From assembly GCA_947165975.1 (NCBI GenBank), contig CAMVCL010000011.1, positions 1 to 33,091 on the forward strand: a stretch of 33,091 nucleotides of DNA. Direction: 5' to 3'. Source of the DNA: an uncultured Candidatus Saccharibacteria bacterium (GTDB lineage Bacteria > Patescibacteriota > Saccharimonadia > Saccharimonadales > Saccharimonadaceae). A program made the position numbers and the translations under genes. Shown here in pieces: positions 1 to 33,091 of the stretch (its first letter is position 1; every line of letters begins with the position of its first letter). Below the pieces are notes generated by a model that saw only the letters and a program-made list of their open reading frames with translations, was not told the DNA's origin and searched no databases.

Positions 1-46
1 TCACTCCCGCCGGAATCTCGATGGGTTGTTTTCCGATACGACTCAT
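1..46 (-). CDS. rplF: 50S ribosomal protein L6, N-terminus only
   Basis: Reading leftward from an ATG at 44-46, the first 15 residues (MSRIGKQPIEIPAGV) match the highly conserved L6 N-terminus; the gene runs off the left edge. L6 binds 23S rRNA near the factor-binding site of the large subunit. In most bacteria rplF follows rpsH directly, but here rpsH ends at 7277, so about 7.2 kb of surface-protein genes lies between them. The gene has its own promoter just upstream, so the distal spc operon is transcribed separately from the proximal part. Confidence 0.9.
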   Translation of the reverse strand, partial: MSRIGKQPIEIPAGV

Positions 47-77
47 ATCTTTTCCCTTTTATGTTAATATCCTAACC

Positions 78-106
78 ATTATACCACAAATCTATCAAAT
101 ATACAA
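78..106 (-). promoter_or_regulatory. sigma70-type promoter for rplF and the distal spc operon
   Basis: On the minus strand there is a -35 box TTGTAT (101-106), a 17-base spacer and a perfect -10 box TATAAT (78-83), followed by an AAAGGGAAAAG purine stretch before the ATG of rplF. It lies after the terminator of the preceding surface-protein gene, so it restarts transcription of the ribosomal genes. Confidence 0.75.
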
Positions 107-110
107 GCAA

Positions 111-134
111 AATCCCCTGTCGAAACAGGGGATT
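111..134 (-). terminator. intrinsic terminator after the 665-residue surface protein gene
   Basis: A perfect 10-bp stem (AATCCCCTGT paired with ACAGGGGATT) has a 4-base CGAA loop and is followed on the minus strand by TTTTG. It lies 20 bases after the stop of the surface-protein gene. Confidence 0.8.
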
Positions 135-154
135 CTAGTATTATGATTATATTT

Positions 155-2152
155 CTATCTTCTACGGATTAAATATGCGAAACTCACAATCGATGTTAAT
201 AGTCCTACCGCTACAGCAGTAACAATTGCTGCACTAACCGCAGAAGCACCCGCCGCAGTTACGGTACCAGTTTCTGGAGTAGCTGCATCAGTCGTAGCCG
301 ATTCATCAGCACCATCCACCCCAACTACGCCGTAGGTTGAAAAATGTGTTGTCGTAAATTCTGCAAAATATTTACCACCTTCTGAGATCAAAGTTGCATT
401 AAACCTTTCGACCTCATTACCTTGTTCGTCAAAGTTAATTGCCACTACCCCATCAAAAGCTGCTAATGCTTGATATTGTGACTCGTTAAGTTCGATCCTA
501 ACTTTTACTTCGGTATCACTTACTGCAATCTTATTACCGTCTCTATCCCACAGACTCACGTCAAAACCAGCTACAATATTACCGCCCTTATCATCTATTT
601 TTAGACCCTCAAACTCGGTATCGTCAAGCGCAGAGATTTCGAATACCGCTTTACGATCAGCTAGAAATTCCTTTGTGAAAATAGCCGAACCAGCCACTAC
701 GTCAGCTTTGGCTACATCACTCTGCATTTCGCCGTTTTTTTGCATGTCAATTTTTTTCGGATAAATCGTATAACCAGCACCTTCTTCGTTTACATCAGGC
801 TCATAGCCATCTACTACAACATCCTCATCTGGTTCAGTGGTAAAGACACCTCCTTTAATTACTGGAGCTACAGCAACATCTTTATAAGTAAGAGCCGTCT
901 TACCAGAATGCTCATTATAATCCTCTACGAAATTTCTACGATCATCATTTGATTTTTGCACATCTTCCTTGCTAGCCGTCTTAAAATCTCCCTCAAAAGT
1001 ACCTCCGTTAATCGTCAAAGCCCCGTAAGTATCATAGCTTACACTAACTTTTTGTTTAGTGTCTTTATCAGTATAACTAACATTAGTTTGTTTACCCTGC
1101 TGTTTGAAGCCATTAATAACGGCGCCATCATTAATTATCAAACTATTACTCACAGAACCTGAATAAACCACTCCGCCTTCCAATTTGGCTCCCTCACCAA
1201 TCGTTGTAGCACCAGACGTAATCTTTGTTTCGCCTTTTACTGTTATATCAGTTAAGGTATTCTCGCCGCCTTTAATCTCTAATCCTTCATTAACTACGAC
1301 ATTTTCCAGTTTAATCGCACTATTTGTGGAGACACTTTTAACTGTAATTCCGGAGATAGTACCAGTAGCCGTAGTAGAACTAAGGCTTAAAGCGCTAGTC
1401 CCAGTAGTATCAAGTATCGCATTACCAGAGATATCAATCGATGCCGCTCTACCAGATGGAATATAAAGAGCTGGTCCCGAAGTCTTAATCTCGCCACCAG
1501 TCATTTTGAATACTGACCCATTTGCATTAGCATCCACGCCATAATTCATGGCATGAGTACTTTCTTCGTGGGTTAGAATCTTACCACCACTCATTTCGAA
1601 GGTTGCACCAGCACCTTTTAAATTAACGCCGATGCCTTCACCGTATCTACCATAAGGCGTATAGATATTACCACTTTCCAAGACTGTCTTTGCGCCAGCT
1701 TCAATTCTTAATACCTCAGGGGAAGCATTACCTTTGTGATCATAACGCAATGCCCCGCTCTTGTCACTACTAGAGTCCTGGATTGTCAAAACCGTACCGT
1801 CACCAGTCACAGCTATTGTGGTATTACCTCCAGAACCACCAGAAGTACTCGCCGTGCTTAAAACATGACCATTCAAATCTAATGTCATCGAACGATTAAT
1901 AGCAAGAGACGGGACTCCTGAAACTTGAACATAATGAACAATGTCATTATTTAACCTAATCTTATCGTTTGTTTTTATTGCCGCTTGCAGATCATTGTAT
2001 CTTAACGCATCAGTCTCACCCTCAGGGACAGCAAAACCATCGCTATCGATGGTATATGCAGACGCATCTTGAGTAAGACCTGGCGCAAGGATACCGACCC
2101 CGCACATCAAAGCAGCTACCGAAGCAGCACAAGTCAGCTTATTTTTAACCAT
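155..2152 (-). CDS. secreted beta-helix-like surface protein with C-terminal sorting-type signal
   Basis: This is a 665-residue protein. Residues 1-33 look like a signal peptide (basic start, hydrophobic core, a small-residue site near DASAY). Residues about 50-400 are rich in short repeated rungs of the kind TLDLNGH, FEMSGGKI, FKMTGGEI and LTINGGTF, typical of a right-handed parallel beta-helix in adhesins. Residues about 490-615 form a separate domain ending THFSTYGVVGV, a motif common in Gram-positive surface proteins. The C-terminus has TPETG at residues 625-629, a hydrophobic stretch and a final RRR, which is the layout of a sortase-type anchor with T in place of L in LPxTG. The only two cysteines are inside the signal peptide. 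It is a monocistronic gene with its own promoter and terminator. The ligand is unknown. An adhesin or host-contact protein is the best guess. Confidence 0.75.
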   Translation of the reverse strand: MVKNKLTCAASVAALMCGVGILAPGLTQDASAYTIDSDGFAVPEGETDALRYNDLQAAIKTNDKIRLNNDIVHYVQVSGVPSLAINRSMTLDLNGHVLSTASTSGGSGGNTTIAVTGDGTVLTIQDSSSDKSGALRYDHKGNASPEVLRIEAGAKTVLESGNIYTPYGRYGEGIGVNLKGAGATFEMSGGKILTHEESTHAMNYGVDANANGSVFKMTGGEIKTSGPALYIPSGRAASIDISGNAILDTTGTSALSLSSTTATGTISGITVKSVSTNSAIKLENVVVNEGLEIKGGENTLTDITVKGETKITSGATTIGEGAKLEGGVVYSGSVSNSLIINDGAVINGFKQQGKQTNVSYTDKDTKQKVSVSYDTYGALTINGGTFEGDFKTASKEDVQKSNDDRRNFVEDYNEHSGKTALTYKDVAVAPVIKGGVFTTEPDEDVVVDGYEPDVNEEGAGYTIYPKKIDMQKNGEMQSDVAKADVVAGSAIFTKEFLADRKAVFEISALDDTEFEGLKIDDKGGNIVAGFDVSLWDRDGNKIAVSDTEVKVRIELNESQYQALAAFDGVVAINFDEQGNEVERFNATLISEGGKYFAEFTTTHFSTYGVVGVDGADESATTDAATPETGTVTAAGASAVSAAIVTAVAVGLLTSIVSFAYLIRRR

Positions 2153-2179
2153 GAATAACCTCCGTTTTTATATGTTTTT

Positions 2180-2208
2180 ATTATACCGCTCATGTTCATT
2201 TAACTCAA
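2180..2208 (-). promoter_or_regulatory. promoter and strong RBS of the 665-residue surface protein gene
   Basis: The minus strand shows TTGAGT (2203-2208), a 17-base spacer and TATAAT (2180-2185). A GGAGG Shine-Dalgarno element sits 6 bases before the ATG at 2152, which supports that start. Confidence 0.75.
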
Positions 2209-2240
2209 GTACTTTTTACGGTTTTAGATAGTTTTCCACC

Positions 2241-2266
2241 AAAAATCCCCTCCTTCCGAGGGGATT
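2241..2266 (-). terminator. intrinsic terminator after the giant vWA/Cna_B gene
   Basis: An 8-bp stem (AATCCCCT with AGGGGATT, 7-base loop) is followed on the minus strand by TTTTT. It lies 34 bases after the stop of the 1618-residue gene. Confidence 0.8.
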
Positions 2267-2299
2267 AATGCTCTACCTTTTTATTATATCATACTTATA

Positions 2300-5200
2300 C
2301 TATTTTGTCAATTTAGCTTCCTTACGTCTACCAAAGACGGCCAATGAAGCTCCCAAGATTACCGTCATCGCTCCGCCAATCATATTCACAGTCCAAGCAC
2401 CCTCAGCCGTACCGTCATTATTAGATTTTGTCAATTTACCCGTCTCTGGCGTCTTCACTGGTGGTACCTCACCGCCACAGCCACCTTCCTCGCATGGATC
2501 AACTACTGGTTCATGCATATTAACGAATATAACTGTATGCATACCACCAATTTCATCAATTTGCTCATAACCTTCCGCATCTAGTATTTCTTCAGCGTAA
2601 TATTCAATCTCTTCGGCATTCTTATCAACAACTGGCAATCCTTCAAAAGTGTACTCCCAAATATCACTTCTCTCTAAACCCTCTGGTAATTCCTCATCTT
2701 GAATCTCGTTTTCGGACGATAATTCCTTAGTTTCAACCACTTCACCATTTGCCAACAGATTAACTGATAAAGTTTCTGGGCGAATACCGTCCTTATCATG
2801 TTCGTCTTCCCAGATCTTAATCACATCATAGTAAGTTGTATCAACTACATATTTGTTATCAATCTTAAATTCAACCTCATCGTTCTTACTAACTGTTTTT
2901 TCTACACCATCATCACCGCTTACTGTTAAAGTAAAATGTTCAATCTCTGCATTGCCTTCTGTAACTGTATAATCACCAGTCGGAATCTTGGCATCTACTT
3001 CACAAACAATCTTGTCCTCAGAAGACGTACAATCTTCGCCCACAGTGAGGGTCATAGTACCATTATCACCAAAGTCTTCTGGACCTTCAATAGTAAATGT
3101 TACATCCCTCAATACACTCGCATTTATACCTGAGAAAGTCTTAGTAATTATTAGAGATTTAGCTAAGCTTCGTTTGTTTACAACAGTAAGCGTCAAATCT
3201 TCTCCGTCCCAAACAAACTTATCGCTACCATCAGTCTTTTCGAACGTACATGTCTTCGTGTAGTAGTTTGTCAGCGTATCTGAGTCCGCAGCTAACGTAC
3301 TCGTACAATCAATACTCACTGTAGCAGAACCTTCTACTTCGTCATAACCTTCCTTAGCCTCATATTCACTAATTTCATATTCAAAGCTTTCTTCTGTCTT
3401 TGCTTCATCCTCATCTTCATCTGTAGTAGTAATTGGCACCTCTACTGTAATCTCACCACTTCTATTAGTTTTCTCTTTGTCATCATTGATTTCAAAAGTC
3501 ACTCCTGACAATGGTTCGTATTCTTCATCGACTTTTTTAATTGTAAATTCGCTTTCTCCATTATAATCAATTTGCGTCTTTGCAGGAGTCCAAGTGTTAG
3601 TTACTTCAAACCCTTCAATACTCTTAACCCATTTTCCTTCAAGTGTTTCACCATCAGCTTTATAAACTACAATTGTACTCTCACCCTCACCAAATGCAGT
3701 TTCACCAATTTTCGACTCTTGTACGGAATAAACAATTTCTTCACCATCTGCATTCTTATAAAGATCGGTAAATGTATGAGTCCATTCATTGTTCTGACCA
3801 GCCACAATGCTTGCTGTATCAATTACTTCACCATCAGCGAGCAATTCCACCAAGACCGAACCTGGTCTCGCTAGCTCATTACCTTCACCTGCCCAAATCT
3901 TTTTCACTGTTATATCATCGTGCATTTCTGGTTCATGAGTATTTGTAAAGGTGAACACGCCATTTTTCATTTCGCCACCATCAGATTCATAATCATCACC
4001 TAAATCTTCTTCTTCAGCACTATATTCGATTACTTCAGCATCTTCGTTTACTAGTGGCAACCCAGTCCACTCGTATTCCCAATTGTCACCAGTTAATTCC
4101 ACTGGATCGCCATAGGCTTCACCATCAGCAAGCAGGGTAACTTCTAGCTCATCTGGGCGGACACCATCTCTGTCCGAGTCATCTTTCCAAACTTTCTTAA
4201 CCTTAAACGAAGCAGTTTTAAATGGTTCATAAATATTCTTAAATTTAAACTCTGCAGTTCCACCTAGTGCAACTGTCTTTTTAATCTCTTTACTGGTTGG
4301 CTCACTCGTATAAGTAAAGTTATCAATGTCTGCATCCTTTTCGGTAACTGTATATTCACCAACTGGAAGTAAAGTCTCCGAACCATCAATCGTACATACT
4401 AACTTACTACCAGAAATTTCACATTCATCATCACCATTTCCTACCGTCATTTCAGTAAATCCTTCAGGACCACTAATGTCGAACTTAATCTGGCTATTCT
4501 CTTCGAAAGCATTTGCTGAAATTCCTTCAAATGTTTTCTCAATCACTAATTCATCTGCAAGAGCTTGGTCGGTTACAAGCAGAGTCGAATCATCATTCTG
4601 CCAGACATAACCATCAACTGAAGTTTTAACTGTAAACTCAAAACTCTTAGTGTATTTATTAACCAAGTTTTCGGTGTCGACTTCCAAATCTAAATCAGTT
4701 GTAGCCTCCAAAACTTCCGTACCCTCGATAATGTCATAGAAATCTGGAGCATCAGTTTCTTCAATATTAAAGGTATATTTATCTTCTGGTTCTTCAGTAG
4801 ATGCTGAAAATTCAACTTTTACTGTGCCATCATTTCCAGTTGTATAAGTTTCATTGCCAACCGTGAAAGTCACACCAGCCAATACCTCACCAGCTTGATC
4901 GGTTTTCTTGATATAAAATTCACCTGCACCAGTATACTCCGTCTTAGCTGGCGTCCAAGTATTTGTTACTTCCACACCTTCACGTGTTGCTACCCATTTA
5001 CCTTCCAAAACATTACCATTATAAACGTACAATGTATTATCAGCATTAAGACTACTATCATCAATTTTCTTTTCAGTTACAGTATAATTAATCTCTTGGC
5101 CACCTTCATTCTTGAAGCCTGTAAAAGTTCCGGTCCATTCTGAATATGATTCTCCTTGCAGAGTTACAGTCTCTACTGTATCATTTTTATCATTTGAAAC

Positions 5201-7156
5201 TTCAACTGTTACAAATCCAGGAGTTATCGTTGGCAAAGCCCCAGCCGAAGTATCCCATTTCTTTTTAATGGTCAACGTTACCGTATCGGGAACGTGTTTA
5301 TTAGTAATCACGCCATTATTATTTGTCATCGTATAACTATTGTCACCACTAAATTCACTCCTACAAGTAATACTTTCATCACTTCCACTACAGCCTCTCG
5401 CTTCAACTACCTCATAATTAATTTCCGAACCGTTGCGATACTTTGGCAAGTTTTCAAAACTATAATCCTTATCCTTGGTGTTCAAGTCTAACGCTTCGTA
5501 CGCCACATATTTATTGCCATCTTTTACCGCTACTGCCAAATCATTATAATTCTTTCTCAACCCATCTCTATTATTATCATCATCCCATGTCTTATGAGCC
5601 TCAACTCTAGTCTCCGCGTAAGTGTTCTTAATCTTAATGTCTATTTCATCACCATGATTCTCGGTAATCGTAAATTTATTGCCAGTGTACTCTACCAAAT
5701 AGTTTTCAAATTTCATCTCACTTTCATCAACTGCACCAGTCTCCGTGATTGTATATTCAGTTCCAATCTTAATAGGCATTGGTACTTTTACGACGTTATG
5801 TCCACCAGAACTGACTTTGTAAGTTTTATCACTACCAGAAATCTTAAATTCATATTCTTCATCATCTCTGGTCGTTTTGTTGCCATCTTCGTCAATAATT
5901 ACCAATTCCTTTTCCACATTCAAAGCAAATGGTTTTGCTTTCGGAATAGGAAACTCGCCTTTTTGATTATCGTTATAAGTCAGCACTGCACTCTTGTTCA
6001 AAGCATAGAAACCATCCTCTGGTGTCTGCTCATAAACACTTTCATCCATCTCAACCTGATATGAAGTTTCTGCTACGAATACGTTACCTTCAAGAGTAAA
6101 TTCAGGCGTCCATTCAATCGAAGTTTTTCCAGTACCACTAACCGTCACACCATGTCCCATTGTATCTTCAACCGAAGCACTTTGAATTAGTGACAAAATG
6201 TTACCACCAATTTCATTAAAGATTCTTGTAAGTTCAGAAGGAGTTGCCGTATAGTGTTTGTCTGGGCTTGCGATTGCATTCAAAATCGGTGTACCAACCA
6301 CACCAGCATCAAGTGCAATTGTATATAAATCACCAATATTGCTATTCTTAAAGTAACCAGCCTCAGCAATAGCCGAATTGCCATGATTATAGTATTTTCC
6401 GCTTGTACAGTTGCCCCAAAAATCGGTCCCACCAATACAATACCTTAAGTTGCTACCATTTCCTACCGAACCAGTAGCGGTATAATTAAACACTGATTGA
6501 TCAACCTCTGAACTAGTTTCAAGCGCATTTCCATAGGCAACGAAGTTATTGTTATCGTTTCTAGCAGATGCCGTAAAAGACACGCTATAAGTTGGCTCAC
6601 CATCCGAAAGAAGAATCATTGTCTTAATATCGGCCGTAGAAGTTGCAAGTAGTTCCGCCGCCATATGAATTGCTGATTGTGTATAAGTTCCACCATTCGC
6701 ATTCAATCTACTTATTGCGCTTGAGACTGTATTAAAATTATCCGTAAAACTAGTATTAGTACTTGCAGAAGAGGCGAAAGAAACTACAGCCACTCTATTC
6801 GTAGTATTACCACTGGGTAATAATTGTTGAGCTAAAGAATTAGCTGCATTTTTTGCTGCGGTTAATCTACCGTCATCACGCATGCTACCAGAACGGTCAA
6901 TCACAAGAACTGTGTCTGATGTTTTTTCTGTCTTAGGAGATTCAATCCTCAGCGTAACTTCCCATTTATTAGCATATCCAGGTACACTTTTTACGGTTTT
7001 GAAAAGTTTCACGCCATCAGCTAAAGTTACTGGATCAGCATTTTTAATTGTCGGATCATCTGCATCCGCCATTACTGGTATTACTCCCCCAAGATTATAT
7101 CCCACCATCACAACTGCAAGCACTACACTAAACAGTCGCTTTAGTTTTGATTTCAT
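2300..7156 (-). CDS. giant vWA / Cna_B-repeat surface adhesin with sorting-type signal
   Basis: This is a 1618-residue secreted protein. Residues 1-31 are a signal peptide ending VMADA. Residues about 80-325 form a von Willebrand A domain with an intact MIDAS (DRSGS near residue 86, LLSDGEPT later), expected to bind a metal and a ligand. Then come Cna_B-type beta-sandwich modules (starts such as VKKVWKDD and VIKIWEDE, ends such as FTNTHEP) and two modules resembling DUF5979 (VIEKTFEGI and IITKTFSGI). The K, E and N positions allow internal isopeptide bonds. Residues about 622-1077 and 1078-1546 are two copies of one four-module block. Cysteines occur in close pairs. The C-terminus has TPETG at 1569-1573, a hydrophobic segment and a basic tail. 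The likely role is a pilus-like stalk with a tip adhesin, used to contact a host cell. The function is inferred from domains only. Confidence 0.8.
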   Translation of the reverse strand: MKSKLKRLFSVVLAVVMVGYNLGGVIPVMADADDPTIKNADPVTLADGVKLFKTVKSVPGYANKWEVTLRIESPKTEKTSDTVLVIDRSGSMRDDGRLTAAKNAANSLAQQLLPSGNTTNRVAVVSFASSASTNTSFTDNFNTVSSAISRLNANGGTYTQSAIHMAAELLATSTADIKTMILLSDGEPTYSVSFTASARNDNNNFVAYGNALETSSEVDQSVFNYTATGSVGNGSNLRYCIGGTDFWGNCTSGKYYNHGNSAIAEAGYFKNSNIGDLYTIALDAGVVGTPILNAIASPDKHYTATPSELTRIFNEIGGNILSLIQSASVEDTMGHGVTVSGTGKTSIEWTPEFTLEGNVFVAETSYQVEMDESVYEQTPEDGFYALNKSAVLTYNDNQKGEFPIPKAKPFALNVEKELVIIDEDGNKTTRDDEEYEFKISGSDKTYKVSSGGHNVVKVPMPIKIGTEYTITETGAVDESEMKFENYLVEYTGNKFTITENHGDEIDIKIKNTYAETRVEAHKTWDDDNNRDGLRKNYNDLAVAVKDGNKYVAYEALDLNTKDKDYSFENLPKYRNGSEINYEVVEARGCSGSDESITCRSEFSGDNSYTMTNNNGVITNKHVPDTVTLTIKKKWDTSAGALPTITPGFVTVEVSNDKNDTVETVTLQGESYSEWTGTFTGFKNEGGQEINYTVTEKKIDDSSLNADNTLYVYNGNVLEGKWVATREGVEVTNTWTPAKTEYTGAGEFYIKKTDQAGEVLAGVTFTVGNETYTTGNDGTVKVEFSASTEEPEDKYTFNIEETDAPDFYDIIEGTEVLEATTDLDLEVDTENLVNKYTKSFEFTVKTSVDGYVWQNDDSTLLVTDQALADELVIEKTFEGISANAFEENSQIKFDISGPEGFTEMTVGNGDDECEISGSKLVCTIDGSETLLPVGEYTVTEKDADIDNFTYTSEPTSKEIKKTVALGGTAEFKFKNIYEPFKTASFKVKKVWKDDSDRDGVRPDELEVTLLADGEAYGDPVELTGDNWEYEWTGLPLVNEDAEVIEYSAEEEDLGDDYESDGGEMKNGVFTFTNTHEPEMHDDITVKKIWAGEGNELARPGSVLVELLADGEVIDTASIVAGQNNEWTHTFTDLYKNADGEEIVYSVQESKIGETAFGEGESTIVVYKADGETLEGKWVKSIEGFEVTNTWTPAKTQIDYNGESEFTIKKVDEEYEPLSGVTFEINDDKEKTNRSGEITVEVPITTTDEDEDEAKTEESFEYEISEYEAKEGYDEVEGSATVSIDCTSTLAADSDTLTNYYTKTCTFEKTDGSDKFVWDGEDLTLTVVNKRSLAKSLIITKTFSGINASVLRDVTFTIEGPEDFGDNGTMTLTVGEDCTSSEDKIVCEVDAKIPTGDYTVTEGNAEIEHFTLTVSGDDGVEKTVSKNDEVEFKIDNKYVVDTTYYDVIKIWEDEHDKDGIRPETLSVNLLANGEVVETKELSSENEIQDEELPEGLERSDIWEYTFEGLPVVDKNAEEIEYYAEEILDAEGYEQIDEIGGMHTVIFVNMHEPVVDPCEEGGCGGEVPPVKTPETGKLTKSNNDGTAEGAWTVNMIGGAMTVILGASLAVFGRRKEAKLTK
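2519..3925 (-). repeat. second copy of a four-module Cna_B/DUF5979-like block (residues about 1078-1546)
   Basis: Module order is ITVKKIW, then FTIKKVDEEYEPLSGVTF, then LIITKTFSGI, then VIKIWEDEHDKDG. Each counterpart lies about 460 residues earlier in the first copy. The copies are clearly related in protein sequence (EGKWV...EVTNTWTPAKT in both) but divergent in DNA, so the duplication is old. Boundaries are approximate. Confidence 0.7.
3926..5293 (-). repeat. first copy of a four-module Cna_B/DUF5979-like block (residues about 622-1077)
   Basis: Module order is LTIKKKW, then FYIKKTDQAGEVLAGVTF, then LVIEKTFEGI, then FKVKKVWKDDSDRDG, matching the second copy module for module. The blocks are separated by HxP-type linkers (KHVPD, THEPE, MHEPV). 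Confidence 0.7.
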
Positions 7157-7189
7157 ATAAAACTCCTTCGCTCTAATAGTTTTGTTCTA

Positions 7190-7218
7190 ATCCTACCACG
7201 TCATTTTATAGAGGTCAA
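7190..7218 (-). promoter_or_regulatory. promoter of the giant surface protein gene
   Basis: The minus strand shows TTGACC (7213-7218), a 17-base spacer and TAGGAT (7190-7195), then a GAAGGAG ribosome-binding site before the ATG at 7156. Confidence 0.7.
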
Positions 7219-7239
7219 CAATAAGCATAATAAAACATC

Positions 7240-7267
7240 AAAAAATAGCCCCGAAAGGCTATTTTTT
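7240..7267 (-). terminator. intrinsic terminator ending the rplC-rpsH operon
   Basis: An 11-bp stem (AAAAAATAGCC with GGCTATTTTTT, 6-base loop) lies 9 bases after the rpsH stop. The A/T arms make it usable in both directions. It shows that the ribosomal transcript stops here rather than running on to rplF. Confidence 0.85.
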
Positions 7268-7276
7268 GTTTTATGC

Positions 7277-7678
7277 TTACCAAACTTTCACGAGTACTTC
7301 ACCGCCAAGTCGGTTCTTTTTTGCTTCACGTCCAGTCATAATACCCTTGGAAGTAGAAACAATAACTAAACCACGTCCAGATTTCACGGTTGGCAATTCA
7401 TCGGCGCCAGCATAGACGCGACGACCAGGTTTTGAAACTTTAGTAATCTCGTTGATCTTAGCTTGCATACCAGGTTCATTGATGGTAACTTTAAGAATAC
7501 CTCGTGGCTTTTCATCAGTGATTTCAAAGCTAGACACATAACCATTCTTTGCCAAGACTTCCACGACACCAGCCTTCAATTTAGAAGTCGGGACTAGAAT
7601 TTCATTTTTACCAACCATCACAGCATTACGAATACGAGTGATGAGGTCTGCAACTTGATCTGTAGATTGTAATGACAT
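7277..7678 (-). CDS. rpsH: 30S ribosomal protein S8
   Basis: This 133-residue protein has the usual S8 length and the C-terminal signature STSKGIMTGREA followed by GGEVL. S8 binds the central domain of 16S rRNA early in small-subunit assembly; in E. coli it also represses the spc operon. It is the last gene of the cluster: a terminator follows immediately, and rplF, the usual next gene, is about 7 kb away behind two surface-protein genes. A GGAG-type site in the 15-base gap after rpsN supports the start. Confidence 0.97.
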   Translation of the reverse strand: MSLQSTDQVADLITRIRNAVMVGKNEILVPTSKLKAGVVEVLAKNGYVSSFEITDEKPRGILKVTINEPGMQAKINEITKVSKPGRRVYAGADELPTVKSGRGLVIVSTSKGIMTGREAKKNRLGGEVLVKVW

Positions 7679-7693
7679 ATTCTCTCCTTTCTC

Positions 7694-7963
7694 CTACCAG
7701 CTACTCTTAGTTACACCAGGAATTTCGCCCTTAGAAGCCTTTTCCCGGAAGTTAATACGTGAAAGACCAAATCGACGCATATAACCGCGTGGACGACCGT
7801 CCAAAAGGTCACGATTCTTTAGTCGAGTTGGCGAGCTATTGCGTGGCAACTTCTGAAGACCTTCAAGGTCACCAGCTGCCTTCAAAGCGGCTCGTTTATC
7901 TTTATATTTTTCGTACATCTTGCGTCGTTTTTCGTCGCGAAGCACTGCAGATTTCTTAGCCAT
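7694..7963 (-). CDS. rpsN: 30S ribosomal protein S14, zinc-free form
   Basis: An 89-residue S14 starting [14 protein letters not shown]. It has no cysteine, so it is the zinc-independent (C-minus) form; the C-terminus [11 protein letters not shown] is typical of the family. I place the start at 7963 rather than at the upstream in-frame codon at 7984 because a GGAGG site lies about 9 bases before it and the family N-terminus begins there. The ATG falls one base after the rplE stop codon (TAGTATG), which suggests translational coupling. It acts in the head of the 30S subunit. Confidence 0.95.
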
Positions 7964-7964
7964 A

Positions 7965-8570
7965 CTACTTTGCCTCCTTCTCAAACGGCATTCCGAAGAG
8001 TTCTAACAATTTTAGACTTCCTTCCTTTGAACCATTTTTAATAATAAAAGTTACTTCAAGACCATGCAAAACTGAGGCATCCTCAAAAGTAATCTCTGGG
8101 AAGACAGTCTGCTCTTTGAGGCCTAGACTGTAATTACCTTGCGCATCAAAAGCCTTGCGTGAAACGCCATGGAAATCGCGTACATGTGGCAATGCGATGT
8201 TGATCAAACGATCCACAAATTCATACATCTTATCATTGCGAAGAGTTACGAGATAGCCAACTGGTGCACCCATGCCTTTACGAATCTTAAAGGTCGCGAT
8301 CGACTTCTTAGCAAGCCTTGAAGTCGGCTTCTGACCAGTAATCTTCGCAAGTGTGAGTTCAACAGTTTCGGTAAAACGCTTGTCTTCACGCTTTTTACCA
8401 ACGCCAGACGAAACAATCACCTTTTTAAGTTCAGGTACCTGGTTGATATTATTCAAACCGAGTTCTTTTTCAAGTTTCGCCTTCAGCTCCTTATTGTAGA
8501 GCTCTTTGAGGCGTGGTTGTGCTTTAGCTACAGCTTTAGTAGCCTTGGCAGCCGTTTTCTTTTCCGCCAT
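7965..8570 (-). CDS. rplE: 50S ribosomal protein L5
   Basis: A 201-residue L5, about 20 residues longer than usual because of an alanine/lysine-rich N-terminal extension ([18 protein letters not shown]) before the conserved [11 protein letters not shown] start. L5 binds 5S rRNA in the central protuberance. Core motifs such as [12 protein letters not shown] and the IFPEI-like VFPEITF are visible. Its ATG overlaps the rplX stop by one base (TAATG). Confidence 0.96.
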
Positions 8571-8854
8571 TATTTAGCTCCTTTCTTGCTTTTAGCGTCT
8601 TTCTTGCTAGTCTTTTTTTCTGGCTTTGCCGCTTCGACTAGCTTCAAATTAGACAAATCAATACCAGTATGAATAGTCTTCTTCCCACCAGCTGGGTTCA
8701 AATAAGACTTTTTCATATGGCGCTCAACCAAACCGATGCCTTCAAGCATAGCTTTACCAGCTCGGCGGTCAACTTTCACGATCTTAGCTTCCGTACCCTT
8801 GTGGTCACCAGAAATCACTAAAACTTTGTCGTTAATCTTCAAATTCTGTGCCAT
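8570..8854 (-). CDS. rplX: 50S ribosomal protein L24
   Basis: A 94-residue protein with a KOW motif near the N-terminus (DKVLVISGDHKGTEAKI) and the L24 signature HMKKSYLNPAGGK. L24 is an early assembly protein that binds the 5' end of 23S rRNA. The C-terminus is a basic low-complexity tail (EKKTSKKDAKSKKGAK), a feature shared by several proteins of this operon. Spacing to rplN is one base. Confidence 0.96.
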   Translation of the reverse strand: MAQNLKINDKVLVISGDHKGTEAKIVKVDRRAGKAMLEGIGLVERHMKKSYLNPAGGKKTIHTGIDLSNLKLVEAAKPEKKTSKKDAKSKKGAK

Positions 8855-8855
8855 T

Positions 8856-9224
8856 TTAGAGTACCTCCGGTGCTAAGCTGATAATCTTAGTAAATCCAAG
8901 GTCACGAAGTTCCCTAGGGATAGGACCAAAGACACGTGTTCCTTTCGGAGTCTTATCGTCGTTAACAAGTACAGCAGCATTTTCATCAAAACGAATGGTT
9001 GAACCATCTGGACGACGAATTGGTTGACGCGTACGTACAATTACCGCACGGACTACAGCCTTTTTCTTAATGTTGCCAGTTGGAGAAGCATCCTTGACTG
9101 AACAAGTAACGATGTCGCCAACTCTCGCATAACGAGCACGAGTACCACCAAGTACACGGATTACTCCGAGTTCCTTAGCGCCACTGTTGTCAGCAACTTT
9201 TAGTCTACTTTCTTGCTGTATCAT
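8856..9224 (-). CDS. rplN: 50S ribosomal protein L14
   Basis: A 122-residue L14 of normal length, starting [20 protein letters not shown], with the [13 protein letters not shown] region near the C-terminus. L14 sits at the subunit interface and contacts 16S rRNA. Its ATG overlaps the last base of the rpsQ stop codon. Confidence 0.97.
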
Positions 9225-9604
9225 TATGCCTCCTCCCCTTCAGCTTCCTTCACTTCTTCAGCTTCAGCAGCTTTAACGGCCTTTTCAGCCTTAGCGATTT
9301 CATCTGCGCCAACTTTCTCCGGCATTTCAATCGTATGTACATCTTCTTTAAGTTCAACCGTGCCACGTGCCTTCTCGATAATCTTTACCAAAGTATAAGC
9401 CTTGGTTTTTGAGACTGGACGAGTCATAGTAATTTCTACACGATCACCAACTTTAGCTTCATTCTTTGCATCATGAGCAGTATACTTACGAGTTTTCGTA
9501 TATTGTTTGCGATATAGTGGATGTGTTTCACGATTCGCGATGGAGACGGTAATGGTCTTATCGCGCTTATCGGAAGTCACGGTTCCAATTAAGGTATGTG
9601 CCAT
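9224..9604 (-). CDS. rpsQ: 30S ribosomal protein S17 with acidic C-terminal extension
   Basis: This is a 126-residue protein. Residues 1-80 are a standard S17 ([39 protein letters not shown]). The remaining 40 or so residues are an extra alanine/glutamate-rich helix-like tail ending EGEEA. S17 binds 16S rRNA helix 11. The gene follows rplP after a single base; the L29 gene (rpmC), normally found between them, is not there. Confidence 0.95.
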
Positions 9605-9605
9605 T

Positions 9606-10025
9606 TTACAACTCCTCTTTCTTTATAATTTTACATTTTACCGGCAATTTGTGTGAAGCGAGTCTAAGCGCTTCACGTGCCTGCTCCTCAGTCACATCAG
9701 CAATTTCAAACATCACGGTACCAGCCTTGACTTTAGCAACGTAAAACTGTGGCTCACCTTTACCAGAACCCATTTTTACATCTAGAGGTTTCTTTGAAAC
9801 TGGTGTGTGTGGGAAGATTCGAATCCAGATCTTACCACCACGCTTGATATAACGAGTGATTGCCTGACGGGCAGCCTCAATTTGACGTGAATTAATACGC
9901 TCATTATCAAGCGACATCAAACCAAAATCACCAAAAGCTACAGTGTTACAACGAGTAGCCACGCCAGTATTTTTACCTTTACGAACCTTGCGGTGTGCAA
10001 GCTTTCTTGGAATCATTATAGCCAT
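9606..10025 (-). CDS. rplP: 50S ribosomal protein L16
   Basis: A 139-residue L16 with the family core [36 protein letters not shown] and [13 protein letters not shown]16 organises the A site and peptidyl-transferase surroundings. I choose the ATG at 10025 (MAIMIPRK) because a GGGGG site lies 9 bases before it and it starts one base after the rpsC stop. The ATG at 10016 fits the family length slightly better but lacks a well-placed site. The codon at 10061 would lie deep inside rpsC. Confidence 0.95.
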
Positions 10026-10026
10026 C

Positions 10027-10653
10027 TTACTTTTCCCCCTTATAGATCCAAACTTTAACACCTACGATACCAGCAATGGTCGGAGCATGATGACAATAAA
10101 AATCAATGTCAGCTCTCAACGTATGTAGAGGCACCGAACCCTCAATAAACTTCTCTCGACGTGACATTTCTGCGCCATTAAGACGTCCTGCCACCTCGAT
10201 ACGTACACCTTTCGCACCGGCATTCATAGATGACTGCAAAGCCATCTTGACGGCACGGCGGAAATTCATACGCTTACCAAGCTGGAAACCAATGTTCTCA
10301 GCCACAAGCTTAGCATTAAGTTCCGGCTTTTTGACTTCTTCGACGTTGATCCGAATTGGACCTTCAACGATTTTTTCAAGTTGCTTTTTTAATTCATTGA
10401 TACCTGCACCCTGCTTACCAATCACGGCGCCTGCCTTTGCAGTCAAAATCGTGATAGTAGTAAGATTGGCGGAACGTTCAATGTTTACTCGCGCGATAGT
10501 AGGACGCGATTTAAAACGCTCTTCTACAATCTTGCGAATCTTGTCGTCTTCCACTAGCCAGCGACGGAAGTCTGCCTTACGAACAAACCACTTTGAAGAC
10601 CAGTCTTTACTGACTTGGAGACGGTAAGAGATGGGATTAACCTTCTGACCCAT
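10027..10653 (-). CDS. rpsC: 30S ribosomal protein S3
   Basis: A 208-residue S3 starting MGQKVNPISYRL, with a KH RNA-binding domain (VIGKQGAGINELKKQL) and the C-terminal domain motif GRLNGAEMSRREKF. S3 lines the mRNA entry tunnel of the 30S subunit. Gaps to rplV and rplP are one base each, as expected for a translationally coupled operon. Confidence 0.97.
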   Translation of the reverse strand: MGQKVNPISYRLQVSKDWSSKWFVRKADFRRWLVEDDKIRKIVEERFKSRPTIARVNIERSANLTTITILTAKAGAVIGKQGAGINELKKQLEKIVEGPIRINVEEVKKPELNAKLVAENIGFQLGKRMNFRRAVKMALQSSMNAGAKGVRIEVAGRLNGAEMSRREKFIEGSVPLHTLRADIDFYCHHAPTIAGIVGVKVWIYKGEK

Positions 10654-10654
10654 A

Positions 10655-11074
10655 TTACTTTTTCTCCTTTTTCGCCTCTGCCTTGGCTGGTTTGTCAGCC
10701 TTCTCGGCAGTTTTCTTAACTTTCTCTTCGCCGGCGACCTCGACGAATATATTACTACTTATCTTCTCATAAGGAAGCGCACGACCACGTGATGCTGGTT
10801 TGTAGCGGCGCATTCTAGTACCACTAGTTACAAAGATACGGGCAATCCTTACTGTCTTAGGATCGATCGAGACCTTTGAATTATTTAACAAATTAGCATT
10901 CGCGGATTCTACGGCTTTCAAAACAGCACGAGCTGCACGACGTGGAGTATGCTCCAAAATCACTACTGCATCTGCAACATAGCGATCACGGACCAACGCT
11001 GCAACTATGTTAGTCTTGCGCGGCTGGCTATCAATACCTTTTTCATATGCATGTGCAAAATGTGTATCTGCCAT
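10655..11074 (-). CDS. rplV: 50S ribosomal protein L22
   Basis: A 139-residue L22 with the conserved helix RRAARAVLKAVESANANLLNN and the exit-tunnel hairpin region GTRMRRYKPASRGRA. L22 lines the narrow part of the polypeptide exit tunnel. The last 25 residues are a lysine/alanine tail (AEKADKPAKAEAKKEKK) beyond the usual end. An AAGGAAA site inside the rpsS end precedes the ATG. Confidence 0.96.
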   Translation of the reverse strand: MADTHFAHAYEKGIDSQPRKTNIVAALVRDRYVADAVVILEHTPRRAARAVLKAVESANANLLNNSKVSIDPKTVRIARIFVTSGTRMRRYKPASRGRALPYEKISSNIFVEVAGEEKVKKTAEKADKPAKAEAKKEKK

Positions 11075-11076
11075 AA

Positions 11077-11367
11077 TTAATTTCCTTTCGCCGCAGCTGC
11101 TTCAGCTGCTTTCTTGCCGCCATGGCGCTTAAATTTACGAGTCGGCGCAAATTCGCCAAGCTTGTGACCAACCATGTTTTCCGAAATAAATACAGGGACA
11201 TGTACTTTACCATTATGTACGGCAATAGTACGGCCAACCATTTCTGGCGAAATAGTAGATTGACGTGCCCAAGTTTTAATAACAGTACGGTCTTCGCTGG
11301 AAAGTGCGGCGATCTTTTTCGCGAGTTTATAGTCTACAAATAGACCTTTCTTAAGACTCCGAGACAT
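11077..11367 (-). CDS. rpsS: 30S ribosomal protein S19
   Basis: A 96-residue S19 starting [15 protein letters not shown], with the signature [26 protein letters not shown] split around residues 50-78. S19 forms part of the 30S head and contacts L5 across the interface. A short alanine-rich tail ends the protein. Its ATG overlaps the rplB stop by one base. Confidence 0.97.
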
Positions 11368-12203
11368 TATTTCCTCTTTCCTTCGTGGCGACTGCGCACG
11401 ATCATTTTATTAGTTTTCTTATTGTGACGAGTACGATAACCCAAGGTGAGCTGACCCCACGGAGTACGCGGCGCTTTACCCGAACCGTGACGACCACCAT
11501 CACCACCACCATGTGGGTGGTCTGTAGCGTTCATCACGACACCACGTACGGTTGGACGAATACCCTTACGGCGACGTCGACCAGCCGCGCCGATCTTCAC
11601 ATTTTGATGCTGAATGTTCGAAACGGTACCAATCGAAGCCTCACAGGCAGTTAAAACCTTACGAACTTCACCTGATGGCATCTTTAAAGTAGCATAGCCA
11701 TCTTCCTTTGCCATTAGCTGCGCAGAAGCACCTGCAGCACGTACCATTTGTGCACCTTTACCGGGTGTCAATTCAACAGCGTAAACAAAAGTACCGACTG
11801 GGATATTCTCAAGTGGCATCCTTGAAGAATCTTCAACCTCAATCTCATTGCCAGTCTTAAAAGTTGAACCCTTCGTCATTTTGGTATCAGCTAAGACATA
11901 GTAATAAGTACCATTTTCGTCTTTTACTCGAGCGATACGAGCAGAACGATTTGGATCGTACTCAATCTCTTCAACAGTAAAAGTTAAATCTGCTGGTAAC
12001 TTGTAAGTCACCAAACGATAGTGACGTTTTACTCCGCCACCACGGTGTCGTACCGTAATACGACCTTGATTATTTTTACCCGCCTGTTGCTTTTTTGCCT
12101 TAAGTAGCGATTTCATCGGCTTATTTGTCGTAATCTGATCAAAATCCTGCGTCGTTTTTTGACGCTGCGCCGGTGTAATCGGGCGGTAAGCTTTAATCGC
12201 CAT
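11367..12203 (-). CDS. rplB: 50S ribosomal protein L2
   Basis: A 278-residue L2 of standard length. The C-terminal signature [14 protein letters not shown] with the peptidyl-transferase-proximal histidine is intact, as are [11 protein letters not shown] and the final [17 protein letters not shown]2 is essential for peptidyl-transferase assembly. It overlaps rplW upstream and rpsS downstream by one base each. Confidence 0.97.
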
Positions 12204-12607
12204 TACTCATTCTCCTTCCCTGCATTCTTGTCAGCCTTCTTGGCCTTTTTATCGGCCTTAGCTTCCTTTGCGCTGGTTTTATTATCTTCTGGCTCATCGA
12301 AAACCTTGATCGAATCACCATTCTTCAAACGAACATAGGCGTACTTCTTATCCTGACGATGAGTAATACCCGGATAAGCGTGTTTGCCTTTACTATATTT
12401 AGTCTTTTTACCATTACGGATCAAAGTTCTAACATCAGTAACAGTCACGTTGAATTCTTTTTCAACTAAACGTGCAATCTCTTGCTTCCCCATCGAACGT
12501 TTTACTGGAAAAACGTAGATACGATTGGTCTGTTCAAGATAACTCTTCTCAGTAGCACGTGGTTCCAAAAGGTGAAGCTGGATATTAGTTTTATCATCTT
12601 TAGCCAT
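12203..12607 (-). CDS. rplW: 50S ribosomal protein L23
   Basis: This 134-residue protein has an L23 core (EPRATEKSYLEQTNRIYVFPV, NVTVTDVRTL, KKAYV-like strand) of about 100 residues followed by a lysine-rich, partly charged tail of some 30 residues (KEAKADKKAKKADKNAGK). L23 sits at the tunnel exit and docks trigger factor and SRP. The long tail lies where nascent chains emerge, and its role is unknown. Confidence 0.93.
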   Translation of the reverse strand: MAKDDKTNIQLHLLEPRATEKSYLEQTNRIYVFPVKRSMGKQEIARLVEKEFNVTVTDVRTLIRNGKKTKYSKGKHAYPGITHRQDKKYAYVRLKNGDSIKVFDEPEDNKTSAKEAKADKKAKKADKNAGKENE

Positions 12608-12608
12608 C

Positions 12609-13208
12609 TTACTTCTCCTCTCCGATCAGCCACTTCTCTGTAGCCTTAAGTGCTTCTTCTGAAAATACGACTGCGTCCGCATTCATAATATCGAAAACAT
12701 TAAGATAAGTTGCACGTACTAATTTAACATTCGCTAAATTGTTAGTCGAGCGAAGAATCTCTGGGGTCTTCTCAGCGACAACCACTAAAACATTCTTGCC
12801 TTCAAGCTTCATATCTTTCAAAACCTTAACCGCAGTCTTAGTTTTGCCATCAAGTTTTACAGCCCTATCAAGAGTTAAAACCGCTTTATCGGCATTCTTC
12901 ATACTAAGAGCTTGGCGTACAGCTAATTGCTTAGAACTACGTGATAATTTCTTGGTGAAGTTTTCATTACCAGTACGACCGAACGCTACACCACCATGAC
13001 GCCAGATTGGGTTGCGAGTCGAACCAAAACGTGCACGACCAGTACCTTTCTGCCTCCATGGCTTTTTGCCACCACCACGTACTTCACCACGCTTTAAAGT
13101 CTTAGCATGAGAGCTGCGGGAATTGGCCAAATATGCGTCGTAAGCGAGTTTTACGAGCTCATGATTTTCTACATTTAGACCAAAAATGTCTTTATTTAGT
13201 GTAGTCAT
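12609..13208 (-). CDS. rplD: 50S ribosomal protein L4
   Basis: A 199-residue L4 with the tunnel loop signature RGGGKKPWRQKGTGRAR and SRNPIWRHGG-like FGSTRNPIWRHGG. L4 binds 23S rRNA domain I and contributes to the exit tunnel. In E. coli it represses its own S10 operon by binding the mRNA leader. A two-hairpin leader is present upstream of rplC here, so similar control is possible but unproven. Confidence 0.96.
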   Translation of the reverse strand: MTTLNKDIFGLNVENHELVKLAYDAYLANSRSSHAKTLKRGEVRGGGKKPWRQKGTGRARFGSTRNPIWRHGGVAFGRTGNENFTKKLSRSSKQLAVRQALSMKNADKAVLTLDRAVKLDGKTKTAVKVLKDMKLEGKNVLVVVAEKTPEILRSTNNLANVKLVRATYLNVFDIMNADAVVFSEEALKATEKWLIGEEK

Positions 13209-13209
13209 A

Positions 13210-13830
13210 TTACTCCTTTCCCTCCACGCTTACAATTCCCTTGTTTGGACCAGGCACTGCACCTTTTAGACCAATCAAGTTCTTTTCAACGTCGATATAA
13301 GCAACTGTAAGATTCTTTACGGTTACTTTATCATGGCCCATACGACCAGGCATTTTCTTGCCCTTAAAGACTTTCTGTGGATACATTGAGCCAATAGAAC
13401 CAACACGACGAATATTACCTTTAAAGCCATGAGTGTTGCGAGATTCGTTAAAATTATAACGTTTTACTGTACCAGCATAGCCTTTACCTTTACTAGTACC
13501 AGTTACTGCGACCTTGTCGCCTAATTTGAAACTTTCGACCGTAAGGATATCCCCAAGCTTCACTTCTTCAGGAATCTCTTCGATACGAAATTCCTTCAGA
13601 ATTTTAGGACTAATATTTTCACCAGCCTTTTTTGCGTGGCCAGTAACCGACTTGCTCAGATTCTTACCCTGACCGTAGCCCACTTGCACAGCATTATAAC
13701 CATCGGTTTCGACAGTCTTTATCTGAGTCACCGTGCACGGACCGGCTTGAAGGATCGTGACTGGAGTCACAACGCCATCTTCACCGATGATCTGGGTCAT
13801 ACCAATTTTGGTGCCGAGAATGACTTGCAT
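13210..13830 (-). CDS. rplC: 50S ribosomal protein L3
   Basis: A 206-residue L3. I choose the ATG at 13830 (MQVILGTKIGMTQI) because this is the family start and an AGGAAAGGAA site precedes it; the codon at 13893 lies inside the leader. The motif KGKGYAGTVKRYNF and GSIGSMYPQKVFKGKKMPG are intact. L3 is an early assembly protein of the large subunit. It is the first gene of the operon; rpsJ (S10), which usually stands in front of rplC, is not upstream here. Confidence 0.96.
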   Translation of the reverse strand: MQVILGTKIGMTQIIGEDGVVTPVTILQAGPCTVTQIKTVETDGYNAVQVGYGQGKNLSKSVTGHAKKAGENISPKILKEFRIEEIPEEVKLGDILTVESFKLGDKVAVTGTSKGKGYAGTVKRYNFNESRNTHGFKGNIRRVGSIGSMYPQKVFKGKKMPGRMGHDKVTVKNLTVAYIDVEKNLIGLKGAVPGPNKGIVSVEGKE

Positions 13831-13855
13831 TCTATTCCTTTCCTTTATATTGCCA

Positions 13856-13987
13856 ATTCCGCCTCTGTACACCAGGCAGAATCTTTCTCGCAATTTTTTA
13901 ATATTTTTACATGTAAATAACTAGACTTTTAGGCTGGTTTCTACTAGTGAAATCTAAAAGATTTCGTAGACCTCTCCTTATGTCTAG
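13856..13987 (-). promoter_or_regulatory. structured 5' leader of the rplC ribosomal operon
   Basis: The transcript should begin near 13992, right next to a long nested hairpin (13921-13987). From outside in, its paired segments are CTAGAC/GTCTAG, AGG/CCT, GGT/ACC, CTAC/GTAG and GAAATCT/AGATTTC, separated by small internal loops and closed by a 3-base loop. A second hairpin (13856-13882, 9 bp with one G-U) lies directly before the ribosome-binding site of rplC. Such a leader suits autogenous control by a ribosomal protein, but the ligand is a guess. A 12-base palindrome (TTTACATGTAAA) lies between them at 13906-13917. Confidence 0.65.
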
Positions 13988-13998
13988 ATAACTCCCAA

Positions 13999-14027
13999 AT
14001 TATAGCACACTTTTTTCCTCTTGCCAA
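13999..14027 (-). promoter_or_regulatory. strong promoter of the ribosomal protein operon
   Basis: The minus strand shows TTGGCA (14022-14027), a 17-base spacer ending TGTGC and a perfect TATAAT (13999-14004). It is the only clear promoter for the 14 ribosomal genes to its left. Confidence 0.85.
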
Positions 14028-14044
14028 CCCCTAAAATTAAAAAT

Positions 14045-14070
14045 CCCCCTTAGTATTTAAACTAAGAGGG
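14045..14070 (-). terminator. intrinsic terminator after the 81-residue gene
   Basis: A 10-bp stem with one mismatch (CCCCCTTAGT / ACTAAGAGGG, 6-base loop) is followed on the minus strand by ATTTTTAATTTT. It insulates the small gene from the ribosomal promoter. Confidence 0.75.
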
Positions 14071-14088
14071 CAATGTAAAAAAATAATA

Positions 14089-14334
14089 CTAGTGACCGTT
14101 CTCTTTGAATCTTTTCTTCATTTCTTCTTCGCTGCAATCGCAAAGAATCGAATAGACCTTAACAGCCTTAGGACTCGACGAATCTGGCTCAATACGCTCA
14201 TTTACATGCACGCTGAGATTATACCATAAAATCTCAGGTGCCCAGAAAATAGCTTTTGATTCCAAATCTTTAAGTTCTGGAGCCGCTTTAACAATTTCAC
14301 GCAATACTTTTCCAAAATCTCTTTCTTTCTTCAT
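14089..14334 (-). CDS. orphan 81-residue cytoplasmic protein
   Basis: I do not recognise this family. The protein is short, charged and has no signal peptide or membrane segment. It starts MKKERDFGKVLREIVKAAPEL and ends in a likely helix (SEEEMKKRFKENGH). Two close cysteines (CDC) and a tryptophan-rich middle (FWAPEILWYNL) stand out. It is monocistronic, with a near-consensus promoter, a leader with two small hairpins, an AGGAAGGTG ribosome-binding site and a terminator. A well-built expression unit argues that it is a real gene. Confidence 0.6.
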   Translation of the reverse strand: MKKERDFGKVLREIVKAAPELKDLESKAIFWAPEILWYNLSVHVNERIEPDSSSPKAVKVYSILCDCSEEEMKKRFKENGH

Positions 14335-14366
14335 AATAATTACACCTTCCTATACATTTTCAAGTC

Positions 14367-14444
14367 GAACGTTATTAAAGTTCTCATTGGCCTAAAACCA
14401 ATGCGGATTACCTATATAATATCATAAAAACAAGAAAAAGTCAA
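14367..14444 (-). promoter_or_regulatory. promoter and hairpin leader of the 81-residue gene
   Basis: The minus strand has TTGACT (14439-14444), a 17-base spacer and TATTAT (14416-14421). The roughly 75-base leader can form CATTGG/CCAATG (14385-14403) and an imperfect GAAC/GTTC hairpin (14367-14383) before the ribosome-binding site. Confidence 0.65.
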
Positions 14445-14520
14445 TACTAAAAAACTTTCGGATAATTACAAACTAATTTATCGACCCCGTCATCCCGAAC
14501 GCAAACTAATTAAATAATAA

Positions 14521-14541
14521 ACCCCGACATATCATCGGGGT
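14521..14541 (-). terminator. intrinsic terminator after the 150-residue gene
   Basis: A perfect 7-bp GC-rich stem (ACCCCGA / TCGGGGT, 7-base loop) is followed on the minus strand by TTATTATTT, 6 bases after the stop codon. Confidence 0.7.
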
Positions 14542-14547
14542 AAATAA

Positions 14548-15000
14548 TTAAGTATTCAGACTATAACCTTGCGAACCAAGCATTTCTTCGATAGTCTTTA
14601 TTCTCTTTGGGCCAGCCAAATAGACTTGCGAAAGCCTAATCTTAGATATCCTAGAAAGATCAAGCATTTTATCTTGATTTTCTTTGTTTAGTTCACTAAA
14701 ATATAATTCCGAATACTTGTCGAGGATCCTTTTGATGCTGTAACGATATTCATCATCTTCATGATGCAGATAGTAATTGTTTAAAAACCAATCCACAGAT
14801 ACAATTGGTGATTCTGTAACCTCCATAACCTCAATCTTTTCTTCCTGATTTGTTTTTTCCGAAATATTTATCAACGGCAAAAGGAAGTTTTTGGTATGGA
14901 GATTACTAACATTTTCTCCCATAATAGTCTTATATTCCGTTTTACTAACCAAAACGCGAATCTCAATATAACCATCAATATCTTTTTTACTAATCTTCAT
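14548..15000 (-). CDS. orphan 150-residue protein
   Basis: I do not recognise this family. The start at 15000 (MKISKKDIDGYIEI) is chosen because an AGAGAGG site precedes it. The in-frame codon at 15081 is the TTG of the promoter -35 box and cannot be translated from this promoter. The protein is acidic in the middle (HHEDDEYRYSIKRIL) and has no signal peptide or membrane segment. An amphipathic C-terminal half may be helical. It is monocistronic with a near-consensus promoter and a terminator. Confidence 0.6.
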   Translation of the reverse strand: MKISKKDIDGYIEIRVLVSKTEYKTIMGENVSNLHTKNFLLPLINISEKTNQEEKIEVMEVTESPIVSVDWFLNNYYLHHEDDEYRYSIKRILDKYSELYFSELNKENQDKMLDLSRISKIRLSQVYLAGPKRIKTIEEMLGSQGYSLNT

Positions 15001-15052
15001 AGAAACCTCTCTGTCAAAGAACCAAGCAACCAAAAAGCTTCCTCTATCTAAT

Positions 15053-15081
15053 ATTATAGCATATTCATATACATAAGTCAA
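15053..15081 (-). promoter_or_regulatory. promoter of the 150-residue gene
   Basis: The minus strand shows TTGACT (15076-15081), a 17-base spacer ending in an extended TGC and TATAAT (15053-15058). This very strong match suggests high expression of an orphan gene. Confidence 0.8.
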
Positions 15082-15170
15082 TAATCACAACATCATATTA
15101 ATTTAACAAATTGTCCCAAAGAATAGTATATTAACTAGATAATAAAAGGAATACAAAAAACCTATAAAAA

Positions 15171-15195
15171 ATCCCTCGACTAATTGTCGGGGGAT
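15171..15195 (-). terminator. intrinsic terminator after the 197-residue gene
   Basis: A 10-bp stem with one G-U pair (ATCCCTCGAC / GTCGGGGGAT, 5-base loop) is followed on the minus strand by TTTTTTA. Confidence 0.8.
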
Positions 15196-15216
15196 CTTGG
15201 ATTTTAGGATTTAAAA

Positions 15217-15810
15217 TTACTTAACATCAAACAACTCATTCAGCCTGCTATAGATATCACCTCCCTGATTCAACAGGTTTATGCTAGCCAATCTTAGAAT
15301 TTCCTCTTCCTGATCACTGAACAGATATTCTCTCTCCATCTTAAGATAGTATTCCACATACTCTGCCTGCCATGGAGGCAAATTCAGAGACTTGATAATG
15401 TGAAGAATAACTCTTCCGCTCTTTTCAAAATCATATGTTTCATAAATCTTATTAGACACATCTTCATCAGGAGCAAACCATCTATCCCAATTCCTAAGTA
15501 TCCACATGTCACAGTCACCTGCCCCCATTTCTAACAGCTCCTTGAATCTGCGCTCAACGCAACAACTTGCATACCCACGCAGATAACCAAACTCTCTCCT
15601 CATAAAACCCGAGAGTTGATCTTCAAGTATTTCGTTAGTTCCATCCTCACTTGCATCGTATTTTCCATTCCGGACAAGATAAAGCAGTTTTTCTTCAAAC
15701 ATGTCACTATTATCAAAAATATCTTTCAAATCTTTATCGGCATCTTTCATAAGAAAGTACATAAGGTCAGACGAACCAAGGCAAAATCTTTTCTCTTCAT
15801 TATTTAACAT
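15217..15810 (-). CDS. orphan 197-residue protein with SNxxYETYDF motif
   Basis: This gene is of unknown function. It contains SNKIYETYDF followed by a hydrophobic/helical stretch (RVILHIIKSLNL) and an EYYLKMEREYLF segment. The same arrangement occurs in the 194-residue gene at 17061-17645 (SNEVYETYDF, LRLILDILEDEL, IMYMDYMFA), so the two are probably paralogues with divergent N-terminal halves. A GGGAGGG site before ATG 15810 supports the start. No signal peptide or membrane segment is seen. Four cysteines occur, including an adjacent pair. It has its own near-consensus promoter and a strong terminator. Confidence 0.65.
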   Translation of the reverse strand: MLNNEEKRFCLGSSDLMYFLMKDADKDLKDIFDNSDMFEEKLLYLVRNGKYDASEDGTNEILEDQLSGFMRREFGYLRGYASCCVERRFKELLEMGAGDCDMWILRNWDRWFAPDEDVSNKIYETYDFEKSGRVILHIIKSLNLPPWQAEYVEYYLKMEREYLFSDQEEEILRLASINLLNQGGDIYSRLNELFDVK

Positions 15811-15891
15811 ATTTACCCTCCCTAAATATATTTCATCCTAAAAATTTGTAATGTGCTTGACTAACTATAAGTATAACCACTATATACACAT

Positions 15892-15920
15892 ATTATAGCA
15901 TGCTTATGTTAAAAAGTCAA
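15892..15920 (-). promoter_or_regulatory. promoter of the 197-residue gene
   Basis: The minus strand shows TTGACT (15915-15920), a 17-base spacer ending ATGC and TATAAT (15892-15897). The -35 box starts only 3 bases after the prfB stop codon, with no terminator between, so read-through from prfB is possible as well. Confidence 0.8.
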
Positions 15921-15923
15921 CGC

Positions 15924-17000
15924 CTAAATAACATTATCTAGATAACTGTCAATAAAGCCATCGATCTCGCCATCTAATACCTTGTCTGGTTCTTTTGATT
16001 CATACCCCGTACGGGTATCCTTCACTAATTTATAAGGCTGGAGTACATAATTTCGTATCTGTTGTCCCCATCCTGCTGATTCACCGGCTCGAAGCTCTCC
16101 AATCGTTTCCGCATGCTGTTCTAATTGCATCTGCACCAATTTACCCCTTAAAATTTCCATCGCCTTTTCTTTATTCTGAAGCTGTGACCGTTCATTTTGA
16201 ATTGCTACCACCGTATTCGTTGGAATATGCGTAATTCTCACCGCTGAATTGGTCGTATTCACCGATTGACCACCATGTCCACCAGCGTGATATACATCAA
16301 TACGAAGATCCTTATCATCAATTACCACCTCTGTATCCGCCTTAATCACCGGCAATACCTCTACTAATGCAAATGACGTCTGCCTTAAATTATTCGCATT
16401 AAACGGTGACAACCTCACCAATCTATGCACCCCATGCTCAGATTTCAAAAACCCATAAGCATTCGCACCGCTCACCTCATAAACAGCAGTTTTAATACCC
16501 GCCTCTTCACCAGAAACTCGTTCCAAACATACCACCTTAAAACCCTTTTTCTCAAAAAACCTTAAATACATTCGCTCGAGCATCGAAGCCCAATCCATCG
16601 CTTCCGTACCGCCCGCCCCAGAAGTAATTCTAATAATAGCATCGTGGCTATCATATGGCCCCTGGAATCTTAATGCTTTTCTTAAATCCAAGCATTTAGA
16701 CTCCATCGCTTCAAGCTGGCTCTTTATTTCATCTTTCAAATCCTCATCAGATAACTCAAGGAGCTCTTTCATGTCAGTAATCTGCGTTTTTAAAAGTTCC
16801 CAGGGTTGCACTTCATCAGAAAGGCGCGCTAATTCTTGGTTCTTTTCAGTCGCTTTTGCAACGTCTTTCCAGATATCAGGCTCCGCTACCTGTTCTTCTA
16901 ATTCTTTAATCTGCTTAATTTTCTCTTCTATTGCTAGTTTTTTATATAGCTCAAAAAAATCCCTCTCAAGTTCAGATATTTTTTTTTCTAGCTCTTGCAT
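15924..17000 (-). CDS. prfB: peptide chain release factor 2
   Basis: A 358-residue class I release factor reading UAA/UGA. The stop-codon recognition tripeptide SPF (residues 198-200) identifies RF2, and the catalytic GGQ is at 243-245. The reading frame is continuous through the N-terminal helices, so the programmed frameshift that controls prfB in many bacteria is absent. I place the start at 17000: an extended -10 box ends exactly 7 bases before it, giving a leaderless mRNA. The ATG at 17009 overlaps that -10 box. RF2 is expected where UGA is a true stop, which supports the standard code here. Confidence 0.95.
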   Translation of the reverse strand: MQELEKKISELERDFFELYKKLAIEEKIKQIKELEEQVAEPDIWKDVAKATEKNQELARLSDEVQPWELLKTQITDMKELLELSDEDLKDEIKSQLEAMESKCLDLRKALRFQGPYDSHDAIIRITSGAGGTEAMDWASMLERMYLRFFEKKGFKVVCLERVSGEEAGIKTAVYEVSGANAYGFLKSEHGVHRLVRLSPFNANNLRQTSFALVEVLPVIKADTEVVIDDKDLRIDVYHAGGHGGQSVNTTNSAVRITHIPTNTVVAIQNERSQLQNKEKAMEILRGKLVQMQLEQHAETIGELRAGESAGWGQQIRNYVLQPYKLVKDTRTGYESKEPDKVLDGEIDGFIDSYLDNVI

Positions 17001-17007
17001 AAAATTC

Positions 17008-17016
17008 ATTATAACA
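17008..17016 (-). promoter_or_regulatory. extended -10 promoter giving a leaderless prfB mRNA
   Basis: The minus strand has TG-T-TATAAT, followed by 7 bases and then the ATG of prfB. No Shine-Dalgarno sequence can be transcribed with this geometry. Confidence 0.7.
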
Positions 17017-17019
17017 TAG

Positions 17020-17048
17020 AAAACCCCCGACCATACAGTCGGGGTTTT
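17020..17048 (-). terminator. intrinsic terminator after the 194-residue gene
   Basis: A stem of CCCCGAC with GTCGGGG flanked by AAAA/TTTT (6-base loop, one bulged C) follows the 194-residue gene on the minus strand and precedes the prfB promoter. It is U-rich in both directions. Confidence 0.75.
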
Positions 17049-17049
17049 C

Positions 17050-17058
17050 GGGGGGGGG
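17050..17058. repeat. homopolymer tract of nine G
   Basis: A run of nine G on the plus strand (C on the minus) lies 2 bases after the stop of the 194-residue gene and before its terminator. In an AT-rich genome this is unusual, and such tracts are prone to slippage. It is outside coding sequence. Confidence 0.8.
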
Positions 17059-17060
17059 TA

Positions 17061-17645
17061 CTATCTAAAACATGTTTCGAAGCGCCACTTCAAACTTCTA
17101 CGTTTTTCCTTCAATTTCATCTTGGCAAATTTTAAATCCATCTCAGACACGTCAGCAAACATGTAATCCATGTACATAATATCACTCTTGACGGCGTCAA
17201 ACTGCTCCTTCGTTAGTTCGTCTTCTAAGATATCCAAGATCAAACGAAGCCTATCATAACAAAAATCATAAGTCTCATAAACCTCATTCGAATAAAAATA
17301 AGGCATACAGATCCTTCTGTCCGCCAAGCCAAGTGGCACAGCATAATTCTGCGCGAAATATTTCTCTGGATTTTTAAAAAATTCAATATCAGGCCTGATA
17401 AAACCTTCGATTATTAGTGCCTCCTTCACTTCATAATAATAGTCCATTTTCTCATACCACATCTCAGCGGTCAGATTTCGCTTATCTGGATTGATAAAAT
17501 CCGGCAAGTTACTAAGCAAAAGGTCGTTCCTGATTCCCAAAATCAAAGTATCAAGATTAACATTCTGAAGGTTATAGTAAGCTTCTCTACTGATACCCAG
17601 ATCTTGAAGAGTTTTTAGCTCTCGCGTACTTCTACAATAGTTCAT
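17061..17645 (-). CDS. orphan 194-residue protein, SNxxYETYDF paralogue
   Basis: This protein is of unknown function and related to the 197-residue gene at 15217-15810 through SNEVYETYDF and the helical segment after it. The N-terminal half (STRELKTLQDLGISREAYYNLQNVNLDTLI) differs. The protein is rich in tyrosine and aspartate and ends in a basic helix (KMKLKEKRRSLKWRF). No signal peptide or membrane segment is seen. The start at 17645 is set by an AAGGAGGGTG site 6 bases upstream; the codon at 17687 has none. It has its own promoter and terminator. Confidence 0.65.
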   Translation of the reverse strand: MNYCRSTRELKTLQDLGISREAYYNLQNVNLDTLILGIRNDLLLSNLPDFINPDKRNLTAEMWYEKMDYYYEVKEALIIEGFIRPDIEFFKNPEKYFAQNYAVPLGLADRRICMPYFYSNEVYETYDFCYDRLRLILDILEDELTKEQFDAVKSDIMYMDYMFADVSEMDLKFAKMKLKEKRRSLKWRFETCFR

Positions 17646-17697
17646 AACAACACCCTCCTTATTAAAGTGCTTTGCATAAAAAAACAACGTTACGTAT

Positions 17698-17725
17698 ATT
17701 ATACCACACTTTTCGTAAAAAGCAA
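17698..17725 (-). promoter_or_regulatory. promoter of the 194-residue gene
   Basis: The minus strand shows TTGCTT (17720-17725), a 16-base spacer ending TGTGG and TATAAT (17698-17703). Confidence 0.7.
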
Positions 17726-17743
17726 ATCATCTTCTAATCAAAG

Positions 17744-17763
17744 AAACCCCCACTAGGGGGGAT
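17744..17763 (-). terminator. terminator after the 83-residue gene
   Basis: A short GC hairpin (CCCCC-ACTA-GGGGG) is followed on the minus strand by TTTCTTTG, 6 bases after the stop codon. Confidence 0.6.
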
Positions 17764-17766
17764 CTC

Positions 17767-18018
17767 TTATTGAGTCAAGTACCAGGATAGGTCTCTCGAA
17801 TTAAATTCGAGACGTACCCGTTCCCGACCGACTAGAACGTCGAAAATGTGAAGCGCCGTCTCGCCCGCAAATTTAATCTGCGTAGCAAGTAGTTCTGTTA
17901 TTTCGGTTTCGTCTTCTCCCCGTCGCCTAAAATTTAGTGGCTGACATGGTGTCATTTCGTAACCGAACAGAGCCATCACCTCGACTCGTTCCATTGTATT
18001 TTTGTTAAAGTTTTTCAT
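17767..18018 (-). CDS. orphan 83-residue protein (FRRRGxxETEI family)
   Basis: I cannot name this family. It is a compact soluble protein with MALFGYEMTPCQPLNFRR, DETEITELL and a C-terminal RLEFNSRDLSWYLTQ. The predicted strands and conserved-looking arginine cluster suggest a small beta-rich domain, but no function follows from it. A TGGAGT site 7 bases before ATG 18018 fixes the start. It is preceded by an unusually long leader (about 115 bases) with nested hairpins, which suggests post-transcriptional control. Confidence 0.6.
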   Translation of the reverse strand: MKNFNKNTMERVEVMALFGYEMTPCQPLNFRRRGEDETEITELLATQIKFAGETALHIFDVLVGRERVRLEFNSRDLSWYLTQ

Positions 18019-18048
18019 AGTAAGACTCCAATTAAATTATTAAAAGAA

Positions 18049-18149
18049 GTCATCTATGTGAGCCTGATTTATTGGCTCCTAGCTATAAGCATAAATGACG
18101 ATACTTACAGCCTTAAACTTTTCTCATTGCCAGTGACCGAAGTATAGCA
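18049..18149 (-). promoter_or_regulatory. promoter and nested-hairpin leader of the 83-residue gene
   Basis: An extended -10 box TGC-TATACT lies at 18141-18149. In the leader, GTCAT/ATGAC (18049-18053 with 18095-18099) encloses GAGCC/GGCTC (18060-18064 with 18074-18078) and a small GCT/AGC hairpin. A second TATAAT lies at 18161-18166. No known riboswitch signature was recognised. Confidence 0.5.
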
Positions 18150-18191
18150 TGAGTATCTTAATTATATCATTTTTTAGAAAACAATAGAATA

Positions 18192-18248
18192 GCCCCTCCA
18201 TGTTGAAGGGGCGTAAAGAGGTATTAACTTCCTCATAAAATGAGGAAG
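18192..18248 (-). terminator. tandem hairpins after the 165-residue gene
   Basis: Two hairpins follow the stop codon: CTTCCTCA/TGAGGAAG (18228-18248, 8 bp, 5-base loop) and GCCCCT/AGGGGC (18192-18212). Their T tracts are poor, so they may act together as a terminator or protect the 3' end. Confidence 0.55.
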
Positions 18249-18252
18249 CAAA

Positions 18253-18750
18253 TTAGAGCGGAAAACGGATAACCTCCATCCCACTGGGTACAAAATCTTC
18301 TTTTATATCTGAAAAGACTTCGTCGGTATCATCAATACCAAGTCCAAGCACTATCTTCATGAGCTCATACTGCCAGTTTCTCATTGCCTTTGGAATTTTA
18401 AATCCAGAGATTAAATCTTCAACCACTTTCAGCCATTTATTTAAAGCCTTTGGGTCAGTACGAAGCATCTCAAACTCTTCCCAAGTCATTAAGAACGGAG
18501 AATGCACACTAACCAAAGCTTCATAGGCATAAATCCCGCCTTTATATGGTTCTTCGCGCAAATCTTCGGCACACCGAACGATATATCTATCGTCAGTCTG
18601 TTCCTTGTCGGTACTGTGAATTTTCCCAACTATCTGGCATTCCAAAAATCTTCTGCTATGAGCGAAAGATGATTCAATATCTGAACACGTCGTCACGTAT
18701 AGAACAGCTGAATCGCCTTTCTTGAAGTTTTTCTTGATAAGTATACCCAT
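18253..18750 (-). CDS. orphan 165-residue protein
   Basis: This protein is of unknown function. The start at 18750 (MGILIKKNFKKGDSAVLYV) is set by a GGAGGG site; the TTG 6 bases upstream overlaps the spacer. It is a soluble protein with a beta-rich N-terminal half (SAVLYVTTCSDIE, RFLECQIVGKI, RYIVRCAEDL) and a helical C-terminal half (KALNKWLKVVEDLI, WQYELMKIVLGLG). Three cysteines occur in the N-terminal half. It is divergent from the dus gene, with its own promoter and a leader with two hairpins. Confidence 0.6.
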   Translation of the reverse strand: MGILIKKNFKKGDSAVLYVTTCSDIESSFAHSRRFLECQIVGKIHSTDKEQTDDRYIVRCAEDLREEPYKGGIYAYEALVSVHSPFLMTWEEFEMLRTDPKALNKWLKVVEDLISGFKIPKAMRNWQYELMKIVLGLGIDDTDEVFSDIKEDFVPSGMEVIRFPL

Positions 18751-18794
18751 ATTCAAACCCTCCTTCTAAGGTTCTTCCGAGCTACAACGGACTG

Positions 18795-18846
18795 ATTCTC
18801 AAAAGAGAATAGTTAATATCTTAGTATATAAAATACAAAAATGCAA
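18795..18846 (-). promoter_or_regulatory. promoter and leader hairpin of the 165-residue gene
   Basis: The minus strand has TTGCAT (18841-18846), a 17-base spacer and TAAGAT (18818-18823). Just after the expected start of transcription, ATTCTC-TTTT-GAGAAT can form a 6-bp hairpin (18795-18810). Confidence 0.55.
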
Positions 18847-18887
18847 GCGTAATTATATAAAAAATCAACTATTTACAGACTATTCAT

Positions 18888-18916
18888 TTGGCAAACTATC
18901 ATTTTTATGTTAAAAT
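18888..18916 (+). promoter_or_regulatory. promoter giving a leaderless dus mRNA
   Basis: TTGGCA (18888-18893), a 17-base spacer and TAAAAT (18911-18916) are followed by 7 bases and then the ATG at 18924. There is no room for a ribosome-binding site. Confidence 0.7.
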
Positions 18917-18923
18917 ATTTTCT

Positions 18924-19979
18924 ATGATTTGGGATGAACTACCAAAACCATTTTTAATCTTAGCACCAATGGAAGGCGTCACTGATATTATGTTTCGCCA
19001 AGTTGTAGCACATGCCGGTCGCCCAGACCTATTCTTTACCGAATTCACCAACGTCTCTTCGTATGCTTCTGAAAAAGGTCGCTGGAACGCTTTAGAGCGT
19101 CTCAAAATAGCGCCTAGTGATACTCCGATTATCGCTCAAATTTGGGGCAAAAATCCTGAGCATTTTGCAGAAACCTGCCAGGCTCTTGCTTCACTAGGAT
19201 TTGCCGGAGTTGACCTTAATTTTGGCTGTCCAGATAAGCATGTTAATAAAACTGGTGGTGGCGCTGCCATGATAAAAACCCCAGATCTTGCAGTGGAATG
19301 TTTTAGAAATGCTGTCAAATCTACCGACTTACCAGTTTCTATTAAAACTCGTCTCGGCTGGAGTAATATTGATGAATTTCGCACTTGGCTACCAACTTTG
19401 CTCAATGAACACCCTGCCGCTCTTACTGTACATCTTCGTACCAAAAAAGAAATGAGCAAAGTCCCTGCCCACTACGAATTAATCCCAGAAATACTAGAAC
19501 TACGCAATAAAATCAGTCCCAAAACCAAACTTATCATCAATGGCGACATCAAAGACCGTACCTATGCACTAAAACTACACGCCAAATATCCTGAGATTGA
19601 CGGTTTTATGATCGGCCGTGGTGTCTTTCAGAATCCATATTGCTTCACGACCCACACCCCCACTCAAGCAGAATTGATGGAGCTTTTGCAAATGCATTTG
19701 AATTTATTTGAAAAGTATACGACCTTCGCAGATATTGAGGAACATAAAGGCAAAATCTCAGATTTTGCCGCCGAAGGGGCGAAGCAATGTGATAAAATCG
19801 AAGATTATCACATTGCGAAGCTTCCGAAATCTCGCGAAGGTCGTAATCTAATTCCCTACGAACCTCTAAAGCACTTCTTCAAAATCTACGTCAACAACTT
19901 CCCTGGCGCCAAAGAACTCCGCGCAAAACTAATGGAGACCCACTCCGTCGCCGAAGCCCGCAAGATCCTTCAAGGATAA
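18924..19979 (+). CDS. dus: tRNA-dihydrouridine synthase with a 42-residue insertion
   Basis: A 351-residue flavoenzyme that reduces uridine in tRNA D-loops. The TIM-barrel motifs are present: LAPMEGVTD at residues 13-21, the catalytic cysteine C102 in NFGCPDKHVNKTGGGAAM, HLRTK, and GFMIGRGVFQNP. The start at 18924 is chosen because the upstream in-frame TTG is the promoter -35 box. Residues 266-307 (TTFADIEEHKGK...KSREGR) are encoded by a palindromic 126-bp insertion between HLNLFEKY and NLIPYEPLKHFFKIY, in the helical C-terminal domain. The reading frame is kept. The subfamily (A, B or C) is not resolved. Confidence 0.92.
   Translation: MIWDELPKPFLILAPMEGVTDIMFRQVVAHAGRPDLFFTEFTNVSSYASEKGRWNALERLKIAPSDTPIIAQIWGKNPEHFAETCQALASLGFAGVDLNFGCPDKHVNKTGGGAAMIKTPDLAVECFRNAVKSTDLPVSIKTRLGWSNIDEFRTWLPTLLNEHPAALTVHLRTKKEMSKVPAHYELIPEILELRNKISPKTKLIINGDIKDRTYALKLHAKYPEIDGFMIGRGVFQNPYCFTTHTPTQAELMELLQMHLNLFEKYTTFADIEEHKGKISDFAAEGAKQCDKIEDYHIAKLPKSREGRNLIPYEPLKHFFKIYVNNFPGAKELRAKLMETHSVAEARKILQG
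19719..19844. mobile_element. 126-bp palindromic element inserted in frame inside dus
   Basis: The terminal inverted repeats are 11 bp and perfect (ACGACCTTCGC at 19719-19729, GCGAAGGTCGT at 19834-19844; one more flanking T-A pair extends them). Inside are a 9-bp perfect hairpin (19749-19757 with 19761-19769, 3-base loop) and a 12-bp perfect hairpin (19784-19795 with 19805-19816, 9-base loop). Its length is exactly 42 codons, and removal leaves an uninterrupted protein with normal family spacing. It encodes no transposase. It resembles in behaviour the Rickettsia palindromic elements, but homology to them is not claimed. Confidence 0.65.
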
Positions 19980-19998
19980 AACACCGATCCTATATCTA

Positions 19999-20007
19999 TG
20001 TTATAAT
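19999..20007 (+). promoter_or_regulatory. extended -10 promoter giving a leaderless murD mRNA
   Basis: TG-T-TATAAT is followed by 7 bases and then the ATG at 20015. No good -35 box is seen, as is usual for extended -10 promoters. It lies 20 bases after the dus stop. Confidence 0.65.
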
Positions 20008-20014
20008 TAATCTT

Positions 20015-21244
20015 ATGAAAATTGCATTACTTGGCTACGGTAAAGAAGGCAAATCCGTAGAAAAATATCTCAAAGAACGTCATCAAAACGTCGAAATTGA
20101 TATTTTAGAAAACTTTGACCCAGAAGAAATCAAGCAAAAAGATTTCTCATCGTACGATTTTGTCTTTCGCAGCCCTTCTGTCCCGCCACTCCATCTAGAT
20201 AACGAGACATCTGTAACCAAATATTTCCTCGACCATTGTCCATGTCCTATTATCGGCGTTACCGCCACCAAAGGCAAAGGTACCACATGTTCCTTTATCA
20301 AAGCTTTGCTCGACGCCGAACAAAAAGACGCCTATTTAGTTGGTAACATCGGCGTTCCTGCAATCGACATTCTAGATAGTCTCACAGAAGAATCCGTCGT
20401 AATTTACGAATTGTCTAGTTTTCAACTCTGGGATCTCCAAAAATCCCCTCATATCGCCATCGTCGGACATCTAGAACCAGACCATCTCAATGTCCATAAA
20501 GATTACGAGGATTATCTAAATGCCAAAGCAAACATCTGTCGTTATCAATCTACCAATGACTATTGTATTTACTATCAAGAAAACCCCGAATCAACTAGAC
20601 TCGCAACCGAATCAAAAGCCCACAAGATCCCATATCCTTTTGACATCCCGACCGAAATCCAAAATGCCATTACTATTCCAGGTGAACACAATAAAAATAA
20701 TTTCATTGCCGCATTAGCTGCTGTAGCTAGTTATAAAAATATATCACCAGATGAATATATCAGAGATTATCAAACCACGATTCTAACCGGCCTGAAAAAT
20801 TTCAAAGGCCTACCTCATCGCCTCGAATATCTTCGCGAATTAAATCAAGTTAGGTACTATGATGACAATTTTTCTACTAACCCAGCATCCACTCGTGTCG
20901 CTGTTAATGCCTTTCCGAATGATAATCTCGTAATCATCGTAGGCGGACGCGACAAGACCGACAATGAAGATCTACCCGAAATCTACGAGATTCTACAATC
21001 AAAGAATATCAAAAAAATTATTCTTCTTGGTGAATCTGGTCATGAACTTGCCAAAAGATATCACGACGATAGATTCATAATTACAGAATCTCTAAAAGAA
21101 GCCGTCAGTACCCTAAAAACCGAATCTGAAGCTCTCGCCCCCTCAGTCGCCTTAATGTCTCCAGCCGCAGCCTCTTTTGATATGTTTAATAATGTCTATG
21201 ACCGTGGCTCACAATTCAAAAATTTAATCGAGACTCTAAACTAG
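20015..21244 (+). CDS. murD: UDP-N-acetylmuramoylalanine--D-glutamate ligase
   Basis: A 409-residue Mur ligase adding D-glutamate to UDP-MurNAc-L-Ala in cytoplasmic peptidoglycan synthesis. Visible motifs are the ATP P-loop region GVTATKGKGTT, YELSSFQLW, HLEPDHLNVH, the C-terminal domain start GLPHRLEYL, YYDDNFSTNP and VGGRDK, then SPAAASFDMF near the end. The N-terminal domain is slightly short. The last 29 bases overlap, tail to tail, the M16 peptidase gene on the other strand, so the two transcripts share antisense 3' ends. Confidence 0.92.
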   Translation: MKIALLGYGKEGKSVEKYLKERHQNVEIDILENFDPEEIKQKDFSSYDFVFRSPSVPPLHLDNETSVTKYFLDHCPCPIIGVTATKGKGTTCSFIKALLDAEQKDAYLVGNIGVPAIDILDSLTEESVVIYELSSFQLWDLQKSPHIAIVGHLEPDHLNVHKDYEDYLNAKANICRYQSTNDYCIYYQENPESTRLATESKAHKIPYPFDIPTEIQNAITIPGEHNKNNFIAALAAVASYKNISPDEYIRDYQTTILTGLKNFKGLPHRLEYLRELNQVRYYDDNFSTNPASTRVAVNAFPNDNLVIIVGGRDKTDNEDLPEIYEILQSKNIKKIILLGESGHELAKRYHDDRFIITESLKEAVSTLKTESEALAPSVALMSPAAASFDMFNNVYDRGSQFKNLIETLN

Positions 21245-22487
21245 AGATAAATGCCTTCTCGGTAGAAGAAACTGCCGCAAATCCTTTAATCCCAGATCCA
21301 GCAAATTCACGTGCTAGCTCAATCATCCTAAACTTATCAAGCGATTTTATGATATTTGCCGTATTATCATATTTTTCAATTGTACCATTGGTGAAATACC
21401 CATCAGCATAATAGTCAGCAATTTGTGCCGGAGTTTGCGCTCCCATCTGTAAACGACCCAAAGCATATGACTTAGCCGCCAAGAAATCCATATCTAAAAT
21501 TTCTCCATTCAAAGTCTTCATTAGTTCCGTCTGGATTAATTCAAATAATTCCTCAGCGTTTTCGATATTCACTTCCCCATCAAAATCCCAATACGAATTA
21601 TGGGTATTCGATGCCACCGAAGAACCCATACCATACACCAGACCACGCTTTCTAGCTGCCCCAAATATTTTTGAATTCGTCGTACCATTAAGAATATGGT
21701 TCAAACAATTCATCGCAAAAACTTCTTTCGAATCTAAATGTCTAGGAGTCACCAACGAAAACCCAAACGTAATATTTGAAGCATCTTTTCGTCTAATTGA
21801 CACCGCCTCAGAAGTATGTAAATCGGTCTGTGGTATCTCAAATTCACGTCCTTCTTTCAAATTCCATTCTTCTAACATTCGCATAATCTTACGCTTTCGA
21901 CCCCGAATCCTACCAGCGATAATAAAACGCATATTAGAGGCCGTGTGTGTCCGTCGATAATGTTCACGAATATCTTTTAACTCAATATTTGAAATAGTCT
22001 TCAATCTATCTGACAGATCTAATACATCTTCACCTACCGCTTGCTGTACTCTCGGCCAAAGCAAACGATAATAATCATTCATGTATCCAGTCAATTCCGA
22101 ACGTACATTTGCTTTCTCGGATTTTAGTTCATCTTCATTAAAGCGCGGTTCACAGATTGAGACCTGCTGCAAGTCCATGATACGTTCCCATTCAAAATCC
22201 GCACATTCAGTCTCATAACAAACCGAAATATCCGAAGTCCAAGCATTATGATAAGCCCCGTTTTTAGTAAATTCCGCCTCAAAAGCCTGCTCGTCTTTAT
22301 ATTTAGCGTTTGCTCCAAATGCTAAATGCTCAACCACATGTGGAATTTCATAAACATCCTTATTTTTGGCATAAAGCATCCCAGCACGAAACTGTATCCG
22401 TGTAGACATCACGCTAGCGCCAGGAATATCAATCAAAAGCCCTTTAGCGCCATTTTTTAAATTAATCTCCTCAACTGAATGCTTCAT
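21216..22487 (-). CDS. M16-family zinc peptidase (inverzincin)
   Basis: A 423-residue single-chain M16 peptidase. The inverted zinc motif HVVEH (H50, E53, H54) and the downstream glutamate (ELKSEKANVRSEL, probably E131) are intact, so it should be catalytic. A second M16-like half covers residues about 190-420. No signal peptide is seen, which suggests cytoplasmic action. M16 members degrade peptides or process precursors; the substrate here is unknown. An AGGAGG site 4 bases before ATG 22487 fixes the start. It follows secA by 57 bases and is probably read through from it; a separate, oppositely oriented consensus promoter lies in that gap. Confidence 0.85.
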   Translation of the reverse strand: MKHSVEEINLKNGAKGLLIDIPGASVMSTRIQFRAGMLYAKNKDVYEIPHVVEHLAFGANAKYKDEQAFEAEFTKNGAYHNAWTSDISVCYETECADFEWERIMDLQQVSICEPRFNEDELKSEKANVRSELTGYMNDYYRLLWPRVQQAVGEDVLDLSDRLKTISNIELKDIREHYRRTHTASNMRFIIAGRIRGRKRKIMRMLEEWNLKEGREFEIPQTDLHTSEAVSIRRKDASNITFGFSLVTPRHLDSKEVFAMNCLNHILNGTTNSKIFGAARKRGLVYGMGSSVASNTHNSYWDFDGEVNIENAEELFELIQTELMKTLNGEILDMDFLAAKSYALGRLQMGAQTPAQIADYYADGYFTNGTIEKYDNTANIIKSLDKFRMIELAREFAGSGIKGFAAVSSTEKAFISSLESRLNF

Positions 22488-22501
22488 TTACCTCCTGAAA
22501 A

Positions 22502-22530
22502 TTGACAAAATATCACACTTATGCTATAAT
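22502..22530 (+). promoter_or_regulatory. perfect consensus promoter pointing antisense into secA
   Basis: TTGACA (22502-22507), a 17-base spacer ending TGC and TATAAT (22525-22530) match the sigma70 consensus at every position. It points rightward although both neighbouring genes read leftward. A transcript starting near 22537 would be antisense to the 3' end of secA. No open reading frame of note follows. Confidence 0.6.
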
Positions 22531-22544
22531 AATAAGTATTGGGA

Positions 22545-25280
22545 TTATTTCCTTTTTTTGTTGGATTTTTTCTTCTTCTTTTTCTTAGATCCAGATTTTT
22601 TGCTAGTTCTCTTAGGTGCAGTTCTACGACCAGGAGTACTCTTTTTAAATTCCTCGTCTAAGTTACGTTCACCCTTAGTAATCTCATGTACACCACGCTC
22701 GGTCTGAGATTCCGCCATCTTAGTAAGCTCAGATTCATATTCTTCACCATCGGTTACGTCATCTGCAGCTGCTTCAGCTGGCGTAATAGAAAGCAAGATC
22801 TTTAGAACCTCTTCGCGCAGATTTCTCTGCAAACCATCAAACAATTTTTGCGATTCTGAACGATATTCTACTAACGGATCCCTCTGTCCCACCGAACGCC
22901 AATGAATCCCTTCGCGCAAATGTTGCATATTTTCAAGATGTTGCATCCATAAAGTATCAAGAACTTTTAGGTAAACTTCACGTTCAATTTTGCGCATAGT
23001 TTCATCACCGAATTCTTCTTCTTTACGGTGATAAGCTTCTTCTACCGCTTCAAGTGCCATTCTCTCACGATCTTTTTCCTTACGAACCAATCCGATACCA
23101 TGAATCAATTCATCGTCAAAATCAAATACAGCTTTGAATTCCGCATCGAAATTCTTATTCACACGCGATGAAAATTCAGTTAGCATCGCCACTTCTTCAC
23201 GCATCAAACGTTTAATCTCGCCATAGATATCCTCGCCTTCTAGAATCTGCCGACGAATCATATAGACAACCTTACGATGACGATTAATTACGTTATCGTA
23301 TTGCACCACATTTTTACGCGAATCAAAGTTAAATCCTTCGATACGTTTTTGAGCGGCCTCTAGAGTTTTTGAGATAGACTTTGTTTGAATCGGAGTATCT
23401 TCGTCCACACCCAATTTCGTCATAATCATCTTCACTCTATCACCCTGGAAGATTCGCATTAGATCATCTTCGCAAGATACAAAGAATTGAGTCGTACCAG
23501 GATCGCCCTGACGACCGCCACGACCACGTAACTGATTATCAACTCGCCTTGAATCATGACGTTCTGAGCCAATCACCACAAGACCACCTAATTCCTTCAC
23601 TCCTTCACCAAGCTTAATATCGGTACCACGGCCGGCCATGTTAGTCGCAAGAGTGATTGCGCCCTTTTCGCCAGCCTTTGCGATGATCGCCGCTTCGCGC
23701 TCATTATTCTTCGCGTTCAAAATCTCGTAAGGCAAACCAAATTGATCCAAATAGTTAGCAATTTCTTCGTTATTGGCAATTGAACCAGAACCAACTAATA
23801 CTGGTTGACCCTTCTCGTGATATTTTTGAATCTCTTTTGCGATTGCTTTTAGCTTACCGGCTTTAGTCTTATAAATTAGATCATCCTTATCAACACGAAT
23901 AATCGGTTTATTTGGTGGAATCTGTATCACATCAAGAGCATAAATCTGTTGAAATTCTTCTGCTTCGGTAAACGCTGTACCAGTCATACCAGACAACTTC
24001 TTATATAAACGGAAAAAGTTCTGGAATGAAATCGTTGCTAAAGTCATCGACTCCTGTTTGACAGCCACGCCCTCTTTAGCTTCTATTGCCTGATGTAAGC
24101 CTTCATTATAACGACGACCTTGCATTAAACGACCAGTATGTTCATCAACGATAATCACTTCGCCGGAATTAGTTACTACATAATCCTTATCGCGCTTAAA
24201 GACGATCTCGGCTCGTATTGCTTGCTCCAAATGATAAACCAATCTAGTATTCTTAGTGGAATATAGGTTATCTACACCCAAAATCTTTTGAACTTTTTCG
24301 ATACCTTTATCAGTCAGAGTTACCGAACGGCGTTTCTCATCAAAGATATAATCTTCTGGTACCAATCTCGCTGCAACTTTAGCAAATTGATAATAAGATT
24401 CTGGGTTATCGCCCGCAGGCGCCGAGATAATCAAAGGTGTCCTTGCTTCATCGATCAAGATTGAGTCAACCTCATCTACAATCGCAAAATTCAAATCACG
24501 TTGACGCAAATATTGCACCTCAGAAGCCATATTGTCACGTAGATAATCAAACCCAAATTCATTGTTAGTGCCATAAGTAATATCTGCTTCATAAGCCTGA
24601 CGGCGTGTACATGGCTTCAAGTGAGTAAATCTCTCATCATCATGTTCATCATTTTCGTATTCAGCATCATATATAAATGAAGCTTCGTTAATAATCACAC
24701 CGACCGAAAGACCTAGGAAATCATAGATTGGGCCATTCCAACCCGCATCACGTTGCGCCAAATAATCATTGACAGTCACCACATGTACACCACGACCAGT
24801 CAAGCCATTCAAATATGCCGGCAACATCGCTACCAACGTTTTACCTTCACCAGTTTTCATCTCAGCTACGGCACCTTCATGTAAAACCATACCACCGATT
24901 AGCTGAACATCATATGGGCGAAGTCCCAAAATACGCTTCGAAGCCTCTCTCGCCACAGCAAAAGCTTCCGGTAAAAGTTCATTTAAAATCTTCGTATCAT
25001 CCACTGGAGGACGTTTTTTGCCGGTTTTATTGATTCCTTGCTCAGCACGCTCTGTTTTGAGCGCTTTTGCAATCTTTTTCTTAAAGATCTCGGTCTGCTC
25101 TTGCAATTCTTCATCGCTCATCGCCTCATATTTTGGCTCTAATTTAGTAATCTCTTGTGCACGTTTCCAAAGTCTGCGCAAAATTTTCTTTTGAGCATCA
25201 CCAAAAACCCCCTGTAAAAATTTCGTTAGTGCGGTCTTATCCGCGAGCTTATCACTCGGTTTCTTCTCTTTCTTAGACAT
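22545..25280 (-). CDS. secA: preprotein translocase ATPase SecA
   Basis: This 911-residue motor drives secreted proteins through SecYEG. The DEAD-type motor is intact: Walker A region EMKTGEGKTLVAMLPAYL, Walker B VDEVDSILIDEARTP, NMAGRGTDIKLGEGV and QLRGRGGRQGDPG. The C-terminus lacks the cysteine zinc-binding segment that binds SecB in many bacteria and instead ends in a lysine-rich tail (SKKSGSKKKKKKKSNKKRK). An AGGAG site before ATG 25280 and a TGG-TAAAAT -10 box upstream suggest its own promoter besides read-through from hpf. It is needed for export of the surface proteins in this window. Confidence 0.96.
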   Translation of the reverse strand: MSKKEKKPSDKLADKTALTKFLQGVFGDAQKKILRRLWKRAQEITKLEPKYEAMSDEELQEQTEIFKKKIAKALKTERAEQGINKTGKKRPPVDDTKILNELLPEAFAVAREASKRILGLRPYDVQLIGGMVLHEGAVAEMKTGEGKTLVAMLPAYLNGLTGRGVHVVTVNDYLAQRDAGWNGPIYDFLGLSVGVIINEASFIYDAEYENDEHDDERFTHLKPCTRRQAYEADITYGTNNEFGFDYLRDNMASEVQYLRQRDLNFAIVDEVDSILIDEARTPLIISAPAGDNPESYYQFAKVAARLVPEDYIFDEKRRSVTLTDKGIEKVQKILGVDNLYSTKNTRLVYHLEQAIRAEIVFKRDKDYVVTNSGEVIIVDEHTGRLMQGRRYNEGLHQAIEAKEGVAVKQESMTLATISFQNFFRLYKKLSGMTGTAFTEAEEFQQIYALDVIQIPPNKPIIRVDKDDLIYKTKAGKLKAIAKEIQKYHEKGQPVLVGSGSIANNEEIANYLDQFGLPYEILNAKNNEREAAIIAKAGEKGAITLATNMAGRGTDIKLGEGVKELGGLVVIGSERHDSRRVDNQLRGRGGRQGDPGTTQFFVSCEDDLMRIFQGDRVKMIMTKLGVDEDTPIQTKSISKTLEAAQKRIEGFNFDSRKNVVQYDNVINRHRKVVYMIRRQILEGEDIYGEIKRLMREEVAMLTEFSSRVNKNFDAEFKAVFDFDDELIHGIGLVRKEKDRERMALEAVEEAYHRKEEEFGDETMRKIEREVYLKVLDTLWMQHLENMQHLREGIHWRSVGQRDPLVEYRSESQKLFDGLQRNLREEVLKILLSITPAEAAADDVTDGEEYESELTKMAESQTERGVHEITKGERNLDEEFKKSTPGRRTAPKRTSKKSGSKKKKKKKSNKKRK

Positions 25281-25303
25281 ATAACTCCTAGTAACTACCC
25301 CCT

Positions 25304-25312
25304 ATTTTACCA
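25304..25312 (-). promoter_or_regulatory. extended -10 promoter of secA
   Basis: The minus strand has TG-G-TAAAAT in the 34-base gap after hpf, with a weak TTATTA -35 candidate. secA keeps an AGGAG ribosome-binding site. Confidence 0.5.
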
Positions 25313-25314
25313 CA

Positions 25315-25677
25315 CTATTTCCTTCTAATAAAGAGGTTTTTCAAGCTTTTTCGCTGACGATGTGGTTGTACCTCAAGTTTATAACGACGGATTTGCCCAG
25401 TCAGTTTAGCCTCGACCAAATCAACTCCAGCAAACACATTAGTACATTCATCACGTGCCGCCAAAACTTTGCCACCTGTCACGTCCATAGCTGCCGAAAT
25501 CTCATATTTATCATTCTTCCCTTTACCAATTTCTGACACTACGACCTTACAGACCACATCTTTCTTATTGCGTCGTGGCAGATACTTATCTAATTTACCA
25601 AGACGTTTTTCGACATATTTCCTAAATGGCTCTTCAACCTTATAACCATTACCACTAATATCGATTTTTTCAATCAT
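25315..25677 (-). CDS. hpf: ribosome hibernation promoting factor, short form
   Basis: A 120-residue HPF/RaiA-type protein with the beta-alpha-beta fold pattern (MIEKIDISGNGYKVEEPFRKYVEKRLGKL, then KCKVVVSE-like strands and AARDECTNVFAGVDLVEAKL helix). It binds the decoding region of idle 30S subunits. It lacks the extra C-terminal dimerisation domain of long HPF. Its ATG lies one base after the serS stop, and the AGAGGAG ribosome-binding site is within the serS end, so the two are coupled. The hpf-secA adjacency is also known in Firmicutes. Confidence 0.85.
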   Translation of the reverse strand: MIEKIDISGNGYKVEEPFRKYVEKRLGKLDKYLPRRNKKDVVCKVVVSEIGKGKNDKYEISAAMDVTGGKVLAARDECTNVFAGVDLVEAKLTGQIRRYKLEVQPHRQRKSLKNLFIRRK

Positions 25678-25678
25678 T

Positions 25679-26923
25679 TTAGATCTCCTCTCTATTATTT
25701 AAATATGGCCTAAGCACCTCTGGTACCTTTAATTTACCTTCCGAAGTAGCATAATTCTCCAACATCACCACTAATGCACGTGCCAAAGGAATCGCCGTCC
25801 CATTCAAAGTATGCACAAACTCCAATCCGCCATCCTTGCGACGTACTCGCACATTTACCGCACGTGCCTGAAAATCTGTACAGTTGCTACAGCTAGTAAT
25901 TTCCTGATATTTTTGGTTTACTGGTGACCAATATTCCATATCGTATTTCTTTGCTGCTGGTGCCCCCAGATCTCCTGCAGCAATATTAACTACATGGTAA
26001 GGAATACCAAGTCCCTGCCAAATCTCTTCTTCAATCGCCAAAATCTTCTCATGCATCTCTTTAGATTTTTCCGGCAAACAAAATACATACATCTCCAGTT
26101 TATTAAACTGATGTACCCTAAACAAACCTCTGGTATATTTACCATATGTACCAGCTTCCTTCCTGAAGCAGGCGGAATAGCCAGCATAAAGAAGTGGTAA
26201 TTTATCTTCATCAATAATTTCATCCATATGATAGCCCGTCAAAGGCATTTCAGCGGTAGCAATCATCGCCAAATCTTCACCTTCAATATAGTATTCGTCC
26301 GATTGCTCAGAGCTACGCGGATTAAAGCCACATCCCTCTAATACTTTCGAAGAGACCATATCTGGTACAGTCATATAAGTAAAACCGTGCTCTAGCACTT
26401 TCGAAAGCCCATATTGCAGAAGTGCATTCTCTAGTAGGGCTAATTCACCCTTCAAATAATAGAACTTCGCCCCCGCCACCTTCGCGCCACGCTCAAAATC
26501 CACCCAATCGCGCGATATCGCATAATCCAAATGATCAACACCTGCAGCGTGATTTTCACCCCATTTTTTAATCTCAACAGAATCTTCTTCACCACCTAGT
26601 GGCACATCATCAAATATTATATTTGGTACGGTTTTTAGTTGATCGTTTAATTCTTTTTCAACTAAAGAGAGCGCCTGCTCTTTCTCCGATAATTTTTCTT
26701 TAATCTGTCTACCTTCAGTGATCAATTCTGGCGTCGGCTTTCCACCTTTCATCTTAGCCGCAACCTCATTACGCCCTCTTCTTAACTCTTCAACCTCAAC
26801 TAAAATCTTTCTACGTTCGTCGTCTGTTTTTAGAACTTCATTTACATCAATTTTATAACCTTTTTCTTTTGCAGATTTTTCTACGAGCTCAAGATTCTCT
26901 CTGATAAACTTCACATCTAACAT
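25679..26923 (-). CDS. serS: seryl-tRNA synthetase
   Basis: A 414-residue class II synthetase. An N-terminal coiled-coil arm for tRNA(Ser) spans about residues 30-100 (EELRRGRNEVAAKM, EKLSEKEQALSLVEKEL). Motif 2 (SACFRKEAGTYGKYTRGLFRVHQF) and motif 3 (LNGTAIPLARALVVMLEN) are clear. The start codon at 26923 lies 6 bases after a TATAAT box, so the mRNA is leaderless. It is the first gene of a serS-hpf-secA-M16 run. Confidence 0.96.
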   Translation of the reverse strand: MLDVKFIRENLELVEKSAKEKGYKIDVNEVLKTDDERRKILVEVEELRRGRNEVAAKMKGGKPTPELITEGRQIKEKLSEKEQALSLVEKELNDQLKTVPNIIFDDVPLGGEEDSVEIKKWGENHAAGVDHLDYAISRDWVDFERGAKVAGAKFYYLKGELALLENALLQYGLSKVLEHGFTYMTVPDMVSSKVLEGCGFNPRSSEQSDEYYIEGEDLAMIATAEMPLTGYHMDEIIDEDKLPLLYAGYSACFRKEAGTYGKYTRGLFRVHQFNKLEMYVFCLPEKSKEMHEKILAIEEEIWQGLGIPYHVVNIAAGDLGAPAAKKYDMEYWSPVNQKYQEITSCSNCTDFQARAVNVRVRRKDGGLEFVHTLNGTAIPLARALVVMLENYATSEGKLKVPEVLRPYLNNREEI

Positions 26924-26929
26924 AATACC

Positions 26930-26938
26930 ATTATAACA
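26930..26938 (-). promoter_or_regulatory. extended -10 promoter giving a leaderless serS mRNA
   Basis: The minus strand has TG-T-TATAAT, 6 bases before ATG 26923, in the 29-base gap after rsmA. Confidence 0.65.
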
Positions 26939-26952
26939 CTAAATACTAGATT

Positions 26953-27735
26953 TTACGAGTAGACCTTTTGATATATTTTATCCCAGTTTTCCAGATTTAC
27001 ATCGCCCGGTCGTACATTTTCGTCTAGACCGATTTCAGCAAAAATATCAAGCATTTCTTCTTTGGATTTCAGTCCAGCTAAATTATGTATCAATTTCTTT
27101 CTGGGACTAACAAAACCCCGCCGAATCAACTCAAATACTTCATCTTTTATTATTGGTTTACTTAGAGGTTCCATCACGATTACTTGAGAATCTACCTTTG
27201 GTGGCGGAGTAAACTCGGCTGCGACTACTACCGGTCCAGCAAAAACATTGGCACGATTTTTTACAAATAACGACAAGACTGTCTCTTTATTATTCAAGAT
27301 TCTTTCAGCAACTTCTTTCTGAATCAAAAGCACTACTCTTTTTGGTAAATACGTAGCTGTTAAGACTTTCTCAATAATCGGACTGGTAATATAATATGGA
27401 ATATTCCCAGCAATCACATATGGCAAATCAATATCACTAAAGTCATATTTCAAAAAATCAGCATTGACAACCTCTAGGTTTTTCCCCGGAAAGGATTTTG
27501 GTAGATTATTAGCCAGCCTTTCATCAAACTCTACCGCCACAACTTTTTCAAATCGTTTTAAAAGCGAAGAAGTCAAAGTACCGAGTCCGGGACCAATCTC
27601 AATACAAGTAGATATTTTTTCGGCAGAATCATACGCGCTCCCCTCAACCCCCATCAGAGATAAATCTGCTATTTCATCCAAAATAGCTCGGTTTTTTAAC
27701 CAGTGTTGACCTAAAGATTTTTTAGTACCAACCAT
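26953..27735 (-). CDS. rsmA: 16S rRNA (adenine-N6,N6)-dimethyltransferase (KsgA)
   Basis: A 260-residue methyltransferase that dimethylates two adjacent adenines near the 3' end of 16S rRNA during 30S maturation. Motifs are KKSLGQHWLKN at the N-terminus, the SAM site EIGPGLGTLT, VVNADFLKYD and the catalytic AGNIPYYI. I choose the ATG at 27735 because the family begins just before KKSLGQ; it overlaps the upstream muralidase gene by 14 bases, implying coupling. The codon at 27774 would give a 13-residue extension. A muralidase-ksgA order is also known in Mycobacterium (rpfB-ksgA) and, with one gene between, in Bacillus (yabE-rnmV-ksgA). Confidence 0.94.
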   Translation of the reverse strand: MVGTKKSLGQHWLKNRAILDEIADLSLMGVEGSAYDSAEKISTCIEIGPGLGTLTSSLLKRFEKVVAVEFDERLANNLPKSFPGKNLEVVNADFLKYDFSDIDLPYVIAGNIPYYITSPIIEKVLTATYLPKRVVLLIQKEVAERILNNKETVLSLFVKNRANVFAGPVVVAAEFTPPPKVDSQVIVMEPLSKPIIKDEVFELIRRGFVSPRKKLIHNLAGLKSKEEMLDIFAEIGLDENVRPGDVNLENWDKIYQKVYS

Positions 27736-28756
27736 GCGCGTACCAGAAGTTACTTGCTCCCTGCCAACCACCATAACGATTCACATAGCCGGCCATCCAA
27801 CGAATCTGCGTGATCGGATTAGTTTCCCAGTCTGCACCCGCTGAAGCCATCTTTGAGCCCGGTAACGCCTGGGGGATACCATATGCCCCCGAAGAAGCAT
27901 TCCTAGCATCAACCCTACACCCACTTTCATGATAGATTAAGTCCACTGCTGCCGCCACGTCTGCCTCTGCAACCCCAGCTGCGCGTACCCAATCCGCACA
28001 TGTCCCGGTAGCTGGAGGTAAAGAACGCTTCGAACCAACCGCCGTTACGCGTGCCACTGGTTTCCTGATAACTTCCTCTGAGATCTTCTTCCTAGAAACT
28101 TCTTTGTTGTCTATATAAAATACTTCATAATTTACACGTTTTGTACCTACTTGCCCCAACTGACGCACCTCAGTCTTACCAGTTTCGAGGCTAGGATCCG
28201 CCACGGTCTCTTCACCGAATGGGATCTCTTCTTCTTCGGTGATCGTACGTCCACCATTTCTTGAGATCTCATATATATTAACCAACCCTGCTTCTAAAAA
28301 GTCTGTATTTACTACCATTTCAACTTCATCGCCATCATAAACCGTTAATCCAGCTTCTTTCACGATAGTTTTGGCATCATAACTCGCCGACATTACATAG
28401 CGTTCCGTGTCACCGTCACGCACTACGACTGGTCTTGCTCTGTATATATTAATAAAGAAATTGTCGGCATTAATTTCGCTATCCAGTCCAGGATCAACAA
28501 TATCTCCATCATTAATGACAATATCAGCTCTCTCTAAAGCTTCTCTAACTGTTCTAGATTCAGTACGTACGGTTAATTTTTCACCGTCATCATAAAAGGT
28601 CACATACTTGGGGCCAGAACCATCATAAAGCACGCTCTCTTCGCTATCTGCAAAAGTTGAAACATCAGCAAACTTCAATAAATAACCCAAAAAAACACCA
28701 ATTACAAGAATAATCGTTACAATCAAAATCCGATTGAACTTTTTAGAAAGTTCCAT
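27722..28756 (-). CDS. RpfB/YabE-like muralidase: DUF348-DUF348-G5-lysozyme-like
   Basis: A 344-residue membrane-anchored cell-wall enzyme. Residues 12-30 are a single hydrophobic anchor. Two DUF348 modules follow (about 50-100 and 105-155), then a G5 domain (about 170-245, EEEIPFGEETVADPSL to IRKPVARV). The C-terminal lysozyme-like/transglycosylase domain starts near residue 255, with the candidate catalytic glutamate E277 in IYHESGC and the motif SGAYGIPQALPGSKM. It should cleave peptidoglycan glycan strands, as resuscitation-promoting factors do. The gene starts 6 bases after a TATAAT box (leaderless) and overlaps rsmA. An attenuator-like RNA lies upstream. Confidence 0.88.
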   Translation of the reverse strand: MELSKKFNRILIVTIILVIGVFLGYLLKFADVSTFADSEESVLYDGSGPKYVTFYDDGEKLTVRTESRTVREALERADIVINDGDIVDPGLDSEINADNFFINIYRARPVVVRDGDTERYVMSASYDAKTIVKEAGLTVYDGDEVEMVVNTDFLEAGLVNIYEISRNGGRTITEEEEIPFGEETVADPSLETGKTEVRQLGQVGTKRVNYEVFYIDNKEVSRKKISEEVIRKPVARVTAVGSKRSLPPATGTCADWVRAAGVAEADVAAAVDLIYHESGCRVDARNASSGAYGIPQALPGSKMASAGADWETNPITQIRWMAGYVNRYGGWQGASNFWYAHGWY

Positions 28757-28762
28757 ACCCTA

Positions 28763-28771
28763 ATTATACCA
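28763..28771 (-). promoter_or_regulatory. extended -10 promoter giving a leaderless rpfB-like mRNA
   Basis: The minus strand has TG-G-TATAAT, 6 bases before ATG 28756. It lies downstream of the terminator of the RNA unit at 28797-29006, so the gene can be transcribed without it. Confidence 0.65.
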
Positions 28772-28796
28772 CACTTACGTTTAAAAGTCTATCAAC

Positions 28797-28820
28797 AAAA
28801 ATCCACCCAGAAAGAGTGGA
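28797..28820 (-). terminator. intrinsic terminator of the structured RNA unit
   Basis: A 7-bp stem with one mismatch (TCCACCC / GAGTGGA, 5-base loop) is followed on the minus strand by TTTTT. Its 3' arm sequence (GGGTGGA in the RNA) recurs at 28887-28893. Confidence 0.75.
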
Positions 28821-29006
28821 CTTTAACCGAATAATTTCTAGGCGGATAAGGTTATACATTAACTTAGCCAAAATAGCTCTACACTCTCCACCCGAATGAA
28901 GACATCCGCCTTTACAATGTTTCATTCTAAAATGAGCTAACAAATCCCTAAAACCTGTGCTCTTTCAGTTCAGGCTCCTCTCAACGTCTGGACTCAGCCC
29001 GAACCT
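28797..29006 (-). ncRNA. candidate structured RNA or attenuator upstream of the rpfB-like gene
   Basis: This is the only gene-free stretch over 300 bases (28757-29198). A near-consensus promoter and a terminator delimit a transcript of about 210 bases with no convincing ORF. It can form a 9-bp hairpin GTTCGGGCT/AGCCTGAAC near the 5' end (28968-29004). It can also form AGGCGGAT/ATCCGCCT (28904-28911 with 28840-28847), crossed by TAGCTC/GAGCTA (28934-28939 with 28874-28879), which makes a pseudoknot. It lacks the signatures of SRP RNA, RNase P RNA, tmRNA and the main riboswitches I could recall. It may be free-standing or may control the muralidase operon. Confidence 0.6.
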
Positions 29007-29012
29007 AATTTT

Positions 29013-29040
29013 ATTTTAGCATAGGCTCATTTCGTGTCAA
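29013..29040 (-). promoter_or_regulatory. promoter of the structured RNA
   Basis: The minus strand has a perfect TTGACA (29035-29040), a 16-base spacer ending ATGC and TAAAAT (29013-29018). Transcription should start near 29006. Confidence 0.75.
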
Positions 29041-29130
29041 CCTTGTTTTTTAAAAATCTTTATGTCATAATATTTTTTTAAATTTTACAAAATTACAGAG
29101 ATAAAAACCAAAAAACCGAACACTTCTAAC

Positions 29131-29191
29131 TTGACAATCACAAAATATATTTTTTATTATATTTAGAATATTATAATAGTTATGGTATAAT
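29131..29191 (+). promoter_or_regulatory. two promoters for the membrane protein-dsbA pair
   Basis: The distal promoter is TTGACA (29131-29136), an 18-base spacer and TATTAT (29155-29160). The proximal one is an extended -10 TG-G-TATAAT (29183-29191), 7 bases before ATG 29199, giving a leaderless mRNA. The distal one would give a leader of about 30 bases without a clear ribosome-binding site. Confidence 0.65.
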
Positions 29192-29198
29192 AGCCTAC

Positions 29199-29819
29199 AT
29201 GAATTGGAGGAAATGGCTCGACGAGTTTGTGCTCGCTACAAAAGGGATCATACTATCAACCAAAGAAAAACGTTTTTGGTACGGTTTTATTCCTAGTTTT
29301 ATTCTCTTTGGCATGTTAATGAATTTGCTTTCGGGTGGATTTACCAAATTCGAACTCATGGGCGCCATGGGTTTTCCAGCCAATCTTAAGATTCTTGGTA
29401 GCGCTTTTCTATCCATTTTTGGAATTAATCAGCCATTCCTAGATTGGCTCCCCATCTTTGCAATCTGCATTCTTCAAGGCACTCTCATTGGAATTATCGT
29501 CCTACTTTGGAATAAAAAACGTCAACAAGCCGACTCGTCTAATTCTGCCAATTTAGAAAAAGCTGGCATTATTACTGGTTTAATCGCTCTAGGTGCCGGC
29601 TGCCCAACCTGTGGCACAACCTTATTAACTCCACTTCTTGGTGCGATCTTTTCTACCGGTGGCTTAGCAATAACTGGCACAATTTCAACTATCGTCACAA
29701 TACTAGCGATAATCATCGCAATTTTATCTTTAAAACGTCTCGGCGAAGAATCCTATGTTATAATTATAAACGAAAAATATCTTGCTAAGAAGAAGGAGTC
29801 TCGTGAAAAAAGCACTTAG
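29199..29819 (+). CDS. multi-pass membrane protein with CPTC motif, partner of DsbA
   Basis: This 206-residue protein has about four to five hydrophobic segments (near residues 30-47, 62-78, 83-105, 122-147 and 150-178). A CPTC motif (C135, C138) lies at a glycine-rich bend of the fourth segment (GAGCPTCGTTLLTPLLG). A further cysteine is C90. The gene overlaps dsbA by 17 bases, so they are translated together. A redox CxxC in a membrane protein next to DsbA suggests an electron acceptor for DsbA, like DsbB or VKOR, but I recognise neither fold. Metal or thiol transport is an alternative. Confidence 0.7.
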   Translation: MNWRKWLDEFVLATKGIILSTKEKRFWYGFIPSFILFGMLMNLLSGGFTKFELMGAMGFPANLKILGSAFLSIFGINQPFLDWLPIFAICILQGTLIGIIVLLWNKKRQQADSSNSANLEKAGIITGLIALGAGCPTCGTTLLTPLLGAIFSTGGLAITGTISTIVTILAIIIAILSLKRLGEESYVIIINEKYLAKKKESREKST

Positions 29820-30495
29820 AGTAATTGGCATTATAGCTATCGTAGGTGTTCTAGCTGCCGCCATTATTACCAGCATGACTGCAAAGCCTGGTTCAAATGC
29901 AGATAAAGTTTGGGATACAGCTATGACCATCGGCAATCCCGATGCCAAAAATTATTTTATCATCTATTCAGATTTAGTCTGCCCCTACTGTGTGGCCTTC
30001 GAGAATGCCATCGTTGAACACGAAGATGAGTTCAAGCAATACATCGAAGAAAATGATATCCTACTCGAAATTCGAGTCTCAGACTTCCTCTACGAATATG
30101 GCGAAACCCGCCCAGATCATTCTCGCTATTCAGCTATCGCCACCTATTGCGCCAAAAATGAAGGTAAATTTTGGGAATATTACGACAAAGCTATCACGAG
30201 AGTTTGGAATGATTTCTTCAAAGGTAGTGGTAAAGCAGCTTTTTCAAAAATGAACAAATATGGTCAAAATTACTGGACAAACATTGGTGAAGGACTCGGC
30301 CTCAGTGACGATTTTAAAACTTGTATCGAAGAAGAAAGACCGCTAGAAGAGATTCAAAAGAACGCCGAAAAGACCGCCAATCTAGCTAGCGGCATGCCGT
30401 ATTTCAAATTCAATAACTACACCACGTCCGGCTTTGACCTGTCTTGGGGTTGGGAATATGTCAAAGCATATTTTGACACAGGATTAAATAGTTGA
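29803..30495 (+). CDS. membrane-anchored DsbA-family thiol oxidoreductase
   Basis: A 230-residue protein. The start is a GTG at 29803, placed 4 bases after an AAGAAGGAG site; this overlaps the preceding gene. Residues 5-25 form a membrane anchor. The thioredoxin-fold active site is CPYC at residues 60-63 (SDLVCPYCVAFE), an inserted helical domain follows, and the cis-proline loop is SGMPYFKFNNY. It should introduce disulfides into exported proteins; the cysteine-paired giant adhesin in this window is a plausible client. The last 12 bases overlap rarA tail to tail. Confidence 0.88.
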   Translation: MKKALRVIGIIAIVGVLAAAIITSMTAKPGSNADKVWDTAMTIGNPDAKNYFIIYSDLVCPYCVAFENAIVEHEDEFKQYIEENDILLEIRVSDFLYEYGETRPDHSRYSAIATYCAKNEGKFWEYYDKAITRVWNDFFKGSGKAAFSKMNKYGQNYWTNIGEGLGLSDDFKTCIEEERPLEEIQKNAEKTANLASGMPYFKFNNYTTSGFDLSWGWEYVKAYFDTGLNS

Positions 30496-31668
30496 TCTAA
30501 AAATCTTCTCGTCTTTAATTTTATCCGGTAAATAATTTTTATCCAGATGAAAACCCGATTCCCATTTTTGACCTTTACCATAACCTAAATCTTTCATTAA
30601 TTTTGTAGGCGCATTACGCAACCAAATTGGTACTGGCTCCCCTCGAGTTTGTTTTGCGAGCCTCAAAGCTTCATACCAGGCATCCGCCGAGTCCCGATTC
30701 TTTTTAGATTTAGATAAGGCTATGCAAGTATGTGCTAAGATTAAACCTGATTCCGGCATACCAACTCTTTCTACCGCCTGAAAACAAGCTGTAGCTAGGC
30801 TGAGCGCCCCATTTCCTGCCAAACCAATATCTTCCGAGGCAAAGATTACCATTCTTCTGGCTATAAATTTTGGATCTTCGCCCGCCTCCACCATTCGTGC
30901 TAAATAATACAATGCCGCATCGGTATCTGAACCACGCATCGACTTAATAAATGCTGATATTGTATCATAATGATTATCACCTTTTTTATCGTAGCCAGGG
31001 ACCTTACGCCCCGCCGCTTCTTCCACTACTTTCTCGTCAATCTTTTCCGACAAGGATAAAGCTAATTCTAAATCACCCAAGGCCGACCTTGCATCACCTC
31101 CAGACAGCTCTGCCAATAAATCAATCGCCTTTTTTGAGACACGTTTAGTAGCCTTCTCAGCTTTAATTGCTCTTTTTAATACCTCTAGTATAGCTTCTTT
31201 TGACAAAGATGAAACCACTACCACACGCGACCGACTAAGTAGTGGTGAAATCACTTCAAAAGAAGGATTTTCGGTAGTCGCTCCAATCAGAGTGATCAAA
31301 CCAGATTCTACATGTGGCAAAAAAGCATCCTGCTGCGCCTTATTGAATCTATGAATTTCATCTACGAACAAAATTGTACGTATTTTGAGGTTCCAGTTTA
31401 ATTTAGCTCTAGCAACAACTTCCTCAACATCTTTTTTCCCTGCTGTGACCGCTGAAATCTCCACAAAATCTGCCTTAAATTCTCGTGCCAAAATTCGTGC
31501 TAGAGTAGTTTTTCCAGTACCAGGAGGGCCCCAAAAAATCAAATTAACTGGCTCACCCTTTCGTACAATCTCAGTCAAAATTTTACCTTCACCAATTATA
31601 TCATCCTGACCGACCACCTCTGATAGTTTAGCGGGGCGCATCCTTTCAGCTAATGGAATTCTATTCAT
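30484..31668 (-). CDS. rarA: replication-associated recombination protein A (AAA+ ATPase)
   Basis: A 394-residue clamp-loader-like AAA+ ATPase (MgsA/RarA) acting at stalled replication forks. It shows Walker A GPPGTGKTT, Walker B LFVDEIHRFNKAQQD, sensor 1 GATTENPSF, the arginine-finger region LLSRSRV and the C-terminal tetramerisation domain (ISAFIKSMRGSDTDAALYYLARM). The start at 31668 (MNRIPLAERMRP) lies 7 bases after a TATAAT box, so the mRNA is leaderless. The codon at 31692 lies upstream of that -10 box. It overlaps dsbA at the 3' end. Confidence 0.95.
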   Translation of the reverse strand: MNRIPLAERMRPAKLSEVVGQDDIIGEGKILTEIVRKGEPVNLIFWGPPGTGKTTLARILAREFKADFVEISAVTAGKKDVEEVVARAKLNWNLKIRTILFVDEIHRFNKAQQDAFLPHVESGLITLIGATTENPSFEVISPLLSRSRVVVVSSLSKEAILEVLKRAIKAEKATKRVSKKAIDLLAELSGGDARSALGDLELALSLSEKIDEKVVEEAAGRKVPGYDKKGDNHYDTISAFIKSMRGSDTDAALYYLARMVEAGEDPKFIARRMVIFASEDIGLAGNGALSLATACFQAVERVGMPESGLILAHTCIALSKSKKNRDSADAWYEALRLAKQTRGEPVPIWLRNAPTKLMKDLGYGKGQKWESGFHLDKNYLPDKIKDEKIFRSTI

Positions 31669-31675
31669 AACATAT

Positions 31676-31681
31676 ATTATA
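31676..31681 (-). promoter_or_regulatory. -10 box giving a leaderless rarA mRNA
   Basis: TATAAT on the minus strand lies 7 bases before the ATG of rarA. The -35 region is T-rich without a clear match. Confidence 0.55.
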
Positions 31682-31711
31682 TAAAAAAACAAACTAAAAA
31701 GAAAATTATTA

Positions 31712-31720
31712 TGCTACAAT
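31712..31720 (+). promoter_or_regulatory. extended -10 promoter of the DUF4282 gene
   Basis: TG-C-TACAAT (31712-31720) lies about 30 bases before the ATG, leaving room for the AGAAGGAG ribosome-binding site. A TATAAT at 31730-31735 is too close to the site to serve well. It is divergent from the rarA promoter. Confidence 0.5.
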
Positions 31721-31750
31721 TAAACTAATATAATAGAAGGAGTTATTATT

Positions 31751-32191
31751 ATGTCTGACTACGAGACATATAGAGTATTAAACGATATAACTAGCAGTGG
31801 TCCACGTGCCGATGCTGTAGAAGGAATTGGTATTTGGGCAGTCATCGCATTCATTCTAGCAATCATAGGTGCTGTACTCGTCTATTTTCTTTTTGTCAAA
31901 GCTAAAGACGCCCCAAAAGGCAAATTTCTTAAGTGGCTTAAAGAATTTCTTTCTTTCAGAGTCATGTGGATTGAAGCGATCTTGAAAGTTACCTATTATT
32001 TCGCAACCATCTTTGTCATCTTAATATCATTTAGTTATCTCGCACTTGGTGGTTATGGAGTTTTGTACTTCTTCCTATCCTTAATCCTAGGACCAGTCTT
32101 AGTTCGTCTCGTTTATGAAGCCAGCATCATGTTTGTCATGATTTGGCGCAATACCAAAGACATTGCCGAACATACTACAAAGAAGAAATAG
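31751..32191 (+). CDS. DUF4282-like membrane protein
   Basis: A 146-residue membrane protein. Residues 26-49 form one membrane segment. Residues about 65-135 match the DUF4282 pattern: FRVMWIEAILKVTYYFATIFVI, a glycine-rich turn, LILGPVLVRLVYEASIMFVMIW. It ends with a short hydrophilic basic tail (EHTTKKK). The function of the domain is unknown. It has its own promoter, an AGAAGGAG ribosome-binding site and a strong terminator, so it is a single-gene unit. Confidence 0.75.
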   Translation: MSDYETYRVLNDITSSGPRADAVEGIGIWAVIAFILAIIGAVLVYFLFVKAKDAPKGKFLKWLKEFLSFRVMWIEAILKVTYYFATIFVILISFSYLALGGYGVLYFFLSLILGPVLVRLVYEASIMFVMIWRNTKDIAEHTTKKK

Positions 32192-32203
32192 CCATTATTC
32201 AAT

Positions 32204-32233
32204 AATCCCCTTATTAATTTAAGGGGATTTTTT
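32204..32233 (+). terminator. intrinsic terminator after the DUF4282 gene
   Basis: A perfect 9-bp stem (AATCCCCTT / AAGGGGATT, 8-base loop) runs into TTTTTT. It lies between convergent genes and overlaps the murI stop codon by two bases. Confidence 0.85.
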
Positions 32234-32873
32234 ATGCATTTTTTAGGACTAATTTACTAACACGATTCGCTACGCCTTCACTCCCATCAATCAATTTGGC
32301 GTTGGGAAAATATTTTTGAATTCTTTCCTTGATTAATGAATAATGTGTACAGCCAAGCACCACGACATCATAAGTCCCCATTTTGCCAATTAAACCATCC
32401 AATACTACATCAATATTTTCACCTCTTTCTATCGCATCGGCCAAACCAGCACAAGCTAATAGATCAATTTTTTGACCAGGTTTTTGATTTTCTTTTATTA
32501 AGCTCATCATCCTTTCCGAGTGTATTGTGCCGGGCGTCGCCATTACTAAAACATTATTCAAGCCCGTATCTACCGCCAATTTTACCGCCGGTTCAGTTCC
32601 CACAAAAACCAAGTCCGGGTATAGTTCTCTTAACCTATCTATACATCTAGTAGTTGCTGTATTGCAGGCAATTACTATGATTTTAGCACCCCAATCCTTT
32701 AGTCGCTCCACGATTTCACAGACAATCTTCATCAATTCCTCGTCAGTTTTCTCGCCATAAGGACAGTTTTCTGAATCTCCTATATACATATACTGTTCAT
32801 GAGGAAGATTGTTCTTGATTGCCTCAAGAATTACCGTACCACCTTTACCAGAATCAAAGACGCCAATTTTCAT
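32232..32873 (-). CDS. murI: glutamate racemase
   Basis: A 213-residue racemase making D-glutamate for the MurD step of peptidoglycan synthesis. Both catalytic cysteines are present (ACNTATTR and GCTHYSLI), with the N-terminal VFDSGKGG, CPYG and GTEPA motifs. It is about 50 residues shorter than typical MurI, mostly by loop trimming, with no sign of truncation at either end. The start at 32873 (MKIGVFDSG) is the family start and lies 8 bases after TATAAT, so it is leaderless or nearly so. Confidence 0.93.
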   Translation of the reverse strand: MKIGVFDSGKGGTVILEAIKNNLPHEQYMYIGDSENCPYGEKTDEELMKIVCEIVERLKDWGAKIIVIACNTATTRCIDRLRELYPDLVFVGTEPAVKLAVDTGLNNVLVMATPGTIHSERMMSLIKENQKPGQKIDLLACAGLADAIERGENIDVVLDGLIGKMGTYDVVVLGCTHYSLIKERIQKYFPNAKLIDGSEGVANRVSKLVLKNA

Positions 32874-32881
32874 ACTTACCA

Positions 32882-32887
32882 ATTATA
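32882..32887 (-). promoter_or_regulatory. -10 box of a leaderless or near-leaderless murI mRNA
   Basis: TATAAT on the minus strand lies 8 bases before the ATG of murI, with no Shine-Dalgarno sequence in between. Confidence 0.55.
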
Positions 32888-32896
32888 ATACAATAA

Positions 32897-32926
32897 TTCA
32901 CAAAAAATAAAAATTTATGATATAAT
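32897..32926 (+). promoter_or_regulatory. promoter of the tRNA cluster
   Basis: TTCACA (32897-32902), an 18-base spacer and a perfect TATAAT (32921-32926) lie 10 bases before the tRNA-Phe gene. Confidence 0.65.
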
Positions 32927-32936
32927 TAGTCCAGTT

Positions 32937-33012
32937 GGTTCTGTAGCTCAGCTGGTAGAGCAGAGGCCTGAAGAGCCTTGTGTCGCTGGTTCAAGTCCAG
33001 CCGGAACCACCA
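32937..33012 (+). tRNA. tRNA-Phe (anticodon GAA)
   Basis: A full cloverleaf: acceptor GGTTCTG/CGGAACC, D arm GCTC/GAGC, anticodon stem GAGGC/GCCTT with loop CTGAAGA (anticodon GAA), T arm GCTGG/CCAGC with TTCAAGT. The discriminator A and the CCA end are encoded. Confidence 0.96.
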
Positions 33013-33032
33013 TTGTTTATGGTCACAGTATT

Positions 33033-33091
33033 GGGCCGGTAGCTCAGCTGGTTAGAGCACGGGCCTTTTAAGCCCGGTGTCGAGGGTTCGA
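33033..33091 (+). tRNA. tRNA-Lys (anticodon TTT), cut by the window edge
   Basis: Acceptor 5' strand GGGCCGG, D arm AGCTC/GAGC, anticodon stem CGGGC/GCCCG with loop CTTTTAA (anticodon TTT), and the start of the T arm GAGGGTTCGA. It follows tRNA-Phe after 20 bases in the same transcript. The 3' end lies beyond the window. Confidence 0.93.

Follow-up and report, generated by a model that had tools for sequence, protein, structure and literature searches.

The stretch of some 210 nucleotides that lies, bracketed by a promoter and a terminator, upstream of the rpfB-ksgA operon of an uncultured Candidatus Saccharibacteria bacterium raises the question of whether it is the leader of that operon or an RNA gene in its own right. 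We analyzed the whole 33,091-nucleotide stretch of DNA that carries it (the window) together with related genomes; the RNA is referred to here as RNA A. The TTGACA-N16-TAAAAT promoter and the U5 terminator given in a preliminary description of the locus are both present on the minus strand (Table 1), and the 5′ end of the transcript would be placed approximately 7 nt past the -10 box. Among the homologues compared, TTGACA...ATGCTAAAAT is near-invariant 5′ of the RNA, and a simple scan found a recognizable terminator within 60 nt of RNA A in 79 of 92. Because RNA A has a terminator of its own and rpfB a separate -10 box, the two belong to different transcription units, and RNA A is not, as originally proposed, the rpfB-ksgA leader. 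With TATAAT some 6 nt from the ATG, the rpfB mRNA is probably leaderless; this spacing recurs in many relatives. A 59-codon TTG-start open reading frame overlaps the 3′ half of RNA A; it was not read as a gene because insertions and deletions among the homologues are not limited to multiples of three. A second consensus promoter (TTGACA-N18-TATTAT; window 29131-29160, plus strand) diverges from RNA A and points to a membrane-protein gene starting at 29199.

Table 1. Positions of the features discussed, in window coordinates unless stated otherwise
Feature	Coordinates	Strand	Basis
Promoter of RNA A, TTGACA-N16-TAAAAT; extended form TATGCTAAAAT	29013..29040	-	11/12 matches
RNA A, predicted stand-alone ncRNA, ~210 nt	28796..29007	-	Covariance model R1 match, without Rfam family
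P1 hairpin, 5′ strand	28996..29005	-	7/10 pairs changed on both sides
P1 loop GUUGAGAG, near-invariant; GUUGAAAG in some species	28978..28985	-	Conserved columns
P1 hairpin, 3′ strand	28967..28976	-	Covariation, coordinates mapped
P2 5′ strand, source genome's form AGGCGGAU	28904..28911	-	Predicted fold
GGGUGG, alternative P2 5′ strand in relatives	28893-28888	-	Folds of relatives
Conserved core of RNA A, GGGUGGAGAGUGUAGAGCUAUUUUGGCUAAG	28863..28893	-	28889-28863 complementary to RNA B
P2 3′ strand and conserved CCUAGAAAUU	28833..28847	-	Near-constant in homologues
Intrinsic terminator of RNA A, hairpin and U5	28796..28823	-	Sequence
Separate -10 box of rpfB, TATAAT, 6 nt 5′ of ATG (28756)	28763..28768	-	Relatives with similar TATAAT-ATG spacing
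RNA B, undescribed predicted small RNA, ~115 nt	G000:C2:71543-71657 = L054:1560-1674 (outside window)	+	Promoter, covariation

A cis-acting riboswitch or attenuator of rpfB-ksgA, which had been suggested as a new sensor for muralidase control, would account for the position of RNA A, with its terminator, 5′ of rpfB in most genomes; the gene that follows encodes an RpfB-like protein in most homologues for which 3 kb of context was available, and a recognizable terminator before the gene is missing in a few species. In the window and most relatives, however, the RpfB-like gene has its own -10 box, usually TATAAT or a near match just 5′ of the ATG, and in other species RNA A precedes tRNA genes or unrelated genes. 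The separate -10 box, the variable next gene, and the frequent terminator argue against cis regulation, and the location within the 5′ UTR of a controlled gene, which such an element would have, was not found. Neither the ydaO-yuaA (c-di-AMP) model nor any other riboswitch model among the 4227 Rfam families matched RNA A. We regard this reading as already largely refuted and scarcely tenable.

As the preliminary description had anticipated, RNA A is undescribed: of the 4227 Rfam covariance models, none matched it at the gathering threshold and none convincingly at E ≤ 10. When the window, the surrounding region, the RNA B locus (see below), and the homologues were searched, just tRNA and tmRNA scored above threshold. 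The 6S RNA model (RF00013) had no match anywhere in the genome, and tmRNA and RNase P RNA are both located elsewhere in the source genome, so RNA A is neither of them. Homologues were first recovered by DNA search within the genus, and 18 of them were used to build covariance model R1, which matches the window at 28833-29009 (85 bits, E = 1.5e-18). Within the genus, R1 detects RNA A at 40 bits or more in 115 of 174 genomes; among 295 genomes sampled across the class, no match outside the genus exceeded 28 bits, and the weak matches that were checked there fell at the RNA B locus.

The predicted fold of RNA A is more stable than those of shuffled sequences (z = -2.35). The claimed 9-bp 5′ hairpin was recovered as P1, a helix of 9–10 bp that covaries in the 18-homologue alignment, both partners having changed in 7 of its 10 pairs. 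No double-sided change was found for P2 in that alignment, where the P2 5′ strand is imperfectly aligned. Two crossing long-range pairings had also been described, and their fates differ: AGGCGGAT/ATCCGCCT (28911-28904 / 28847-28840) is the source genome's version of P2, whereas a counterpart of TAGCTC/GAGCTA (28939-28934 / 28879-28874) exists in just 1 of the 65 homologues that allowed comparison, namely the window itself. A conserved pseudoknot was rejected because none of the remaining 64 has this crossing pairing; its second arm is private to the source genome and falls within the RNA B-pairing segment. The undescribed, structured RNA of the preliminary description therefore stands, on the lack of an Rfam family, conservation across the genus, and covariation of P1, and its pseudoknot does not. 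At the level of sequence, RNA A can be taken as established to be a conserved structured RNA gene. Homologues range from approximately 75 to 210 nt or more, varying by insertions between P1 and P2; one of them (L352; G126:C1:113250-113900) carries an insertion of approximately 200 nt with extra hairpins at this position.

In a DNA search, the RNA A core (query 171-200) matches one further place per genome, the opposite strand of a second small RNA, RNA B. RNA B has its own conserved promoter (TTGACA-N17-TATAAT, aligned in 30 species). The predicted transcript comprises a 5′ hairpin, an unpaired segment (UAGCCAAAAUAACUCCACACUCUAC), and a 3′ hairpin whose UCCUCGCAGU loop is almost invariant; both helices show covariation. 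The loop and the unpaired AACUCCAC are CU-rich, and these single-stranded motifs (AACUCCAC, UCCUCGCAG) look like anti-Shine-Dalgarno seeds. An exact 25-mer occurs in 105 stretches from 85,000 species genomes; those listed are Saccharibacteria MAGs, one of them titled "uncultured bacterium," and all 80 listed matches (of the 105) that were checked are RNA B. RNA B is flanked on its other side by comM in 93 of the 105 stretches, and the tmRNA 5′ end is within 2.5 kb in 66. Within the genus, RNA B was found in 106 of 110 good genomes (blastn); in the class it was detected with model R2 in 166 of 295 genomes, all but one from the same family, and in 33 of 129 sampled genera. Outside the genus, the unpaired segment is reduced to about AAAACUCCAC. 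No plasmid-borne copy was found. The near-invariant loop and the family-wide spread suggest an important function.

The RNA A core is complementary to RNA B over approximately 25–40 nt. RNA A was fetched from 92 genomes and RNA B from 98, with both available in 83. In these 83 genomes, the local pairing score of matched pairs averaged 43.0; shuffled A gave 19.0 (sd 3.1, maximum 29.5), antisense A gave 14.6, and 89% of genomes exceeded the control maximum. The predicted duplex gain was likewise larger for matched pairs (mean -18.6 kcal/mol; -23.6 in the source genome) than for shuffled A (-8.7). When near-complements of the B segment (≤3 mismatches in 20) were collected from 36 genomes, RNA B itself and RNA A were recovered, with one extra match each in G007 and G042. 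An exact complement of the central part of the segment, GUGUGGAGU, occurs in 0 of 92 RNAs A, so the A-B duplex is always mismatched; one may speculate that the constant mismatches spare it from cleavage or keep it reversible. Full-length antisense homology between RNA A and the B locus was considered and is not claimed, as the alignments of the covariance-model hits that suggested it depend largely on the 25 nt in common. In approximately 10% of genomes (e.g., G017, G117, G092, and G094), both RNAs are kept and the complement in A is lost. G126, a 99% complete genome, has no detected RNA B, yet its RNA A retains the complement.

The complementarity is also specific to the genome. With a wider B window, matched A-B pairs averaged 46.1 versus 42.2 (sd 0.34) when B was permuted among genomes (z = 11.5; controls: reversed A, z = 0.7; antisense A, z = 0.2), a statistic that is indicative because related species are counted separately. 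The same reservation applies to the substitution test on core positions facing invariant bases of B, where changes that keep a G-U pair occur at 19.5% of eligible sites and pairing-breaking transitions at 8.5% (odds ratio 2.6, rising to 6.2, with the breaking class at 3.7%, when three standing mismatch columns are left out). Separate compensated changes weigh most. In G066, B CACTCT has become CATTCT with A GAGAGTG becoming GAGAATG, accompanied by a shortened run, and its RNA A scores 39 with its own B compared with 21 with others. An A/T run is shortened in both RNAs of G032; G139, G152, and G132 carry 2 extra nt at a corresponding site in the two RNAs, and G179 and G076 carry 1 extra nt in both. 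Both RNAs covary within their own helices as well. Co-evolution of the RNA A core with RNA B, through specific complementarity, is thus demonstrated as far as sequence comparison can do so.

The arrangement that we consider most probable is a two-RNA circuit in which RNA B is a family-wide regulatory RNA and RNA A its dedicated, trans-encoded antagonist, confined to one genus and co-evolving with it base by base. RNA A would fold into P1, with its GUUGAGAG loop, and a P2 domain presenting the core GGAGAGUGUAGAGYURUUUUGGCUAA, which would base-pair in trans with RNA B. RNA B, in turn, would be a regulator acting through its CU-rich unpaired motifs, and RNA A, by sequestering or destabilizing it, probably an antagonist or sponge. 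Joint expression, pairing in the cell, control of B by A, and binding of B to ribosome-binding sites are inferred components of this scheme. In the sister genus g32, RNA B and its unpaired segment are conserved, and a search there for an RNA A-like partner returned RNA B itself as the sole near-complement; together with the roughly one genome in ten lacking the complement, this implies that RNA B must have a role apart from RNA A and that RNA A joined it later as a partner.

Bacterial sponge RNAs, such as SroC for GcvB, the chbBC spacer for ChiX, and 3′ETS-leuZ for RyhB, are similar in that the partner is complementary to an unpaired segment of a small RNA and able to sequester it (PMC8383071). 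RNA A shows specific complementarity of this kind, with a pairing apparently kept by selection (subject to the relatedness of the species counted); the likeness describes a putative working mode. The reviewed sponges derive mostly from enterobacterial mRNA or tRNA transcripts (PMC8383071), whereas RNA A has a gene, promoter, and terminator of its own, is structured, and belongs to a Saccharibacterium with a reduced genome; its pairing is supported by co-variation over many species. Among Gram-positive small RNAs, RsaE and LhrC are CU-rich, and the G-rich part of RsaI binds the CU-rich tracts of other small RNAs (PMC8383071). RNA B, with unpaired CU-rich motifs in its linear segment and terminator-hairpin loop, resembles the former, and RNA A, as the G/purine-rich partner, the latter; however, neither shows a sequence relation to these RNAs in Rfam, and the A-B complementarity is far longer. 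Like tmRNA, RNase P RNA, and 6S RNA, both are stand-alone structured RNAs, and RNA B often adjoins tmRNA.

Other readings of the pair were considered. The direction of control could be reversed, with RNA A acting as the effector on a protein or another RNA through its GUUGAGAG loop and CCUAGAAAUU, and RNA B as an antisense brake. The P1 loop and the 3′ element are indeed the best-conserved parts of RNA A and are retained where the complement to B is lost, but RNA B is older and more widely distributed, RNA A being confined to one genus, and therefore RNA B cannot exist only to control RNA A; we consider this reading unlikely. The long, structured, co-evolving, and partly mismatched duplex, which leaves two conserved loops free, would also suit a joint two-RNA particle, for instance a bipartite guide or a protein scaffold, with both RNAs needed for one activity. 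Such a particle is rather improbable, given that no conserved protein gene is common to the two loci (A adjoins rpfB, tRNA, or other genes; B adjoins comM and tmRNA) and that RNA B occurs elsewhere in the family with no detectable RNA A.

It could also be argued that the shared 25-bp element is a regulator's DNA site or a product of gene conversion, with the complementarity of the transcripts incidental, since two loci share the element, oppositely oriented with respect to transcription, and both copies change together in some species. The element, however, lies well downstream of each promoter, within the predicted RNAs, and the changes in RNA A favor G-U-compatible transitions over those of the opposite type, a bias not predicted for a double-stranded site; the reading as a whole is very improbable.

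If the antagonist reading is correct, the pair would constitute a two-RNA control circuit in tiny parasitic candidate-phyla bacteria, of which no earlier report was found in the open-access literature; the same literature yielded no description of small RNAs acting in trans for either Saccharibacteria or the Candidate Phyla Radiation. The two RNAs add two new families with covariance models and provide dozens of natural, co-varied RNA-RNA pairs as material for studying the evolution of such interactions; they also open a way into gene regulation in bacteria with bacterial hosts.

Two observations concern the RNA A terminator. A 27-base near copy (93%) of its hairpin is located at G000:C24:5289-5315, 3′ of an unrelated gene. 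In several homologues (L007, L015, L017, and G094 [L267]), the terminator hairpin of RNA A and the 3′ hairpin of RNA B have a CCUCGCAG-type loop in common, which may represent a terminator loop typical of the genus, an uptake signal, or a shared ligand site.
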